Positions 1 to 64,000 of a stretch of 64,000 nucleotides of DNA are shown piece after piece. The notes beneath the pieces were generated by a model that was not told the DNA's origin, made no database searches, and was given only the letters and a program-made list of their open reading frames with translations. The DNA lies in contig NZ_CP053085.1 of assembly GCF_013004105.1 (NCBI RefSeq), forward strand, positions 3,348,001 to 3,412,000, read 5' to 3'. The stretch comes from Gemmatimonas groenlandica (GTDB taxonomy: Bacteria; Gemmatimonadota; Gemmatimonadetes; Gemmatimonadales; Gemmatimonadaceae). A program made the position numbers and the translations under genes. The stretch's first letter is position 1. Every line of letters starts with the position of its first letter.

Positions 1-2
1 AC

Positions 3-632
3 CTGTACCTGGTAACCCCTGTCGACGACACCATCGCCCCCGACGAGCGGGAGCGCCGACTGAAAGCATGGAACCACAGCACGATCACGCTCAATCACGT
101 CGTGCATCACGGCGCGCTCGGCCACCATGTACAGAACGGCCACGCCACGCATCGATCGCACTCGCGCATCGGCAAGATTGCCGCCGTCGACTGCGCGAGT
201 CGTATCGGAATGTTCCTGGGTGGATCCATGGCCGAGGGCTGGGCGTGCTATGCCACCGAACTCGCCGACGAACTCGGATTTCTTACCCCGCTCGAGCGAG
301 CCGCGGAACAGCAGAGTCGTGTGCGTATGCTGGCGCGCGCGATCGTCGACATCCGGTTGCACACGGGTGGATTCACCTTCGCAGAAGCCGTGGCGTACTA
401 CGTGCAGGAAGTGGGCATGCCGGAAGCTGCGGCCGTGGGCGAAGCGACCAAGAACTCGATGTTCCCCTGCACCGCGGTGATGTACTGGCTCGGCACGCAG
501 GGCATTCTCGATCTGCGGGACACCTTGCGCGAGCGAGCAGACTATTCGCCGCGGCACTTTCATGATGCGCTGTTGAGCCGGGGAGCTATTCCCGTGGCGC
601 TCGCCGCGCGACTTCTTACGGCAACTCCATGA
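3..632 (+). CDS. DUF885 family protein, C-terminal part (5' end outside window)
   Basis: The frame is open from base 3 to a TGA at 630-632 and encodes the last 209 residues of a protein that starts before the window. The motif VVHHGALGHHVQ and the following helical region match the C-terminal half of DUF885 proteins, predicted secreted or periplasmic metal-dependent hydrolases usually near 580-600 residues. In the family consensus as I recall it the first His is followed by Glu (HExxPGHH); here that position is His, so hydrolytic activity is uncertain. The stop overlaps the ATG of the next gene (ATGA), suggesting cotranscription and coupling with the downstream ABC importer genes. Confidence 0.75.
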   Translation: MYLVTPVDDTIAPDERERRLKAWNHSTITLNHVVHHGALGHHVQNGHATHRSHSRIGKIAAVDCASRIGMFLGGSMAEGWACYATELADELGFLTPLERAAEQQSRVRMLARAIVDIRLHTGGFTFAEAVAYYVQEVGMPEAAAVGEATKNSMFPCTAVMYWLGTQGILDLRDTLRERADYSPRHFHDALLSRGAIPVALAARLLTATP

Positions 633-2269
633 TGCGTTGGTCGGTACGCCTGTCCCGTCGGTCAGCTCGATCCTCGGCGCTTGGCGTCGCGGCCGCACTC
701 TGTGCGTCACTCGCGGCCTGCGGCGGTGAGACTTCCCGCAGCGGACCATCCAACGAGCTGCTCATTGTGGGCTACGACCGTGAGCCTGATACGATGAACC
801 GTTACGCCACGCATATCCTCGAAGACATCGAGTCATGCGTGGTAGAGGGACTCGTCACCAACGACGAGGAGATGAAGATCATTCCCGTGCTGGCCTCCGA
901 GATCCCGACCACGGAGAACGGCGGCGTGATCGTGCGCCCGGACGGCGGCATGGATGTCACGTGGAAATTGCGCCCCGGCGTGAAGTGGCACGACGGCGTG
1001 TCGCACACATCGGCCGACGTGAAGTTCACGGTCGATGCCATCAACAAAGGCGACTGGAAGCCGGAAAGCGTCGACGGATTCGATCGCATCTCGTCGGTCG
1101 ATACGCCCGACTCGCTCACGGCGATCGTGCACTACAAGGAAGTGTACGCGCACTATCAGCTGCAGTTCGTGCGCGGTACGCTGCCGCAGCATGTGCTCGA
1201 AGGGCGTGATCTCAACACGGCCAACGACTACAACCGCGCGCCGCTCGGTACCGGCCCGTACAAGGTCAAGGAGTGGAAGACGGGCGAGTACATTCTGCTC
1301 GAACGCGCCGAAGGCTATTGGCGCGGCGCCGCGTCTCCCAAGATCAAGCAGCTGCTCTTCCGCTTTCTCACCAACACCACCACACGCATCAACCTCCTCA
1401 AGTCGGGCGAGGTGCACATGGTGGCGCTGGTGGCATGGGACAAGGTGCGCGAACTGGAGCCCATCGCGTCGCTTCGGATGAACCGCGTGGTCGGCAACGG
1501 CTACGAACACGTGACGCTCAACCAGAGGCACTTCGCACCCTTCGCCGACGTCAAGGTGCGGCAGGCGCTGGCCCACGCGGTGAATCGTGATCTACTGGTG
1601 CGCACGATTCTCGATGGACAGGTAGAAGTGGTGAACGGTCCCATCCAGCCGCTTTCCGCCGCCTACGAGCCCAAGGTGCCCACGTACGGTTTCGATCCGG
1701 AGCGCGCACGCACGCTGCTCACCGAGGCGGGATGGGTGCCCGGTGCCGACGGCATTCGTATGAAGGACGGCAAGCGACTCGCGTTCACGCTGATCACGCA
1801 GTCGGGTTTTGCGATCCGCGAGAATGTGTCGCAAGCGTTGCAGCAGGCGTTTCGCGACGTCGGCGCCGAGATGACGGTGAAGCTGCTCGACGGCACCACC
1901 ATCAGCAGTGTGTGGTTCACGGGTGACTTCGACGCCATGCTGCACTGGTGGCAGATGGGTGCCGACCCGGAGCTCACGCTCTTCTTTGCCGGCGACCGCA
2001 TGCCGCCGGCCGGTCGCAACATCAACTACGTCAACGACACCGAGCTCTCGTCGCTGCTGTACCGCTCCGACCGCACCGCCGATGTCGCGCAGCGTAACGA
2101 GCTGCTGCGTGAAGCGCAGCGCCGGATCGCGGCGCTCGCCCCGGAGATCGTGCTGTACAATACCGCCAAGGTGGATGCCGTACCGAAGTCGCTGAAGGGC
2201 TTCACCGGCAATCCGACCAACGCCGGCCCGTTCTGGAACGTGCACCAGTGGGAGATCGGCACGCCGTGA
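629..2269 (+). CDS. ABC importer substrate-binding lipoprotein (peptide/nickel type, SBP_bac_5)
   Basis: This 546-residue protein is the solute-binding component of a DppA/OppA-type importer. The N-terminus has an Arg-rich n-region, a hydrophobic stretch and a lipobox LAAC (Cys31), so the mature protein should be a lipid-anchored periplasmic protein. The segment GYDREPDTMNRYATH and the later PLGTGPYKVKEW are typical family-5 binding-protein landmarks, and the length is usual. ATG at 629 overlaps the stop of the DUF885 gene by four bases; a second ATG follows immediately at 632. Two permease genes follow with overlaps. The substrate cannot be read from sequence; a dipeptide, oligopeptide or similar ligand is likely. 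Confidence 0.9.
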   Translation: MMRWSVRLSRRSARSSALGVAAALCASLAACGGETSRSGPSNELLIVGYDREPDTMNRYATHILEDIESCVVEGLVTNDEEMKIIPVLASEIPTTENGGVIVRPDGGMDVTWKLRPGVKWHDGVSHTSADVKFTVDAINKGDWKPESVDGFDRISSVDTPDSLTAIVHYKEVYAHYQLQFVRGTLPQHVLEGRDLNTANDYNRAPLGTGPYKVKEWKTGEYILLERAEGYWRGAASPKIKQLLFRFLTNTTTRINLLKSGEVHMVALVAWDKVRELEPIASLRMNRVVGNGYEHVTLNQRHFAPFADVKVRQALAHAVNRDLLVRTILDGQVEVVNGPIQPLSAAYEPKVPTYGFDPERARTLLTEAGWVPGADGIRMKDGKRLAFTLITQSGFAIRENVSQALQQAFRDVGAEMTVKLLDGTTISSVWFTGDFDAMLHWWQMGADPELTLFFAGDRMPPAGRNINYVNDTELSSLLYRSDRTADVAQRNELLREAQRRIAALAPEIVLYNTAKVDAVPKSLKGFTGNPTNAGPFWNVHQWEIGTP

Positions 2270-3216
2270 TGCGTGGCATGATCGTGCGGCGGGTGCTGCA
2301 GAGCGTTCCGCTGCTGGTCCTCATCTCGGTGCTGGTGTTCGCACTGCTGCAGGCGGTACCCGGTGGTCCGCTCGCGGCGTATCTCGAGAATCCAAATGTG
2401 CGGCCGCAGGACATCGAACGCCTGCGAGTCGCGATGGGGCTCGATCGTCCGCTGGCGGCGCAGTACGTCTCGTGGCTTTCGGCATTCGTGCGCGGCGACT
2501 GGGGCTACAGCTTCGCCGACGGCCGTCCCGTGCTCGTGCGCGTGTTCGAGCGCGTGCCGGCCACCCTCGAACTCGTAGGCGCGAGCACGCTGCTCGCGCT
2601 CTGTCTCGCGCTTCCAGTCGGCGTGCTGGCGTCGGTGCATCGCCTGTTCGATCGCATTACGTCATTCGGTGCCGTCGCGGGCATCTCACTGCCGGTGTTC
2701 TGGTTCGGCCTGCTCTTGCAGCTGGTCTTCGCGATCACGCTGGGTTGGTTACCGTCGTCGGGGCGCGCGTCATTCGGCGCGAGTTCGTTCGCCGATCGCC
2801 TCGCGCATTTGGTGCTTCCGGTCGTCGTGTTGGCCGCTGTGCAGGCCGCGGCGTGGTCGCGCTATCTGCGGCGGGCCATGCGCGAAACGATTGGCCGGCC
2901 GTTCATGAATGCGGCGCGGGTGCGCGGCGTCTCCGAGCGCGGCGTGCTGTTGCGTCATGCGCTGCCCAATGCGCTCGGCCCGTTCATTACCGTCGTGCTG
3001 CTCGACGCCGCGATGATGGCATCGGGTGCCGTTGTCACTGAGAGCGTGTTCGCCTGGCCCGGGGTGGGCAGCCTGTTTACCGAGTCGCTCGTGAAGCGCG
3101 ACTACCCCGTCCTGATGGCGTTCCTCATGTGCGGCGCGATCGCCGTGATGGTGCTCAATCTGCTGGCCGATATCGCGGTGCGTAGCATCGACCCGCGCAC
3201 GAGGGGCACCGCATGA
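2269..3216 (+). CDS. ABC transporter permease, DppB/OppB type
   Basis: A 315-residue inner-membrane permease of the binding-protein-dependent family, first of two permeases in the operon. It begins with a membrane helix (VLQSVPLLVLISVLVF) followed by PGGP and the periplasmic MGLDRPLAAQY segment, a signature of DppB-like proteins. The cytoplasmic EAA-type coupling loop lies around AARVRGVSERGVLLRHALPN. I place the start at ATG 2269, which overlaps the preceding TGA by one base; an in-frame ATG at 2248 would lengthen it by seven non-conserved residues inside the upstream gene. It should pair with the next gene product to form the translocation channel. Confidence 0.9.
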   Translation: MRGMIVRRVLQSVPLLVLISVLVFALLQAVPGGPLAAYLENPNVRPQDIERLRVAMGLDRPLAAQYVSWLSAFVRGDWGYSFADGRPVLVRVFERVPATLELVGASTLLALCLALPVGVLASVHRLFDRITSFGAVAGISLPVFWFGLLLQLVFAITLGWLPSSGRASFGASSFADRLAHLVLPVVVLAAVQAAAWSRYLRRAMRETIGRPFMNAARVRGVSERGVLLRHALPNALGPFITVVLLDAAMMASGAVVTESVFAWPGVGSLFTESLVKRDYPVLMAFLMCGAIAVMVLNLLADIAVRSIDPRTRGTA

Positions 3217-4016
3217 GGGCGGGACCGCGGGGCGGTCTGCTCTTTCTCGCGACGCTTGTCGTGGCGTCGTTGCTGGCCCCCTATCTCGCGCCGTTTGCCG
3301 CCGATGCCCTCGATCTGGCCAACCGACGCGCGGCGCCCTCGTTGGCACACTGGTTCGGCACCGATGAACTCGGCCGCGACGTGCTCACTCGCGTGCTGGT
3401 GGGCGCTCGCGTCTCGCTCGCTATCGGCGTGCTCTCGGCACTCATGAGCGCAGCGATCGGCGTCGCCGTCGGCGCGGTGGCCGGATACGCCGGTCGCTGG
3501 GTCGACGACGTGCTCATGCGCGCTACCGATGCGATGCTCGCCATTCCGCGTCTACCACTGCTGATGCTCGGCGCAGCCGTACTGCAGCCCGGTGTGCCGA
3601 TGCTGATCCTGCTGGTCGCCGCCGCCGGCTGGATGGAAACGGCACGGGTCGTCCGCGCGGAAGTGCAGTCGTTGTCGTCGCTCGATTTCGTGCAGGCCGC
3701 GCGGGCGATCGGGGCGAATCCGGTCGGCGTGATCGTACGCCATATCGTTCCCGGCATCATTCCCGCAGCGACGGTTGCCACGACACTCGCCATCGGTCGC
3801 GGCATCCTGCTGGAGAGCACGATGAGCTTCTTCGGCGTCGGCGTGCAGCCTCCGACGGCCAGCTGGGGCAACATGTTGTATCAGGCGCAAACCGCGATGA
3901 CCAGCGAGCCCTGGCTCGCGATCTTCCCCGGCCTGTTCATCTTTGCCACGGTGCTCGCCTGCAATGCGGTCGGCGACGCCATCGGTTCGTCTCCTACTCA
4001 ACGCCGGGCCACCTGA
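3213..4016 (+). CDS. ABC transporter permease, DppC/OppC type
   Basis: A 267-residue inner-membrane permease. HWFGTDELGRDVLTRVLVGAR is the classical DppC/OppC signature after the first membrane helix, and the EAA loop is recognisable at FVQAARAIGANPVGVIVRHIVP. The ATG overlaps the previous stop (ATGA). It pairs with the DppB-like protein. No ATPase gene (DppD/DppF type) follows: the next gene encodes a dehydrogenase. The energising subunits must be encoded elsewhere, for example upstream of this window, or be shared with another importer. Confidence 0.9.
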   Translation: MRAGPRGGLLFLATLVVASLLAPYLAPFAADALDLANRRAAPSLAHWFGTDELGRDVLTRVLVGARVSLAIGVLSALMSAAIGVAVGAVAGYAGRWVDDVLMRATDAMLAIPRLPLLMLGAAVLQPGVPMLILLVAAAGWMETARVVRAEVQSLSSLDFVQAARAIGANPVGVIVRHIVPGIIPAATVATTLAIGRGILLESTMSFFGVGVQPPTASWGNMLYQAQTAMTSEPWLAIFPGLFIFATVLACNAVGDAIGSSPTQRRAT

Positions 4017-4969
4017 TGACCTTCCCGCTTCCATTCGCTCCGCGTCGCATCGCCATCGGCGCCAACGCGCATGTGGGCATCGCCGAGTCGATTCGTGCGC
4101 GTCGTCCCGACCTCGAACTGCGTGGCAAGGTGTTCACCGAGATCACGGCCGATGACCTCGAGTGGGCGGAGGCGTACATCGGCTTCAAGCGGCCGCCGTC
4201 GGTCTCGGATATGGGCAACGTGCGCTGGATCCAGTGCACCGGTGCCGGCGTCGATTCGTGGATGGCGTCCGATCTCGATCCACGCATCCTGCTCACGCGC
4301 AGTCCCGAATCGTTCGGTCCGATGATCGCCGAGTGGGCGGTGTCGCGCATCTTCGCGATACAGCTGCAGGTGCTGGAGTTGGCCGCAGCGCAGCGCGAGC
4401 GGCGCTGGGCGCCACGTGACATCGCGCGGGTGGCGGGTACGCGCGCGCTCGTCGTCGGTACGGGCGACATCGGCCGCGCGATCGCGTCCTCGTTACAGGC
4501 GCTGGGCGTGCATGTGACCGGCGTCTCGCGCAGCGGCGCGGCCAGCAGCCCGGCGTTCAGTGCGGTACACGCGTCGAGTGAACTCGCCGACCTGGTGGGC
4601 AACGCCGACTGGATCGTGGTTGCCGTGCCAGACACGCCGGCCTCGCGCGGACTGATTTCCCGCGAGGTGCTGTCGCGCTGCCGGGGCGCGGTGCTCCTGA
4701 ATGCGGGCCGCGGCTCCGTAGTCGAGGAAGCGGCGCTGCCCGACGCGCTCGAAAAGGGCTGGCTGCGTGGCGCCGCGCTCGATGTGTTCGCCACCGAACC
4801 ACTGCCGGCCGACTCGCCGCTCTGGAGCGATCCGCGCGTCATGGTGTCGCCACACATTTCGGGCCTTACTACGATCGACGGCGCCGCGCACGGGTTTCTG
4901 GAATGCCTCGACTCCCTCGAGCGTGGTGAATTGCCGAAGTGGGTGGTCGACCGCGCGCGTGGGTACTGA
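4016..4969 (+). CDS. NAD(P)-dependent D-isomer 2-hydroxyacid dehydrogenase family protein
   Basis: A 317-residue cytosolic oxidoreductase of the D-2-hydroxyacid dehydrogenase family, interconverting a 2-hydroxyacid and a 2-oxoacid. The Rossmann motif is LVVGTGDIGRAIA (about residues 142-154). The catalytic set is visible: Arg in LLNAGRGSVV, Glu in VFATEPLP and His in VSPHISG. The N-terminal substrate domain holds QCTGAGVDSW. The short C-terminal half and sequence style resemble the GhrA/hydroxypyruvate reductase-like subgroup, but I cannot assign the substrate. The ATG overlaps the permease stop by one base, so the enzyme probably works on something delivered by, or co-regulated with, the importer. 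Confidence 0.88.
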   Translation: MTFPLPFAPRRIAIGANAHVGIAESIRARRPDLELRGKVFTEITADDLEWAEAYIGFKRPPSVSDMGNVRWIQCTGAGVDSWMASDLDPRILLTRSPESFGPMIAEWAVSRIFAIQLQVLELAAAQRERRWAPRDIARVAGTRALVVGTGDIGRAIASSLQALGVHVTGVSRSGAASSPAFSAVHASSELADLVGNADWIVVAVPDTPASRGLISREVLSRCRGAVLLNAGRGSVVEEAALPDALEKGWLRGAALDVFATEPLPADSPLWSDPRVMVSPHISGLTTIDGAAHGFLECLDSLERGELPKWVVDRARGY

Positions 4970-4996
4970 CGCACCAGCGCACGCGGCACACGCACC

Positions 4997-5950
4997 TCAG
5001 TCGCGAAGCCGCACCCCACGCTGACGCTCGCGATTCACCTCGAGCTGCAGCACATCGGGACGTCCGTAATGACCCATCGCGTCGAAGTTCTGCCGTTCTT
5101 CGCGTACACGCGTGTGGTCGATGTCGGCCGTGATGAGACGTTCCTCATGGGCCACCGGCGCCACGATCCACTGGGCGTCAGGACCGGCGATACACGATCC
5201 GCCTTCCCCCATCACCTCCGGCAGCACGCGCTGCAGCAATGCGAAGTGCGGCGTATGCTCGGGCACCTGATCACGCCGCAGCAGCCCTGATACCGACATC
5301 ACGTACGAGCGTCCCTCGCGCGCCATGAAGCGGGTGATGTCCTCCGTGTTGCGCACGCTGCCGGGCCAGATGGCGACGTGGAGATCTTCTCCCTGCCCGT
5401 ACAGGCTCGCCCGTGCCAACGGCATCCAGTTCTCCCAGCAGTTCAGCGCCCCCAGCGTGAACGCGCCCACGCGGTGCGTGCGCAGACCGTGTCCGTCACC
5501 CGGCGCCCAACTCAGCCGCTCCTCGTATGTCGGCATGAGCTTCCGATGCACATTCACGATCGTACCCGCCGCGTCGATCGTGACGAGGCTGGCGTAGACA
5601 CTATGTCCGCCTCGGTCGAGCGGGCGCTCGATGACACCGAGCACGACCGTGATGCTCCGGTCTCGGATGGCCGCGCACACCTCGTCCAAGTGTCCGGCTT
5701 CGATCTGGACGGCCTGATCGAGATAATGGGCGTGCAACGACTTCTGTACGGCCGCGTCGAAACGGGCTCCGTCGGTCCACTCGATCCACCACGGATAACC
5801 TGGGACGAACGCCTCCGGGAAGACGAGGAGCTGCACACCGTCGTCGGCGGCGCCGTGAATCGCCGAGATCACTTTCGCGAGCGTGCGGTTGCGATCGAGC
5901 CAGACCGGCGCCATCTGGGCGCCGGCGATACGGAGGGTATCAGCAGTCAT
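4997..5950 (-). CDS. Nitrilase / carbon-nitrogen hydrolase
   Basis: A 317-residue cytosolic hydrolase of the nitrilase superfamily, branch 1 by its look. The catalytic triad is present: Glu46 in LLVFPEAFVPGYPWWIEW, Lys137 in VNVHRKLMPTYEER and Cys171 in GALNCWENWMPLAR. The CWEN(W/Y)MPL context is characteristic of true nitrilases that convert nitriles to acid and ammonia; the substrate is not predictable. I start at the ATG at 5950 because the longer upstream frame lies in low-complexity sequence that belongs to the opposite-strand gene. That ATG overlaps, on the other strand, a possible ATG of the divergent channel gene. Confidence 0.9.
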   Translation of the reverse strand: MTADTLRIAGAQMAPVWLDRNRTLAKVISAIHGAADDGVQLLVFPEAFVPGYPWWIEWTDGARFDAAVQKSLHAHYLDQAVQIEAGHLDEVCAAIRDRSITVVLGVIERPLDRGGHSVYASLVTIDAAGTIVNVHRKLMPTYEERLSWAPGDGHGLRTHRVGAFTLGALNCWENWMPLARASLYGQGEDLHVAIWPGSVRNTEDITRFMAREGRSYVMSVSGLLRRDQVPEHTPHFALLQRVLPEVMGEGGSCIAGPDAQWIVAPVAHEERLITADIDHTRVREERQNFDAMGHYGRPDVLQLEVNRERQRGVRLRD

Positions 5951-7100
5951 GCCCAACGATACCACGCGCCACACGGTCGGCAATACGATATCTTCGGGTG
6001 GTGAACGCCCCGTGAACTTCAACCCGATCGCCGTGACTACTCCGACCGCCGGCACGTTCGACGATACCGACGTGGGCAGCGCGACGCCGACGACCGCGCC
6101 GACCGCCACGACCGCACCGACCGCGCCACCAGCATCGGGCGATGACCTTGGCTTCGGCCGCGTGGTGGCGCAGCGTTCACGTGGTCGCCTGTTCAATCGG
6201 GACGGCACCTCCACGTCCAGCAAGTACGGGTTGCGCGCGCAGCGCACCGAGCGCCTGTATCTCGCCGCGCTTCAGGCGCCGTGGGCCGTGTTCGTGTTGT
6301 GGGTGTTCGGCGGAGTCCTGCTGCTGAATGGACTCTTCGCACTCGCTTACGCCGCGCTGCCGGCCGGGGCGCTCGTAGGGAGCGAGGTGCTCGGTATGGC
6401 CGACCCCTTCCTGCGGGCCTTCGTATTCAGTACGGGGATTTTCACGACCACCGGAACGGGCCCCATCCACGCCGTGGGAATCACCGCCAACTGGGTCGTG
6501 GTGATCGAGTCGTTGGCCGGTCCGCTGGTGCTGGTGCTCGCCGGTGGCCTGCTGCTGGCTCGACTCATCCGGCCTCGGGCGCAGCTGCGCTTCAGTGAAT
6601 CCGCCGTGGTGGGGCCGTACGACGGCGGACGCGGACTGATGTTCCGGTTCGTGAATGAGCTCCCGAGCCAGCTCACCGATGTGCGCGCCGATGTGAGTCT
6701 CTCGCTGTACGAGATGCTCGACGGAAAGCGCGAGCGCAATTTCCATCAGCTTGCACTGGAGCGCAGCCAGGTCGCGGTCTTCCCGCTGCATTGGACCGTC
6801 GTGCATCCGATCACGGCCGACAGTCCGCTGCACGGCTTCACACCGCAGCAGCTGCGCGAATCGGAAGCGGAACTGCTCATCCTGATCACGGCGCACGAGG
6901 AGACGTTCTCCACGCACGTGTCCGTACGCGCGTCATACTACTGGGACGACATCACCTGGGACGCCAAGTTCGCCGATATCTTCGCGCAGTCGGCAGGAGA
7001 ATCGATCGCGATCGATGTCGAGCGCCTCGATCGGCTCGACCGGCTCCCCGAAGGAACCACCAGCGTGCCCGCTCCCGCGGAGCTTACGAAGAAGGGCTGA
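5949..7100 (+). CDS. Kir-type inward-rectifier potassium channel homologue with atypical selectivity filter
   Basis: A 383-residue inner-membrane protein with KirBac architecture: a Thr/Ala/Pro-rich cytoplasmic N-terminus (1-65), a slide-helix region around RTERLYLAALQAPW, outer helix near 112-137, pore helix and filter near 153-172, inner helix near 178-203 and an Ig-like cytoplasmic C-terminal domain. The filter reads TTGTG (167-171, bases 6447-6461) where potassium channels have T(V/I)GYG, and the pore-helix Glu of KirBac is replaced. ATG 5949 has GGAGGG eleven bases upstream, inside the opposite nitrilase gene; GTG 6012 is the alternative start and would leave a 61-bp divergent spacer. 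The 3' end overlaps the antiporter gene by 17 bp. Confidence 0.8.
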   Translation: MPNDTTRHTVGNTISSGGERPVNFNPIAVTTPTAGTFDDTDVGSATPTTAPTATTAPTAPPASGDDLGFGRVVAQRSRGRLFNRDGTSTSSKYGLRAQRTERLYLAALQAPWAVFVLWVFGGVLLLNGLFALAYAALPAGALVGSEVLGMADPFLRAFVFSTGIFTTTGTGPIHAVGITANWVVVIESLAGPLVLVLAGGLLLARLIRPRAQLRFSESAVVGPYDGGRGLMFRFVNELPSQLTDVRADVSLSLYEMLDGKRERNFHQLALERSQVAVFPLHWTVVHPITADSPLHGFTPQQLRESEAELLILITAHEETFSTHVSVRASYYWDDITWDAKFADIFAQSAGESIAIDVERLDRLDRLPEGTTSVPAPAELTKKG

Positions 7101-8706
7101 GGCGCAACGTATCGAGGTCGATCTCCGACTCGAGTGTGCGCAGCACTTCGTCGGAGATCGCGCCTTCGTTGCGGAGACGAAGCAGCATCCGTCGTTCGGC
7201 GTCCAACATGCGCGAGCGTAAACGCGACCGGCTGCCGTGATTGGCGTGACTGGTGTGACTGGCGTTCTTGTGCCGGTGCTGGCGGTCGCGTAGCTCCGTG
7301 CGGAGCCACTCCACATCGGCGGGATCGGCCCACGGCTCGCGGGATGCGTCGTCCAACGCCTCGGCCGCGCGGCGGAGCGCTTCCTGTCGCGCGACCTGTT
7401 CCTCTTCGTGGTGCGCGGCCTCCGGCACGAACTTGAAGGCGCGAATGATCGGCGCCAGCGACAGCCCCTGCACCACCAGCGTGACCAGAATGAGGCACAT
7501 CGTCATGATGATCACCTCGTCGCGGTACGGGAATCGTGCGCCGTTGTCGAGTGTGAGCGGCAACGCGAACGCGGTGGCCAGCGACACGATGCCACGCATG
7601 CTCGTCCACGACACCAGAAACATCGACTTCCAACTGCCGGCGGTCGACGTCACCACGCGACCGCGACGCAGCGATTCCCGGCAGATGGTGGTGACCGGCA
7701 CCCAGATCAGGCGGACCACCATGACCGCGACGCCCAGCAGCACTCCGTACTTCACGGCACCGTCGAAGGCGGCCACACCGGATTTCTGCATGAGCTCCGC
7801 GAACTGCAGCCCCAGCAAAATGAAGATCAGCGCGTTGAGCGTGAACACCAGCAGGTCCCAGACCGCGCGCGATTGAATGCGCGAGCGCGGCCCGACTGCC
7901 GTGGATAGATGCTGACGCGCGTAGAGTCCGCCGGCGACGCAGGCCAGCACGGCCGACACATGCAGCGTTTCGGCAAGCATCCAGGCGGCGTACGGCGCGG
8001 CCAACGTGAGAACCGTTTCCGCCAGTTCGTCGCGCGTTCGACGTGCCACCACAATCATGAGCCAGCCAACGGCCAGCCCGACCAGCACACCCACACCGGC
8101 ATCGAGGAAGAAGCGCACCAGCGCTTCACCGAAGCTGAACGCGCCGGTGACCGCCGCCGCCACCGCCGTGCGATACAGCACCAGTGCCGACGCATCGTTC
8201 ACGAGGCTCTCGCCTTCGAGAATCACGATCACGCGACCCGGCACCGGCAAGCGCGACACCACCGCCGTGGCCGCCACGGCATCGGGCGGTGACACGATGG
8301 CGCCGAGGGCGACGGCGACCGCCCACGGCATATCGGGAATGAACATCCGGATGAGCACCGCGACGACGGCCGTCGTCGCGAGCACCAGTCCGACGGCCAA
8401 GCCACCGATGGCCCGCCGGTTCGCCGTGAACTCGCGGAACGACGTGAAGAACGCCGCGGCCCACAGAATCGGCGGCAGGAACACGAAGAACACCACGTCG
8501 GGATCGAGCGTCGGCATCTCGACGCCGGGCACGAATCCCACCGCGAGTCCGGCCAGCACCTGCAGCAACGGCGCGGGGATCGGCAAGCGACGACCGAACG
8601 CCGTGAGTGCCACCACCAAGGTGGCGAACGCCAACCCGAACAGAATCGGAGAAAAGTGCGGCACAGTAGTTGGTGGTTCGCTTATCGCGTGTGCGACACA
8701 AGCCAC
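7084..8706 (-). CDS. Na+/H+ antiporter, CPA1 (NhaP-like) family
   Basis: A 540-residue inner-membrane antiporter with about twelve hydrophobic helices in residues 15-430 followed by a charged cytoplasmic tail of about 110 residues rich in Glu, Arg and His. Family hallmarks are GAIVSPPDAVAATAVVSRL and EGESLVNDASALV, carrying the Asp residues that bind cation and proton in CPA1 exchangers. It exchanges cytoplasmic Na+ (or K+/Li+) for protons. I use ATG 8706, which overlaps the upstream hydrolase gene by 25 bp; GTG 8664 is a plausible shorter start. Converging with the Kir gene, it makes a small cation-transport neighbourhood. Confidence 0.9.
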   Translation of the reverse strand: MACVAHAISEPPTTVPHFSPILFGLAFATLVVALTAFGRRLPIPAPLLQVLAGLAVGFVPGVEMPTLDPDVVFFVFLPPILWAAAFFTSFREFTANRRAIGGLAVGLVLATTAVVAVLIRMFIPDMPWAVAVALGAIVSPPDAVAATAVVSRLPVPGRVIVILEGESLVNDASALVLYRTAVAAAVTGAFSFGEALVRFFLDAGVGVLVGLAVGWLMIVVARRTRDELAETVLTLAAPYAAWMLAETLHVSAVLACVAGGLYARQHLSTAVGPRSRIQSRAVWDLLVFTLNALIFILLGLQFAELMQKSGVAAFDGAVKYGVLLGVAVMVVRLIWVPVTTICRESLRRGRVVTSTAGSWKSMFLVSWTSMRGIVSLATAFALPLTLDNGARFPYRDEVIIMTMCLILVTLVVQGLSLAPIIRAFKFVPEAAHHEEEQVARQEALRRAAEALDDASREPWADPADVEWLRTELRDRQHRHKNASHTSHANHGSRSRLRSRMLDAERRMLLRLRNEGAISDEVLRTLESEIDLDTLRLSPSS

Positions 8707-9857
8707 GGCACGGCGCGCCGCACACCGTTCCCCACCATCAGCAGATGGCCTTCGTGGCGGAACAGCTCATACGTGGCACCGGGCGTTGCCTTGGCGGCCG
8801 CTTCCACTCGCGCGGCGGGAATGATGCCGTCGAGTTCCGCACCGACGAACAGCGACGGCGGGGCATTCGCCACCGTGATCGGACTGCCTCCCGCCAGCAT
8901 GGCGACCGCGGCGAACTGGGCCGGACGCGCCTGCGCGAGCCGCGCGGCAGCGCCAGCGCCCATCGAGTGGCCGATCAGGTACACGCGCGAACTGTCGATG
9001 CGGAATTCGTTGCGCAACAGCACCATCAAGGCATCGAAGTGTTCCGGCGTTGCACCGAAGACATCGGTTTTCGGCGACACCAGAATCAGCCGCTGTTCGG
9101 CCGCGAGCTTTGTCGCGATGCCGCTGCCGTACGCATCGACGAACATGTTTTCATCGCCACCGGCGCCGTGCAACACCAGCAGTACACCCACCGGCTTACG
9201 CACGTTCGCCGAGGGCGGCACCACGATGCGCATGGGCACCAGGGTGTTGTTCGCGCCGCGGTAGACGCGCCAGAAATCGCCAACTAAACCGATGTACGGA
9301 TCACGTCCGCGTTCCAGCACGCTCACTTCGCGTGCCAGATCGCGAGATAACCGCACGGGGTCGTTCAGAAACTCGGCGCTGCGCTCGGGCGATGGCACAT
9401 CGACCAGCAGCTTGGCCCGCTCACGCGTGGAGAGCAGTGCTTGCGCCAGTGGCCCGGTGCTGTCCACCACGGCGAGCCGCGCCAGATACTCCTCGCGCGC
9501 TGCACTCACCGGCGCGCCATTCAGCGAGCGCGGGCCCGCTGGCGGCGCGGGAGGAACGGAGGCCGCGCCGGTGAGCTGCGCGGCAGCGGCGTCGATCGTG
9601 CCGACGGCCGCCGCAAACTGCCCGCTGAAGAAACTCAATGCCGCGCGGTCGACGGTGCGATTCACCTGGGCGCGCACGCTGTCGGGCAGGGTCTTCGCGT
9701 TCTCCCGCTGCGTGTACGCGGCATCGACTCGCATATACGCGGCGGCGAGATCGGCGCGCGTGACCTTCGCGGCCGTCGCGGTCGCAGGCGCCTGCGCCCC
9801 GACGAGCGCCGGCGCACAGATCGCAACGGCAGCAACCGACCGGACAAGACGGCTCAC
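8682..9857 (-). CDS. Secreted alpha/beta-hydrolase (esterase/PHB-depolymerase-like)
   Basis: A 391-residue protein with a signal peptide (hydrophobic core [14 protein letters not shown]), a helical region (about 25-170) and a C-terminal alpha/beta-hydrolase domain. [14 protein letters not shown] forms the oxyanion-hole strand, GHSMGAGAA is the nucleophile elbow (Ser in GHSMG), Asp in GAELDGIIP and His in RHEGHLLM complete a plausible triad. This suggests hydrolysis of esters or polymers in the periplasm or outside. I choose GTG 9857 because it overlaps the cysK stop (GTGA) and directly precedes the signal peptide; the open frame upstream is only a shadow of cysK. Confidence 0.85.
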
Positions 9858-10771
9858 GCCGGGAACAGTCCGTCGATCGAGAGATAGCGTTCGCCGGTGT
9901 CGTAGCAGAACGTGAGCACGCGGGCACCGTCGATCATGTCGGGAATCTTTTGCGCCACCGCCGCCAGCGATGCACCACTCGAGATGCCGACCAGAATCCC
10001 TTCCTCGCACGCGGAGCGCTGCGTGTACTCGAACGCCGCTTCTTCCGTGACCTGAATGGCGCCGTCCAGCGTGTCGCGATGCAGGTTGTCGGGAATGAAG
10101 CCCGGCCCCACGCCCTGAATGCGATGCGGCCCCGGCGCTCCGCCACTGATCACCGCCGACTTCGCCGGTTCCACCGCGAACGTCTTCATCGCCGGCCAAT
10201 GCTGCTTCAGCACTTCGCTGCACGCGGTGATGTGACCGCCGGTGCCCACGCCCGTAATAAGATAGTCCACGCCGTCGGGGAAATCGGCGAGAATTTCTCG
10301 GGCCGTGGTCAGCGCGTGCGCGCGGATGTTCGCTTCGTTGGCGAACTGGTTCGGCATCCACGCGTTCGGCGTGCTCGCCACCAGTTCGTTGGCGCGCTCG
10401 ATCGCGCCCTTCATTCCCTTCTCGCGTGGCGTCAGGTCGAACGTCGCGCCGTACGCCGCCATCAGCTTGCGACGTTCAATCGACATCGACTCCGGCATGA
10501 CCAGCACCAGCTTGTAGCCCTTCACCGCCGCGACCATTGCCAGTCCGATGCCGGTGTTCCCCGACGTCGGTTCGATGATCACGCTGTCCTTCGTCAGCAC
10601 ACCACGCTGCTCGGCGTCTTCGATCATCGCCAAGGCAATACGATCCTTGATGCTGCCGCCCGGATTCGCGCGCTCGAGTTTCATCCAGACTTCGACGCGC
10701 GGATCGAACAAGCGATGCAGGCGCACGTGCGGCGTGTGGCCGATGGTGTCGAGAATCGAGGAGACGCGCAT
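9854..10771 (-). CDS. cysK: Cysteine synthase A (O-acetylserine sulfhydrylase)
   Basis: A 305-residue cytosolic PLP enzyme that makes L-cysteine from O-acetyl-L-serine and sulfide. The PLP-binding lysine is Lys42 in NPGGSIKDR, the substrate loop is PTSGNTG, and the phosphate-binding loop is [25 protein letters not shown] near the C-terminus is also diagnostic. Length is normal for CysK. It follows cysE by 67 bp in the same direction, so the two genes give the complete serine-to-cysteine branch. The start ATG is at the family-typical position before [11 protein letters not shown]. Confidence 0.95.
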
Positions 10772-10838
10772 GGTCGGTAAGGTCGGAGTGAGTGAACGGT
10801 GCTGTTGCGGAGTGCGGGTCCTGAGTGCTCGCGGCGTG

Positions 10839-11681
10839 CTAGATATGAAACTCGAGTCCGTCGTCGGTCGGGCGCTGTTCCACCCGACTCGAGAACTGCA
10901 CCACTGACCGCGGTGGTACCGACGACGTCATCCACACGTTGCCGCCGATGATCGATCCGTCGCCGATCTTGGTGGTCCCGCCGAGAATCGTCGCATTGGC
11001 ATACACGACGACATCGTTGCCGAGCGTGGGATGCCGCTTCTGGTTCGCCAGCTTCTTGCTCACGGCATGCGCACCGAGGGTCACGCCCTGATACAGTCGC
11101 ACGCGATCGCCGATGATGCTCGTTTCACCGATCACAACGCCCGTGCCGTGATCGATGGCGAAGCTCGCCCCCAGCACAGCGCCCGGATGAATGTCGATGC
11201 CGGTTTCCCCATGCGACCATTCGGACAGCAACCGCGGAAAGACGGGGACGCCCAACCGATACAGCTCATGCGCCACGCGATGCACCGCCGTGGCGAGAAA
11301 TCCCGGATAGGCAACGATCACTTCTTCCAGACTCTCGGCCGCCGGGTCACCCGATAGAATCGCCTCGGCATCGAGTTGCAGCGACGCGCGCACATCCGGC
11401 AACCGGTCCAGGAACGTCGCGACCACCTGCTCGACGTCGCTCACGATCGGCGTGATTGCCGCGCGCAACAGCGCCTCGACATGCGCCGCTTCCTCGTCGA
11501 CTCCTGCTTCGCCAAGTCGCGACGGATGCGCGAACTGCGGAAAAAGCAGCGCCAACACACGACCGGCGAACTCCTCCGCCAGCGCCCGCAGCGGACGCGG
11601 GGCATCGCACGCGCGGCGTTCGGCGCGCAGCTCCTCGAGAAACGTCGACCAGCGCGTCGGCGCGGCAATCCGATCAGTCAT
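10839..11681 (-). CDS. cysE: Serine O-acetyltransferase
   Basis: A 280-residue cytosolic enzyme that acetylates L-serine with acetyl-CoA to give O-acetylserine, the substrate of the adjacent cysK product. The N-terminal half is helical; the C-terminal left-handed beta-helix carries [30 protein letters not shown] and [12 protein letters not shown], the hexapeptide and catalytic regions of SATs. I start at ATG 11681 ([10 protein letters not shown]); the frame continues upstream only as a shadow of the methyltransferase gene. The tail after [12 protein letters not shown] differs from E. coli CysE, so complex formation with CysK through a C-terminal Ile is plausible (the protein does end in Ile) but unproven. 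Confidence 0.93.
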
Positions 11682-11691
11682 GCTGCAGAAT

Positions 11692-12288
11692 CTACAGCCG
11701 TTCCAGCGAAGAGACCCGGTATTGCTCGGCCTCCGCCACGTAGCACTGCATGCCGACGGGAACCAGGCCGGCCCGCTGTATGAGCCGGCGATACCAGGAC
11801 GCCGACTGGGGCGGCGGCCAGTCGGTGTCCCCCTCGAAGTGATCGTCCTTCGTGAACAGCTCCAGGTAGGCCATCCCACCCGTGCGCGCTGCCACGTGCG
11901 TGATGCCGCTGGTCAGCTGATCCACCGACAGATAGTTCAGCATGCCGCAGCACACGACCAGATCGTACTGCTCGCGCAGGTCGAGGGAGCCAAGATCCTC
12001 GATGCCACCCTGCTGCAGATTCCGTCGTGCGCCGAACTTGGCCACGGCATAGGCACTGGGATCGACCCCGTGATACGCGACTCGGGGACGAAGTGCCCGC
12101 AGCGCCGGATACCAGTTGCCCTCGCCGCAGCCCACGTCGAGCACCGTGCGCACGCGCCGCCCCAGCACCCACTCGGCCGTGTGCAGCACGAACGACACCT
12201 GACGGGCCAGCTCGGCCGCCGTCTTCACACGATGCGCAGGGTGCCGGTACCACTTGTCGAAGTATGCGGCGTCGTAGCGTTCGCTCAG
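11692..12288 (-). CDS. Class I SAM-dependent methyltransferase (possible CUG start)
   Basis: A cytosolic methyltransferase with motif I VLDVGCGEGNW, acidic motif II in YHGVDPSAYA and the motif IV region YDLVVCCGMLNYL. The target is unknown. The first ATG/GTG/TTG codon in frame is GTG 12228, but the frame before it encodes SERYDAAYFDKWYRHPAHR, which resembles the usual start of this methyltransferase group. Upstream only CTG codons (12288, 12300) precede an in-frame stop. CTG 12288 overlaps the TGA of the preceding gene (CTGA) with GGGGGA four bases upstream, so I favour a CUG start with coupling, giving 198 residues; GTG 12228 would give 178. Confidence 0.75.
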   Translation of the reverse strand: MSERYDAAYFDKWYRHPAHRVKTAAELARQVSFVLHTAEWVLGRRVRTVLDVGCGEGNWYPALRALRPRVAYHGVDPSAYAVAKFGARRNLQQGGIEDLGSLDLREQYDLVVCCGMLNYLSVDQLTSGITHVAARTGGMAYLELFTKDDHFEGDTDWPPPQSASWYRRLIQRAGLVPVGMQCYVAEAEQYRVSSLERL

Positions 12289-14390
12289 AGAATCCCCCAG
12301 AAGCCGCGGTCAATGTCGATGGCAAAGCGCCACTGTCCGTCACGAAGTCCGCGGGCCACGTCGGCCCGCACCAGGTCGTAGAAGAACAGCATGCCCATGC
12401 CCGCCGAGGGCCGCAGCGCCGCCGTGGTGGGACGATCGGGCGTCCCGCGAGACGTGGCCAGCAGCTGCACAAACGGCGCGAGCGTCACGTGCGGCGGTGA
12501 CTTCCCCCATCGCTTCAGTGGAATCGACGGCGCCGGAATGGGCTGCCGGAACTCGACGCGCTGCGACACCATCGCCCGCGAGGCGAAGGCGTGAAAGTCG
12601 TATCCCGGCGCTGACCATGGACCGCCAGCGAAGATCAGCCACTGTGGCGGCAAGTCACGCCCGCCGGCGACCCCGGCAAAGCTCTGCAGAAAGAGCGCGC
12701 GGTCGCCGCCCAGCGGCTTCGTGATCTGTATCAGCGCCTGCGCGCGACCCAGCACGTGTCCGCTTCCTTCGAGGGCGCCGGCACTCATCTGCAACGTCCA
12801 GTTCCCGCGGGCGCCACGCTCGTCGGCCCCCACCCAACCGCCCGTGCCCTGCACCTCCGCGCGCACGCCGGCAATCTCACGCGCGGCCAGCGTCGGTGCG
12901 AACCGCCCCGACACCGACGATGCCTGCACCGACAGCGGTCGATCGCGCTCGTACGCCAGCCGCCAGGTGAACGCGCTCGTCGGCTGCCGGCGCCACAGCA
13001 CGCCGATGGCGCGCGTGTCCACCTGCGTGGTGTAATCACTACCGAACAGCGCCGCCCCCAAAGAGTTCGTCACGCCGGCCCGCTCGGCGAAGGCCAGATC
13101 ACGGTAGTCACGCTCGGCGAAGAGCTGAATCAGCGGCGTGCGTCCGAATGCGGGCACCGGACCGATCGCCAGCTGGCCCTTCACCTGCTCGTCACCGAAT
13201 CCGTAGCGTACCCGGCCACCCACCTGCACCCCGAGGCTACTGCGATGCGACGCGCCGATTCCGATGGCCAGTCCCTCGGTGCGTGAGAAGCGCGCGAGAT
13301 CGCTGATGCCGCGCCCGGTCACCGATGCCGTCGTGGGCCGCGATAGCATCGAACTGCGAATCGCCGCCTCCGCCTGCACTCGCGCGCGCACGACCTCTTC
13401 ACTGCTCGCTATCTGAATCTCCGGCGGTAGGGCATCGATCACGCGACCGGTAAACGGATACGCCTTGGCCGAATCGCGCGGTGCCGCACTCCATCGCGGC
13501 AACAGCATCGTGCTCTGCGGCAAGCGCTCATTCACGTCGTAGCCCGAGATCTCCCAGCGACCGCGCACGATACCACGCGCCGGAATGTCGAACCATGTGC
13601 TGCCACGCGACACTTCCACTTCCTGCCGACGCGGCAGCCAGTACCGCTCGCGTACCAGTCCGTTCTCGAGCGTGACCACCAGCGTCTCGATGCGCTTGTC
13701 GATGATCGCGGCGCGGGTGAACGTCATCGACAGCCGCACGACGGCGCCCGTCTCCCGATCGAGATACACCGACCCCACGGCCGCCGGCAGTGCTGCGTTC
13801 CGGGGACGGAACTTGATTTCATCGACCACGATCTCGCGACCGGGAATGCGGATGCGCAGGGCGCTGCCCATCGCGTACTCGTACTGCCTGGGCGCGACGG
13901 CGCCGAGCGGATGCGGCACGTCACGCACATCCTGGCCGTCGCCGAGTCGAATACGATCGGGCAGGTTGTCCAGCACCACGCTGTAGCGATCGCGATAGTA
14001 GCCTACATCGGCAGGTAGCAACGTGGTGTCACGGCGGCCCACGAGTCGCTGCGCGCTGCGCCCCGGTTGCCACCAGGCGATCGACAGCTGCAGCTCCTCG
14101 CTCTGCACCACCTTGGGTGGAATGATCACGCCTTCACCCAGCTGCGCCAGAAACGCCAGGAATCCGTGCGCGCTGGCCGTGTAGCTGAGCAACGTACTGT
14201 CGGCCAGCTGCACGCTGCGCCGATCGATGGCACGGCGCACGAGTGAATCGGCCAATGCGTCGCGCCACGCCTGATTTCCTCGGGCCGGTGCCGCCGACGG
14301 CGTCTGCCCCGGGGCCTGCCCCTCCACTGCACCGAGCGGCGAGGCGAGGGCGACCAGTGCAGCTGCGAGCACCGTCAACGTCGGTCGCAT
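12285..14390 (-). CDS. Secreted protein with predicted C-terminal outer-membrane beta-barrel
   Basis: A 701-residue protein starting at ATG 14390 with a signal peptide (TVLAAALVALASPLGAVEG). The N-terminal 300 residues are beta-rich with many aromatic and charged residues and resemble a lipoprotein-carrier-like or outer-membrane processing domain. From about residue 390 alternating hydrophobic strands and glycine-rich turns (GASHRSSLGVQVGGRVRYGF, LAPFVQLLATSR) suggest a barrel of the surface-antigen/BamA-like kind. I do not recognise a named family with certainty. It is followed by the methyltransferase with a 4-bp overlap. A possible promoter lies upstream: TTCAGG at 14461-14466 and TACATT at 14439-14444, minus strand, 16-bp spacing. 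Confidence 0.72.
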   Translation of the reverse strand: MRPTLTVLAAALVALASPLGAVEGQAPGQTPSAAPARGNQAWRDALADSLVRRAIDRRSVQLADSTLLSYTASAHGFLAFLAQLGEGVIIPPKVVQSEELQLSIAWWQPGRSAQRLVGRRDTTLLPADVGYYRDRYSVVLDNLPDRIRLGDGQDVRDVPHPLGAVAPRQYEYAMGSALRIRIPGREIVVDEIKFRPRNAALPAAVGSVYLDRETGAVVRLSMTFTRAAIIDKRIETLVVTLENGLVRERYWLPRRQEVEVSRGSTWFDIPARGIVRGRWEISGYDVNERLPQSTMLLPRWSAAPRDSAKAYPFTGRVIDALPPEIQIASSEEVVRARVQAEAAIRSSMLSRPTTASVTGRGISDLARFSRTEGLAIGIGASHRSSLGVQVGGRVRYGFGDEQVKGQLAIGPVPAFGRTPLIQLFAERDYRDLAFAERAGVTNSLGAALFGSDYTTQVDTRAIGVLWRRQPTSAFTWRLAYERDRPLSVQASSVSGRFAPTLAAREIAGVRAEVQGTGGWVGADERGARGNWTLQMSAGALEGSGHVLGRAQALIQITKPLGGDRALFLQSFAGVAGGRDLPPQWLIFAGGPWSAPGYDFHAFASRAMVSQRVEFRQPIPAPSIPLKRWGKSPPHVTLAPFVQLLATSRGTPDRPTTAALRPSAGMGMLFFYDLVRADVARGLRDGQWRFAIDIDRGFWGIL

Positions 14391-14492
14391 GGACCACAGT
14401 GGGTTCGAGGTCACGTCAGGCTTTCCATAGCGACGGGCAATGTAGCGGGAATGATGTGTGCCTGAACGTCTACCCACCCGCCTACCGCCTGT

Positions 14493-15014
14493 TCACCGCC
14501 GCCTCACGACTGGTTCCTCGCGCTTCACCGAGAGCAGCAACCACCCGCGGTAGCGCGCGACGGGCACGACGGCCGAGCCGCTCGACTTCGCGCGGTGAGG
14601 CATGACCACCTGGTAGCTCCATCCGTAGCGCCAAGCGGCATCTGCATTCGACGACGCGCCTGGCCGCCGCGGGGCCCGAAAGGCGCGCCGCGCAATGATG
14701 CGGGCGGATAGTGGCGTGATGGTACCCGTCGGACCGGTCAGCTGAACGACGTCATTCACCGCCAGCGCCGGTGTACCAAGCCGCACGCCGAAGTGAATGG
14801 CGTAGAGCGTGTCGGCCAAACGCCCCGCGCGGGTGGCCTCGATCCGCGGCAACGGACTTTCAGCCGCCAGCGATGCCGTGGTCGGCATGGAGTCGGCGAG
14901 CAGCTGCGAACCCTGAAAGCGCGACACCAGCCACGCATCGAGCGAACTCACCGGCTGATTCGCCTTCACCGCCAGCTGCGTGACCAAGCACAGGCACGCG
15001 GACCACCCGATCAC
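14493..15014 (-). CDS. Small membrane-anchored or secreted protein, unknown function
   Basis: A 173-residue protein whose GTG start (15014) overlaps the stop of the S41 protease gene (GTGA). An N-terminal hydrophobic stretch (WSACLCLVTQLAV) is a signal or anchor; the remainder looks beta-rich, with a basic C-terminal part (IIARRAFRAPRRPG, VVMPHRAKSSG). I recognise no family. Tight coupling to the protease suggests a partner or substrate-recruiting role, which is inference only. The longer frame upstream is antisense-free noise within the protease gene and was excluded. Confidence 0.6.
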   Translation of the reverse strand: MIGWSACLCLVTQLAVKANQPVSSLDAWLVSRFQGSQLLADSMPTTASLAAESPLPRIEATRAGRLADTLYAIHFGVRLGTPALAVNDVVQLTGPTGTITPLSARIIARRAFRAPRRPGASSNADAAWRYGWSYQVVMPHRAKSSGSAVVPVARYRGWLLLSVKREEPVVRRR

Positions 15015-16567
15015 GGCCGCATCAGCGGGAGTGACTGCGCCAGTCCTTTTCGCGAGATCGCCGCCGGAAGTATCGCGGGCAGCACGCGGGCAACTTCGGT
15101 GCCCGGCGCCACGACATCGATGCCCGCCCGCAGTGCCGCATCCTCGCGCACCGCATAGCGCAACAACGCCTCGCTCTCGCGCTCGACTTCCAGGATCCGC
15201 ACCAGCGCCAAGCGCGTGCTCACCGTGACCCACTCGGCCCGCGCGAGTGGGTCTCGTGCCGATCGCGGTGCGAGCTGCGCCAGCGTCGTCCGCAATCGCG
15301 CTTCGAGTAGCGCCAGTGGCGTCGTCGACCAACCTTCGCGAAGCGCGTACATCGCCAGTGAATCGGCCGTGCGCATGACCCGCGCGGCAGCCGCTGGCTC
15401 CCATTCGTGCGGCACAGCGAACGCGTCGCGCCGAGTCGCATCATCGAGGAGCACGTCCGGGTGTAATCCACCCTTCGCCAGCGCGCCGTTCCCCGTGCGA
15501 CGGTCGAGACTGATGCCCTTCGGCGTGAGCCATCGCGCGGTCGTGAGACGCACCGACAGATCCTTCGAGAGCGTCACGACGCGCTGCACGACCCCTTTCC
15601 CGTACGTCGGCGTCCCCACCAACAGCGCGCGGTTGTAGTCGTGCAACGCGGCCGCGGTTACTTCCGCCGAGCTGGCCGTACTGCCATCGACCAGCACCGT
15701 AAGCGGCAGGTTCGGCCAGCGGGAATGACGGGTGCTGTGCGGTTGCGGCGCCGCACCGCCACGACCCGCCAACGACGCGATCACCACCCCGCGCGGCAGG
15801 AAGAGCCCGGCAGACTTCACGCCTTCCTCGAACAGACCGCCCATGTTGCCGCGCAGGTCGAGCACGAGCGACGTCGCACCGCGCTGCAGCAACGACTCTA
15901 CCGCGTCTTCCAGTTCATCCGCGGCGTGCGACGTGAACGTGGCCAGGCGGACATAGCCCACACTGTCGGCCAGCAGGCCTGCTTCACTCACCGCAGGCAT
16001 GTGCCACGCAGTCCGACGCACGGTGAGCCGCAGAGTGTCGCCAAAGGGCGCGCGCCACAGCGTGAGAACGCTCGAGTCACCGAACGTACGCGTGCTGTCG
16101 CCGGGCTTACGCTTCCACGCCTCGCCAACCGCGACGGCATCGACCTTGAGAATGCGATCACCGGCCCGTACACCGGCGGTGAACGCCGGCGAGCCCGGCG
16201 CAACCCGCACCACGCCGGCGGCATCAGGCTCGCGACGCAGCGTCAGGCCCATCCCCTGCCCCTCGCCCAACATCGAGCCTCGATATCGCTGAAACCCCTC
16301 AGGACGCAGCAGCGCCGCGTACGGGTCCTGCAACTCGCGCAGCATCCCGGCCACCGCCCGGCGAATCAGCTCATCGCTTCCCAACGAGTCGATCGCATTC
16401 GCGCGCACGGAATCGATCGCCGTGGACAACAACTGCGCATCGGCCCATTCGTTCATCGTGCGCACCCGATGTCCGCCGTACCACGAGCCTAGCGCAAACG
16501 CACCCGCGAGCCCCGCTGCAATCAGCGGCGCCAGCCATAAGCGGGGTGTGCGACTCGAAGCGGTCAT
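15011..16567 (-). CDS. S41 family C-terminal processing protease (CtpA-like)
   Basis: A 518-residue periplasmic serine protease anchored by an N-terminal hydrophobic segment (LWLAPLIAAGLAGAFALGSWY). A PDZ domain (about 95-190, with the carboxylate-binding region GQGMGLTLRRE) precedes the tail-protease domain with VLDLRGNMGG. The catalytic Ser lies in DGSTASSAEVTAAAL and the general-base Lys in GTPTYGKGVVQ, matching the Ser/Lys dyad of Ctp proteases, which trim C-termini of exported proteins. A C-terminal extension of about 130 helical residues is less conserved. It heads a long minus-strand gene run; a sigma70-like promoter lies just upstream. Confidence 0.9.
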   Translation of the reverse strand: MTASSRTPRLWLAPLIAAGLAGAFALGSWYGGHRVRTMNEWADAQLLSTAIDSVRANAIDSLGSDELIRRAVAGMLRELQDPYAALLRPEGFQRYRGSMLGEGQGMGLTLRREPDAAGVVRVAPGSPAFTAGVRAGDRILKVDAVAVGEAWKRKPGDSTRTFGDSSVLTLWRAPFGDTLRLTVRRTAWHMPAVSEAGLLADSVGYVRLATFTSHAADELEDAVESLLQRGATSLVLDLRGNMGGLFEEGVKSAGLFLPRGVVIASLAGRGGAAPQPHSTRHSRWPNLPLTVLVDGSTASSAEVTAAALHDYNRALLVGTPTYGKGVVQRVVTLSKDLSVRLTTARWLTPKGISLDRRTGNGALAKGGLHPDVLLDDATRRDAFAVPHEWEPAAAARVMRTADSLAMYALREGWSTTPLALLEARLRTTLAQLAPRSARDPLARAEWVTVSTRLALVRILEVERESEALLRYAVREDAALRAGIDVVAPGTEVARVLPAILPAAISRKGLAQSLPLMRP

Positions 16568-16617
16568 GATGACCTGGGACGGCGGGAACGTCAGCGTACC
16601 GAAGCAGACCGTTTCAT

Positions 16618-16646
16618 ACTACACGAGCCATGCCGTGATCCGTCAA
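16618..16646 (-). promoter_or_regulatory. Sigma70-type promoter candidate for the S41 protease run
   Basis: On the minus strand TTGACG (plus 16641-16646) and TGTAGT (plus 16618-16623) are separated by 17 bases. The start codon of the protease lies about 45 bases beyond the predicted transcription start. Based on sequence match only. Confidence 0.4.
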
Positions 16647-16775
16647 TCGTAGAGATTCCCGGAAATGGCGCACTTCATGCGCGCCACTGGGTATGGATGA
16701 GTACACCAACATGAATGAACATGCGAGCATGAGCACCCCCGTGTACACGGCCGCGGCGAGCGTTTGGGTAGGCGC

Positions 16776-17645
16776 ATGAGACTCGCACGCGACCGTGCGT
16801 TGCTTATCGCCACCGATATCGATGGCACACTGCTCGATCACGACGCGCAGTTGCCCTTTCGCGCGGATGTGTGGCGGCATGAGATACAAAGGCTCGGCTC
16901 GCGCATGGCCGGATGCCGCGTGGCCTTTGCGTCGAGTCGCACGCTTGATGAGCTTTTGGTGTTGCAGCGAGCCCTCGGCGTGCAAGGACCCTGCATTGCG
17001 GAAGACGGCGCCGTCCTCGCGCGTGATGCCGACGACACGACGGATCTCCACCCAGCGCTTCCGCCGCATGACGACGTGCGCGCCTACGGACGGCGCACCA
17101 TGCGCATCTGGACTCGAGCCCAGCACGCGTCGGCGTTGCGCACGGCCATGCAGGAGATGGACGCCGTGCAACGGGCCGACGCGTCACAGCTCGACCGTAA
17201 GTCATTGTCAGCGCTCGGCTTTGGTACCAACGGCGCGATTCGACGCGCGCTATATGCACGTCATCACTCGCTGCTGCTCGATCCGTCGCGTCTTTCCGGG
17301 GACGAACGACAGATCATTCTCACCATCGCTGCGGCCCGAGGGCTACAGCTGCGCCGTGGCGGGCGGTGGCTCACACTCGCCGATACGAAGGGCAAAGGAA
17401 CAGCGCTCTCGCTGCTTCGGCACTTCGAGATCTCGTGCGGTGTATCACCAATCGTCGTCACGATCGGCAACGAAGAGAACGACGTTTCGTTGCTGGAGAA
17501 GGCTGACCTCGCCTTCGTCATCCGCAACCCCGGACGTGGTCCGCATCCCGCCCTGACTGCCATACCACACGCAGTGGTGCTGGACACGGAAGGACCAGGA
17601 GGATGGTTGGAAATGCTGAATCGATTACAGGTGTTGGTCCGGTGA
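16776..17645 (+). CDS. HAD-superfamily phosphatase, mannosyl-3-phosphoglycerate phosphatase-like
   Basis: A 289-residue cytosolic HAD phosphatase with a type IIB cap. Motif I is ATDIDGTLLD (Asp14, Asp16), motif II is in FASSRTLDE, the motif III Lys is in DTKGKGTAL and motif IV is IGNEENDVSLL. The cap segment SLSALGFGTNGAIRRAL and overall length fit the mannosyl-3-phosphoglycerate phosphatase (YedP/MpgP) subgroup, which removes phosphate from mannosyl-3-phosphoglycerate in compatible-solute synthesis. The neighbouring glycosyltransferase overlaps it, supporting a sugar-related role, but a general sugar-phosphatase function cannot be excluded. ATG 16776 starts directly before the catalytic strand. 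Confidence 0.72.
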   Translation: MRLARDRALLIATDIDGTLLDHDAQLPFRADVWRHEIQRLGSRMAGCRVAFASSRTLDELLVLQRALGVQGPCIAEDGAVLARDADDTTDLHPALPPHDDVRAYGRRTMRIWTRAQHASALRTAMQEMDAVQRADASQLDRKSLSALGFGTNGAIRRALYARHHSLLLDPSRLSGDERQIILTIAAARGLQLRRGGRWLTLADTKGKGTALSLLRHFEISCGVSPIVVTIGNEENDVSLLEKADLAFVIRNPGRGPHPALTAIPHAVVLDTEGPGGWLEMLNRLQVLVR

Positions 17646-18778
17646 AGCGCACGGCGGTTCCCGCCTCCCGCCGCGCTCCGGTCAGCGTTACTGCGCCGCG
17701 TTGGACCTTTACGATGCTCACCATCCCATCGCGCGTCGAGTACATCGCGCGGCTGTTGCAATCACTCGCCGCCATGCCATCGGCCGAACGCGTCGACGTG
17801 GTCGTGATCTTCAACGCGGCTACCGACGAGGAGCCGCTCGCGATCGAGCAACGCATTCGCGCCATGGCGCCCTCGTTGCCGATCCGCGTCTACGTGAATT
17901 CCAACGAACCGTCGATCGGCAGCGGTCGTCGCATGCAGCTGTCGGTGTGCCGTACACCCCTCGTCGCCTTCATCGACGACGATCTCACGGTGCACGGCGA
18001 CATCATCGGCACCATCGAAGACACGCTTCGCTCCACTCCGCTCGGCATCGTGGGATTGCCGTCGTATGAAGAAGACACGGACACCCGCTTCAAGCCTCGT
18101 GATTCCACACCGTCCGTCGAAGTGAACGGGGTGCGCTACATGCCTGTGCAGGGCATGCTGGTCGCCGGGTATCGTCGTCTCTTCGCGGAAATCGGCGGCT
18201 TCAACCCGCGTCGTCTCTTCTGGGGCGAGTGGACGGAGTTCAATCTCCGCATGTGGCGAAACGGCTTTCCCACCGGCTATGTCCTCGACGGCGGCTATCT
18301 GCGGCACTGGCACAAAGCCCCCGAGTCGCCCACGCGCAACATGACCGGCCGCGAGCAGCACGTCCTCTGGGGATTGATGTGCACGGCGCTCGAGTATGAC
18401 GCGGTCAGCATCAACGAAGCGACCGACGCGTTCTGGCGCTTGGCGCAGGATCGGTATCTCGCTTACTCCTTCGGCGAACAGCCCAGCCCCAAACAACTCC
18501 TGGCCAGCGTACTCGAGCTCATGCCCAAGCTCTCGCGCGAATGGCCAGCCATGCATGCCTTCGCCGAGGATGCGCGGCGACATCCGTTTCAGTTCAAGCC
18601 GTTCGAGCCGCTGTCGGAAGAGCAGGTGCGAGTTGTGCTGGCGAGCGCCCAACAGGCGATGCATGCCTATCGGCCCGAGGAGTTCTTCCTGAGCCATGAC
18701 GTGCAGCAGGCACCGCGTCCGAGTTGGGTGCGGCGCATCGGACGAGCGGTATTTCGCATACCGACTGCGAGCGCGTAG
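17642..18778 (+). CDS. Glycosyltransferase family 2-like protein
   Basis: A cytosolic GT-A-fold glycosyltransferase of about 378 residues. The nucleotide-sugar region starts at RWTFTMLTIPSRVEY, the metal-binding motif is AFIDDDLTV, and RLFWGEWTEFNLRMWRNGF resembles the acceptor/catalytic ED-type region of family 2 enzymes. The C-terminal third is helical. GTG 17642 overlaps the phosphatase stop (GTGA) and is my choice; ATG 17603, preceded by AAGGA, is an alternative adding 13 residues. With the overlapping phosphatase it may make and dephosphorylate a glycosylated solute or glycolipid; donor and acceptor are unknown. Confidence 0.75.
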   Translation: MKRTAVPASRRAPVSVTAPRWTFTMLTIPSRVEYIARLLQSLAAMPSAERVDVVVIFNAATDEEPLAIEQRIRAMAPSLPIRVYVNSNEPSIGSGRRMQLSVCRTPLVAFIDDDLTVHGDIIGTIEDTLRSTPLGIVGLPSYEEDTDTRFKPRDSTPSVEVNGVRYMPVQGMLVAGYRRLFAEIGGFNPRRLFWGEWTEFNLRMWRNGFPTGYVLDGGYLRHWHKAPESPTRNMTGREQHVLWGLMCTALEYDAVSINEATDAFWRLAQDRYLAYSFGEQPSPKQLLASVLELMPKLSREWPAMHAFAEDARRHPFQFKPFEPLSEEQVRVVLASAQQAMHAYRPEEFFLSHDVQQAPRPSWVRRIGRAVFRIPTASA

Positions 18779-18817
18779 CACGCTCCGGCACCGCCTGTAT
18801 CGTCCTGTCGCTGCTCA

Positions 18818-18847
18818 GGGGATTGTCCGCGTTTTGGGACAGTCCCC
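18818..18847 (+). terminator. Hairpin downstream of the glycosyltransferase
   Basis: GGGGATTGTCC and GGGACAGTCCCC form a near-perfect stem with a seven-base loop 40 bp after the stop codon. No T-tract follows, so termination may be factor-assisted, or the hairpin may be a small repeat. Confidence 0.5.
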
Positions 18848-19023
18848 GTACAGCATCAACCGCGGATCCGGACGTGTCGGCGACGCCTGAGATGAGCGAA
18901 CATGTGCCGTGGTAAGCACTTGCCTCCCGCGGGCGGTGTCAGCGCGTGAACAGTCCAGCGGTGGTGTCGCGTGGCACTCCTGATGCCCTATACGGCAGTG
19001 ACTATTGCTCTCTGGAGGAGCCC

Positions 19024-20004
19024 ATGACGCTGCATCGTTCGACTTCATCTCGGGTCCGCCGCTCTGTCATCACCGTGCCGGTGATCGCCGGGCTCTTCGT
19101 CGCTGCATCGCAAGCCGGCGCCACGCCGCCCGATCGCGTGGATCGCGGCCGCGCCGATCGCGCACTCTTCACCTGGACGGGCCGCGTCGATCGCGAAGTG
19201 TTGATCGTTGTACGAGGACGCGACGTGAGCACGCGCGGCTTCGACGCCGCCCTTCCCAGCCGCACGCGGGTGAATGCCGCGCTTCCCCGCACCAATGCGA
19301 ACGTCGTCGTGCAGCTCAACGACGGGCGCGGCGATGTCGATGTGATCGAGCAGCCGTCGGCCCGCAACGGGTATCAGGCCGTGCTGCGCGTGCGCGACCC
19401 GCGTGCCGGCGCCGACAATTATCGCATCACGGCGTACGTCGATGACCGTGGCTACGACGACCGCGACGGCCGGAATGGTCGCGACGACGTCTACGATCGC
19501 CGCGATGACGACCGCGGCGATAGGGGCAACAAGGACAAGGGCAACGGCGGCGGCTGGGGACGCGGCGGCCGTCGTGACGGCGAGTCGTTCCCGGGCAACG
19601 GACGGGGCAACGGCCGCGACAACAACCCCAACCGTGACGATCGCAACGACCGCGATGGTGGCTACGACGGTCGCGGTGGCAACAACGGCAGCAACCAGAA
19701 CGGCGGTGCCGGCTCGTTGAACTGGAGTGGACGCGTGGACGATGTCGTGGAGATCCAGATTTCCGGCCGTCGGGTGGACGCCATCACCCGCAGCGGCGTC
19801 CGCGTCAGCGACGTGAACTCGAACATCCGCGGCGGTGGCTTGCCAAACCGGAATGTCAACCTGCGTATCGATCAGCGTGCTGGCCGCGGCAGTATCGCCG
19901 TGATTCAGCAACCGAGTTCGTGGAACGGCTACACCGCCATCATCCGGATCAACGATTCCCGGTCGGGCGCCTCGTACTACGACTTCACCGCCTACTGGGA
20001 GTAG
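19024..20004 (+). CDS. Secreted protein with two copies of a beta domain joined by a charged linker
   Basis: A 326-residue protein starting at ATG 19024, with GGAGG eight bases upstream; the longer frame from 18946 lacks such a site. The N-terminus is a signal peptide (SVITVPVIAGLFVAASQAGA). Two related domains of about 90 residues follow: TWTGRVDREVLIVVRGRDV to RITAYVDD, and NWSGRVDDVVEIQISGRRV to DFTAYWE, sharing VIEQPS/VIQQPS and NGYQAVLRV/NGYTAIIRI. The 85-residue linker between them is almost all Asp, Arg, Gly and Asn. No family is recognised; the domains look like secreted beta-sandwiches. A strong hairpin terminator follows. Confidence 0.8.
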   Translation: MTLHRSTSSRVRRSVITVPVIAGLFVAASQAGATPPDRVDRGRADRALFTWTGRVDREVLIVVRGRDVSTRGFDAALPSRTRVNAALPRTNANVVVQLNDGRGDVDVIEQPSARNGYQAVLRVRDPRAGADNYRITAYVDDRGYDDRDGRNGRDDVYDRRDDDRGDRGNKDKGNGGGWGRGGRRDGESFPGNGRGNGRDNNPNRDDRNDRDGGYDGRGGNNGSNQNGGAGSLNWSGRVDDVVEIQISGRRVDAITRSGVRVSDVNSNIRGGGLPNRNVNLRIDQRAGRGSIAVIQQPSSWNGYTAIIRINDSRSGASYYDFTAYWE

Positions 20005-20041
20005 TCGCCCCCGGTAACGCTCCCTGGTAGCGGATAATGAA

Positions 20042-20074
20042 AAGCGGGCGGCTCCCATAGGGAGTCGCCCGCTT
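20042..20074. terminator. Bidirectional hairpin terminator
   Basis: A 13-bp stem (GCGGGCGGCTCCC against GGGAGTCGCCCGC, one G-T pair) with a three-base loop, flanked by AA and TT that extend it. It lies between the secreted two-domain protein gene (+) and tRNA-Cys (-) and can serve both strands. Confidence 0.7.
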
Positions 20075-20122
20075 CCACATACTCACAACTCAGGTCGCAG
20101 CACTCAGGACTGCAGTTCACAG

Positions 20123-20193
20123 AGGCGCCGGTCGGAATCGAACCGACGGTGGGAGATTTGCAGTCTCCTGCCTTACCACTTGGCGACGGCGCC
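20123..20193 (-). tRNA. tRNA-Cys (anticodon GCA)
   Basis: The minus strand folds as a 71-nt cloverleaf: acceptor GGCGCCG pairs with CGGCGCC, the anticodon stem GGAGA/TCTCC encloses loop CTGCAAA with anticodon GCA, and the T-arm GTCGG TTCGATT CCGAC is canonical. The discriminator base is T (U73), as expected for cysteine tRNA. The 3' CCA is not encoded. No integrase or duplicated tRNA 3' end was seen nearby. Confidence 0.95.
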
Positions 20194-20283
20194 GTACCCG
20201 CACTTTACAGACAGCACGGCAATGTATCGACCTCGCCCCCACAGTGGTAGCAACCAGTTCTCAGCCATGCCGAAGGTGTTGGC

Positions 20284-20312
20284 TTGACAATCATTGTTCA
20301 AACAGGTAACAT
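20284..20312 (+). promoter_or_regulatory. Strong sigma70 promoter with overlapping palindrome upstream of marR-type gene
   Basis: TTGACA (20284-20289) and TAACAT (20307-20312) have the ideal 17-base spacing. The spacer contains the palindrome ACAATCATTGT within TTGACAAT-C-ATTGTTCAA, a good candidate operator for the MarR-type protein encoded immediately downstream. The predicted transcription start falls on or next to the ATG at 20319, implying a leaderless or nearly leaderless mRNA. Confidence 0.75.
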
Positions 20313-20318
20313 ACCTAC

Positions 20319-20795
20319 ATGAACTTTCCCGCTGCGGTTGAATTGGCCCCCAACGACGTCGTCTCGTCTAGCCCGGCGCATACGGTGCACGTGCTGCGTA
20401 CCGCCGCCGCGCACGTGGAGCGAGCACTAGCGTGGGCGCTCGAGCCGTTCGGCATCACCACGGCGCAGTTCGAGCTGCTCCAGGTCATCCAGCGCCACGG
20501 GAAGAGCGGAGCCGGCTGCAGCGAGCTCGGGAAGCATCTCGCAGCGCCGGGCCCGGATGTCACTAGAATGCTCGACAGGCTCGATAGTGCCGGGTTAGTG
20601 GCGCGTAAGCGCGACGAAAAGGACCGCCGAATCATGCATACGGAGCTGACAGCGAAAGGCGAGGAATTGCTCGAGAGTGCCGCGCCGGCGGTGCAACAGG
20701 CGGAGTTGTCCGTATTCGATGGGCTCGCCGACAGCGAGCGCGCGCAGTTGGCCTTTCTGCTCCAGGGTGTTCGCCGGAACTGTCCCGGGAACTGA
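20319..20795 (+). CDS. MarR family transcriptional regulator
   Basis: A 158-residue winged-helix repressor-type protein. The recognition region LGKHLAAPGPDVTRMLDRLDSAGLVARKRDEKDRRIMHTELTAKG (about 66-110, written here in parts: SELGKHLAAP, VTRMLDRLDSAGLV, RDEKDRR) matches the MarR helix-turn-helix and DRR wing. It probably autoregulates through the palindrome in its own promoter and controls the nitroreductase gene 59 bp downstream. No convincing ribosome binding site precedes the ATG, consistent with leaderless translation. The ligand is unknown. Confidence 0.92.
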   Translation: MNFPAAVELAPNDVVSSSPAHTVHVLRTAAAHVERALAWALEPFGITTAQFELLQVIQRHGKSGAGCSELGKHLAAPGPDVTRMLDRLDSAGLVARKRDEKDRRIMHTELTAKGEELLESAAPAVQQAELSVFDGLADSERAQLAFLLQGVRRNCPGN

Positions 20796-20854
20796 TTTTT
20801 TCGCGTCAACGTTTGTTATAACGACATACGTCACACCAACAAGGATTTACTGAG

Positions 20855-21517
20855 ATGCTTACTTCCGAAGCTACTGCTGCTGCTCTCCTGACCGCAGAGC
20901 ACGCCAGTCCCACCGAACGACTCTCGGCCGCCGATGCGGCGATGACGCGTCATTCGGTGCGCTCGTATCTCGACGTCCCCGTCTCCGACGACGAGATCCA
21001 CGCACTGCTCGAACTCACCGGACGTGCGCCGTCCGCGTTCAACCTCCAGCCGTGGCGGTTTGTCGTCGTGCGCGATCAGGAGGTCAAGAACGCGCTCAAG
21101 GAAGCCGCCTACGGGCAGAAGCAGGTCGGCGAAGCCCCCGTCGTGATCGCGATGTACTCGGACATGGAAGACACCATGGCCCACTTGGGCGATGTCGTGC
21201 ACCCCGACCTCGCGCCCGACAAGCGCGCCAGCACCATTGCGATGCTCGAGAAGAACTTCGGCGGCATGACGCCGGAAGCCCGTGCCATCTGGGGCAACGG
21301 ACAGGCCAACATCGCCCTCGGCTACCTGCTCCTCATCGCCAAGTCGGAAGGCTTCGACACCTCGCCGATGCTCGGCTTCCAGGCCGACCGCGTGAAGGCC
21401 ATTCTCGACATCCCGGCCGGCGCCACGATGACCGCGATGGTCGCCCTTGGACGCGGCGCCGACGACGGATTTCGCTCGCACCGTCACGCCGTCGAGCGCA
21501 TGACGAGCTTTCGCTAG
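20855..21517 (+). CDS. Nitroreductase family protein
   Basis: A 220-residue FMN-dependent oxidoreductase. The FMN-phosphate motif RHSVRSY and the segment LTGRAPSAFNLQPWRFVVVRD are typical of the family; the C-terminal region GATMTAMVALGRGAD contributes the remaining flavin contacts. It probably reduces nitroaromatics, quinones or related electrophiles with NAD(P)H. AAGGA lies nine bases before the ATG. A TATAAC box within GTTATAAC sits about 35 bp upstream, so it may have its own promoter as well as readthrough from the MarR-type gene. Confidence 0.9.
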   Translation: MLTSEATAAALLTAEHASPTERLSAADAAMTRHSVRSYLDVPVSDDEIHALLELTGRAPSAFNLQPWRFVVVRDQEVKNALKEAAYGQKQVGEAPVVIAMYSDMEDTMAHLGDVVHPDLAPDKRASTIAMLEKNFGGMTPEARAIWGNGQANIALGYLLLIAKSEGFDTSPMLGFQADRVKAILDIPAGATMTAMVALGRGADDGFRSHRHAVERMTSFR

Positions 21518-21528
21518 ATATTTCAGGC

Positions 21529-22161
21529 GTGACCGACCTACTGCTTCCCATCTTCCCGCTGGGTGTCGTGCTCTTCCCCGGCACGATGCTGCCGCTGCAC
21601 CTCTTCGAACCGCGCTATCGGCAGATGCTGGCCGATGTGCGCGAGGGCAACGGTCGCTTCGGCATCATCCCGGCCATACCGGGAGTCGCGGAACGCGACT
21701 TACCCGCGGGACGCATGGGCTGCGTGGCCGAAGTGACCGACGTGGAAGTGATGCCGGACGGTCGCGCCAACATCATCGTGACCGGCCGCGAACGGTTCGC
21801 ACTCACCGCATTCGTCGAACACGATGCGCCATATCACGTCGCCACCGGCACCTTCGTGCTCGATGAATCCGGTGCGTCACCCGTAGCGCTGGCGGTCGCC
21901 GCCGACGAAGTGATCGCCAACTTCAAGCGCGTCGTGCGGGCCGTGCGCACGCTGAACGACGATACCGACCCGCTGCCCGATCTCCCCGACGACGCCGCGC
22001 AGGTGGCGTGGAGCGTTGGCGCGATGATCGACCTCGACCTCGAGAGCCGGTATCGCTTGCTGGCCGAGCGTTCGCCGGCCGCACGGCTCACACAGATCGA
22101 CAATGTGCTGCGGAAAGCGATCCCGGATCTGGAGCTGCAGGCTGCACTAAAAGCGAAGTAA
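21529..22161 (+). CDS. LON peptidase substrate-binding (N-terminal) domain protein
   Basis: A 210-residue stand-alone Lon N-terminal (PUA-like) domain protein with no ATPase or protease part. LLLPIFPLGVVLFPGTMLPLHLFEPRYRQML is the family signature in its parts (PIFPLGVVLFPG, LPLHLFEPRYRQM). Such proteins are common in bacteria; a role in protein quality control is suspected but not defined. GTG 21529 is 11 bp after the nitroreductase stop; the long frame upstream is a shadow of that gene. Its stop codon lies inside a long inverted repeat shared with the convergent ABC gene. Confidence 0.85.
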   Translation: MTDLLLPIFPLGVVLFPGTMLPLHLFEPRYRQMLADVREGNGRFGIIPAIPGVAERDLPAGRMGCVAEVTDVEVMPDGRANIIVTGRERFALTAFVEHDAPYHVATGTFVLDESGASPVALAVAADEVIANFKRVVRAVRTLNDDTDPLPDLPDDAAQVAWSVGAMIDLDLESRYRLLAERSPAARLTQIDNVLRKAIPDLELQAALKAK

Positions 22162-22222
22162 GGCGTACGGAGTGAGGAGTACGGGGTACTCCCTACCCCA
22201 TACTCCCTACCCCTTACTTCGC
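22153..22222. repeat. Quasi-palindrome between convergent genes (inverted repeat 1)
   Basis: GCGAAGTAAGG at the left end is repeated inverted as CCTTACTTCGC at the right end, with further matching blocks inside (GGAGT, GGGGTA, ACTCC). The right half holds the direct repeat ACTCCCTACCCC twice. The left arm contains the TAA of the Lon-domain gene; the right arm ends two bases before the stop of the convergent permease gene. It probably acts as a bidirectional terminator. Confidence 0.7.
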
Positions 22223-22224
22223 CG

Positions 22225-22992
22225 TTATCGTGTAATGCGCGGTCGTTGCAATCGCCGACCACCGACATACACCGAGAGCACCACCAGCAGCACGGCGCCA
22301 ATCAACGACGCGGCCAGCGATGGACCGGTCTGCAACGCCTGCTCGGATGATTCAGTCAGTGACGCTGCGACCGACAGCGTCCACTGCCGCACACTGAGAT
22401 AGTTGAGCGCAGGGAACGTCCGACTCAGCGCGCCTTCCCAGAACAGCACGTATACCAGTCCCGCCACCAGTGCCCGGCGTGTCAGTAGCGCGAGCGCCGT
22501 GAACAACGCCGCGTACGTCACGCCCCCGAACAACACGGCCACCGTGAACGCCGAGGTGACGTGCTCGGGGTCGCTGCCGTCGGCAGCGATGGCACCCGTA
22601 CTCCACACTGCGAACGCTGACAACAGCCCCGTCACGATGGCGGCATACATCACGCGAACGCAGACAATCCACCAGCGCGGCGTGGTGGTCGTCACGAGAT
22701 ACAGCAGCGTGCCGTCATCCGTTTCGGCGCTGAACGCGCTGGTGCCCAGCAACAAGCCGATCAACGGCATGGCCAACCCACACACCAGCGTGTCGTAGCG
22801 CTGCACCAGGAACGCCACCGGATCCCCACTCAGACTGCCGCGCGAGGCGAAGGCCAACGCGAAGAGCACCGGTAGCAACAGCAGTCCGATCACCCCAGCC
22901 ACCAGCGTGACCGAGAAGGTGCGGGCCCACGCCAGCTGCACCAACACGCGGGCCGTTGCCCACGGGGAGATACGACCATATGCGACGCTCAT
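22225..22992 (-). CDS. ABC-2 type transporter permease
   Basis: A 255-residue inner-membrane protein with six predicted helices, for example VTLVAGVIGLLLLPVLFALAF and LIGAVLLVVLSVYVGG. SAETDDGTLLYLVTTTTPRW after the second helix matches the SDEIERGTL-type segment of ABC-2 export permeases. Its ATG overlaps the stop of the ATPase gene (ATGA), so it is the last gene of the operon and the membrane partner of that ATPase. The exported substrate is unknown. Confidence 0.85.
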   Translation of the reverse strand: MSVAYGRISPWATARVLVQLAWARTFSVTLVAGVIGLLLLPVLFALAFASRGSLSGDPVAFLVQRYDTLVCGLAMPLIGLLLGTSAFSAETDDGTLLYLVTTTTPRWWIVCVRVMYAAIVTGLLSAFAVWSTGAIAADGSDPEHVTSAFTVAVLFGGVTYAALFTALALLTRRALVAGLVYVLFWEGALSRTFPALNYLSVRQWTLSVAASLTESSEQALQTGPSLAASLIGAVLLVVLSVYVGGRRLQRPRITR

Positions 22993-23948
22993 CGGGCCAC
23001 CAGGTAGGCGAACACATGCTCCAGCGATTCGTCGGTTGGCTGCACCTCGAGCAGCGTGATCGACGCGCCCTGTGCGACGGCACCGATGTGATGCGCAAAG
23101 CCGGTGTAGTCGACCGTGCGCACCATCAGCGCACCGGCCTCGATATCGACACCCATGACCGTGGGCGATGACAGCAGCACCGAGGCGAGCGTGCGATCGT
23201 TAGTGGAGCGAATGCGGACGGTGTGTGGCCGATCGGTCATCATGCGCCGCAGCGTGCGATGATCGCCACTCGCCGCGAGTCGCCCGGACAACATCACCAG
23301 AATGCGCGATGCCACCCCTTCGATCTCTTCGAGAATGTGCGAGCTGAGCAAGACGGCGGTACCCTCACGCGCACGGTCTTCCAGCAGTCGCATCATGTGC
23401 ATGCGCTGACGTGGATCGAGCCCGTTGAACGGCTCGTCGAGCAACAGCAGCGTGGGCTCATGCACGAGCGCCGCCGCCAGCTTGGTGCGCTGCCGCATGC
23501 CTTTGCTGAACCCGCCGACTTTGCGATCCGCCACGGTATCCATCTCGACCGTGGTCAGCGCGCGCAGCGCGGCCAGCTTCGGATCGCGCAAACCCAGCAA
23601 CACGGCCCGCGCTTCCACGAAGGCGCGTGCCGACAACATGGCGGGCAGCGCCTCACGTTCCGGCACCAACGCCACGTGACGAAAGATCGACGGACGTTCG
23701 AGCGGTGACTCGCCATACACGCGCACCGTACCGCTGGAGGGCGCCAGTAGACCCGCTGCCATCTGCAGCATCGTGCTCTTGCCGGCGCCGTTCGGACCCA
23801 GCAATCCGGTAATGCCCGCCTCGATGGAACAGGTCACGTCATTCACCGCCACCACGTCGCCGTACCAGTGCGAGACGTGATCGAATGCCAGCGGAATCTG
23901 CGATGCGATTGGCGATGCGCTTGACGCTACGCTTGACGATCCACTCAT
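22989..23948 (-). CDS. ABC exporter ATP-binding protein
   Basis: A 319-residue cytosolic ATPase. Walker A is GLLGPNGAGKST, the signature region is VGGFSKGMRQR, Walker B is LLLLDEPFNGLDP and the H-loop is LLSSHILEE. The C-terminal 90 residues form the small domain typical of CcmA/NatA-like exporters. The ATG at 23948 overlaps the stop of the permease gene upstream. The longer frame toward 24737 is a shadow of that permease. It should pair with the permeases on either side. Confidence 0.9.
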   Translation of the reverse strand: MSGSSSVASSASPIASQIPLAFDHVSHWYGDVVAVNDVTCSIEAGITGLLGPNGAGKSTMLQMAAGLLAPSSGTVRVYGESPLERPSIFRHVALVPEREALPAMLSARAFVEARAVLLGLRDPKLAALRALTTVEMDTVADRKVGGFSKGMRQRTKLAAALVHEPTLLLLDEPFNGLDPRQRMHMMRLLEDRAREGTAVLLSSHILEEIEGVASRILVMLSGRLAASGDHRTLRRMMTDRPHTVRIRSTNDRTLASVLLSSPTVMGVDIEAGALMVRTVDYTGFAHHIGAVAQGASITLLEVQPTDESLEHVFAYLVAR

Positions 23949-24820
23949 ACGCGCACTCGGCGCACGCGCCAGAACGTGGCGATCACACCGGCCGCGCCGA
24001 GCGACAGCGCCAGCACGGCGAACATCCACAGCGGTGGCGGTGCCGCCAGCTCCATCGCGCGATTCTTCTCGCCGAACAAGATCAACGCCATCTTGTGCAA
24101 CGAACGCAGCGGATCGATGAACCCCGAGACGTCGGCCGAGATACCGGCCAGATCGTCGAGCCCGATGGACACCGCCGCCGCCACCAGAAAGACACCGATC
24201 ACCGACACCGTGGCATACGCGCGGCGTGCCGTCATCGCAGCCATCGCGCCGCCGATGGCACCGATCACCCACGCGGTGAGTGTGGCCTGCATCAGCACCG
24301 GGCCGGCCTTCGTGCCCATCTTGGTGAACGCCGTCGCGGGATCGGCCGCGATACCGATCTCGCCGATGTACAGCAACAGCAATGGCGCGGCGCAGACGAC
24401 CAGCAACGCACACAACACCGCCGCAATCCGTGCACTGGCATAGACGTCGCGCGTGACGTCGCGCGTGAGGATCAGCGGCAGCACGCGATGCTGCTGATCG
24501 TGACTCATAACTTCCGGCGCCTGAGCCGCCGCGAACAGCACGAACAGAATGAGCTGCGCCTGAATCAGGCCGCCGTACATGATCGGCAGCTGCCCCTTGG
24601 TGGCCGACGACGCAGCCAGCGTAGCGAGACAGGGCAGCATCGTGGCCGCCAGCACGAACGCCGGCACCGCTTTTGACTTGAGTGGACGTCCGAATCCGAA
24701 CATGGCGCGGAAGCCCTGCGCGAACAGCGCGCGCCACGCCCCGCGTACACCCTCACGCGCGCCCTCGTAGCGTCGATAGCCGAGGTCATGGATCGTGGTG
24801 TCGTTCGTGAGGTTCTTCAC
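23945..24820 (-). CDS. ABC transporter permease subunit
   Basis: A 291-residue inner-membrane protein. The N-terminus TIHDLGYRRYEGAREG is a cytoplasmic motif seen in one family of ABC-2 export permeases, followed by six hydrophobic helices. SHDQQHRVLPLILTRDVTRDVYASAR matches the conserved loop after helix two. It overlaps the ATPase genes on both sides by four bases, so the operon encodes two ATPases and two permeases, perhaps one hetero-complex or two exporters. Confidence 0.85.
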   Translation of the reverse strand: MKNLTNDTTIHDLGYRRYEGAREGVRGAWRALFAQGFRAMFGFGRPLKSKAVPAFVLAATMLPCLATLAASSATKGQLPIMYGGLIQAQLILFVLFAAAQAPEVMSHDQQHRVLPLILTRDVTRDVYASARIAAVLCALLVVCAAPLLLLYIGEIGIAADPATAFTKMGTKAGPVLMQATLTAWVIGAIGGAMAAMTARRAYATVSVIGVFLVAAAVSIGLDDLAGISADVSGFIDPLRSLHKMALILFGEKNRAMELAAPPPLWMFAVLALSLGAAGVIATFWRVRRVRV

Positions 24821-25749
24821 GTGTTCGCTCCCGCGAACAGGTCTTCGAGATGTCCGCGACGGCGTTCGATGCGCAGCAGTCCCACGCCGGTCGCCACCGC
24901 GACATCGCGCACGATGTCGTGCGTGGCGAACACCCGCGCCACACTCTCCGCATCATCGCCGTTCGGTAGCTCCACCAGCGCGCGCATCAGATCGCGCTGC
25001 ACCACCAGCCCCTGCACCACCAACGCGGCACAGAACGCGTCCACGTCGCCGTCGACTTCCACCAGCAACGTGCCCGTCTCGCCCGTGAGCGCACCCAGGC
25101 GTTCCGCGCGCACCAGCCGTCCAGCGTCGATCAGGACGACATGCTCGCAGACGCGCTCGAGTTCACCCAACAGGTGCGACGACACCAGCACCGAAATCCC
25201 GAACTCGCGTCCCGTGCGCTGAATCAGCGCCAGCATCTCGTCGCGTCCGGCAGGATCGAGGCCATTCGTCGGTTCATCCAGCACCAGAATGCGCGGATCG
25301 TGCACCAGGGCCTGCGCCAGCTTCACGCGCTGCGCCATACCCGTCGAGTAGCCGCGAATGGGCCGGTACCGCTCTTCGAACAGACCAACATGGCGCAGTA
25401 CTTCGGCCGCCCGTTCACGCGCCGCGGTGGCAGGCAATCCCGAACAGCGGGCCATAAACGACACGAACTCGGCGGCCGTCATTTCCGGTGGCAGGCAGTC
25501 GTGCTCGGGCATGTATCCCACGAGCGAGCGGATCGCGCGGTTCTCGCGCACGACGTCATGTCCCATCACATTCGCCGACCCACTCGACGGCTCGAGCAGA
25601 CCAAGCAGAATCTTCACCAGCGTGCTCTTCCCGGCCCCGTTCGATCCCACCAATCCGGTAATGCCCGGCTCGATGGACACGGTGAGACCATCGAGCGCCG
25701 TCACGTCGCGGAAGCGACGCGTCAGCTCGTGGGTGACGATGAGCGCGAT
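24817..25749 (-). CDS. ABC exporter ATP-binding protein (start codon unclear, possible AUC)
   Basis: A cytosolic ATPase with Walker A LVGSNGAGKST, signature GYSTGMAQRVK, Walker B ILVLDEPTNGLDP and H-loop VSSHLLGEL. The first canonical start in frame is GTG 25704, which gives 295 residues but drops the A-loop segment LTRRFRDVTALDG encoded just upstream in the same frame. No ATG, GTG or TTG precedes it. ATC at 25749 sits at the expected family start and has GAGGA seven bases upstream, so an AUC start giving 310 residues is possible. It follows the MqsA-like regulator gene by 16 bp. Confidence 0.82.
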   Translation of the reverse strand: MALIVTHELTRRFRDVTALDGLTVSIEPGITGLVGSNGAGKSTLVKILLGLLEPSSGSANVMGHDVVRENRAIRSLVGYMPEHDCLPPEMTAAEFVSFMARCSGLPATAARERAAEVLRHVGLFEERYRPIRGYSTGMAQRVKLAQALVHDPRILVLDEPTNGLDPAGRDEMLALIQRTGREFGISVLVSSHLLGELERVCEHVVLIDAGRLVRAERLGALTGETGTLLVEVDGDVDAFCAALVVQGLVVQRDLMRALVELPNGDDAESVARVFATHDIVRDVAVATGVGLLRIERRRGHLEDLFAGANT

Positions 25750-25765
25750 GGGGGAGTCCTCGGGC

Positions 25766-26260
25766 TCAGGCCGTCGGGGCCAGCGCGGCGTCAGCGGCGG
25801 CGGCAGCGGCGGCCGGGTCGACGATCACCGGCAACGTCACGCCCGCCTTCGCCGCGCGCTTCTCCAGCGTCTCCCGATCGAGCAGGCCACGGATCAAGGC
25901 ATCGGCGTCGCGATTCTGCAGATACTTCCCCTTCTCCCAGCCTTCCACGATCCCCTTCGGCGTGCCGTAGCACAGCTCCGCAAACTGCGGGATCGTGAGC
26001 CCCAAGGATTCGCGCAGCTGCCGGATCGCTTTCGGCGCCAGGAGATCGTGGGCCACCCGGATCTGCTCGGTCGCCGACTTCTCCGCCACATCGCGCTGGT
26101 CGATCGTCCGGTTCTCGTGTCCGCACTTCTCACAGCGATAGAACTCACGCGCGACCTCGGCCGCCATGCCGCTGATGCGCATGGTTACCGTTTCCGTCTG
26201 CAGCGCGTACCGGCCACCGCATCCGCGGTGAAGGCTTCCGTCGAGTGTGGTAATACTCAT
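25766..26260 (-). CDS. MqsA-like zinc-finger/helix-turn-helix regulator
   Basis: A 164-residue protein with Cys residues in GCGGRY and YRCEKCGHENRT that suggest an N-terminal zinc site, followed by an XRE/MqsA-type helix-turn-helix: AIRQLRESLGLTIPQFAELCYGTPKGIVEGWEKG (in parts IRQLRESLGLT, PQFAELC, GIVEGWEKG). The tail is Ala-rich. MqsA family members are antitoxins or transcription factors; no MqsR-type toxin gene adjoins. It leads the ABC export operon, so it may control that operon. Confidence 0.75.
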   Translation of the reverse strand: MSITTLDGSLHRGCGGRYALQTETVTMRISGMAAEVAREFYRCEKCGHENRTIDQRDVAEKSATEQIRVAHDLLAPKAIRQLRESLGLTIPQFAELCYGTPKGIVEGWEKGKYLQNRDADALIRGLLDRETLEKRAAKAGVTLPVIVDPAAAAAAADAALAPTA

Positions 26261-26394
26261 GTCTGACCGAAGGTAGATGACGAGGGACGCTGGGACCGAA
26301 TCCCGAAAGAGTACCTCGCGAGCAGTTGAATCGTCTTAGAGTCGCTACGACGACGCCGTCTGCGCCACCCCTGTACCGCGTTCTTCCCAGCCAA

Positions 26395-27630
26395 ATGTCC
26401 GACTTCTGCCTCGTTCGCCAGCCCATCTTCGGTACGACCGGCGCCCTGCTCGGGTACGAAATCCGTTTTAAGGAGACGGAAACCGGGGAAAACGGCTTCG
26501 TCGAGAGCTTCCTGAGCGGCACCTTCGACCTCGTGCGCAATCGCATGCCGGCCTTCGTGTCGTGCACGCGTACGCAGCTGCTCGAGGATGCGTTTCACGT
26601 CGCCGAACCGGGCTCCGCGATCGTCATGCTTCCGCGCGATCTTGAAGCCGACGAAGCGGTGACCGAGGCGGTCGCCCGCTACCGGGCACACGGCGGGTTG
26701 CTCGCCCTCGATGACGTCGGCGAGATCGCCGGCCCGTCAGAGGCATTGGTCCCCTACGTCACCTGGGTTTGCGTCGATATTCGCAGCGAAAGCGCGGTCA
26801 CGATCGGGAAGATCTGCGATCGTATCACGCAGGGCTTCGGCAAGCACGCGCCCAAGCTCATTGCCACGCAGATCGACGAACTCGCGCAGTATGAGGTGGT
26901 GCTGGGCCTAGGTTTCGACGCGTTTCAGGGCACGTTCTTCAGCCGCCCCGAACCACTGCCGTCGGCCAACATGCCACAGTCCACGGTTGCTGCGATGCGA
27001 CTCATGGGCATGGCGCGGGACCAGAAGATCAACGACCGCCAGCTCGAGGATGTCATCTCGACCGATCCGGTGCTGACGTTCCAGCTCCTCCGTCTCGTGA
27101 ATTCCGCCGCCATCGGCATGCGCGGCGTGAGTTCGATCGGTCAGGCGCTGCGCCTGATCGGACGCACCGCGTTCCTCCGCTGGCTGGCCGTGGCCGTAGC
27201 CGCCGCCCGCCGTTCCTCAAACGGCGTCGATCAGGAACTGGTCCGTCAGGCCGTCGAGCGCGGGCGACTGCTCGAGCAGTTGGTCGGCGGCTCACGCGAC
27301 GGCGGCACGCTGTTTCTGGTGGGCCTCTTCTCGCTGCTCGATGCCGTCTTCCGCATGCCGCTTCCCGAGATTCTCTCGCGCGTCGTGCTCAGCGACGAGG
27401 CGAACGAGGCCCTGCTCGACCGCACTGGTCCGTACGCTGACGCGATCAATTTCGCCGAATCCTACGAGCTTGGGTTGTTCGAGAACGCGTCGGAAATCGC
27501 CAAGGAGATGGGCATCGACCCGGCCAAGGTCGGCGACTTCTATACCAACGCCATTAGCTGGACGGCCGAAGCACTCGGCGCCGCCCTCGATGCACAAGCA
27601 CCCGCTCCGGCTGCAGCTGGACGCAGATAG
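26395..27630 (+). CDS. EAL-like/HDOD domain signalling protein (YuxH type)
   Basis: A 411-residue cytosolic protein. Residues 1-195 form an EAL-like fold beginning FCLVRQPIFGTTGALLGYEIRFKE, with LLALDDVGE in place of the metal-binding motif; the canonical EAL triplet is absent, so c-di-GMP hydrolysis is unlikely. Residues 205-400 form an HDOD domain (INDRQLEDVISTDPVLTFQLLRLVNSA). Such proteins are signalling adaptors linked to motility or stress. ATG 26395 precedes the family core; a TTG at 26326 would add 23 unlikely residues. A terminator hairpin lies 55 bp downstream. Confidence 0.88.
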   Translation: MSDFCLVRQPIFGTTGALLGYEIRFKETETGENGFVESFLSGTFDLVRNRMPAFVSCTRTQLLEDAFHVAEPGSAIVMLPRDLEADEAVTEAVARYRAHGGLLALDDVGEIAGPSEALVPYVTWVCVDIRSESAVTIGKICDRITQGFGKHAPKLIATQIDELAQYEVVLGLGFDAFQGTFFSRPEPLPSANMPQSTVAAMRLMGMARDQKINDRQLEDVISTDPVLTFQLLRLVNSAAIGMRGVSSIGQALRLIGRTAFLRWLAVAVAAARRSSNGVDQELVRQAVERGRLLEQLVGGSRDGGTLFLVGLFSLLDAVFRMPLPEILSRVVLSDEANEALLDRTGPYADAINFAESYELGLFENASEIAKEMGIDPAKVGDFYTNAISWTAEALGAALDAQAPAPAAAGRR

Positions 27631-27685
27631 CCAGACATGACGCTATAGTGTCTCGATAGCGGCTTTATAAGACAGTATTTTGTAG

Positions 27686-27716
27686 ATGGCCGCCAAACCC
27701 CCGATTTGGCGGCCAT
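27686..27716 (+). terminator. Hairpin terminator after the EAL/HDOD gene
   Basis: ATGGCCGCCAAA and ATTTGGCGGCCAT form a perfect 12-bp stem around a short C-rich loop, followed by TTGCATT. No long T-tract is present. Confidence 0.6.
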
Positions 27717-27831
27717 TTGCATTGCCCCGTTCTTGCATTTGATCTGTTCCTATCAGTTTCTATCAATTCGTATCGGCGCCGCCGCAGGCGGTGCCCTGCT
27801 TGAACCGCTCGTTTCCGTTCAATCCCACCGC

Positions 27832-28485
27832 ATGCCCAGCTCACCGGCCCGCACCCGCGCAGCACTGCTGATCCTCGCGATATCCGCCGCCGGGCGCCTC
27901 GACGCCCAGGACACCACCGCCGTCGAGCGCGAGTCGGTGTCGCGGAAGCCGAGCCCCATGCTGCTCGTCACGCCGTTCCTGTCCGCGGGGTGGTCACAAA
28001 CACTGGGCACGCCCAAAGCCTGGCCGCGGACCTGGGGCGGCTACGGCTCCCGCCTTGGTGACCAGCTCGGGTTCCTCGCGGTCAAGACGACGGTCAGGCA
28101 CGTCGTCGATCGCGCCGTGCCGTGGGTCGACGACCACTCCGCTTGCATCACTCGGCCGGTATCGCTGGCCCGCGAGACCCTCACCCGGGCGGGCTGCGCG
28201 ATCGTGCGAACCGGCACGTTGCGCACCGACGGCGGCGACATGCGCCCGAACCTGCCGTTTCTCACGGGCGCCGTGGTCGGCACCGTGACGTCGCTGAGTT
28301 GGCGCCCAGAGCGGCAGTCGGCCGTCTCCAGCCGTTCGTTCGTGTTACAGCGCATCGCCATCACGTATGGGGCGACGGCATTCGTTCGACTGGTTACCGA
28401 CTGGCGCGCTGATGCCCGACGGCAGCCCGCATCGCGGCAGCCCGCATCGCGGCAGCCCGCATCGCGGGAACCCGAGGCGCCCTAG
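27832..28485 (+). CDS. Secreted protein of unknown function with C-terminal RQPAS repeats
   Basis: A 217-residue protein starting at ATG 27832 with a signal peptide (AALLILAISAAGRLDAQ). The body (TPFLSAGWSQTLGTPKAWPRTWGGYGSRLGDQLG) has repeated aromatic/glycine features seen in small envelope proteins, and two Cys residues (SACITRP, GCAIVRTG) may form a disulfide. No family is recognised. The C-terminus consists of RQPAS three times followed by a degenerate copy, encoded by a 15-bp tandem repeat. Its TAG stop overlaps the stop of the convergent lipoprotein gene within a CTAG palindrome. Confidence 0.7.
   Translation: MPSSPARTRAALLILAISAAGRLDAQDTTAVERESVSRKPSPMLLVTPFLSAGWSQTLGTPKAWPRTWGGYGSRLGDQLGFLAVKTTVRHVVDRAVPWVDDHSACITRPVSLARETLTRAGCAIVRTGTLRTDGGDMRPNLPFLTGAVVGTVTSLSWRPERQSAVSSRSFVLQRIAITYGATAFVRLVTDWRADARRQPASRQPASRQPASREPEAP
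28420..28464 (+). repeat. 15-bp tandem repeat, three units
   Basis: The unit CGGCAGCCCGCATCG occurs three times exactly, followed by a diverged fourth (CGGGAACCCGAGG). Each unit encodes RQPAS at the end of the secreted protein gene. The in-frame unit length allows copy-number change without frameshift. Confidence 0.9.
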
Positions 28486-29087
28486 CGCGCCGGCATCGGC
28501 GGCAGTTTTTGCACTGTCGTATCGGCCGCGGCTTTCGCCGCCTTCGCCGCCTCACTCAAGGGCTGCGGAGCGCCCGCCGTAATCGTCAGGCGGATGCGCT
28601 CGATCTGCGTCGCCGAGGCGTCGAAGAGCACCGCCACCAGATTCCCCGACCAGATCACATCGCTCGGCACCGACTTCCACGCACCGATAGTGTCGCCCCG
28701 CGGCGTGAGTCGGAAACGGTCCAGCGCGGTGACGTCCTTCGCCGCCGCCAGCGTATCCGCGTAAAAGAAGGCAACCATCGAGGCCGTCAGCCCGATCTTG
28801 TAGCGCACTCCCGGCACGCTCAGATACGCGACCTTCATGGAATCGCCGGCCGGCTTGAACGCCAGCCCGGACTTCGCGACGCGATCTTCGAGTGCGCACC
28901 GCTTCCACGTGCCGTCGCGCGGGCAGGCCGAATCACTGGGGGTCAGCGGCCGCGGCATGACCGCGACGACGGGCGTGCTGGCCGCCGAATCGACCTTTGG
29001 GGCGTCGTCGCCACTGCAGGCGGCCATCACAACCGCCGCCATCACAGCCCCCAGCCGCGCCCGTTCAAAAACAAAAGCAGTTCGCAT
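28482..29087 (-). CDS. Putative lipoprotein, unknown function
   Basis: A 201-residue protein starting at ATG 29087 with a signal sequence and lipobox VMAAC (Cys24) followed by SGDD, so probably a lipid-anchored envelope protein. CPRDGTWKRCALEDRVAKSGL holds two Cys that may bridge. The rest (VRYKIGLTASMVAFFYADTLAAAKDV, DVIWSGNLVAVLFD) looks like a small alpha/beta sensor-type fold. The end is Ala/Lys-rich. No family is recognised. It is divergent from glnN, with a long quasi-palindrome between them. Confidence 0.75.
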   Translation of the reverse strand: MRTAFVFERARLGAVMAAVVMAACSGDDAPKVDSAASTPVVAVMPRPLTPSDSACPRDGTWKRCALEDRVAKSGLAFKPAGDSMKVAYLSVPGVRYKIGLTASMVAFFYADTLAAAKDVTALDRFRLTPRGDTIGAWKSVPSDVIWSGNLVAVLFDASATQIERIRLTITAGAPQPLSEAAKAAKAAADTTVQKLPPMPAR

Positions 29088-29120
29088 TTCCCAGTGTACC
29101 CCGGGAGCCATCGCACCGCC

Positions 29121-29240
29121 AAACCCCTCTGCGTTCTCTGCGCCCTCTGCGCCTCCGCGTGATCAGGTCCCCCGCGTCGGGCCGTACGAGAACAGATCAC
29201 GCGGAGGGGCAGGGGGCGCAGAGTACGGAGAGGGGGCTTT
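29121..29240. repeat. Quasi-palindrome upstream of lipoprotein and glnN (inverted repeat 2)
   Basis: Within the 362-bp divergent spacer 29088-29449, the arm built from CTCTGCGTTCTCTGCGCC and CTCCGCGTGATC (29126-29164) is matched, inverted, by GATCACGCGGAGG and GGCGCAGAGTACGGAGAGG (29196-29235) around a loop of about 31 bases. A second small inverted repeat, GTTCGGT (29242-29248) with ACCGAAC (29275-29281), follows. Words of the CTCTGCG type recur as dispersed intergenic repeats in many phyla, to my recollection. Confidence 0.65.
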
Positions 29241-29338
29241 TGTTCGGTGTATGTTCGTTTCAATGCACCAAAATACCGAACTGTACCGTAAATCTCGCAC
29301 GTTATGCAAAGCCCATGGAACGAACCGGCGCCGTGACG

Positions 29339-29367
29339 TTGGACTTCGTGCCGGATTCTGACATATT
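29339..29367 (+). promoter_or_regulatory. Sigma70-type promoter candidate for glnN
   Basis: TTGGAC (29339-29344) and CATATT (29362-29367) are 17 bases apart, about 80 bp before the glnN start. Sequence match only. Confidence 0.4.
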
Positions 29368-29449
29368 TCTGCAACTTATGCACGAATCGCGGTGCAGCCG
29401 GACCGACAACGTCGGGCACGCCGCCTACCACATCCAAAAACACATCGCC

Positions 29450-31672
29450 ATGTCCTCCATGAACGGCTCGCGCGTCGCTGCCATGCGCGAAGTCACGCAG
29501 CGCCCGGTTCGTATTACCGTCCGCCCGGAAGAGAACGGCATTCTGCAGCCGACCAGCGCGTGGTTCGGCATGAACACCTTCGGGCTGCGCCAGATGCGCG
29601 CCAAGATGCCCAAGGACGTCTACAAGAAGCTCGCGGCGTCCATCCGCCTCGGCAAAAAGCTCGACTCCGAGATCGCGCCGGTCGTCGCGCAGGTCATCAA
29701 GGAATGGGCGATGTCGCGCGGCGTCACGCACTTCACGCACTGGTTCCAGCCGCAGACCGGCCTCACCGCCGAGAAGCATGACGCCTTCCTGAACTTCGAC
29801 GAGAACAAGCTCCCCATCGAGACGTTCACCGGTGAGCAGCTCATTCAGTCGGAGCCCGATGCGTCGAGCTTCCCGTCGGGTGGGTTGCGCGCGACGTGGG
29901 AGGCCCGCGGCTACACCGCGTGGAATCCGGCGTCGCCCGTGTTCATCAGCGAGACCGGTGGCGTCAAGTATCTCTGCATCCCGTCGGTCTTCATCGGCTA
30001 CAACGGTGAAGCGCTCGACGAGATGACGCCGCTGCTGCGCAGCTCCGACGTGCTGTCACATCGCGCAATGGAACTGCTCGAACTCATCGGCGACAGCGGG
30101 GTGCTGCGCGTGAACACCACGCTCGGCGTCGAACAGGAATTCTTCATCATCGACCGCTCGCACTTCGCGCTGCGCCCCGACCTCGTCATGGCCGCGCGCT
30201 CGCTCGTGGGTGCGCCGCCGCCGCGTGGACAGCAGCTCGAGGACCACTACTTCGGTGGCATCCCCGAGCGTGTACAGGCGTGCATCAGCGAAGTCGAACA
30301 TGAGCTCTACAAGCTCGGCGTGCCGATCGTCACGCGGCACAACGAAGTCGCGCCGTCGCAGTTCGAGATGGCGCCGATCTTCGAAGACACCGACATCGCC
30401 GTCGATCACAACCATCTCGTGATGAGCGTGCTGCGCAAGATCGCGCTGCGTCACGGGCTGCAGGCCATCGTGCATGAGAAGCCGTTCGCCGGCATCAACG
30501 GCTCGGGCAAGCACTGCAACTGGTCGCTCTCGATCACGTCCGACAACCAGCTCGACGGCACCAACCTGCTCAAGCCGGGCAAGACGCCGCACCAGAACAT
30601 CCGTTTCCTGGTGTTCCTGGCGGCGGTGCTCAAGGGCGTGCACAAGCATGCCGGTCTGCTGCGTGCCGGTATCGCCGTCAGCGGCAACGAACATCGTCTC
30701 GGCGCCAACGAAGCGCCGCCCGCGATCATCTCGGCCTTCCTCGGCACGGGCCTCACGCAGGTCGTCGAAGACATCGCCGCTGGCAAGACGTCGCCCAAGA
30801 ACGCCGAGCAGGCCATGCTGAAGCTCGGCGTGGCGAAGCTGCCGGACGTCGAACAGGACAACACCGACCGTAACCGTACGTCGCCGTTCGCATTCACCGG
30901 AGCGAAGTTCGAGTTCCGCGCGGTGGGCGCGTCGCAGAGCATCGCTTTCCCCGTCATGCTGCTGCAGGCCGCCGTGGCCGAAGCGCTGGGCGAGATCATC
31001 GAGCAGCTCAAGGCTGAGATCAAGACGGGCAAGAGCACCGATGACGCCGCGCTCAGAGTGGCCGCCAAGGCGTTCAAGGAATCGGCCGCCGTGCGCTTCG
31101 AAGGCAACAACTACTCCGACGAATGGGTGGTCGAGGCCAAAAAGCGTGGTCTGCTCAACCTGCGTCGCACGCCGGAAGCGTTGGCCCAGCTGCGCACCGA
31201 CACCGCCGTCGCGCTGTTCAAGAACACGCACATTCTCACCGAAGTCGAACTCGAGAGCCGCTACCATGTGCGTCTCGAGCGCTACGTGAAGGACATCCTG
31301 ATCGAGCTGCACACGATCCAGCAGATGATCGACACGCAGGTGCTCCCGGCGGCGTACGCGTATCTCGGCACGCTGGCGACGTCGGCGGGTCAGGGTGCTG
31401 TCGCCGGTATCAACATGCAGCCGATCGTCGACGCTGCGAACTCGGTGTCGAAGCTGGTGACCACGCTGCAGAAGAAGCGCGCCGAGCTCGCCAAGGTGAT
31501 CACCAAGGCCGAGCACATGCACGACGACCTCGGCGGTCAGGCCGGCTATCTCACGACCACCGGCTGCGACACGATGGGCGAAGTGCGCGACGCGGCCGAC
31601 GCGATCGAACTGGCGATCGGTGACGAGTACTGGCCGCTGCCGCGATACAGGGAGATGCTGTTCCCGGTTTGA
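29450..31672 (+). CDS. glnN: Glutamine synthetase type III
   Basis: A 740-residue cytosolic ATP-dependent enzyme that makes glutamine from glutamate and ammonia; the length is typical for GSIII. Landmarks are the N-terminal FGMNTFGLRQMRAKMP, the catalytic VNTTLGVEQEFFIID, HNEVAPSQFEMAPIFED, HEKPFAGINGSGKHCNWSL (in parts FAGINGSGKHCNWS) and GNEHRLGANEAPPAI. ATG 29450 is the best start; a second ATG follows three codons on. The frame continues upstream but has no conserved content. The window also encodes type I glutamine synthetase, so two non-homologous-length enzymes coexist. A long inverted repeat follows the stop. Confidence 0.93.
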   Translation: MSSMNGSRVAAMREVTQRPVRITVRPEENGILQPTSAWFGMNTFGLRQMRAKMPKDVYKKLAASIRLGKKLDSEIAPVVAQVIKEWAMSRGVTHFTHWFQPQTGLTAEKHDAFLNFDENKLPIETFTGEQLIQSEPDASSFPSGGLRATWEARGYTAWNPASPVFISETGGVKYLCIPSVFIGYNGEALDEMTPLLRSSDVLSHRAMELLELIGDSGVLRVNTTLGVEQEFFIIDRSHFALRPDLVMAARSLVGAPPPRGQQLEDHYFGGIPERVQACISEVEHELYKLGVPIVTRHNEVAPSQFEMAPIFEDTDIAVDHNHLVMSVLRKIALRHGLQAIVHEKPFAGINGSGKHCNWSLSITSDNQLDGTNLLKPGKTPHQNIRFLVFLAAVLKGVHKHAGLLRAGIAVSGNEHRLGANEAPPAIISAFLGTGLTQVVEDIAAGKTSPKNAEQAMLKLGVAKLPDVEQDNTDRNRTSPFAFTGAKFEFRAVGASQSIAFPVMLLQAAVAEALGEIIEQLKAEIKTGKSTDDAALRVAAKAFKESAAVRFEGNNYSDEWVVEAKKRGLLNLRRTPEALAQLRTDTAVALFKNTHILTEVELESRYHVRLERYVKDILIELHTIQQMIDTQVLPAAYAYLGTLATSAGQGAVAGINMQPIVDAANSVSKLVTTLQKKRAELAKVITKAEHMHDDLGGQAGYLTTTGCDTMGEVRDAADAIELAIGDEYWPLPRYREMLFPV

Positions 31673-31684
31673 TCTAGTTGAACG

Positions 31685-31800
31685 GCCAACAGCTTAGGGG
31701 GCAGGGAGGAGGTTATCAGGATGGAGAAAGCAGGTAAACGGCGCCGCTGTCCTGTTTCCTCCTCCCTGACACCCTCCGCCCTGCCCCCTAAGCTGTTGGC
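31685..31800. repeat. Quasi-palindrome between glnN and ada (inverted repeat 3)
   Basis: The outer 22 bases are a perfect inverted repeat beginning GCCAACAGCTTAGGGGG and ending in its complement at 31779-31800; matching continues inward with gaps (GGAGG, TCAGG). The right arm contains the TAG stop (31788-31790) and last codons of ada. It probably works as a bidirectional terminator for the convergent glnN and ada genes. Confidence 0.8.
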
Positions 31801-32864
31801 AGTTGCTCTTCCCGCAACAACCTCTCCTTCCGCTCCAACCCCCACGCGTAGCCGCCCAGGCTGCCATCGGCGCGCACGACGCGATGACACGGCACCACCA
31901 TTGCCACCGGATTCGCACCGCAGGCCGTACCGACGGCGCGTACCGCCTTCGGTGCGCCGATGCGCGCGGCGAGCTCGGCATACGTGATCGTTTCGCCGCG
32001 CGGGATACGCTGCAGCTCGCGCCACACGCGTTGCTGAAACGCCGTACCACGGACATCGAGCGGCAGGGCGTGCGACAATGCCGCGCCGCTTGCCAAGGCG
32101 ACCACGCTCGCGCTGATGTCGCCAAGGGCCGCATCATCACGCACCAGATCCGCGGCGTGCAGCGCGTCCCGCAACGTCGCCTCGAGCGCGGCGGGATCGT
32201 CGCCCAGCACGACGCGATGCACGCCACGCGATGTCATCGCCACCAGGACGAAGCCGAGCGCGCACGGGACGATGGTGTAGAACACGGTCTCGCCGGCCGC
32301 GCCGCGGCGAAGCGATCCGGGAGACATGCCAAGGTGCGCCGCTGCCGCCGTGTAGGCGCTCGGCAGCGAGTCGAAGCCCGCGTCGAAGGCCGCGCTCGAC
32401 ACCGATTCGCTCGACGGCAGTGCGGCGCGTAGCCGTTCGCTGCGTTGCGCGCGTTGCCATTCGGCAGGCGTGCAGCCCACCAGACGCGTGAAGACCCGCT
32501 GCAGATGGGCCCGACTGACGTCGAGCGCGTCGGCGAGTTTCATGACCGTCATCGTATCATCCTCCATGAGGCTGATCGCTCGCACGACCAGCGGCGTGTG
32601 CATCGCATTGGCGCCCAACGCCGACGCGGACTCCGGCACGCAGCGCTTGCAGGCCCGGTAGCCGGCGGCGCGGGCGTCGTGGCCGCTCGCGTAGAATCGC
32701 ACGCGGTCCTCGCGAGGACGACGCGAGGGGCAGGACGGACGGCAGAAGATCTTGGTCGACGTCACCGCAAAGACGAAGCTGCCGTCCCACTGGCGATCGC
32801 GCTCGACCACCGCCCGCCAGCGAGGATCGATCGTTGCATCAGGAACAGAGTTCATCGGGGCCAT
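31788..32864 (-). CDS. ada: Bifunctional DNA alkylation-repair protein and regulator Ada
   Basis: A 358-residue protein close to E. coli Ada in length. The N-terminal methylphosphotriester acceptor domain has the zinc Cys set FCRPSCPSRRP (Cys41, Cys45) and YRACKRCVPE (Cys72, Cys75). An AraC-type helix-turn-helix follows (MKLADALDVSRAHLQRVFTR in part: LADALDVSRAHLQRVF). The C-terminal O6-alkylguanine transferase domain has the active-site MVVPCHRVVR. It removes methyl groups from DNA and activates repair genes when methylated. ATG 32864 is used; ATG 32855 is equally possible. Confidence 0.93.
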   Translation of the reverse strand: MAPMNSVPDATIDPRWRAVVERDRQWDGSFVFAVTSTKIFCRPSCPSRRPREDRVRFYASGHDARAAGYRACKRCVPESASALGANAMHTPLVVRAISLMEDDTMTVMKLADALDVSRAHLQRVFTRLVGCTPAEWQRAQRSERLRAALPSSESVSSAAFDAGFDSLPSAYTAAAAHLGMSPGSLRRGAAGETVFYTIVPCALGFVLVAMTSRGVHRVVLGDDPAALEATLRDALHAADLVRDDAALGDISASVVALASGAALSHALPLDVRGTAFQQRVWRELQRIPRGETITYAELAARIGAPKAVRAVGTACGANPVAMVVPCHRVVRADGSLGGYAWGLERKERLLREEQLPTA

Positions 32865-33003
32865 GACAGACGATACGTTGTGCGCTTCCGGGCCGCGACA
32901 CGATTCGTCTCCGCAAACCCAGACCGTGCCGATTGCTCGCCTTTCGCGAAAAAGGGGTGCATGCTCAGGCATCACTCCATTCGGTTCACGTCTCGCCTTG
33001 GTG

Positions 33004-33405
33004 ATGCACATGGGCACCATCGACCTCGGCGCACTGGTCGCCGGAATCGTCAAGCACTGGGACGGCGTAGAAGTGCTGCCGTATCGGTTCGGCGGCGTCG
33101 AGTTTCGCGTGGACCGTCGGGAAATCGGACACGTACACGTCGGCGGTGTGGCCGATCTGCTCATGCCGGTGCGGCTCCGTCGCGACCTCGTGGCTGCCGG
33201 CCGCGCCGAACCCCATCGCACGCAGCCTCACTCGGGATGGATCAGCTTCCGCATGCGCAGCGAACACGACGTGCCGGCGGCGGTGAAGCTCTTCCGGCTC
33301 AACTACGAGCGGTTGCGTGGCATGGAGCGTCCGCGCTCGGTGACATCGGTGGTGACCAATCCCACCATGCTCGCCGACCGCAGCGCCGACGACATGCCGG
33401 CGTAA
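33004..33405 (+). CDS. DUF5519 (luciferase-domain) protein
   Basis: A 133-residue small cytosolic protein. WDGVEVLPYRFGGVEFRVD, EIGHVHVGGVADLLMP and the run LVAAGRAEPHRTQPHSGWISF match the DUF5519 domain, which was named for similarity to part of a luciferase; its bacterial function is unknown. ATG 33004 is chosen because similarity begins at GTIDLG; GTG 33001 and ATG 33010 are close alternatives. It lies divergently beside ada with about 140 bp between starts. Confidence 0.75.
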   Translation: MHMGTIDLGALVAGIVKHWDGVEVLPYRFGGVEFRVDRREIGHVHVGGVADLLMPVRLRRDLVAAGRAEPHRTQPHSGWISFRMRSEHDVPAAVKLFRLNYERLRGMERPRSVTSVVTNPTMLADRSADDMPA

Positions 33406-33423
33406 GCACACCTGCGAGTGGCC

Positions 33424-34089
33424 TTACGCCGGCGATTCCGTGCGTTCGACCAGCGCCGGTGCCGGCGCCTTGCTCGACATCAGCTGGGTCACGAAGCGCT
33501 GACCTTCGGAAATGCGCTCGATTTCGATCGACATGGCATCCACCGCTTGCTCGATCCGCTCCAAACGCGCCGTGCCCTCCAGCAATTGCGGACTTGGCTT
33601 TGGCTGACCCGCCCGCTTGAACATGATGCGTGCTGCGGCCCATGCCAGCGGGCCCCACACCAGCACGATCGACACGATCGAGATCGCCGTAAGCTGCCCT
33701 GAGCTGAACGGGCCGTACCGCTGTACGGCGGCTTCTTCGTTCGCCAGCTCGCCGGGCACTCGCGCCAACTCGCGTCCGTTCGCAGCTATGTCCCGCTCCA
33801 ACTGGATAATCCGCTCGTCCTGTACCGCCAAGCGCTGCTCAAGCCCCTTGGCGCCGGGTCCGGTGGTACGTGCAAGCTCCTTCGCCGCCTGATCCCGTCG
33901 ACCCTGTACGGAAGAAAGCTGTCGGGACAGCTCGCTGCGCTTCGCCTTGAGCGCGTCCACGTCGGCCGCCGTGAGCGGCTTGAGGCTGAGCGGAGCCGCG
34001 TCGAGGCCCGTCGTGACGCCGATTGGTACCTGCGGGGCGGCCGGCGGAGTTGGGGGCGCAGGCGTGGATGCGGGTTGCTGTTGGACCAT
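33424..34089 (-). CDS. Coiled-coil protein with one membrane segment, unknown function
   Basis: A 221-residue protein starting at ATG 34089. A Pro/Ala/Gln-rich N-terminus (1-40) is followed by a coiled coil (about 45-115: LKAKRSELSRQLSSVQGRRD, ERIIQLERDIAANGRELARV), a single hydrophobic segment (LTAISIVSIVLVWGPLAWAAARI, about 130-152) and a second short helical region. No enzyme motif is seen. It is divergent from the M20D operon and convergent with the DUF5519 gene. Confidence 0.75.
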   Translation of the reverse strand: MVQQQPASTPAPPTPPAAPQVPIGVTTGLDAAPLSLKPLTAADVDALKAKRSELSRQLSSVQGRRDQAAKELARTTGPGAKGLEQRLAVQDERIIQLERDIAANGRELARVPGELANEEAAVQRYGPFSSGQLTAISIVSIVLVWGPLAWAAARIMFKRAGQPKPSPQLLEGTARLERIEQAVDAMSIEIERISEGQRFVTQLMSSKAPAPALVERTESPA

Positions 34090-34169
34090 GGTCAAACCTA
34101 CGCAAAGAAGCGCTGAGCGGTTACATCACTAGGGAAGCGTCCACGTTCACCCGTGCCTGATCCGTGACC

Positions 34170-35378
34170 ATGACGACTGCCATTCGTACGCCGGCGCTCG
34201 ACGCCGCGGCCTTGCTCGACGAGGCACACCAGTTGGCGCCCCAAGTGATCGACTGGCGCCGCGCGCTGCACCAGCGCCCCGAAGTTGCATTCAAGGAGCA
34301 CGAAACAGCCCGATTCATTCGGCAGGTGCTCGAGCAGATCGGCGATCTCGAGATCTCGCGTCCGACCGAGACGAGCGTCATGGCCCGTCTCCGTACGGGT
34401 CGACCGGGACCGGTCCTCGCCGTTCGCGCCGACATCGACGCCCTCCCCATCCACGAGGAGAACGACGTCGAGTACCGGTCGCAGACCGACGGGGCGATGC
34501 ACGCCTGCGGGCACGATGGACACACCTCGATCGCCCTCGGCCTCGTTACCCTGTTGGCGCGTCATCGCGACCAGCTGCGCGGCGAGGTTCGCTTCCTCTT
34601 TCAGCACGCCGAGGAGCTCTCACCGGGCGGCGCTGAAGAAATGGTGAGACAGGGGGTGATGGACGGGGTCGATCAGGTCATCGGCCTGCACGTCTGGTCG
34701 GCGATGCCGGTCGGGCGCATCGGACTGATCTCGGGACCGGCGATGGCGGCGCCCGACACCTTCGAGTGCACGATCACCGGCAAGGGCGGTCATGCCGCCA
34801 TCCCGCACGGCACGATCGATCCGATCGCCGTCGGTGCGCAGGTGGTCTCGGCGCTGCAGCATGTCGTGTCGCGCACCGTCGATCCGCTCGACCCCGTGGT
34901 CGTGTCGGTTACGCAGTTCATCGCCGGCACCACGTTCAACGTGATCCCCAGCACGGCCTATCTCGCTGGTACCGTGCGCACGTTCGATCCCGCGCTGCGC
35001 AGCACCGTGCCCGTCACCATCGAGCGCATCATCAAGGGCGTGACGAGTGCGTTCGGCGCCACGTACGCGTTCCGGTATGAGCCGGGATATCGTCCGGTGA
35101 TCAACGATCCGGCACTGACCGCGCGACTGACGGACGTGGTCATCAACACGTTTGGTGCGGACACGCTGATCGACATGCGCCCGACCATGGGCGGCGAAGA
35201 CTTCTCGGCCTACCAACAACGCGCACCGGGCGTGTTCGCGTTCATCGGTGCCGGCAACGTGGGCGAGGGCATCGACTTTCCGCACCACCATGCGCGGTTT
35301 CAGATCGACGAACGCTCCCTGGACATCGGCCTGCGGTATCTCACCGCCGCTACTCTCGACCTGCTCGGGACGGCATGA
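34170..35378 (+). CDS. M20D family amidohydrolase (N-acyl-amino-acid / IAA-amino-acid hydrolase type)
   Basis: A 402-residue cytosolic metal-dependent amidohydrolase. Metal-site motifs are AVRADIDALP, MHACGHDGHTSIAL, FQHAEELSPGG and PTMGGEDFSAY; the dimerisation domain lies near 185-300. The family removes acyl groups from N-acylated amino acids or cleaves related amides. ATG 34170 is chosen over GTG 34164. It is the first gene of an operon with a DUF3311 protein and a sodium symporter, each joined by ATGA overlaps, suggesting uptake and hydrolysis of one substrate class. Confidence 0.9.
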   Translation: MTTAIRTPALDAAALLDEAHQLAPQVIDWRRALHQRPEVAFKEHETARFIRQVLEQIGDLEISRPTETSVMARLRTGRPGPVLAVRADIDALPIHEENDVEYRSQTDGAMHACGHDGHTSIALGLVTLLARHRDQLRGEVRFLFQHAEELSPGGAEEMVRQGVMDGVDQVIGLHVWSAMPVGRIGLISGPAMAAPDTFECTITGKGGHAAIPHGTIDPIAVGAQVVSALQHVVSRTVDPLDPVVVSVTQFIAGTTFNVIPSTAYLAGTVRTFDPALRSTVPVTIERIIKGVTSAFGATYAFRYEPGYRPVINDPALTARLTDVVINTFGADTLIDMRPTMGGEDFSAYQQRAPGVFAFIGAGNVGEGIDFPHHHARFQIDERSLDIGLRYLTAATLDLLGTA

Positions 35379-35563
35379 CCAAACCGTATCGACTGCTGGC
35401 GCTGGTACCGGCAGTCGCGATTCTCGGAGCGCCGTGGTTTGCCAATCGCGTCGAGCCGCGCATTCTCGGTATGCCGTTTCTGCTTGGCTGGATCGTGTTC
35501 TGGGTGCTCATGACGTCCGTCGTCATGGCGATCATCGGCGCTCTCGACGTTCGCGACCCATGA
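35375..35563 (+). CDS. DUF3311 small membrane protein
   Basis: A 62-residue inner-membrane protein with two hydrophobic helices (LLALVPAVAILGAPWF and MPFLLGWIVFWVLMTSVVMAII in part). Its pattern PWFANRVEPRILGMPFLLGWIVFWVL (parts: PRILGMPF, GWIVFW) is the DUF3311 signature, and members are usually encoded immediately before a sodium:solute symporter, as here. It is probably a small symporter subunit. It overlaps both neighbours by four bases. Confidence 0.88.
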   Translation: MTKPYRLLALVPAVAILGAPWFANRVEPRILGMPFLLGWIVFWVLMTSVVMAIIGALDVRDP

Positions 35564-36990
35564 TCATTTCGCTGGGCATTCTCTCCGCGACATTATTGAT
35601 CGCCCTGCTGCTCAGCGTACGCGGCGCGCGCAGCGCGGGCGGCACCGTGAGTCTCGAGCAGTGGAGCGTGGGCAGCCGCGGATTCGGCACGATTTTCGTG
35701 TTCATGCTGCTCGCCGGCGAGATCTATACCACGTTCACGTTTCTCGGCGGCAGCGGCTGGGCATACGGACGTGGTGCACCCGCGTTCTACATCATCGGGT
35801 ATGGCGCCGTCGCGTACATCATGTCGTACTGGCTGCTGCCGGCGATCTGGAAGCGCGGCACGGCGTGGAAAGTGTTGTCGCAGTCGGAGTACTTCACGCG
35901 CGCGTACGGCAGTCCGGCGCTGGGCAACCTCGTGGCCGCGGTGAGCATCGCGGCGCTCATGCCGTATCTCGTGCTGCAGCTGAAGGGCCTCGGCATCATC
36001 GTCTCGGAGTCATCGTACGGGGCGATCAGCGCCAATGACGCCATCTGGATCGGCACCACGGCCACGGTCATTTACGTGGTGCTGTCCGGCGTAAAGGGAT
36101 CGGCCATGACCGCCGCCCTGAAAGACGTGATGGTGCTGCTCTGCGTGCTCGGACTTGGCATCGTGTTGCCGTACACGCTGCACGGGGGCATCGGCCCGAT
36201 GTTCGCGCGAATCGCTGCCGAACGTCCCGACTTTCTCACGCTACCGGCGCGTGGCATGTCGCCCAGCTGGTTCGCCAGCACCGTGCTGCTCACCGTGCTC
36301 GGCTTCTACATGTGGCCGCACACCTTCGGCTCGGTGTTCACCGCGCGCGACGCGTCGGTCTTTCGGCGCAATGCCGCGTTGATGCCGCTGTATCAGCTGG
36401 TGCTGCTGTTCGTCTTCTTCATCGGCTTCGCGGCGCTACTGTCGGTGCCAGGGCTCAAAGGCGCCGATGTCGACCTCGCGCTGCTGCGCGTCACACGCGA
36501 CACCTTCGGTCCGTGGATCGTGGGACTGGTCGGCGCGGCTGGCTTGCTCACGGCTCTCGTGCCAGGCTCCCTCATTCTCATGAGCATCGCAACCACGCTC
36601 GCGCGGATCGTGCGGCCACCTCGTGAAGGACAGCCCGCCGACTCCGCCACCTTCGCGCGCCTGCTCGTCCCGCTGCTCGCCGCCATCGCACTGTTCTTCA
36701 CCTTTCGCGGCGGCAGCACATTGGTCACGCTGCTGCTCATGGCGTACAGCATGGTGACACAGCTCTTTCCCGCACTTTTCGCGTCATTCTTCCCGAACGC
36801 ACGCATCACCGCCGGCGGCGCGATTGCGGGCATCGTGGTGGGTGAAGCCGCCGTCGCAGTCACCACGCTCGGCGGCGTGTCGATGGCCTCGATTTTCCCG
36901 GGGTGGTCGCACGGCGTCACCGACATCAATGCCGGCTTTCTTGCGCTCGTCCTCAACGTCGTAACCATGGTGCTCGTCAGTCGCCTGTAA
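35560..36990 (+). CDS. Sodium:solute symporter family transporter
   Basis: A 476-residue inner-membrane transporter of the SSS family with about twelve to thirteen helices. SLEQWSVGSRGFGTIFVFMLLAGEIYTTFTFLG (parts: EQWSVGSRGFG, AGEIYTTFTFLG) and LGFYMWPHTFGSVFTARD match SSS landmarks. The start at ATG 35560 overlaps the DUF3311 gene. Operon context with an M20D amidohydrolase suggests uptake of an N-acyl amino acid, amide or organic acid with Na+. Confidence 0.9.
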   Translation: MIISLGILSATLLIALLLSVRGARSAGGTVSLEQWSVGSRGFGTIFVFMLLAGEIYTTFTFLGGSGWAYGRGAPAFYIIGYGAVAYIMSYWLLPAIWKRGTAWKVLSQSEYFTRAYGSPALGNLVAAVSIAALMPYLVLQLKGLGIIVSESSYGAISANDAIWIGTTATVIYVVLSGVKGSAMTAALKDVMVLLCVLGLGIVLPYTLHGGIGPMFARIAAERPDFLTLPARGMSPSWFASTVLLTVLGFYMWPHTFGSVFTARDASVFRRNAALMPLYQLVLLFVFFIGFAALLSVPGLKGADVDLALLRVTRDTFGPWIVGLVGAAGLLTALVPGSLILMSIATTLARIVRPPREGQPADSATFARLLVPLLAAIALFFTFRGGSTLVTLLLMAYSMVTQLFPALFASFFPNARITAGGAIAGIVVGEAAVAVTTLGGVSMASIFPGWSHGVTDINAGFLALVLNVVTMVLVSRL

Positions 36991-37016
36991 AGCCCCCGGA
37001 CGCTTCCCGCTTCGGC

Positions 37017-37424
37017 CTAATCGACTGCGCGCGGGAATCCCGTGACGTCGGCGAGCACTTCCGACACGCAGATGCGGTGCCCTTCAGGGTCCTCGAGTTC
37101 GAACTCGATCTGACCATACGGCATCAGTTCCGGACCGCGCACCAGCGGCGTGCGGCGGCGCGCATGATCGAGCAGCGCGGTTAACTCCCCACCCTCGAGA
37201 CGCAGATAGACATCCCAGTCGTGCGAGGCCGGCGTACGCACGATCGGCGCTTTAGCGCGGCGAAGCATCAGCTCGGCGTCGTCGCGGCGCAGAATGCAGA
37301 ACTCGAACGGGGCGACGTCGGGAAACGGATCCACAGCGAAGCCGAGGATCTCGCGATACCACGCCATGCAGCGTTCCACATCGGCGACGCGCAGGACGGG
37401 GACAATGGCGGCAAAACGGATCAT
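37017..37424 (-). CDS. VOC superfamily (glyoxalase/bleomycin-resistance-like) protein
   Basis: A 135-residue cytosolic protein with the paired beta-alpha-beta-beta-beta modules of the VOC fold: VPVLRVADVERCMAWYREILGF at the start and YGQIEFELEDPEGHRICVSE at the end. DPEGH is the usual second-module motif carrying a potential metal ligand. Substrate unknown; antibiotic binding, dioxygenase or isomerase roles all occur in this fold. Convergent with the symporter gene, 26 bp apart. Confidence 0.85.
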   Translation of the reverse strand: MIRFAAIVPVLRVADVERCMAWYREILGFAVDPFPDVAPFEFCILRRDDAELMLRRAKAPIVRTPASHDWDVYLRLEGGELTALLDHARRRTPLVRGPELMPYGQIEFELEDPEGHRICVSEVLADVTGFPRAVD

Positions 37425-37484
37425 ACCGAGTCAATGCCTCATCTCGACGAGAAGTGCCAACTCCGCGGCACGAGCCCGGCGGCG

Positions 37485-37811
37485 CTAGCTCGGCGACGTC
37501 AGCTTGAGCCCGATGATGCCGCACACGATCAGAGCCACCGACAGGATGCGCCCGAGATCACGCGACTCGCCGAACACGAGTACGCCCACGATGGCGGTGC
37601 CAACCGCGCCGATGCCGGTCCAGACCGCATATCCGGTGCCGACCGGCAGCGTTTTTAGCGCCTGAGCGAGGTAGTAGAAGCTCGCAATCATCGCGCTCAC
37701 GGTGATCGCCGACGGCACTGGCTTCCGGAATCCATCGGAGTACTTGAGGCCGATGGCCCAAACGACTTCGAGCAGCCCAGCCACGACCAGCATCCACCAG
37801 GCACGCGTCAC
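37485..37811 (-). CDS. sugE: SMR family transporter, SugE/Gdx guanidinium exporter type
   Basis: A 108-residue inner-membrane protein with four helices. [18 protein letters not shown] holds the essential Glu of SMR transporters, and [16 protein letters not shown] is the SugE/Gdx signature that separates it from EmrE drug exporters. Gdx exports guanidinium in exchange for protons. No guanidine riboswitch is visible: the start is only 12 bp after the upstream gene stop. Confidence 0.9.
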
Positions 37812-37823
37812 CGGGACGTCACG

Positions 37824-39014
37824 TTATCGGCCCGCCCGCAAGGTGGGCGACGACGAGGGCAACTGCGCGAGGAGGAAGTCCCGCGTGTTGCCACCCATCA
37901 CCCGCGCGATGGTGTCCTGATCCATGCCGGCCGTGAGCAGGCCGTCGGTGATCGCCGCCATGCCGCGCGTATCGAAGGGCGTGCGCGTGGCCCCATCGAA
38001 ATCAGATCCCAGCGCCACATGCGCGGCGCCAGCCACCTGCACCGCGTGCTGAATGGCCTTCACAATATTCGCGATCGTGGGTTCACACACGGCGCCATCC
38101 CAGTAGCCGATGCCCACGAGTCCGCCATTCGCCGCAACCGCACGGAGCTGGTCATCCGTGAGGTTGCGCGGGCCTGGGCACGTGGCCGCAACGCCGGTGT
38201 GCGACACCACCACCGGACGGGTCGCCATGGCGAGTACTTCCTGCACCGTCTGCGACGACGAATGCGCGAGGTCGACGATAATGCCGAGCGCTTCCATCCG
38301 CGCGACAACCTGACGACCGAGCGGTGTGAGCCCCGCATGCGTCACGCCGTGCGCGCTCGCCGCGACTTCGTTATCGAAGAAATGCGTCAGCCCCATCATG
38401 CGGAATCCGGCGGCGTAGAGTGTGTCCACGCTCTCCAGTTTTCCGTCGAGGGCATGCAGTCCTTCGATCGCCAGCAACGCCGAGACCTGCGCCGGATCAC
38501 CCGCTCGTCGCTCGACGAACTGCTCCAGCTCCTCGCGCGTGGTGATCAGCGTGAGCGTATTCGCCGAGCGAAGCGCCGCATCACGCAGCTTGTCGGCTTG
38601 ATACACCGCTCGAGCCCGCAGACTCGTCCACGTGGCGCGCGGCCAGTGCTCGGCGATCGCCAACAGCAGCACGTTGTCGGTGTCGCCGGTGTTCTGATCG
38701 TAGTTCATGCCGCGCGGCGTCTTGGTGACGACGGAGAAGACCTGCAGCGCCACGTGGCCTTCCTGCAACCGTGGCACGTCGACATGCCCGTGTTCCACCC
38801 GCTCGAGCGGGTCGCGACCCCATAGGAGTTGGTCGGCGTGCATGTCGGCCACGAACAACCGACGGTGCAACGCCGAAGCGACCGGCGAGACGGTCGGAAG
38901 TGTCGTGCTCACGACCGTGTTCATCCGACTGTCGGCAATGCGCGCGCCGACCGTGAGAAATCCGACCGCGGCAAGCACGACCAGCACCAGCAGTCCCGTC
39001 AGGAGACGCTTCAT
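37824..39014 (-). CDS. Membrane dipeptidase (peptidase family M19)
   Basis: A 396-residue zinc dipeptidase with an N-terminal membrane anchor (LLTGLLVLVVLAAVGFLTVG), so likely periplasmic. FVADMHADQLLW carries the HxD zinc ligands (His, Asp), LAIEGLHAL the bridging Glu, VVVSHTGVAATC a His ligand and ALGSDFDGATRTPF the substrate/metal Asp. It cleaves dipeptides and may accept D-amino acids. ATG 39014 starts at the anchor; the longer frame upstream is spurious. Confidence 0.9.
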   Translation of the reverse strand: MKRLLTGLLVLVVLAAVGFLTVGARIADSRMNTVVSTTLPTVSPVASALHRRLFVADMHADQLLWGRDPLERVEHGHVDVPRLQEGHVALQVFSVVTKTPRGMNYDQNTGDTDNVLLLAIAEHWPRATWTSLRARAVYQADKLRDAALRSANTLTLITTREELEQFVERRAGDPAQVSALLAIEGLHALDGKLESVDTLYAAGFRMMGLTHFFDNEVAASAHGVTHAGLTPLGRQVVARMEALGIIVDLAHSSSQTVQEVLAMATRPVVVSHTGVAATCPGPRNLTDDQLRAVAANGGLVGIGYWDGAVCEPTIANIVKAIQHAVQVAGAAHVALGSDFDGATRTPFDTRGMAAITDGLLTAGMDQDTIARVMGGNTRDFLLAQLPSSSPTLRAGR

Positions 39015-39024
39015 ATTCGCGTCC

Positions 39025-39384
39025 TCAGCGCAGTCCGCGCGGCATCGGATCGCCCGACATTTCGCGCGCATTCGGCAGCGAATTCGGGACGCTCTCACCG
39101 CGCAGATCACCACAGCGGTCGATCGCCTGCTCGGAACCCTGATCGATCGTGTCCGTCAGCGCGTACCGATCCACGCGCATCGAATCGACTTCTGTACGTG
39201 CCTTCACCCATTCGGCGGTGCACAACGCGCGCATGGCATCGATGCGCGACAGCCGCTCCAGCCCGGAGTCCGCCGCGCGATTCAGGAACTGCCAGGCCCA
39301 CGCCCCAAGAGCGAGGGCACCCACGAGACTGCCGATGGCGATCAGCCGGGACATGCCCGCCGTTCGCGTTTCTTCCGGCGCCAC
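39025..39384 (-). CDS. Small membrane-anchored protein, unknown function
   Basis: A 119-residue protein with one N-terminal hydrophobic helix (LIAIGSLVGALALGAWAW) and a hydrophilic C-terminal part with two Cys (ALCTAEW, DRCGDL). GTG 39384 directly follows the amidase stop (TAAGTG) with a G-rich ribosome-binding stretch upstream; ATG 39354 is an alternative. No family recognised. It sits between amidase and M19 dipeptidase genes. Confidence 0.6.
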   Translation of the reverse strand: MAPEETRTAGMSRLIAIGSLVGALALGAWAWQFLNRAADSGLERLSRIDAMRALCTAEWVKARTEVDSMRVDRYALTDTIDQGSEQAIDRCGDLRGESVPNSLPNAREMSGDPMPRGLR

Positions 39385-41052
39385 TTACGACCCCCGCTTC
39401 GGTGCCGCGATCGGCATCGTCGGCAGAAAACGCGGCGCGCGACGGGCCTTGGTGGCCTGCTCGAAGCTGTAGGCCAGACCGATCAGTCGGCCTTCACTCC
39501 ACGCCCGACCGATGAACGACACGCCGAGAGGCAGCGCATCGGCGAATCCCATGGGAACGGTGACGCTTGGATAGCCGGCCACGGCGGCCACGCTCGAATT
39601 ACCGCCGCTGTAGCGATCGCCGTTCATCAAGTCGGTCGGCCATGATGGTCCGTTGGACGGTGCCACGATCGCGTCGAGCGAGTGCTGCGCCATGATCGCA
39701 TCGATCCCTTCATCACGTGACAGTCGCCGACACGCGGCCACGGCGTCACGATACTTCGCGTCGTCGAGTGAACCCATGGTTTGTGCGCGCTCCATCTGCT
39801 CCTGTCCAAAGTACGGCATCTCCGCCCCGGCGTTCGCCCGATTGAACGCGATCACCTCGTCCATGGTGCGTACGGAAACCGTGGCGCCGCGCTCAGCGAG
39901 GTACGCGTTCACACCCGCCTTGAACTCGTACAGCAGCACGTCGAGTTCCGCCTCGTCGTACTTGCCCACCGTCGGCACGTTGGCCGGATCCACGATCACC
40001 GCGCCCGCTTCGCGCAGCGATTCGATCGCGCGCTCGAACGCGGCATCCGTCGTAGGATGAAAACCCGCCATGTTGCGCGCGACACCGATGCGCGCGCCCT
40101 GCAGCGCCTTCGCGTTCAGATACGTGGTGTAGTCGGCGACGCTCTTTCCGGCGCTCTCCGCAGTCGCGCGATCGCGCGCGTCCACGCCAGTGAGCGCACC
40201 CAGCAACGCCGCCGCATCGGAGACCGTGCGTGCCATCGGCCCCGCGGTGTCCTGCGATGACGAGATCGGGATGATTCCACTTCGGCTCCACAAGCCGACC
40301 GTCGGTTTGATGCCCACCAGTCCGCAAATCGACGACGGGCAGATGATCGAGCCGTCGGTTTCCGTACCGATGCCGACCGCGGCGAGGTTGGCCGAGATCG
40401 CCGTGCCGGTGCCGGAGCTCGAGCCGCACGGGTTTCGATCGATCACGAACGGATGCCGCGTCTGTCCGCCGCGTCCGCTCCAGCCACTCGTGGAACGGGT
40501 CGAACGGAAGTTCGCCCACTCGCTGAGATTCGTCTTGCCGAGCAGCACGGCGCCGGCATCACGCAGTCGCTGCACGATGAAGGCGTCGCGTGGTGCCGGC
40601 TTGCCCACCAACGCCAGCGAACCGGCCGTGGTCTGCATGCGGTCGGCGCTGTCGATGTTGTCCTTGATCAGCACCGGAATGCCGTGCAGCGGACCGCGCA
40701 CCTTCCCCGCACGGCGTTCGGCGTCACGCTCGGCCGCGATCGTGAGCGCATCAGGATTCGTTTCAATCACCGAGTTGAGCGTCGGCCCGCTGCGATCCAG
40801 CGCCGCGATGCGCGACAGATACGCCGCGGTGAGCGTGCGCGACGTGAGCGTGCCCTTCGCCATCCGCGACTGCAGCTCCGCCACACTCAGCTCGGCGTAG
40901 GGAAAAGCATCGGGCTGCATACCATCATGCTGATCACCGGCCGCCTGCGCCGTGTGCATCGGGACGAGTGTCGACATCGTTCCGACAGTAGCCGCTGCTG
41001 CCGTGGCCAGCGTCGACGCGACAAACCCGCGCCGATCGATCCGCTTCGTCAT
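39385..41052 (-). CDS. Amidase (amidase signature family), Tat-exported
   Basis: A 555-residue enzyme with a Tat signal (KRIDRRGFVAS, then a hydrophobic stretch ending near AQA). The Ser-cisSer-Lys triad is present: Lys in PVLIKDNIDSADR, Ser in NPCGSSSGTG and the nucleophile Ser in GTETDGSIICPSS. It hydrolyses amide bonds in the periplasm; the substrate is unknown. It follows the cystathionine gamma-synthase-type gene by 9 bp. Confidence 0.9.
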   Translation of the reverse strand: MTKRIDRRGFVASTLATAAAATVGTMSTLVPMHTAQAAGDQHDGMQPDAFPYAELSVAELQSRMAKGTLTSRTLTAAYLSRIAALDRSGPTLNSVIETNPDALTIAAERDAERRAGKVRGPLHGIPVLIKDNIDSADRMQTTAGSLALVGKPAPRDAFIVQRLRDAGAVLLGKTNLSEWANFRSTRSTSGWSGRGGQTRHPFVIDRNPCGSSSGTGTAISANLAAVGIGTETDGSIICPSSICGLVGIKPTVGLWSRSGIIPISSSQDTAGPMARTVSDAAALLGALTGVDARDRATAESAGKSVADYTTYLNAKALQGARIGVARNMAGFHPTTDAAFERAIESLREAGAVIVDPANVPTVGKYDEAELDVLLYEFKAGVNAYLAERGATVSVRTMDEVIAFNRANAGAEMPYFGQEQMERAQTMGSLDDAKYRDAVAACRRLSRDEGIDAIMAQHSLDAIVAPSNGPSWPTDLMNGDRYSGGNSSVAAVAGYPSVTVPMGFADALPLGVSFIGRAWSEGRLIGLAYSFEQATKARRAPRFLPTMPIAAPKRGS

Positions 41053-41061
41053 GCTGCTCCT

Positions 41062-42204
41062 CTAGACCGCGCCGAGGGCGCGCTCGAAATCGTTCAACAG
41101 ATCTTGCACGTCCTCGAGCCCGATGCTCAGTCGCACGAATCCTTCCGACACGGCGTCACCGCCCCAGCGCGCGCGGCGTTCCGCGCTGGTATGTACACCA
41201 CCGAAACTCGTCGCCTCGTACACGAGCGAGGACGCCGCGAAGAAGCGCGTCACGGCCGCTGCATCATCGAGCGCGAAGCTGATCACCCCACCGTACCGCT
41301 TCATCTGCTTCGACGCGATCGCATGCGACGGATCACGTGGCAACCCGGGATAACGCACGCCATGCACTTTCGGGTGCACCGCCAGCATCGTCGCGAGCTG
41401 CATGGCGGTGTCGCACTGGCGCGTGAGACGCACGTCGAGCGTCGCCAACGAGCGATGCGCGAGCCATGCTTCCATCGGTCCGGCGATCACGCCCATGCGC
41501 GTCCGCCAGGTGCGAATCGTTTCAGCATGCATGGCGTCACGACACGCCACGTGACCGAGCACCAGATCAGCGTGGCCCGTCATCGCTTTCGTGTCGGACA
41601 CCACGGCGAAGTCCGCGCCGAGCGCGAGCGGCTGCTGCAGCAACGGCGTGGCGGTGGTGTTGTCCACCACCACGAGCGCGCCCGCCGCGTGTGCGGCCTG
41701 TGCGAGCGCCGCGATGTCGCACACATCGAGCGCGGGATTCGTGGGCGACTCGAGCCACAGGACCGCGGCGCCGTCGAGTGCGTCGCGCAGACCGTTGCCC
41801 ACCGAAGGGGCCATGACCACGTTGATGCCCCGCGCCGCGAACCACGCGCCGGGAAAGTGCTGCGTCGCAATGACGCGCGTCGTGTAGTAGCTCTCTTCCG
41901 GCATCACGAGCTTGCCCCCGGGCGGCACCATCGTAGCCAGCACGGCGGCCGTGGCCGCCATCCCGCTCGGAAAGAGCACGCACGGTCCCCCTTCGAGCGT
42001 CTCGAGCGCCTGCTCGTACGCCACCCAGGTGGGATTGGAGAAGCGGCCGTAGGTGAAGGGCGACGCCGTCGGATCGCCCGGCGCGTGATACGGTGCCGCG
42101 AACACGGGACCGGCCATGTACGGCGTCCCGGGCGACGCGTCGGGCAACCCGGCGCGCACGACCCGCGTGCCGTCACGCCACTCGGGGTTCGGCGTGTTGC
42201 TCAC
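41062..42204 (-). CDS. PLP-dependent Cys/Met metabolism enzyme (cystathionine gamma-synthase/lyase type)
   Basis: A 380-residue cytosolic fold-type I PLP enzyme. The family features are YGRFSNPTWVAYEQALETLEGG, the ring-stacking Tyr in EESYYTTR, Asp in VVVDNTTATP and the PLP Lys in VSDTKAMTGHADLV. It acts on cystathionine, O-acyl-homoserine or methionine-like substrates; I cannot separate synthase from lyase. GTG 42204 overlaps the Trm112-like gene stop (GTGA); the upstream frame is a shadow of that gene. Confidence 0.88.
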   Translation of the reverse strand: MSNTPNPEWRDGTRVVRAGLPDASPGTPYMAGPVFAAPYHAPGDPTASPFTYGRFSNPTWVAYEQALETLEGGPCVLFPSGMAATAAVLATMVPPGGKLVMPEESYYTTRVIATQHFPGAWFAARGINVVMAPSVGNGLRDALDGAAVLWLESPTNPALDVCDIAALAQAAHAAGALVVVDNTTATPLLQQPLALGADFAVVSDTKAMTGHADLVLGHVACRDAMHAETIRTWRTRMGVIAGPMEAWLAHRSLATLDVRLTRQCDTAMQLATMLAVHPKVHGVRYPGLPRDPSHAIASKQMKRYGGVISFALDDAAAVTRFFAASSLVYEATSFGGVHTSAERRARWGGDAVSEGFVRLSIGLEDVQDLLNDFERALGAV

Positions 42205-42398
42205 GCCGTGGGCGGGTACTTCGCGTCGTCCAGCGGCTGCGCTTCGTCGATCAGCATGACGGGAATGCCGTCCTGCACCGAATACACCAGTCGGCAGGCC
42301 CGACACACCAACACCTCGGGCGGTCCCGCGTGGTGCTCCAAGGACGCCTTGCACTTGGGACAGACGAGGATCTTCAGCAGCTCGGGAGACAGGCTCAT
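42201..42398 (-). CDS. Trm112-like zinc-ribbon protein (YcaR family)
   Basis: A 65-residue protein with LLKILVCPKCKASLEHH and LVCRACRLVYSVQDGIPVML: two CxxC pairs form a zinc ribbon and the GIPVMLI ending is the Trm112/YcaR signature. In other organisms Trm112 activates methyltransferases; the bacterial role is poorly known. It overlaps the next gene by four bases. Confidence 0.88.
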   Translation of the reverse strand: MSLSPELLKILVCPKCKASLEHHAGPPEVLVCRACRLVYSVQDGIPVMLIDEAQPLDDAKYPPTA

Positions 42399-42413
42399 AG
42401 CACGGGCTCGCGC

Positions 42414-43388
42414 TTACGCGCTGGTGGGTCGGAACGGAGCGGGAGCCTCGGCGCTGAACAGCAGACGAGGCCCTCCGATAAGATCAATGCAATATGGGAC
42501 GGCCGCCCAGACCGCGCCGAGGCATTCCTCGATCGCCGCCGGCTTTCCCGGGAGATTGATGATCAGCGAGCTCCCGCGGGTGCCCGCCACCTGACGCGAC
42601 AGGATGGCCGTGGGAACTGTCTTCACGGACACGGCGCGCATCTGCTCCCCAAACCCCGGCAGCAGCCGGTCGCACACCGCGACGGTGGCCTCTGGCGTGA
42701 CATCCCGCGGCGACGGCCCGGTACCACCGGTGGTCACGATCAGGGCGCAGTGCAGGTCGTCGGCCAGTTCACGGAGCGCCGCCTCGATCAGTGGCTGCTC
42801 GTCGGGCACCAGCCGGTACACGGGCTCCCACGGCGACGCGATCCAGCGCGTCAGCACCGACTGGATCGCCGGGCCGGACTTGTCTTCGTAGACGCCCGAG
42901 GTGGCGCGATCGGAGATGGTGAGCACACCGACCACGGCTGGCAACGAAGGATGCGATGAGGGAAGCAATTTGGTGGCGAACGTGTGGGGGCTAGCGGAAG
43001 CGGCGCTGCGGCTAGCGAGTCTTCGGAAGACTACACGCTTTTGGTCCGGGCGACGACCGAACGTGAGGACCAGGCCGACCTCGTAGTTCGTGGCTTTGAG
43101 GTACCCGAGGAGCTGGCCGACATGCTCCAGCTCGACGGCGCGCGCCACTTTGCACTCGAGGACGACGAGGTCGTTGACGACCAAGTCGAGCCGCCCGCGC
43201 CCAATCACGCGCCCGCGGAAGGTCACCGCGACATCCACCTCACGTGCGACAGCGAACCCGGCATCGGCAAGGGCAATCACCATCGCCCGCTGGTAAATCA
43301 CCTCCGGATGCCCATGACGCAGCTCGTCATGCACCTCCCGAAACACCCGGAGAATCCCCGCCGTCACCTCGCCATGTAGTAAGCCCAT
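42414..43388 (-). CDS. GxxExxY domain fused to molybdopterin adenylyltransferase (Mog/MoaB) domain
   Basis: A 324-residue fusion. Residues 1-121 are a GxxExxY protein: MGLLHGEVTAGILRVFREVH, the name motif GHPEVIY (26-32) and GRLDLVVNDLVVLECKV with Asp68, Glu78 and Lys80 in the D-ExK spacing of PD-(D/E)XK nucleases. Residues 122-150 are a linker. Residues 151-324 are a complete Mog/MoaB domain (VVGVLTISDRATSGVYEDKSG, TTGGTGPSPRDVTPEAT, SLIINLPGKPAA), which adenylates molybdopterin in molybdenum-cofactor synthesis. ATG 43388 precedes the GxxExxY core; GTG 43418 would add ten residues. The linker is encoded by a repeat that recurs inverted upstream of the start. Confidence 0.85.
   Translation of the reverse strand: MGLLHGEVTAGILRVFREVHDELRHGHPEVIYQRAMVIALADAGFAVAREVDVAVTFRGRVIGRGRLDLVVNDLVVLECKVARAVELEHVGQLLGYLKATNYEVGLVLTFGRRPDQKRVVFRRLASRSAASASPHTFATKLLPSSHPSLPAVVGVLTISDRATSGVYEDKSGPAIQSVLTRWIASPWEPVYRLVPDEQPLIEAALRELADDLHCALIVTTGGTGPSPRDVTPEATVAVCDRLLPGFGEQMRAVSVKTVPTAILSRQVAGTRGSSLIINLPGKPAAIEECLGAVWAAVPYCIDLIGGPRLLFSAEAPAPFRPTSA
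42930..43006 (-). repeat. Dispersed repeat copy A (inside the fusion gene)
   Basis: In the minus-strand direction the copy runs CGGAAGC-like 5' part, CCCCCACACGTTCGCCACC core, then GCTTCCCTCATCGCATCC and CCGTGGTC. It encodes the linker SPHTFATKLLPSSHPSLP between the GxxExxY and Mog domains. Confidence 0.8.
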
Positions 43389-43434
43389 CCCCCACCATCG
43401 TCCCACCCCGTCACCCACCCGTCAGCCCCCCCCC

Positions 43435-43521
43435 GCCGGAAGCACCGCTCCCCCCCCCGCCCCCCACACGTTCGCCACCAAACAGCTTCCCCAGCGGCAT
43501 CCACCGTTCGCTGCCGTGGTC
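43435..43521 (+). repeat. Dispersed repeat copy B (divergent spacer)
   Basis: The copy begins CCGGAAGCACCGCTCC, has two C-runs around a single G, then CACACGTTCGCCACCAAA and GGCATCCACCGTTCG, ending CCGTGGTC. It lies in the 228-bp spacer between the fusion gene (-) and the DUF3108-like gene (+); little else is seen there. Confidence 0.85.
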
Positions 43522-43616
43522 CGGGTTTTCGTTGCACCTCCCCACACCCAAGCACGCGCCTGGCGTACGCTGAGACCATTAGCAATCCCCCACGCCAACC
43601 AGAGCCCCCGAGTCCC

Positions 43617-44339
43617 ATGCGCCTCACTCGCCTCGCCATCACCCTCGTTCTCGCGCCCCTCGCCGCCGCGTCCGCCCAATCCGCGGCCCCGCCCGTGTCT
43701 GCCCTGCGCGACCACATCGACCGCGCTCAGCTTCGCGCACAGACGGACTCCTTCGTGGTCCTTGTCCAGGGCGTCCCGCGCGGCTGGCAGCGCATCGGCA
43801 TGAGGCCCACCGCGAAGGGCTGGGAGCTGTTCGACGCGATCGCTATCGGCGCCATGGTCCAGCAATCATCGGCCATCACCCTCGACGTCGCGCTCAGCGA
43901 GACCGCGTTGCGGCAAAGCGGCGTCATGTCGGGACGCCCCATGACCATCGCGCTCGACTTTGCCAACGGACGCGTGCGCGGCACTGCCGACACACCGAGT
44001 AACGGTCCCTCGGGTGCCCTGTCTATCGATACCGCGGTGGCACCGACGGTCGTCGACGACAATGCCGTCACGCCGTTGCTCACCGCCCTCCGGTGGCGCG
44101 AGTCGCTCGACATTCGGTTTCCCGTGTTCACCAGCGGCAAGGCAACCATCGTCACGTATCGCCTTCGCGTGCTCGGGGCCGACACGGTCACCGTGCCAGC
44201 GGGCACCTTCGACAGCTGGCGTGCGGAGCTCGCGATCGGATCGTCCACCCTGTCGCTGCACATCACGCGCGCCGCGCCCTATCGCATCCTGCGCATGACG
44301 TCGGTGGGTACGCCCTTCGATATCCAGTTGGCGAAGTAG
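43617..44339 (+). CDS. Secreted DUF3108-like protein
   Basis: A 240-residue protein with a signal peptide (LAITLVLAPLAAASAQ). The C-terminal half, with TYRLRVLGADTVTVPAGTFDSWRAEL, resembles DUF3108, a beta-rich periplasmic domain of unknown function in which VPAGTFD is recurrent. The first half has a related strand pattern. It is followed by the sensor kinase gene after 33 bp and may belong to that operon. Confidence 0.72.
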   Translation: MRLTRLAITLVLAPLAAASAQSAAPPVSALRDHIDRAQLRAQTDSFVVLVQGVPRGWQRIGMRPTAKGWELFDAIAIGAMVQQSSAITLDVALSETALRQSGVMSGRPMTIALDFANGRVRGTADTPSNGPSGALSIDTAVAPTVVDDNAVTPLLTALRWRESLDIRFPVFTSGKATIVTYRLRVLGADTVTVPAGTFDSWRAELAIGSSTLSLHITRAAPYRILRMTSVGTPFDIQLAK

Positions 44340-44372
44340 CGTACCGCACCCGCCACCCCACAGCTTACGCTG

Positions 44373-45482
44373 ATGCTCGCTGCGCCTTCCGCTGTCGCCA
44401 CACCCGGCACTCCCGTCAGCAAGCGTCCGTCGCGTCGCTGGCTGTGGCTCACGGCGCTGCTCTGCGGCGTCGGCGGACTCACACCGTTCGCGCAATCGCT
44501 CGAACTGCTCGGCATCAGTAAACCCGGGGGCCTCGCCCTTCAGTGGCAGGCGGTCACGGTAGTCGTGTGGGCCGCGCTCGGGCCGCGTATCGCCCATCGG
44601 TGGTCACTCACCGACTCCGAAGCGGGCGCACTCGCCGGACTTGGACTGCTCACCGTGACGGCCACTGCAGCGCACGCGACTATCGCGATACTACTGCTGC
44701 ACCCGAGCACCCCGTATAGCAGTACGTCGAACTGGATCATCGTCGCCCTCGGCGTCTTGCCGACGCACGCCGTCACCGCCGGCCTCATGTCGCTCGTGGG
44801 CAGCTGGACGAGCGCCCGACGACAGCGCGAGCGCGCCGCCGATCGCGAGGCCGTGTTGGCAGCACATGCGGTGCGCGCCGAGCTCGACGCACTGCGCACG
44901 AGACTGCAGCCACACTTTCTGCTGAACGCGCTCAATACCGTGACCGGACTCGCGCGATCGGGCAACGGCGAACGCGCCGCCGACGTCGCGGCGGATCTGG
45001 GCGAGCTGCTGCGTTTCGCGCTCACGGAATCGGGCGACGCCGTGTCGTTCGACGCCGAGCGAGAGATCGTCGAACGGTATCTCGCGATCGAGCAGGTGCG
45101 ACTCGGCGACCGACTGCGCGTTGAATGGCGCATCGAGGCCAGCGCGCGCACGACGCAGTTGCCGGCGTTGACATGGCAACCGCTCGTTGAGAACGCCATT
45201 CGCCACGGCATCGCGCAGCGCATTTCGCCGGGCACTCTCACGGTGTCCGCATCGCGTACGCAGCACGCCCTCACGCTCGTGGTCGATGCCGATGGCCCCG
45301 ACCACCAGACAGCGCCAACCCCCGAACCGTTCGGCGGACTCGGCATCGGGCTTTCGACGCTACGCCGACGGCTCGCGCTGTTGTACGACGAGCGCGCCAC
45401 GCTCACCATGACGGGCCGGCCGGGAGGTACGCGCGTCGAGCTCACGCTACCGATCACGTCGACGCGATCGGACCTCACATGA
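44373..45482 (+). CDS. LytS-type membrane sensor histidine kinase
   Basis: A 369-residue inner-membrane kinase. Four hydrophobic helices (about 22-145) precede the His_kinase domain with LRTRLQPHFLLNALNTV, where His181 is the phosphorylation site, and an ATPase region with PALTWQPLVENAIRHGIAQ and FGGLGIGLSTLRRRL. This layout is that of LytS/YehU sensors. Its stop overlaps the LytTR regulator gene (ATGA), its evident partner. The signal is unknown. Confidence 0.9.
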   Translation: MLAAPSAVATPGTPVSKRPSRRWLWLTALLCGVGGLTPFAQSLELLGISKPGGLALQWQAVTVVVWAALGPRIAHRWSLTDSEAGALAGLGLLTVTATAAHATIAILLLHPSTPYSSTSNWIIVALGVLPTHAVTAGLMSLVGSWTSARRQRERAADREAVLAAHAVRAELDALRTRLQPHFLLNALNTVTGLARSGNGERAADVAADLGELLRFALTESGDAVSFDAEREIVERYLAIEQVRLGDRLRVEWRIEASARTTQLPALTWQPLVENAIRHGIAQRISPGTLTVSASRTQHALTLVVDADGPDHQTAPTPEPFGGLGIGLSTLRRRLALLYDERATLTMTGRPGGTRVELTLPITSTRSDLT

Positions 45483-46177
45483 GCCGACTCCGCATTGTCG
45501 TCGCCGACGACGAACCGATCGCCGCTGCATCGCTCGCCGCCGAGTTGCAGCGACTCGACTGCGAGGTAGTCGCGATCTGCGCCAACGGCGAGAGCGCCAT
45601 CGCGCGCTGCGCGAGCTTGCTACCCGACGCCTGCTTCACCGATGTCGCCATGCCCGAACGCGATGGCCTCGCGGTGGCGCGTGCCCTTCGCGAAGCCGCC
45701 CCGGGTGTCCGTGTGGTGTTCGTGAGCGCCCACCCGCACTTCGCGATCGAAGCCTACGGGGCGGATGTCGTCGACTTCGTGCTGAAGCCGATCCGTCGCG
45801 CCCGACTTGCCGACGCCGTCGATCGCCTTCGCCGCGCGCTCAGCGCCGCCGACCACGACGATCGCATCCTCGTCACCGAGCACGGCAGCGTGCACGTCCT
45901 GGCGATCCGCGAGATCGAGTGGGTGCAAGCCGACGGGTACAACCTCTGGCTCCACACCGCCAAGCGTGCCTGGCTGATCCGCGAGCGCATGCACCGCATG
46001 GAAGCACGCCTGCAATCAGTCGGCTTCCTGAGAGTACATCGCTCGGCCCTGGTGCGCCTCAGCGCCATTCAATCCATCGAGCAGGCCGAGCACACCGAGC
46101 CCACGCTCGTCTTGCGATCCGGCGCCAAAGTGAAAGCCGCCCGCGACCGCCTCAACGACATCCGCAACGCCCTCTAG
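45479..46177 (+). CDS. LytTR-family response regulator
   Basis: A 232-residue DNA-binding response regulator. The receiver domain has the acidic pocket VVADDEP, phosphoacceptor Asp55 in CFTDVAMPERDG and Lys in FVLKPI. The C-terminal LytTR domain has EIEWVQADGYNLWLH and GFLRVHRSALVRLSAIQ. It probably acts with the overlapping LytS-type kinase. A dispersed repeat begins nine bases after the stop. Confidence 0.93.
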   Translation: MSRLRIVVADDEPIAAASLAAELQRLDCEVVAICANGESAIARCASLLPDACFTDVAMPERDGLAVARALREAAPGVRVVFVSAHPHFAIEAYGADVVDFVLKPIRRARLADAVDRLRRALSAADHDDRILVTEHGSVHVLAIREIEWVQADGYNLWLHTAKRAWLIRERMHRMEARLQSVGFLRVHRSALVRLSAIQSIEQAEHTEPTLVLRSGAKVKAARDRLNDIRNAL

Positions 46178-46185
46178 CCCCCCGT

Positions 46186-46276
46186 CGGAAGCACCGCAGC
46201 CGGAAGCACCGCTCCCCCCCCCCCCACACACATTCCCCACCAAACCACTTCCCTATCGGCATCCACCGTTCGCATC
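46186..46276 (+). repeat. Dispersed repeat copy C (solo)
   Basis: The copy begins with a small direct duplication (CGGAAGCACCGC twice), then a run of twelve C, then ACACATTCCCCACCAAACCA and CGGCATCCACCGTTCG. It matches copy B nearly throughout. Its right part contains the stop codon and last codons (GGCR) of the convergent phosphatase gene. Confidence 0.85.
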
Positions 46277-46816
46277 CGCGGCCCCGTAGTGTGCCACCAC
46301 GACCTGCGCCGCCTTGCCGTCAGCACCAGGCGTGATCACGAACATCGTCGCATAGCTCGAATCGCAGAGATCCGGCAACTTGGGCCCGCCAAGCGCCGTC
46401 ACAATCGCCGGCACGGTATTGCTGTGCCCGACCACGAGCACCACACCGGTCGCCTTGCGCACCGCCGCCGCCACGTCGGCGATGTGCTTCGTACCACCAC
46501 TGATGGTGATCACCGTAGGAACGACACCGGTCTTCCCGGCAACCACCGCTGCCGTTTCCGCGGTCCGCTTGAGCGACGTCACAATGATCGCGTTCGGCGT
46601 CGTCATCGCCAGCGCGTCGGCCAATGCCTGCGCGCGCGCCTTGCCGGCCTCACTCAGTGACGGATCGCTGCCGCCCTCGGTCGACTTCTCACCGTGGCGT
46701 ACCAGCACGACCAGCGATGGTTGCGCTACGAGATCGCGCGGCGCGAACGAAGCCGTCGCGAGCAGGAAGCCAAGCATACCGACTGCAACACTGCTCCACG
46801 ACGATCTCGTTTGCAT
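46253..46816 (-). CDS. Secreted histidine phosphatase family protein (SixA-like)
   Basis: A 187-residue protein with a signal peptide (VAVGMLGFLLATASFAP). The catalytic motif LVVLVRHGEKS, a second Arg in SLKRTAET and His in VVVGHSNTVPAIV form the phosphate pocket of the histidine phosphatase superfamily. The compact size resembles SixA, but export implies a periplasmic phosphoester substrate. Its last residues (DANGGCR) and stop are encoded by dispersed repeat copy C, so the C-terminus may be repeat-derived. Confidence 0.85.
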   Translation of the reverse strand: MQTRSSWSSVAVGMLGFLLATASFAPRDLVAQPSLVVLVRHGEKSTEGGSDPSLSEAGKARAQALADALAMTTPNAIIVTSLKRTAETAAVVAGKTGVVPTVITISGGTKHIADVAAAVRKATGVVLVVGHSNTVPAIVTALGGPKLPDLCDSSYATMFVITPGADGKAAQVVVAHYGAADANGGCR

Positions 46817-46834
46817 TTCGCTCCTCGATGCGCG

Positions 46835-47062
46835 CTAGGCGCGTAGTTTCTTCCCCGCTCCGGCGCCGGCAATGATCAGGACGAGTCCAGCGGCCACGCC
46901 AACGCCACCGACCCACGTTGGCACCGCCTTCTTCTCGCTGACCGATGCCTGCAGCGGACCGACGTCCAGCACCTCACGATTGGTCGTGACGCTGAAGCCC
47001 TGGACGAGAATGTATCCGCCGGCCAGAACCAGCAGAATGCCGAGCACGAGTGTGGCACGCAT
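46835..47062 (-). CDS. Small DUF3185-like membrane protein
   Basis: A 75-residue protein with two hydrophobic helices (LVLGILLVLAGGYILVQGF and GGVGVAAGLVLIIAGAGAG) and a short linker. The pattern resembles DUF3185 small membrane proteins of unknown function. It is 18 bp upstream of the SixA-like gene, so they are probably cotranscribed. Confidence 0.7.
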   Translation of the reverse strand: MRATLVLGILLVLAGGYILVQGFSVTTNREVLDVGPLQASVSEKKAVPTWVGGVGVAAGLVLIIAGAGAGKKLRA

Positions 47063-47174
47063 AGAAGGAATCTCCCTTGAAAGTATGGCTACCCCTACTG
47101 CAGAGGTCGTGCCGGACGGTTACGTCTTGGCCCACGCCTTGACGCCCAGTGGCCGTGACCGCCCTTTTCAAGCC

Positions 47175-48644
47175 ATGCGTACTCCCCTCTGCCACTTCGC
47201 CGCCGCGCTCCTCGCGCTGACGCCGGCCAGCCTGCTCGCCCAGCCGAACGCCGCGATTACCCCGGAGGAAACCGCGGCCCGGCGCGATGCCGTCGCCGCC
47301 CGGATCGATAGCGGCGTCGTGATCGCCTTCGGCGGACGCGCGCTCGTGCACGACTTCAGCACCTTCTACCAGCTCCCGGCGTTCCGGTATCTCACCGAGC
47401 TCAACGAGCCCGATGCCGCACTGGTCATGGTCGTGCGCAACAAGCGCCCGCAGAGCACGCTGTTCCTCACGGCGCTCGACGCCCGTACCGCGTTCTACTA
47501 CGGCGTGCGGGTCGACTCCACCACCAGCATGGCGAAATACGGCATGCCGGGTCGCTCGTCCGCCGCGCTGCCGGCGTATCTCGATTCACTCGCCGCCACC
47601 GGATTGCCGTTCTACCACGTTCCCGACGTGGAAACGATGGACTTCGCACGCAATGACACGCTCACGCGAGGGCAGGAGGCCCTGAAGGGACTCGCCAAGC
47701 GCTTCCCCGCCTTGACCGTTCGCAACGGGATGCCGCTCGTGCTGCAGGTGCGCGCGAAGAAGTCCGACGCCGAGATGGCGCTCATCCGTCAGGCCGCCGA
47801 GATCAGCGCCGAAGGTCATCGCGCCGCGATGCTCACGGCGAATCCGACGCGGGAGTACGAGCTGCGCGCGACGCTGGAGTACGAATTCACGCGTCGCGGG
47901 GCCGAACGCCCAGCCTACGGATCGATCGTCGGCGCCGGCATCAACGGGACCACACTGCACTACATGAAAGCCGGCGACCCCGCGAAACCCGGCGACCTCG
48001 TGGTCATGGACGCCGCGGCCGAGTATCGCGGCTACGCGGCAGACATCACCCGCACGATTCCAGTCAGTGGCACCTACACCGCTGAACAGCGCCAACTGTA
48101 CAAGCTGGTGCGCGACGCGCAGGATGTGGCCGAGCGATTCTCCAAGCCCGGCATGAGCGTGCGCGCCGCCGCCGATTCGTCGGTGGCCTTACGCGCGCGT
48201 GGCCTCGCCGCCCTCGGGCTCGTGGAGAGTGTTGACGCCTCGTTCGATCCGCCCTGGAACGTGAACTGTACGACGAGCCCGGCGCAGTGCCGGCAGTCGA
48301 ACCTGTGGATGATTCACGGCATCACGCACGGCATCGGACTCGCCGTGCACGACCCGATGCAGGAGAATGGCTTCGACGCCAAGTTCGCCGTCGGTGACGC
48401 GTTCACGATCGAGCCGGGCATCTACGTGAGTACCAAGGCGCTCGACGTGCTGCCCGATACGCCGAAGAACCGCGCCTTCATCGCGAAGGTACGCAGCACG
48501 GTGCTCAAGTATCAGAACACCGGCGTGCGCATCGAAGACGACTACATCATCACCGGCAAGGGACTCGAGCGCATTTCGCTCGTGCCGCGCGAGATGGACG
48601 AGATCGAAGCGCTGATGCAGCGGCGCGCGAAGATCCAGCCGTAG
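47175..48644 (+). CDS. Secreted M24B family aminopeptidase (Xaa-Pro aminopeptidase-like)
   Basis: A 489-residue metallopeptidase with a signal peptide (FAAALLALTPASLLAQ). The N-terminal creatinase-like domain (about 20-195) is followed by the pita-bread catalytic domain. Metal ligands are in VMDAAAEYRGYAADITRT (two Asp), HGITHGIGLAVHD (His), FTIEPGIYV (Glu) and VRIEDDYIIT (Glu). It removes N-terminal residues next to proline. Four Cys around residues 360-370 (VNCTTSPAQCR) may bridge. ATG 47175 starts the signal peptide. Confidence 0.9.
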   Translation: MRTPLCHFAAALLALTPASLLAQPNAAITPEETAARRDAVAARIDSGVVIAFGGRALVHDFSTFYQLPAFRYLTELNEPDAALVMVVRNKRPQSTLFLTALDARTAFYYGVRVDSTTSMAKYGMPGRSSAALPAYLDSLAATGLPFYHVPDVETMDFARNDTLTRGQEALKGLAKRFPALTVRNGMPLVLQVRAKKSDAEMALIRQAAEISAEGHRAAMLTANPTREYELRATLEYEFTRRGAERPAYGSIVGAGINGTTLHYMKAGDPAKPGDLVVMDAAAEYRGYAADITRTIPVSGTYTAEQRQLYKLVRDAQDVAERFSKPGMSVRAAADSSVALRARGLAALGLVESVDASFDPPWNVNCTTSPAQCRQSNLWMIHGITHGIGLAVHDPMQENGFDAKFAVGDAFTIEPGIYVSTKALDVLPDTPKNRAFIAKVRSTVLKYQNTGVRIEDDYIITGKGLERISLVPREMDEIEALMQRRAKIQP

Positions 48645-48648
48645 GAAT

Positions 48649-49611
48649 TCAACCCGGCGCGCGCCACCACGCGGTCATGGCCCGCTCGAGGCCGGTCTTG
48701 CTCGCCATCCACTCGCCAAGCGACGCGGGCAGGCGGTAGCTCGCCGCCGCTTCGACCGCCGTACGACCGGCCGCACGCTCACGGCCGGCGTGCGCGCCGA
48801 GGTCACCCAACAGATCCAGATAGCGCGCCACGCTTGCCCGGTCGGCCATACCGCCGTGCCCGGGCACAAAGGCATGACGTGACCGCGCGGCCAGCTGCGT
48901 CATCGAGGCAATCAGCTGAGGCGGGGTCGCATCCACAAAGTTCGGGAACATGCCGTTCCACAGCAGGTCGCCGGCAAACGTGATCCCCGCGTTCTCGTCG
49001 ACGATGGCCAGGTCGCTGGCCGTGTGTCCGCGCAGCGGAATGAGCTCGACCACGCGATTCCCGAGGTCGATGCGGCTGGTGCGCGTCGCATCCACGACCA
49101 CGACGTCCGCGAAGGCCCGCTCCAACGATGCATCCTTCACCGGCGCCACCGGACCGCCACCGAGCGCCTGCGTGCGCGTGACGGCGGTCGAACGCAGTTG
49201 CGGCGCCGCGCTGCCGTCACGGGCGTATCCCTGCACGCCTCCGGCATGATCGAGGTGATAGTGCGTGAGCACGACGTGCGTGGGCCACCGCCCCGTGAGC
49301 TCCCGCGCCCGCTCGGCGAGCCAGGTGGCACCGGCTGGACGATAGAAGCCCTCGACCGCGATCACCCCGGCGCGGCCGGCGATTATGCCGCCGTTGCCGA
49401 ACGTGGTACGATCGCCTCCGAGTGGCGTGGAGATCACCGCCCACGTGTCCGGCCCGATCGCATCGAGATGCGCGAACGGCGTGGTGACGACCACCGGTTG
49501 CTGCGGGGCGGTCCATCGATGGCGGGTGCCCGACGACGCACAGGCCGACGAAAGCAGCACATGGGCGACGCAGCCACCAGAGACCCTGAGAAAATCGCGA
49601 CGTGACGTCAT
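48649..49611 (-). CDS. Metallo-beta-lactamase-fold hydrolase, Tat-exported lipoprotein
   Basis: A 320-residue protein with a Tat motif (SRRDFLRVSGG) and a lipobox-like LSSAC (Cys24). The zinc motif is VLTHYHLDHAGGVQGY, with further ligands in LRGHTASDLAIV and the Asp of TFAGDLLWNG, plus FVPGHGG near the end. The fold covers lactamases, quorum quenchers and many other hydrolases; the substrate is unknown. ATG 49611 is the first codon of the Tat signal. Confidence 0.88.
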   Translation of the reverse strand: MTSRRDFLRVSGGCVAHVLLSSACASSGTRHRWTAPQQPVVVTTPFAHLDAIGPDTWAVISTPLGGDRTTFGNGGIIAGRAGVIAVEGFYRPAGATWLAERARELTGRWPTHVVLTHYHLDHAGGVQGYARDGSAAPQLRSTAVTRTQALGGGPVAPVKDASLERAFADVVVVDATRTSRIDLGNRVVELIPLRGHTASDLAIVDENAGITFAGDLLWNGMFPNFVDATPPQLIASMTQLAARSRHAFVPGHGGMADRASVARYLDLLGDLGAHAGRERAAGRTAVEAAASYRLPASLGEWMASKTGLERAMTAWWRAPG

Positions 49612-49733
49612 GGCGCATGTTAGCACATTCCTCCGGTGACAGGCACGGCCCGCGGCGCGCTGGCCACCAGCCTCGGATCCACATACGTTGTCGGTCCTAC
49701 CCTGTTGGTTCGCCGCTCGGCACACGGAGATCG

Positions 49734-51116
49734 ATGACGCCCAGAAGATTTCGCCAAGTGCTCGTGCCGTGCTCGCGCATTGCGTGGTCGATGCTCTTCG
49801 GCTTGGTCAGCGCCTGCGGTGGTGATGCGGCCACCGACGGGCTCCCGGCCAGCGCTGCCGTCGACGGCACCTTTGCCAGAATTCAGCGCGACATTCTCGA
49901 TCGGTCGTGCGTCTCGTGTCATCGCACCGGCGATGCGAATGCCCGTCAGTCCCAGCTTGTACTCACCAGCGACTCCGCCTATCTGCAGCTGGTCGGCGTC
50001 GGCGCGGTCCAACAGATCGCACGGGCCGACGGCGTGACCCGCGTGAAGCCGTTTCGGGCCGATAGCTCGCTGCTCTACCACAAGCTGTCGTGGGTCCCGG
50101 GCCACCACAGTCGCGACTATGGCCAGCTGATGCCCATGGGCACCACCAAGGGCGTCACCGCCGGCCAGCTCGAATACGTGCGTCGGTGGATCGAAGCCGG
50201 CGCGCCGCGAAGCGGACACGTCGTCGACACGGCGGTGCTGGCCGATGTCCGCCTGCAGTCGGCGAGCTTCACACCGCTGGGCGCCCCGACGACGGCCGGA
50301 CTGCAGCTCAAGGTGGACAGCTTCGCGGTCTCCCCCGGTTCTGAGCGGGAGCTGTTCGTGTACCGCCGCGTCGGCAATGCGAACGACCTCTATGTGACGC
50401 GGATTCAGTCGCGCATGCGGCCGGGAAGCCACCATCTCCTGCTGTATACCTTCGACGAGAGCCGCACGTCGTTCCCGTGCAATCTGCGCCCGTCGGCCGA
50501 CGCCGTACGCGACATCCGGAATGCCGATGGCACCATGAACATCGTGAACATGCTACCGATGGCGTGTCACGTGTACTTCGCGGGTGCCATGACGCAGGAC
50601 TTCGACTACCGGTTTCCACCCGGCGTCGCGCTGCGCCTGCCGGCGAATGCATCGCTCGATTTCAACGTGCACTACGTGAATCGGGCGCCGATCGACCTGC
50701 CGGGCGAGGCGTTCGCCAATCTCTACACGGCCGACCGTGCGCAGGTGCAGACGGTGGCTCGCACGCTGAATCTCGCCAACACCAGCTTCTCGCTGCCGGC
50801 GAAGCAGCGCACCACCATCCGCACCGTGTTTCCAATGTCGGTGCGCACGACGGTGCTGGGGCTCACGTCGCATATGCACTCGATGGGCGAGCGCTACGAG
50901 ATCCGCCTGCGACGCGCCGACGGCACCGAGACGTCGGTGTATGTCAACACCGACTGGGAGCACCCGGGCTTCACGAACTTTGACACGCCGATCGTGTTGC
51001 AGCCAGGCGATGCCCTCGTGTCGGTCGTCACGTTCAACAATGTCACCGACCGTTCGATCGGCTTCGGCCTGCTCTCCACGGACGAGATGAACATCATCTT
51101 CGGCTACGCCTACTGA
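49734..51116 (+). CDS. Haem c motif lipoprotein with Cu-dependent (PHM-like) monooxygenase fold
   Basis: A 460-residue predicted lipoprotein (lipobox VSAC, Cys28). A short N-terminal domain carries one c-type haem site, CVSCH (59-63), with a possible Met ligand in QLMPMGTTKG. The C-terminal 270 residues resemble the copper type II ascorbate-dependent monooxygenase fold: GSHHLLLYTF, MACHVYFAGA, LDFNVHYVN and LTSHMHSMGERY hold candidate copper His ligands. A periplasmic or surface redox enzyme is likely. GGAGA lies before ATG 49734; the upstream frame is spurious. Confidence 0.75.
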   Translation: MTPRRFRQVLVPCSRIAWSMLFGLVSACGGDAATDGLPASAAVDGTFARIQRDILDRSCVSCHRTGDANARQSQLVLTSDSAYLQLVGVGAVQQIARADGVTRVKPFRADSSLLYHKLSWVPGHHSRDYGQLMPMGTTKGVTAGQLEYVRRWIEAGAPRSGHVVDTAVLADVRLQSASFTPLGAPTTAGLQLKVDSFAVSPGSERELFVYRRVGNANDLYVTRIQSRMRPGSHHLLLYTFDESRTSFPCNLRPSADAVRDIRNADGTMNIVNMLPMACHVYFAGAMTQDFDYRFPPGVALRLPANASLDFNVHYVNRAPIDLPGEAFANLYTADRAQVQTVARTLNLANTSFSLPAKQRTTIRTVFPMSVRTTVLGLTSHMHSMGERYEIRLRRADGTETSVYVNTDWEHPGFTNFDTPIVLQPGDALVSVVTFNNVTDRSIGFGLLSTDEMNIIFGYAY

Positions 51117-51137
51117 GCACCACCGCGGCAGGCCGCG

Positions 51138-52523
51138 CTACATCGCACTGCCTGCCGCCTTGATCAGGTAGTACGACTCCTGACGTGGCCGGAAGAAGCG
51201 GAACCCCTGGTCGGTGAGGAAGGCATCGTCCTCCATCATCACGAACAGCTTCTTGCCTCCCCACTCGGGAATCGGCGTGGCCGTGTTGAGTTCGATGGAA
51301 ATGTACGAGCCCAGACGCAGTCGTGAGTTCTGCGCGGTGGTGTCGCTGCGCAGCGGGCTACGGAAATCGATCGACGCTCCCAGTCCGTGCCCCTGCGTCC
51401 CGATGGGATGCGAGTACACCATGGCTTCGATACCGCGCTGTTTCATTTCGGCCATCGTATTCGTGAACACCGAGCCCCCGGTAGCGCCCGGCCGCGCGTG
51501 GCGGAGCATGACCGCATCCTGCAACGTGTTGGTGTTCGCCATGGCCTGCTTGAAGCTCTCGGGCACATCACGCTCGCCCGGCTGCAGTACGTAGGCCATC
51601 TTCTGCCAGTCGGTATCGAAGCCCATGTAGCTGATGCCGAAGTCCACGTGGACCACGTCGCCGTGGCGAATCACGGTGCTCTCCGGGGCGACGGCCAGGA
51701 ATCCGCGCGACGTGGCGATGTCGTCGCCCTTCCGTTGTACCCGCAGGTCAGGCTGGAACCAGGTGCGCACACCAGCGGCGCCCAGCATGTCGAACAGCGC
51801 ACGACGAACATCACCCACGGTCGTGCGATTGGGCGTAATCACCGCATTCGACAGCGCGCGCTTCACGATCGCCTCGGTGACCGATACCGCCGCGCGGTAA
51901 TGCGCCGTCTCCTCAGGCAGTCGCGTGTCCAGATACTCTTCGATCAAATCACTCGCACTCACGAACGTCTTTTCGGCATCCTCACCGAGTGTCTCCGCCA
52001 GGAAGCGATACGCGTCGTAGCCGAGCGATCGCGTCTGCCCGCGCCGTCCACGAATGCCAAGTCCGACCGTGGCCGGCTTGTACTGCTGATACAGGTCACG
52101 GAGCGTAGTGGCCGGCGGACGCGGTTCGGTGAACGGTGCGTCGAAGAAGCGCGCCAGATTCTCCTCGGTGTACGCGGTGATTGCGAACTTCTTGAGTCCT
52201 TGGTCGCCGCCGTCGATGAAGACGAAGAAGTCGCGATTGCCCGTGTAGGGCCGCGGCGGCGCGACGTACTGCGACAGCGGATCGTCGTGGAACTCCTCGT
52301 TCACCACGATCCACATCCCGATCTTGTGGCGCCGCATCATCGGCAACAGCAGCGCGTGCCGCTTGGTGAGCCACTCTTCGCGAACAGTAATCTGCTGCGC
52401 CCAGGGAAGCAGCGCCGCCGCCTCCGGCACCACGAACGGCTTGGCACCTTGCCCGCGCACGTCGGAAGGAAGTGCGACCGCGAGCATCGCCACCACCAGA
52501 GTTGCCGCAGTCAGACGTTTCAT
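51138..52523 (-). CDS. Secreted M24 family metallopeptidase
   Basis: A 461-residue protein with a signal peptide ([20 protein letters not shown]). The M24 catalytic domain carries [18 protein letters not shown] (two Asp), [12 protein letters not shown] (His), [11 protein letters not shown] (Glu) and [10 protein letters not shown] (Glu), all five metal ligands. The N-terminal part ([20 protein letters not shown]) is an aminopeptidase-P-like domain. It differs clearly from the other M24 protein in the window. ATG 52523 begins the signal peptide. Confidence 0.88.
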
Positions 52524-52565
52524 GAGACGTGTGCGAGGAAGGATGACCGAGCCCAGGGACATAGG

Positions 52566-52735
52566 ATGGTACGGCAACAGCAAAAAGCAACAGCCTGAAC
52601 ACGGAGACCACAGAGTACGCCGAACAAACACAGATAAGCAAAAAGCGCTGTTGGCCTATCGGTGTTGTTGTCCGTGCAATCAATGGTCTCCGTGTTCAGG
52701 CTGTTGCGGTTGCCGTTGCTGCTGCGTGTCGCCCG
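52566..52735. repeat. Quasi-palindrome overlapping the end of the GNAT gene (inverted repeat 4)
   Basis: A perfect 24-base inverted repeat pairs 52587-52610 (core CAGCCTGAACACGGAGACC) with 52684-52707, and similarity extends outward through CAACAGC/GTTGCTG words. The right arm encodes the last residues of the GNAT protein. The 70-base loop contains ACAGAG and AACACAG words of the kind found in dispersed intergenic repeats. Confidence 0.8.
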
Positions 52736-53339
52736 TTGCCGACAACCGCTCCTGCAACCGCTCCTTCACAGAAGGCCAATCCGCGTCGGTGATGCCGTAG
52801 TACACACTGTCGCGCACGAAACCGTCGCGCACCACCATGTGGCGGCGCAGCACCCCTTCGCGGATCGCACCGAGCTTCTCGAGCGCGCGCTGCGACTGCG
52901 TGTTGCGCAGGTCGGTCTTGAACTGGACGCGCACCGCGGCGAGTACCTCGAACAGGTGGAGCAACTGCAGATACTTCGCTTCGGTGTTCGCCAGCGTGCG
53001 CTGCGCTGTCGGCGCGAGCCACGTGCCGCCGATCTCCACGCGACGATGCGGGCGGGCGATATCCATCCAGCGCGTCGAGCCGATGACCGCGTTCGTCTCG
53101 CACGATACGATCGCAAAGGGCACCTCGTTGCCGCGCGCGGCCTGCTCGGCCGCCTGCGCCAGATAGCGCGAGACCGCGTCCGCCGACACCAGCGGCGGCT
53201 GCACCGTGACGCGCCACAACGCCTCGTGGTGTCCCGCCGCCAACAAGCCATCGGCGTGCGCCGCGCTCAGCGGCTCCAGCCGAACCACGCGACCACCAAG
53301 CGTCACCGCACGCGGCTCGAACGCACCCACTGCCGTCAC
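52680..53339 (-). CDS. GNAT family N-acetyltransferase (RimJ/RimL-like)
   Basis: A 219-residue cytosolic acetyltransferase. RLEPLSAAHADGLLAA begins the fold, IGSTRWMDIARPHRRVEIGGTWL and RTLANTEAKYLQLLHLFE cover the acetyl-CoA region, and NTQSQRALEKLGAIREGVLRRH is the RimJ/L-type C-terminal motif. It probably modifies protein N-termini or small amines. GTG 53339 overlaps the superoxide dismutase stop (GTGA). The final residues [13 protein letters not shown] come from an inverted-repeat arm and are unlikely to be conserved. Confidence 0.85.
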   Translation of the reverse strand: MTAVGAFEPRAVTLGGRVVRLEPLSAAHADGLLAAGHHEALWRVTVQPPLVSADAVSRYLAQAAEQAARGNEVPFAIVSCETNAVIGSTRWMDIARPHRRVEIGGTWLAPTAQRTLANTEAKYLQLLHLFEVLAAVRVQFKTDLRNTQSQRALEKLGAIREGVLRRHMVVRDGFVRDSVYYGITDADWPSVKERLQERLSATGDTQQQRQPQQPEHGDH

Positions 53340-53998
53340 CGCTTGAGCTGCGCGCTGGCCACGTCCCAGTTGATGCGCGCCAACACCGCATCGAGATAGT
53401 CGGCCCGACGGTTCTGATATTTTAGGTAGTAGGCGTGCTCCCACACATCGAGACCGACGATCGGCAATTCGCCTTCCAGCAATGGCGAATCCTGATTCGG
53501 AAGCCCGCGCACGACCAGCCGGCTCGTGGCTGTTTTCACCAGCCACGCCCACCCGGAGCCGAACTGCGCCAGTCCCGCCGCCTTGAGCGCCGCCTTGCAC
53601 GCCTCGACCGTGGTGAAATCGCGCGCGACCATCTCCCCCAACTGACCGCTCGGCGCTGTCGACGACGTGCTGCCCGGCGCCAGCAATCCCCAGTACAACG
53701 CGTGGTTGGCATGGCCGCCACCGTTGTTGCGGATCGCCGCCTGCGCCGCCGTCGGCCACTTGCGCATCCCCATCAACAACTCGCCCAGCGTGTACTGATG
53801 CAGGTCGGGAAGCGCGTCCAGTGCCTTGTTCAGATTCGTCACGTATGCCGCATGATGACGATCGTGATGAATCGTCATCGTCTGCGCATCGATCGCCGGC
53901 TCGACGGCCTTCGTGTCGTATCCCAGAACCGGTAGCACGAACGGATACCGCTGCGCCAACACCTCATCGGCCCGCGCGAACAACGAACGAACGCTCAT
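53336..53998 (-). CDS. Superoxide dismutase, Fe/Mn type
   Basis: A 220-residue enzyme that dismutates superoxide. The four metal ligands are visible: His44 in TIHHDRHHAAYV, His99 in ANHALYWGLL, and Asp and His in IVGLDVWEHAYYLKYQNRRADYL. GSGWAWLV is also typical. An N-terminal extension of about 18 residues lacks a signal peptide, so it is probably cytosolic. Whether Fe or Mn is used cannot be read safely. ATG 53998 is preferred to the adjacent TTG. Confidence 0.93.
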   Translation of the reverse strand: MSVRSLFARADEVLAQRYPFVLPVLGYDTKAVEPAIDAQTMTIHHDRHHAAYVTNLNKALDALPDLHQYTLGELLMGMRKWPTAAQAAIRNNGGGHANHALYWGLLAPGSTSSTAPSGQLGEMVARDFTTVEACKAALKAAGLAQFGSGWAWLVKTATSRLVVRGLPNQDSPLLEGELPIVGLDVWEHAYYLKYQNRRADYLDAVLARINWDVASAQLKR

Positions 53999-54032
53999 CA
54001 ACCTCTCCCGATGGTAGACACCTGTACGACGC

Positions 54033-55400
54033 TCAGTACTTCGCGAGGTAGCGCTCGAGCTCCCACGCGCTCACCTGCTGATTGTATTCACGCCACTCGG
54101 CACGCTTCGCGGCCAGGAACTGCTCAGTGATGTGCTCGCCCAGCGCTTCACGCATCACGTCGTTCTTCTCCAACTCGTCACACGCTTCACTGAGATCCTG
54201 CGGCAAGTCGTCGACGCGCAGGCGACGCCGCTCGCGAAACGACATCTCCCAGATGTTCGTGTTCACCGGCTCGCGCCAGTCCGCGCGCGTCTCGATGCCG
54301 TCCAAGCCGGCCGCCAGCATCGCCGTGAGGGCAAGATACGGGTTCGCACTCGGATCCGGAGTCCGCAGCTCCAGTCGCGTGCCCATGCCGCGGCGCTCCG
54401 GCACGCGGATCATCGGCGAGCGATTCCGCATGCTCCACGCCACGTTCACCGGCGCCTCGAATCCCGGGACGAGGCGTTTGTAGGAGTTCACCAGCGGATT
54501 CGTCACCGCGCACAACGCGCGCGCGTGCTTTAGCAACCCGCCGATGTAGTGCAGTGCCGTCAAGCTCAAGGCCCACTCGCGCTGCGGATCCCAGAACGCA
54601 TTCTGGCCTGCGCTGAACAACGACTGGTGCGTGTGCATGCCGCTGCCATTCTGCCCGAACACCGGCTTCGGCATAAACGACGCGATCAAGCCGAACTGAC
54701 GTGCAACCTGCTTCACGACGAAGCGGAACGTCGCGATGTTGTCGGCGGTGCGCAGTGCGTCGGCGTATCGGAAATCGATCTCGTGCTGCCCGTGGGCGAC
54801 TTCGTGGTGCGCTGCCTCCACTTCGAATCCCATCTGCTCGAGCGCATCCACGATGCCACGCCGCGCATCTTCCCCGAGATCCATCGGTGCCAGATCGAAG
54901 TAGCCGCCCACGTCGTGCGTGTCCGTCGCCGGCCGGCCGTCGGCCGTGGGCTTGAACAGAAAGAACTCGGCCTCCATACCGGCATTCATCACGAAGCCCA
55001 GCTCCGCCGCCCGCGCCACCTGACGCTTCAGCACCCAGCGCGGATCGCCCTCGAACGGCGTTCCGTCGGGGCGGTTCACGTCGCAGATCACGCGACCCAC
55101 CCGCGCCGCCGGGTCCCCCCACGGAAAGATCTGAAACGTGGTCAGATCCGGGGCCAGCAGCATGTCCGACTCCTCGACCCGAACGAAGCCTTCAATGCTC
55201 GACCCGTCGAACATGATGTCGCCCTGCAGCGCTTTCCTGAATTGCGACGACGGAATCTCGACGTTCTTGATGACGCCCAGAATATCCGTGAATTGCAGTC
55301 GCAGAAAACGCACTTGATGCGCCTCCGCCAATTCGAGGATATCCGTGGCGGTGGCGCCCGTCAGGGCGGGAGGAACGAGAGAGCGACTCTGAATCGGCAC
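54033..55400 (-). CDS. glnA: Glutamine synthetase type I
   Basis: A 455-residue cytosolic enzyme of the GSI family making glutamine. Landmarks are FDGSSIEGF, NAGMEAEFFLF, GQNGSGMHTHQSLF, NPLVNSYKRLVPGFEAPVN and NRSPMIRVP. The length and the missing adenylylation Tyr segment (the C-terminal region reads FRERRRLRVDDLPQDL) indicate the short GSI-alpha type, controlled by feedback rather than adenylylation. The start is GTG 55400, without a clear ribosome binding site. It is divergent from the zinc-ribbon gene by 57 bp and followed by superoxide dismutase. Confidence 0.95.
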   Translation of the reverse strand: MPIQSRSLVPPALTGATATDILELAEAHQVRFLRLQFTDILGVIKNVEIPSSQFRKALQGDIMFDGSSIEGFVRVEESDMLLAPDLTTFQIFPWGDPAARVGRVICDVNRPDGTPFEGDPRWVLKRQVARAAELGFVMNAGMEAEFFLFKPTADGRPATDTHDVGGYFDLAPMDLGEDARRGIVDALEQMGFEVEAAHHEVAHGQHEIDFRYADALRTADNIATFRFVVKQVARQFGLIASFMPKPVFGQNGSGMHTHQSLFSAGQNAFWDPQREWALSLTALHYIGGLLKHARALCAVTNPLVNSYKRLVPGFEAPVNVAWSMRNRSPMIRVPERRGMGTRLELRTPDPSANPYLALTAMLAAGLDGIETRADWREPVNTNIWEMSFRERRRLRVDDLPQDLSEACDELEKNDVMREALGEHITEQFLAAKRAEWREYNQQVSAWELERYLAKY

Positions 55401-55457
55401 GATTCGGCAAGAAAGGAGGAGTACACGCGTGCCGTATTGTAGTATTTTCCAAGGCTC

Positions 55458-56243
55458 ATGACCTCATCCAATCCTTCCGGGGGCTCGGCCCCTTCCGGTG
55501 GCGCGGGTTTCTGCGCGGCCTGTGGCGCGGCTCTCTCGGCTGGCGCCCGCTTCTGTCATCGCTGTGGCACCCCGTTCGGCCAGGGAATGCCCCTCACCCG
55601 CACGCCGGCCGCTTCCGGTGGCGCCGCGTCGATCCTTCCGTGGGGCGTCGCGTTCGTGGCCCTTTTGGCCCTTGTGGCGATGGTCGCCGGCAAGAACTTT
55701 GGTGCGGCCAAGGGTTCCGGTATCGACGGGTCGGCCAACTCGCTGCCAACGCAGGCGGTTGACGGCGCGAGTGCGGCACCCTTCGCTCAGGGTGGGAGCG
55801 GGGGTGCGCCACCGAACATCGCGAACCTCTCGCCGAGCGAGCGCGCCAACCGGCTGTATACGCGCATTATGGAGTACGCCGAGGCCGGCAAGGTCGACTC
55901 GGTCGCCTTCTTCGCGCCGATGGCCATGGCATCGCACGAAATGCTCGAAGGGCCGACCACCGACGAGCGCTATCACTTCGGCCGCATCGCTGAAGTAACC
56001 AACGCCCCGGCCGTCGCCACGGCGCAGGCCGATACCATCCTCAAGGCCACGCCGGACAATCTGCTCGGCCTGCTCCTCGCCGCCCGCGCTGCCCGGATGA
56101 CCGGTAACACGGCGGCCGCCAAGGCGTTCGACCAGCGCTTGCTCAAGGCGCTCGAACCGGAACTCGCCACCCGGCTGCCCGACTACGACATGCACCGCGC
56201 GGAGATCGACCGCGCTGCCGCGGACGCCCGTCGGCCCATCTGA
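55458..56243 (+). CDS. Zinc-ribbon membrane protein, unknown function
   Basis: A 261-residue protein. An N-terminal zinc ribbon (FCAACGAALSAGARFCHRCGTPF) faces the cytosol, followed by one membrane helix (ILPWGVAFVALLALVAMVAG), a low-complexity stretch and a C-terminal helical domain with a TPR-like repeat (ANRLYTRIMEYAEAGKVDS, ADTILKATPDNLLGLLLAARAARMTG). It may be a membrane-bound scaffold. The transcript probably ends before the kinase gene 163 bp on; that spacer holds a small palindrome GCATACG-ATG-GCGTATGC. Confidence 0.78.
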   Translation: MTSSNPSGGSAPSGGAGFCAACGAALSAGARFCHRCGTPFGQGMPLTRTPAASGGAASILPWGVAFVALLALVAMVAGKNFGAAKGSGIDGSANSLPTQAVDGASAAPFAQGGSGGAPPNIANLSPSERANRLYTRIMEYAEAGKVDSVAFFAPMAMASHEMLEGPTTDERYHFGRIAEVTNAPAVATAQADTILKATPDNLLGLLLAARAARMTGNTAAAKAFDQRLLKALEPELATRLPDYDMHRAEIDRAAADARRPI

Positions 56244-56406
56244 GTCGAAGGTGAGGGAGAATGCTCCGGCGTCGTCGTGATCTGCTGATTGCCGACGCTG
56301 GAGATTCGTGGTACGCTGTGGTGTAGACTGACGCGCTGGCGCATACGATGGCGTATGCCCGCTGTGGACTCCCCCACCGTTCTCGCCGCCCGCGCTGCCT
56401 CGTGAC

Positions 56407-59400
56407 ATGGCGCCACAACGTATTCCCGAGCAGCTCACGCAGCTCGTGCAGGACCTCGCCAACAGCGCGCTGAGCACCCCTGAGCTGTATGTGCGCCTGG
56501 CCGAAACCGCTCGCGAACTCGTCGAAGCGTCCGGTGCCTGCGTACTCGAGATCGCCGGCGAGAGTTTTTGCGTCACGGCCCCCACGGGTGCCACCCAGCT
56601 CTCCAACGGGGCCACTTTTCCGATCGCCGACGCCCCCTCGGCCTTTCGGCACGTCGTGGACACGAAGCGTCCCCAGTCTACGAGCGGTCAGAACAGCGAT
56701 CTCCGCGTCGACCCCCTCTCGCCGCATCCGCTCGACGTCCAACAGCTCGCGCTCGCGCCGATCCTCCTCGCGGGTCAAGTCGTCGGTCTGCTCGCCTGCA
56801 TCAACACCAGCCACGGCGCCTTCAACGACGCCGACCTCGCGCTGCTCGAACACGTCGCGGCCCACGGCGCGATGGTCATGCGGAGCAGCGCGCTGGTGCG
56901 ACAGGCCGAAGCGGCGGCCAGCGATGCCCGCGCCCGCGCCGAAGATGCCGCACGCGCCGCCCTCGTGAACGCGGTGCTGGTGAAGACGGCCCGGTCGCTC
57001 GCCGATGCCACCACGCCCGACGCGCTCTACCGCGGACTGGCCGAAATCCTCGGCCGGGAACTACGCGCCGACGGTTTCGCGGTGTATGCGGCCGATCCGC
57101 AGCTCAAGACCGCGCGCTTCGAGCATCAATGGGGTGTCGCCAGCTTCGCGCGCAACCGTATCGAATCCGCCTTCTGGCGCACGCGACTGGGCCACGTCGT
57201 CCTCGACGCAACACCGATGTTCATCGAGGACCTGAGCGCGGAGTCCAACCTCGACGACATCGGTCAAGCCCTCGTCGAGGCCGGCGTCTTGTCGCTGGCG
57301 CTGCTGCCCCTGGTGCTCGAGGAGCGGGCCCAGGGTGTCCTCGCCATCCGCTATCTCGGGGCGCGACGTTTCGACGACGACGAGCGCGAGATGCTCACCA
57401 ACCTCGCCACACAGGTCGCCCTCGCCTTCCGCAACACGCTGCAGTTGGGTGAACTCGAACGACGGGCCGATCGCTTCGCCCTCCTGGCCCGCGCACAGCA
57501 ACAGCTGACCCAGCTCACCAGCGAGGAGAGCCTGCCGCAGGCGATCGCCGACGCCGTGCACCTGGTGATTCCCTGCGACGTGATCGATGTCCTCTCCTTC
57601 AGTGCCGAGGGACTGCAGCGCGTCCTGCACATGGAGGCTGGTCGCGTCATTTCGACTGATCCGGTCACCCTCGCAGAAGCGCAGCTTGCCACAGCCACAG
57701 CACAGACGGGCATTCCGCGGGTGGCGTCGCATCTGATCGCGGGCCCCGACGTGGCGCGCAGCACGATGGAGCTCTGCGCCGCCGTGCGCTTCGGTCAGCG
57801 CAGTGCCGGCGTGATCAGGTTGCTCGGCGCGAGGCGCGACGCCTTCGTGATGCAGGATCTCGACTTGCTGACCATCATCGCGCGCCACGCGGGTACGGCC
57901 GTGGAAACCGCGCGGCTGTTCGCGCTGCAGGATTTCCAGCGCCAACGCGCCGAAGGCGCTGCGGAGTTGGCCAGAGTCACGCTGCAGGCCGTCTCGCTGG
58001 CCGACGGCGCAACCGAACTGCTGCACGTACTCGACCGCTTCGTCCCCTCGATCGGCAAGGCCATCGGCGTCGCCCGCGCGAGAGATGGGCACATCGAATA
58101 CGTCGCGACCAGCGGCACGCTTGATCTCTTCAAGGGACAACGGCCGGCGAGCTCCCGCGGCGTACAGCAAGCGGCACCGGATGGCCGACCCGCCGAACTG
58201 ACCAGTCTTCGCGATGTCGCACCGGCCAGCGTTGCCGACTCCCTCCCCGACGAATGGGCGCTGGCCGTGCCGCTCGCCGCGCGCGAACGCAGCCTTGGCG
58301 TATTGCTGGTAACCGCCCCGCGTGCCGCGCCGCTGCGACAGCGCGATCGCATCACGCTGGAACGGCTGTCCGCCTCGCTGGCCCTGGCCCTCGAGGCCCT
58401 CCTGCTCGACGAGGAAGAGCGACTCGCCCGCGAACGCGAGCACCTCCTCGCCACGGCACTCACCACGATCGACCACCCGATTTTCATTCTCGATCGCGTG
58501 GGCGTGCGCTATGCCAATCCGGCCGCCGCGCGCGAGTACGATTGGTCGCAGGTGGAGCTCATGGAGATGCAGTTCGAGCAACTCGTCGCCGGACAGGATG
58601 CCCGCGAGGGCATGCGCGAAGCCGACGGCCTGCTTGAATCCGGGGTGCGCCTGTCACACGACGTGCATCGCCGACGTGATGGCAGCGAATTTCCCGCCGC
58701 GGTCACGATCAGCCCGCTCACCGGACACGACGGCGAGCTCCTCGGACAGGTGGTCAGCGTGCGAAACGTCAGTCAGGACAGACGTCTCGAGGAGCAGCTG
58801 CGTCATACCGAAAAAATGGTGGCCCTCGGCGAACTCGTGGCGGGCGTCGCGCACGAAATCAACAATCCCCTCACCGGGATTTCCGCCTTCGCACAGATCC
58901 TGCTCGAGGAAGAGCTCCGGGAGGATCAGCGCGAATCGGTGCAGCTGATCAAGCAGGAAAGTGACCGCGCCAAAACGGTGATCAAGGATCTGCTGCTGTT
59001 CGCACGCAAGACCGAGCGTGGATCGGGACCGGTCGATATCAACGAGGTGATCGAGCAAACCGTTCGGCTCCGCGCGTACCCGCTGCGCAGCGCCGGCGTG
59101 AAGGTCGACCTGCAACTCGATTCGACCGCTCCACGTATCAGTGGCGACTCACAGAAGCTCCAGCAAGTCCTGCTCAACGTGATCGGCAACGCGGAACACG
59201 CGATGCTCGGGCGGGACCAGCGACGGTTGGTCATCCGCACCACGCACGATGTCGACCAGGTGACCATCTCCGCGGTCGACACGGGCATCGGCATGACAGC
59301 CGACGTGCGCCGACGCATCTTCGAGCCGTTCTACAGCACCAAACCGGCTGGCGTCGGCACGGGGCTCGGCCTCAGCGTCAGCTACGGTATCATTCACGCA

Positions 59401-59490
59401 CACGGCGGAACGATCGGCGTCGAGTCCGAGCCCGACGTGGGATCGACTGTCACCATCACTCTCCCTGCGGTGCCTTCCGAGCGACTATGA
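56407..59490 (+). CDS. Multi-GAF/PAS sensor histidine kinase
   Basis: A 1027-residue cytosolic kinase without membrane helices. Four GAF-like domains occupy roughly residues 15-180, 190-345, 355-500 and 515-665; a PAS domain (about 680-795: ALTTIDHPIFILDRVGVRYANP) precedes HisKA with GELVAGVAHEINNPLTG (His816) and an HATPase domain (LQQVLLNVIGNAEHAM, GVGTGLGLSVSYGIIHAHGG). It can sense several small ligands or redox states. The stop overlaps the HD-GYP regulator gene (ATGA), its likely partner. Confidence 0.9.
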   Translation: MAPQRIPEQLTQLVQDLANSALSTPELYVRLAETARELVEASGACVLEIAGESFCVTAPTGATQLSNGATFPIADAPSAFRHVVDTKRPQSTSGQNSDLRVDPLSPHPLDVQQLALAPILLAGQVVGLLACINTSHGAFNDADLALLEHVAAHGAMVMRSSALVRQAEAAASDARARAEDAARAALVNAVLVKTARSLADATTPDALYRGLAEILGRELRADGFAVYAADPQLKTARFEHQWGVASFARNRIESAFWRTRLGHVVLDATPMFIEDLSAESNLDDIGQALVEAGVLSLALLPLVLEERAQGVLAIRYLGARRFDDDEREMLTNLATQVALAFRNTLQLGELERRADRFALLARAQQQLTQLTSEESLPQAIADAVHLVIPCDVIDVLSFSAEGLQRVLHMEAGRVISTDPVTLAEAQLATATAQTGIPRVASHLIAGPDVARSTMELCAAVRFGQRSAGVIRLLGARRDAFVMQDLDLLTIIARHAGTAVETARLFALQDFQRQRAEGAAELARVTLQAVSLADGATELLHVLDRFVPSIGKAIGVARARDGHIEYVATSGTLDLFKGQRPASSRGVQQAAPDGRPAELTSLRDVAPASVADSLPDEWALAVPLAARERSLGVLLVTAPRAAPLRQRDRITLERLSASLALALEALLLDEEERLAREREHLLATALTTIDHPIFILDRVGVRYANPAAAREYDWSQVELMEMQFEQLVAGQDAREGMREADGLLESGVRLSHDVHRRRDGSEFPAAVTISPLTGHDGELLGQVVSVRNVSQDRRLEEQLRHTEKMVALGELVAGVAHEINNPLTGISAFAQILLEEELREDQRESVQLIKQESDRAKTVIKDLLLFARKTERGSGPVDINEVIEQTVRLRAYPLRSAGVKVDLQLDSTAPRISGDSQKLQQVLLNVIGNAEHAMLGRDQRRLVIRTTHDVDQVTISAVDTGIGMTADVRRRIFEPFYSTKPAGVGTGLGLSVSYGIIHAHGGTIGVESEPDVGSTVTITLPAVPSERL

Positions 59491-60599
59491 CCAGCCTTCC
59501 GGGACACGATCCGATCGAAGCGATCGAAGCCGCCGGTGCCGCGCTGGCACAGGATTCCATGCGTCGCATTCTGGTCGTCGACGATGAGTCCACGATCCGG
59601 CTGGCGCTGAGTCGTTTTCTGCGTACCCGCGGGTTCGAGGTGGAGGTGGCCGACTCCGGTGCCGCCGCGCTCGAGGTACTTGGCCAACACCGATTCTCCT
59701 TGATGCTCTGTGATCTGCGGATGCCCGGCATCAGTGGCCTCGACGTCGTACCGCGTGCCCTCGCGCTCGACGCCGATCTCGGCATCATCATGCTGACCGC
59801 CGTCAACGACGCCGCCAGCGCCACGGAGGCGCTCTCCAGCGGGGCGTTCGACTATCTCACCAAACCCGTCGAGCTTCCCGACCTGCAGGCAGCGGTCGAG
59901 CGCGCGATGATGCGTCGCGTCCGCAGCGTGGAGCGTCGGGCCGTCGATCGTCTCATTCGCGAGGAAGTCGCACTCCGCACCGTCCAGCTGGAGCACGAAA
60001 AAGGGGCGCTCCGCGTGATGACGGTGAGCGTGGCCGAGACCCTCATCAACGCCATGGAAGCAAAGGACCTCTACCTGCGGGGACACTCCCAGCGGGTGGC
60101 GGAGATCGGGGCCGCGATTGCCAGGCATCTCGAGCTCGAATCGGGCACGGTGGACTGTATCCACACCGCCGGGCGGCTGCACGATGTCGGAAAGATCGGA
60201 ATCCGTGAAGCAGTGCTCAACAAGCCCGGCCCCCTCACGCACGAGGAGTTTGCGCACGTCAAAGATCATGTGCGGATCGGTCTCGACATCCTCTCACCGC
60301 TCCACCACCTCGGCGATGCCTTGCACTTCATCCGCGACCATCACGAGCACTGGGACGGCAGTGGCTACCCGTTCGGGCGGACCGCCGAGGATATCACGAT
60401 CGGCGGGCGGATTCTCACCGCCGCCGATGCGTTCGACGCCCTCACCTCACAGCGCGCCTATCGGGAGCCCATGACGGCCGACACGACCCTCGACTACCTG
60501 CGCACGCAAGCGGGACGTCTGCTCGAGCCGCGCATCTACGACGCACTCAATGCCGTCGTTCGCGGCGGAACCGTGGAAGGAATTCCGCGCGTGAAGTAA
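59487..60599 (+). CDS. Response regulator with HD-GYP c-di-GMP phosphodiesterase domain
   Basis: A 370-residue cytosolic protein. The receiver (about 26-145) has VVDDEST, phosphoacceptor Asp76 in LCDLRMPGISGLD and Lys in YLTKPVE. A helical linker leads to the HD-GYP domain with HSQRVAEIGAAIARHL, the metal pair HDVGKIGI, DHHEHWDGSGYPFG and the final RAYREPM segment. It should hydrolyse c-di-GMP when phosphorylated by the overlapping multi-GAF kinase. A short hairpin with T-tract follows. Confidence 0.92.
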   Translation: MTSLPGHDPIEAIEAAGAALAQDSMRRILVVDDESTIRLALSRFLRTRGFEVEVADSGAAALEVLGQHRFSLMLCDLRMPGISGLDVVPRALALDADLGIIMLTAVNDAASATEALSSGAFDYLTKPVELPDLQAAVERAMMRRVRSVERRAVDRLIREEVALRTVQLEHEKGALRVMTVSVAETLINAMEAKDLYLRGHSQRVAEIGAAIARHLELESGTVDCIHTAGRLHDVGKIGIREAVLNKPGPLTHEEFAHVKDHVRIGLDILSPLHHLGDALHFIRDHHEHWDGSGYPFGRTAEDITIGGRILTAADAFDALTSQRAYREPMTADTTLDYLRTQAGRLLEPRIYDALNAVVRGGTVEGIPRVK

Positions 60600-60603
60600 G
60601 CCC

Positions 60604-60626
60604 AGCGCTTGACTCCCGCGCTTTTT
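60604..60626 (+). terminator. Short hairpin with T-tract after the HD-GYP gene
   Basis: AGCGC and GCGCT pair around a nine-base loop and are followed by TTTTT. The stem is only five bases, so termination may be partial. Confidence 0.4.
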
Positions 60627-60754
60627 GTATGTACTTGGTCGTGCTATTCAGCAGCACACGAAGTCTGGGTATCACGAGCCGCGTCGCCGCAGCCGGTGTT
60701 CAAACCGGTACGGACGACGACCGCGTTCGAACTTTTCCGAGGAGAGGAGGCGTC

Positions 60755-61619
60755 ATGCCGCGTGGCGACGAGATTGGGAAGCTCCATCTGATGGATGACG
60801 ACATGGATGATGTGGGCTACGGCCGCTCGTCGTACGACGAAGACGAGGAGGATGGCTACGGCCTTCCCTCCGAAGGCGGCGATTCCCTCTGGGATAGTGC
60901 CGACGACGACGAGGAGGACGACGATGACGAAGACGAGGGCGACAGCTTCGAGGACGAGCTGATCGAAGACGAGGACGACGAAGACGACATCTTCAGTCGC
61001 CCTGTGCGTCGTGGCCCTGGTCGTCCGCCCAAGAACCCGGGTGCGCCGAAGCCGGCCCCGAAGCCGAAGGCACCGAAGGCGGAGCCGAAGGTCGAAGCAC
61101 CGGTGATCATCGAGGAGATCGACGACATCGAGGAGCTTGACGATGACGAGGCCGAACCCGTCGCCGAAGCCCCGGCTCCTGCGCCCGTGAAGGGCCCCCA
61201 AGGCCCCGAAGGCGCCAGCCGCCCCGAAGGCCCCCAAGACGCCGGTGGCGCCGAAAGCCGAAGCCCCAGCGGCCAAACCGGCTCCGCCGGCTCCGGCCAA
61301 GAAGGTCGAGAAAGCCCCGGTCAAGAAGGTCGCGGTGAAGGCGCCGGCCAAGAAGGCGCCCGCAGCGAAGGCACCGGCCAAGAAGGCGCCCGCCAAGGCC
61401 GCCAAGAAGGCCGTAGCGAAGAAGGCACCAGTCAAGAAGGCGCCGGCCAAGAAGGCGCCCGCGAAGGCCGTCAAGCAGGCACCGGCAAAGAAGGCGCCGG
61501 CCAAGTCGGTCAAGAAAGCGCCGGTCAAGGCAGCTCCGAAGAAGGCGGCCAAGAAAGCACCCGCGAAAGCCGTCAAGAAAGCCGCCAAGCCCGCCAAGAA
61601 GGGCGCGAAGCGCCGGTGA
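60755..61619 (+). CDS. Acidic/AT-hook/lysine-alanine-rich protein, frameshifted
   Basis: The ATG has GGAGG four bases upstream. Residues 1-80 are strongly acidic ([14 protein letters not shown]), then [12 protein letters not shown] forms an AT-hook, followed by a Pro/Ala/Lys region and a second acidic patch ([14 protein letters not shown]). At the C-run 61195-61199 the frame must move by +1: from 61200 the next frame gives about 140 residues of [10 protein letters not shown]-type repeats like histone H1 tails, ending at 61619. Without the shift the frame encodes a Gln/Gly/Glu-rich run fused to the kinase. It may be a nucleoid-type DNA-binding protein with opposed charge blocks. Real indel, sequencing error or programmed shift are all possible. 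Confidence 0.7.
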
Positions 61620-63133
61620 TGCCGCCCGACGAGCAGCCGCCGTTCGTGCGGCGGCTGCTCGACGCGCTGCCGCTCACCGTGTGGTCCGTCGATCTCGACG
61701 GACGCATCACGGCGGCCAACAGCGCATGGTCCAAGTTCGCCACAGACAACGGAGCGCCCGGCATCGCCACGGAAGCGGCGGTGCTCGGGCGTTCGGTGTT
61801 CGACAGCGTGTCCGACGACCCCTCGCGCGAGCAGATCGAACGCGCCATGGCGCTCCTACGCGATCGGCGCGTTCCGGTCGTGCGATGGGAGTTCCCCTGC
61901 AGTTCGCCCAACGAGGAACGCGTGTTCCTCATGCAGGTCACCGCCATCGACGACGGCCAGCAGGTCTCCGGCTTCGTCTTCTCCACGGTGGACATCACGC
62001 CGAGCCACCGCTCGCGTGAAGCGCTGATCAACACCGGTATTGCCCTCGCTGAGGCGATCTCCCTCGATCGCGTCTACGAAGAGGTCGCACACCAGCTCCT
62101 TCGCGCCGTCCCCTCCACCGGTTTCGTCATTGCCCTCGCTGACGACGACACCGCCGAATTCCGTATCACCCACCGGCAAGGATACGACGCACACTCCAGC
62201 GCGGAGCTCGAAGTCCGGCTGCTCCGCACCTGGCTCGACGCGCTCGCCACCGGCGAGGTGGCCCGACAGTCCACCAACGTGGGTCTCGAGATCACCGCCC
62301 CGCTGATCACCGCCGAGGGTGTACTCGGCGCCATCACCCTCTACGCCGAGCCGATCGAGTCCGAGCAGGCGCTCGAAGAGGCCGAACGCGTGCTGGCCGT
62401 GATCGCGGCGCAAACAGCCGTCGCCATCGAGCGCGCCTGGCTGGTGCGACGCGTGGAGTCGAAGCGTCGACTTGAAGCAATCGGGGAGGTTGCGGCGGGC
62501 GTCGCCCATGAACTCCGCAATCCGCTGTTCGGCATCTCCTCAGCCGCCCAGTTGCTTCAGTTTCGCGCCAAAGAAGACCCCGTCGTCGAGAAGAACGTCG
62601 GACGCATTCTGCGCGAGGTCGAACGACTGAACCGGATGGTGACGTCGCTGCTCGAGTTCGGCCGTCCCAACGCGGCGCATCTCGTGCCCGCCGACCCCGA
62701 AGCGGTCTGGGACGACATTCTCGACGGTGAACGCGCCCGCCTCGAGGCTCGGCAGCTCTCGATCCGCCGGGTGCGTCCGGAGCACACCGTGCGCAGCCTG
62801 ATCGACGTCGAGCAGCTGGGACAGGTCTGCCGCAATATCCTCGTCAACGCCTGTGACGCCGCTCCCGAGGGGTCGGAACTCGCGCTCATCTCGCAAGTAT
62901 CGCCGGTCGGTGGATGGCGCTGCCGCCTAGCCAACGGCGGTCCGGCCATCCCACCCGACGTCCTGCCGCATGTGTTCGAGTTTTTCTATTCCACGAAAGC
63001 CGGCGGCACCGGCATCGGACTGGCCCTCTGCCAGCGCATCATGGACGAGCACGGCGGCACGATCAGCATCGATAGCGCCCCCGAAGCCGGTACCACGCTC
63101 ACACTCACGCTTCCCCCCACGGCGGCCACGTGA
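61619..63133 (+). CDS. PAS-GAF sensor histidine kinase
   Basis: A 504-residue cytosolic kinase. A PAS domain (about 10-128: [20 protein letters not shown]) is followed by a GAF domain (about 140-275), HisKA with [19 protein letters not shown] (His297) and an HATPase domain ending [23 protein letters not shown] 61619 overlaps the stop of the lysine-rich protein by one base, and the preceding open frame is judged an artefact of reading that tail out of frame. Its stop overlaps the NtrC-type regulator (GTGA). Confidence 0.9.
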
Positions 63134-64000
63134 CGCTGTCGCTGCTCGTCATCGACGACGACGAGACGGTTCGCTCGACGTTGGTCGAGTTCTTCGAGAC
63201 CTTCGGCTTCACCGCGCGTGGAGCCTCTACCGCCACCGAAGGCCGGCAACTGGCCGCCGAGCACGCCCCTGACGTGGTGCTGCTCGACCTGCGCCTCCCC
63301 GACGCCGACGGCGTCCGTGCGTTGGAGGCGCTCAGGGCCGACGATCCCGATCTCGCGGTCATCGTGCTCACCGGGTATGCCGACGTGAGAACCGCCGTCG
63401 CCGCGATGAAGCACGGCGCGGCGGATCTGCTGGAGAAGCCGGTCGATCTCGAACTGCTGGCCTCCGCCGTGACCCGCGCCGCCGAGCGCGGGCGGCTTCG
63501 CCAGGAGGTCGCCGTGCTTCGCGCGCAGGGGCGCTCCAACGCGACCCCGCCGGCTATGGCCCCCACGGTGTCCGATCTCATCGATCTTGCCGCCCGGAAT
63601 CCCGACGCCCCCATTCTCCTGCAAGGCGAAACGGGTACCGGGAAAGGGTACATCGCACGCCAGATTCACGACCGTTCGGTACGAAACCTTTCGCCGTTCG
63701 TCGAAATCAACTGCGCGTCCCTTTCGGCCACGTTTTTCGAAAGTGAATTGTTCGGGCACGAACGGGGAGCCTTTACCGATGCGCGACAGGCCAAGCATGG
63801 CCTACTCGAAGTGGCCGGCGAAGGCACGGTATTTCTTGATGAGATCGCCGAATTGAGCACAGAGGTTCAGCCTCGGCTTCTCAAGGTGCTGGAGGAACGC
63901 ACCTTCCGGCGCCTGGGTGGCACCACGATGCTGCGGTCGTCGTCCAGGGTCGTCGTCGCCACCCATCAGTCGCTGGCCGACGCGGTGGCCGAAAAGCGAT
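63130..64000 (+). CDS. NtrC-type sigma54-dependent response regulator (3' end outside window)
   Basis: The first 290 residues of a response regulator. The receiver has VIDDDET, phosphoacceptor Asp53 in LLDLRLPDADG and Lys in LEKPVD. An AAA+ domain follows with Walker A LQGETGTGKGYIAR, HERGAFTDARQ and Walker B GTVFLDEIAEL. The sigma54-contact loop reads GAFTDA (63766-63783) instead of GAFTGA. GTG 63130 overlaps the kinase stop, making these a cognate pair. The DNA-binding domain, if present, is beyond the window. Confidence 0.92.
   Translation, partial: MTLSLLVIDDDETVRSTLVEFFETFGFTARGASTATEGRQLAAEHAPDVVLLDLRLPDADGVRALEALRADDPDLAVIVLTGYADVRTAVAAMKHGAADLLEKPVDLELLASAVTRAAERGRLRQEVAVLRAQGRSNATPPAMAPTVSDLIDLAARNPDAPILLQGETGTGKGYIARQIHDRSVRNLSPFVEINCASLSATFFESELFGHERGAFTDARQAKHGLLEVAGEGTVFLDEIAELSTEVQPRLLKVLEERTFRRLGGTTMLRSSSRVVVATHQSLADAVAEKR

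Follow-up and report, generated by a model that had tools for sequence, protein, structure and literature searches.

A palindromic repeat at the 3' end of a SixA-like phosphatase gene is probably the outer end of a mobile element with a GxxExxY gene

QMITE1 and QMITE2 of Coxiella burnetii are MITE-like palindromes that lie over gene 3' ends; in one strain QMITEs presumably supply 33 C-terminal residues to EnhC (cited sections of PMC5896051). Rickettsia palindromic elements (RPEs), which are approximately 150 bp long, are described in the cited part of PMC10969869 as in-frame inserts in open reading frames that turn into coding sequence of the host gene. Dispersed palindromes with a companion gene are known from the REPIN-RAYT systems (excerpts of PMC8049555 and PMC3686654), and the intervening sequences of 23S rRNA with S23p have an open reading frame inside a small element that has been termed selfish (PMC4990558, in part). 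GxxExxY is mentioned in PMC8934634, not in connection with palindromes in the portion cited, and a pairing of GxxExxY or PDDEXK_3 genes with palindromes was not found in the literature searched, which comprised one library queried with limited wording.

We analyzed a stretch of 64,000 nucleotides (the window), positions 3348001 to 3412000 of the 5.18-Mb single-contig genome of Gemmatimonas groenlandica, in which one copy of a palindromic repeat, copy C, lies over the end of a SixA-like phosphatase gene. The repeat is an element separate from the QMITEs, for which the cited sections mention neither a GxxExxY gene nor cargo between direct copies. It differs from the RPEs in that gene ends coincide with its outer end, which in many cases supplies a stop codon. 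Unlike the rRNA intervening sequences, the element is located in a junction between protein genes, and its open frame belongs to a protein family other than S23p. RAYTs are HUH/Y1 proteins, whereas the companion here is a PF13366 protein of the PD-(D/E)XK type, and the palindromes are approximately 180 to 260 bp long. Given the QMITE and Rickettsia precedents, the change in the phosphatase tail described below is a known kind of event.

Copies A (42925 to 43009, plus strand) and B (43429 to 43522, minus strand) are inverted around the GxxExxY gene, with 73% identity over 85 nt in the window self-comparison (inverted repeat I1), and copy C (46194 to 46284, minus strand) is direct relative to B. 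The initial annotation had described C as resembling B over most of its length, as starting with a 12-base duplication, and as containing twelve consecutive C, and all three descriptions were borne out. C and B are 85% identical over 88 bp (query positions 22 to 107 of 113; E value of 1.1e-21), or 83% over 71 nt when ungapped; CGGAAGCACCGC occurs as exact 12-mer matches at 46186 and 46201, with 15 bp between starts (46186 to 46212, plus strand), and once more near B, at 43437; and the run of C lies at 46214 to 46225 (plus strand). Relative to the interval originally given for C, 46186 to 46276, the full-length repeat runs slightly further, from 46194 to 46284. Compared with the corresponding locus of a related genome, G006, B and C each span the entire left inverted repeat (IRL), with 90.4% identity over 94 columns for B and 84.6% over 91 nt for C, while A aligns to the right inverted repeat (IRR) and its outer end enters the MogA frame. 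Since B is nearer to the G006 IRL (90%) than to C (85%), B and C are not a fresh duplication. In the alignments B runs on into the inner flank beside the GxxExxY gene and C runs on into the phosphatase, so that the outer end of C lies in the phosphatase tail; its inner end adjoins the stop of a LytTR regulator gene. The regulator stop ends at 46177 and the phosphatase stop is at 46253, and the run of C is located between these convergent stops, where variation in its length would leave both proteins unchanged.

The phosphatase gene (46253 to 46816, minus strand), whose last codons are inside C, matches PF00300 with 53.8 bits and scores 22.3 bits against a cut-off of 74.5 for the NCBIfam SixA equivalog; the protein is thus a member of the histidine phosphatase superfamily, for which "SixA-like" is a loose label. 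It was present in 27 of the 30 genomes of our genus search, the window genome included, and its 3' end was read at 27 loci. In five relatives no repeat follows the gene, and the protein ends in ..CAGMVAK (G024, G026, and G027) or ..CTGMVAK (G021 and G022). MogA is found on the same contig approximately 160 bp past the phosphatase stop in G021, G022, G026, and G027, which we refer to as the empty allele; the G024 contig stops short of MogA, and its phosphatase 3' flank has no repeat. Other genomes have further tail variants, each with a near-terminal cysteine. The ending DANGGCR reported for the window gene was confirmed at 46256 to 46276, followed by TAG at 46253 to 46255 (minus strand), and it occurs at 0 of the 24 repeat-free phosphatase loci, so the result that would have contradicted the initial annotation was not obtained.

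In G003 and G006, the phosphatase tail is ..ADAKGGC and a repeat starts 2 or 3 bases past the stop. In G006 the phosphatase is followed by the left inverted repeat, GxxExxY, the right inverted repeat, and MogA, in that order; the two inverted repeats pair over 86 nt at 81%, and the outer ends of the element are GGACCACGG..CCGTGGTCC. G003 has the left repeat and the GxxExxY gene, inside which the contig breaks off. The order in the window is that of G006, but with the left repeat doubled (C and B) and 2.7 kb between the copies. That two separate metagenome-assembled genomes (MAGs) have the single-repeat arrangement lowers the likelihood of a collapsed assembly, although neither MAG is complete (70% for G003 and 57% for G006). 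It had been noted that C has no GxxExxY gene beside it. This holds for the window, but at the corresponding phosphatase end of G003 and G006 the repeat adjoins such a gene. A single element at the phosphatase/MogA junction, with C as its outer end, is a better fit than the separate solo insertion first suggested.

The distance from the shared phosphatase codons to the repeat core is 67 bases in G003 and G006 and 35 in the window, a difference of 32. The G003 tail reads GAT GCC AAG GGT GGA TGC TGA TA, after which comes the canonical repeat end; the frame of the window reads GAT GCG AAC GGT GGA TGC CGA TAG and continues into the core of the repeat. Compared with the G003 tail, that of the window has differences at 3 of 27 bases, and compared with the G006 tail at 4 of 27; from B it differs at 2 of 26 bases and from the G003 repeat at 4 of 26. 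Each of the last codons may come from either the repeat or the old tail, and a chimera of both is likely, given that in G003 and G006 KGGC and its stop lie immediately beyond the canonical repeat end, that the window tail is 32 bp shorter, and that it closely matches both sources. Deletion between imperfect direct repeats would be the simplest account of such a chimeric product. Two cysteines are kept at all 27 phosphatase loci, including that of the window, one in the motif LPD[IL]C and one near the end. They are 37 residues apart at most loci, 38 at one, 42 at two, and 35 in the three element-bearing alleles. With the near-terminal cysteine kept in the new tail, the altered protein would retain its probable disulfide partner. 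The alleles thus offer a comparison in which a mobile palindrome appears to rewrite the end of a protein while a conserved cysteine stays.

C is separated from B by a 2.7-kb operon whose genes encode a DUF3108 protein (43617 to 44339; PF11306), a histidine kinase (44373 to 45482; PF06580 and PF02518), and a LytTR response regulator (45479 to 46177; PF00072 and PF04397), all on the plus strand, with the stop of the last gene abutting the inner end of C. The identical three-gene order was found in G002 and G008 (loci L067 and L068) at 47 to 60% identity. No kinase match above 41% was present in the seven near relatives searched (G003, G006, G021, G022, G024, G026, and G027). The operon could nonetheless be older and have been lost in other genomes.

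A tree of two flanking genes (2052 columns) placed G021 and G022 outside with full support. The window, G026, G003 with G006, and G024 with G027 were not resolved (supports of 50 to 54; 54 for the window with G026 and 50 to 51 at the other deep nodes), and the window is 86 to 87% identical to G003, G006, G026, and G024. A clade of the window, G003, and G006 received no support from this tree. The branching would be compatible with a single common insertion, with exchange among lineages, or with loss from G026, G024, and G027. The empty allele is probably ancestral, since it is found in G021 and G022 and the ..GMVAK tail is shared.

From these comparisons we conclude, with a probability of roughly 0.8, that C is the outer IRL of an IRL-GxxExxY-IRR mobile element inserted between the phosphatase and MogA genes and later parted from its GxxExxY gene by the operon. 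A small element of this structure would have inserted at the phosphatase/MogA junction and replaced the last phosphatase codons and approximately 160 bp of intergenic DNA; the alleles are observed, and the direction assumes that the empty one is ancestral. In the window lineage the resident repeat would have recombined with a second copy of the family that travelled with the operon, which would account for the observed arrangement, and B would have kept the GxxExxY gene while C remained with the phosphatase. If the longer tail came first, the 32-bp difference would reflect shortening in the window, as a result of which the phosphatase now stops inside the repeat.

A 21-mer of the repeat core had 20 matches in the window genome, compared with 1 for the reversed-pattern control. 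We assigned 18 of the 20 to 11 loci, which are referred to by E numbers; the matches at 3352786 and 3254790 have no arms, look like chance, and were dropped. There were 14 matches in G003, 13 in G006, and 0 to 5 in the other 27 genomes, with 0 to 6 for reversed-pattern controls over the 30 genomes. The 21-mer was found with one mismatch in G026 and in G024, which extends the family beyond the three genomes. Core arms are paired 85 to 120 bp apart at E1, E2, E3, E6, and E8, which are full palindromes, and E1, the only full palindrome folded, folds better than shuffled sequences (z of -3.26). As in MITEs, the repeats have terminal inverted ends, are short, and occur in multiple copies (11 loci in the window genome), and their insertion can be read from empty sites, provided that the polarity is as we suppose. 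At E6, the gap between the flanks is 231 bp in G006 and 309 bp in G003, versus 61 to 77 bp in G021, G022, G026, and G028; in G024 and G027 the flanks are separated by 2.3 and 1.6 kb of other DNA, respectively, so that these are not clean empty sites. At E8, the gap is 260 bp in G003 and G006, versus 70 to 111 bp in all six outgroups. Inspection by eye of the aligned empty and filled sites at E6 and E8 revealed no target-site duplication. A MITE would be expected to share its ends with a parent transposase; the GxxExxY gene is the sole gene found between such inverted ends.

Gene ends coincide with the outermost 27 bp of the palindrome (approximately GGCCACGGTNNNNAACGTGTGATTTCC), with gene calls around the palindromes based on third-position composition. 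A stop codon lies within these 27 bp at E2, E3, E8, E9, and E10, and likewise, in altered form, at the phosphatase; it is adjacent to the palindrome at E1 and E6, and no such overlap was seen at E5, E7, and E11. The C-terminus of the neighboring gene is changed at three of the four sites with an empty allele that was read, namely, the phosphatase, E8, and E10. The E8 neighbor ends in CKEWHG.. without the insertion and in CKEWHRGGNRA (window), CKEWRHGRNRGHGGERG (G003), or CKEWRRGGQRGHGGERA (G006) immediately before the stop. The E10 neighbor ends in ..REIADANL in G026, G024, and contig C1 of G003, versus ..MAAADATV in contig C108 of G003 and in G006 and ..YADANPGAVANV in the window; the G021 tail, a single residue apparently in the wrong frame, was left out. 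The tail of the E6 neighbor, ..ATG, is unaltered. With three of four sites changed, the suggestion in the initial annotation that these repeats reshape proteins at gene ends holds in general but has the precedents named above. More broadly, the family appears to comprise palindromic MITE-like insertions located at gene ends, many of them with a stop in the outer 27 bp. Targeting may account for these positions, and so may selection against insertion within genes. Resemblance of the empty site to the element ends was clear at E9/E10, where 0 of 185 and 0 of 133 control windows reached the same score. It was weak at the phosphatase (41 of 295 and 34 of 691) and at E6 (16 of 237 and 18 of 231), and absent at E8 (218 of 233 and 36 of 148). 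Through an error, the end sequence E10_R duplicated E9_R; the E9/E10 comparison excluded both, and each of the other three comparisons included the sequence two times.

In the window genome, a 231-amino-acid open frame (gene231) lies between E9 and E10, which are direct copies. G003 and G006 have a single palindrome between the same two neighbors and no gene231, and G021, G022, G024, G026, and G028 have no palindrome at this site, where the matching pieces are 8 to 48 bp apart. The neighbor genes were confirmed by tblastn in G003, G006, G021, G024, and G026; G027 had no match at the site. The phosphatase and E9/E10 loci therefore have the same set of states: empty, one palindrome, and palindrome-gene-palindrome. 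These are two cases in which extra genes lie between direct palindrome copies where relatives have a single copy. G003 has both an empty (C1:41140-42166) and an occupied (C108) version of the E9/E10 locus, which reflects either a paralogue or a mixed MAG, and the empty gene pair is likewise present twice in G026 (C26 and C176).

The body of the GxxExxY (PDDEXK_3) gene between B and A is located at 43035 to 43367 (minus strand). Its product scores above the curated cut-offs of both families, with 93.1 bits versus 35 for TIGR04256 and 93.9 bits versus 22 for PF13366, and neither family description names a function. The gene is part of a 334-amino-acid open frame (42414 to 43418, minus strand) that comprises GxxExxY, the translated IRR, and MogA (molybdopterin adenylyltransferase), as assigned by family matches; in G006, unlike in the window, a TAG closes GxxExxY. 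The window frame may represent a naturally fused protein in which a nuclease-like domain is joined to MogA; alternatively, MogA may start inside the repeat, the end of which offers an in-frame GTG as a candidate start codon. Residues G19, E22, Y25, D61, E71, and K73, which make up G-x-x-E-x-x-Y and D..ExK, are invariant in all 31 aligned sequences (the window and 30 loci chosen from 70; L193 was dropped for a stop codon). The AlphaFold2 model had a mean pLDDT of 92.5. Its best PDB match had an E value of 0.024 (none was at or below 0.001), and the weak best matches include nucleases of what we take to be the restriction-enzyme-like fold.

The window genome has six PF13366 genes. Together with 29 further loci, they form 35 genus loci, the higher-scoring part of 85 matches; these loci are not independent and fall into 15 syntenic groups. 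An inverted repeat was found within 300 bp of the GxxExxY gene at 21 of the 35 loci and in 11 of the 15 syntenic groups (19 of 35 loci with a stricter zone), compared with 2 of 27 phosphatase loci, one of which is the present element, and 0 of 30 kinase loci. This occurrence of GxxExxY genes beside palindromes and the cargo sandwiches are what is new here. The palindromes are of more than one family. That on the 3' side of GxxExxY gene L053 matched 36 times, counting both strands, at 20 places including its own; a palindrome of this different family matches at 52583 to 52713 in the window and is not part of the C element. A palindrome at 29124 to 29235 (inverted repeat I3), likewise not part of the C element, resembles the one on the 3' side of GxxExxY gene L055 (89% over 38 nt). 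Of 70 loci of GxxExxY relatives, two of which are G006 and G003 themselves, an inverted repeat lay close to the gene in 18, and in 13 the arms were on either side of it; at 18 loci an inverted repeat also occurred elsewhere in 391 kb. The enrichment near GxxExxY genes is weaker outside the genus than within it.

The role of GxxExxY in the following is suggested by its adjacency to palindromes and by its predicted fold. Most likely, the protein, with its D..ExK fold residues, would process these palindromes in trans, as RAYTs do for REPINs. As a tentative and broader proposal, GxxExxY proteins throughout bacteria could be dedicated to driving palindromic MITE-like families, in a pairing that would parallel RAYT-REPIN with a protein of the PD-(D/E)XK type and in which each gene has its own family; the palindromes might also serve as landing sites for cargo, which would end up between direct copies at gene ends. 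This would give GxxExxY, which has no function in the libraries consulted, a testable role. That the repeats are inert portable homology, with DNA moved by homologous recombination alone and GxxExxY a passenger like other cargo, seems to us rather doubtful. Unrelated cargo between direct copies (the operon and gene231), the lack of a visible target-site duplication, and a flanking-gene tree that allows exchange between lineages all agree with it, but it leaves unexplained both the filling of empty sites and the frequency of inverted repeats near GxxExxY genes relative to kinase loci. Because the palindromes lie at gene 3' ends and the window genome has an integron integrase (TIGR02249, 441.9 bits versus a cut-off of 265; G000:C1:4063730-4064671, L316), we also considered them as integron attC sites, with cassettes of a gene and its 3' palindrome inserted in tandem by the integrase. 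Sites of the attC type have complementary R'' RYYYAAC and R' GTTRRRY boxes. The same-strand array E1-E2-E3 with intervening genes and the extra genes flanked by direct copies at two loci would suit this explanation, but a simple motif scan found such boxes in 0 of 10 elements and no attC-like array in the 26 kb around the integrase, and the elements are dispersed, one of them with a gene between two opposed arms. We regard it as highly improbable and rejected it on the absence of the boxes.

For C itself, the 75 bp that it occupies between two convergent stops would suit a two-way transcription terminator retained for function. Its folding was no better than that of shuffled sequences on either strand (z of 0.20 and -0.20), in contrast to E1, and repeat-free orthologues have a different sequence there; such a role is unlikely, and it was set aside for lack of a fold signal. 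An independent insertion of a solo repeat at the phosphatase 3' end would be in line with loci of the window genome that have a single core match, such as E5, with the lack of an inverted partner adjacent to C, and with a tree in which the occupied genomes do not form a resolved clade. It would require two insertions at one junction. Moreover, GxxExxY is attached to the repeat that G003 and G006 have at this phosphatase end, and B has its inner flank in common with that repeat; an independent insertion is very unlikely.

Further palindromic arrangements were observed. The window contains a 124-bp palindrome at 31681 to 31804 (82% complementary) that matches none of the 35 GxxExxY loci. E1 to E3 (L323, G000:C1:2921500-2928500) are three palindromes in the same orientation that form a cassette-like array without attC boxes. 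An endonuclease/phosphatase-type gene and a PIN-like gene, labels read from their translations, lie between them, and the genes of this array were not present in the stretches of relatives examined (L305 to L307). At one syntenic site in different genomes (L096 compared with L114 and L112), both flanks align and the GxxExxY regions do not at the DNA level, as if elements had been swapped at a single landing site. At L120 (G014:C69), a GxxExxY gene is located between opposed arrays of approximately 45-bp direct repeats, at 1161 to 1482 and 1907 to 2541 in the self-alignment.
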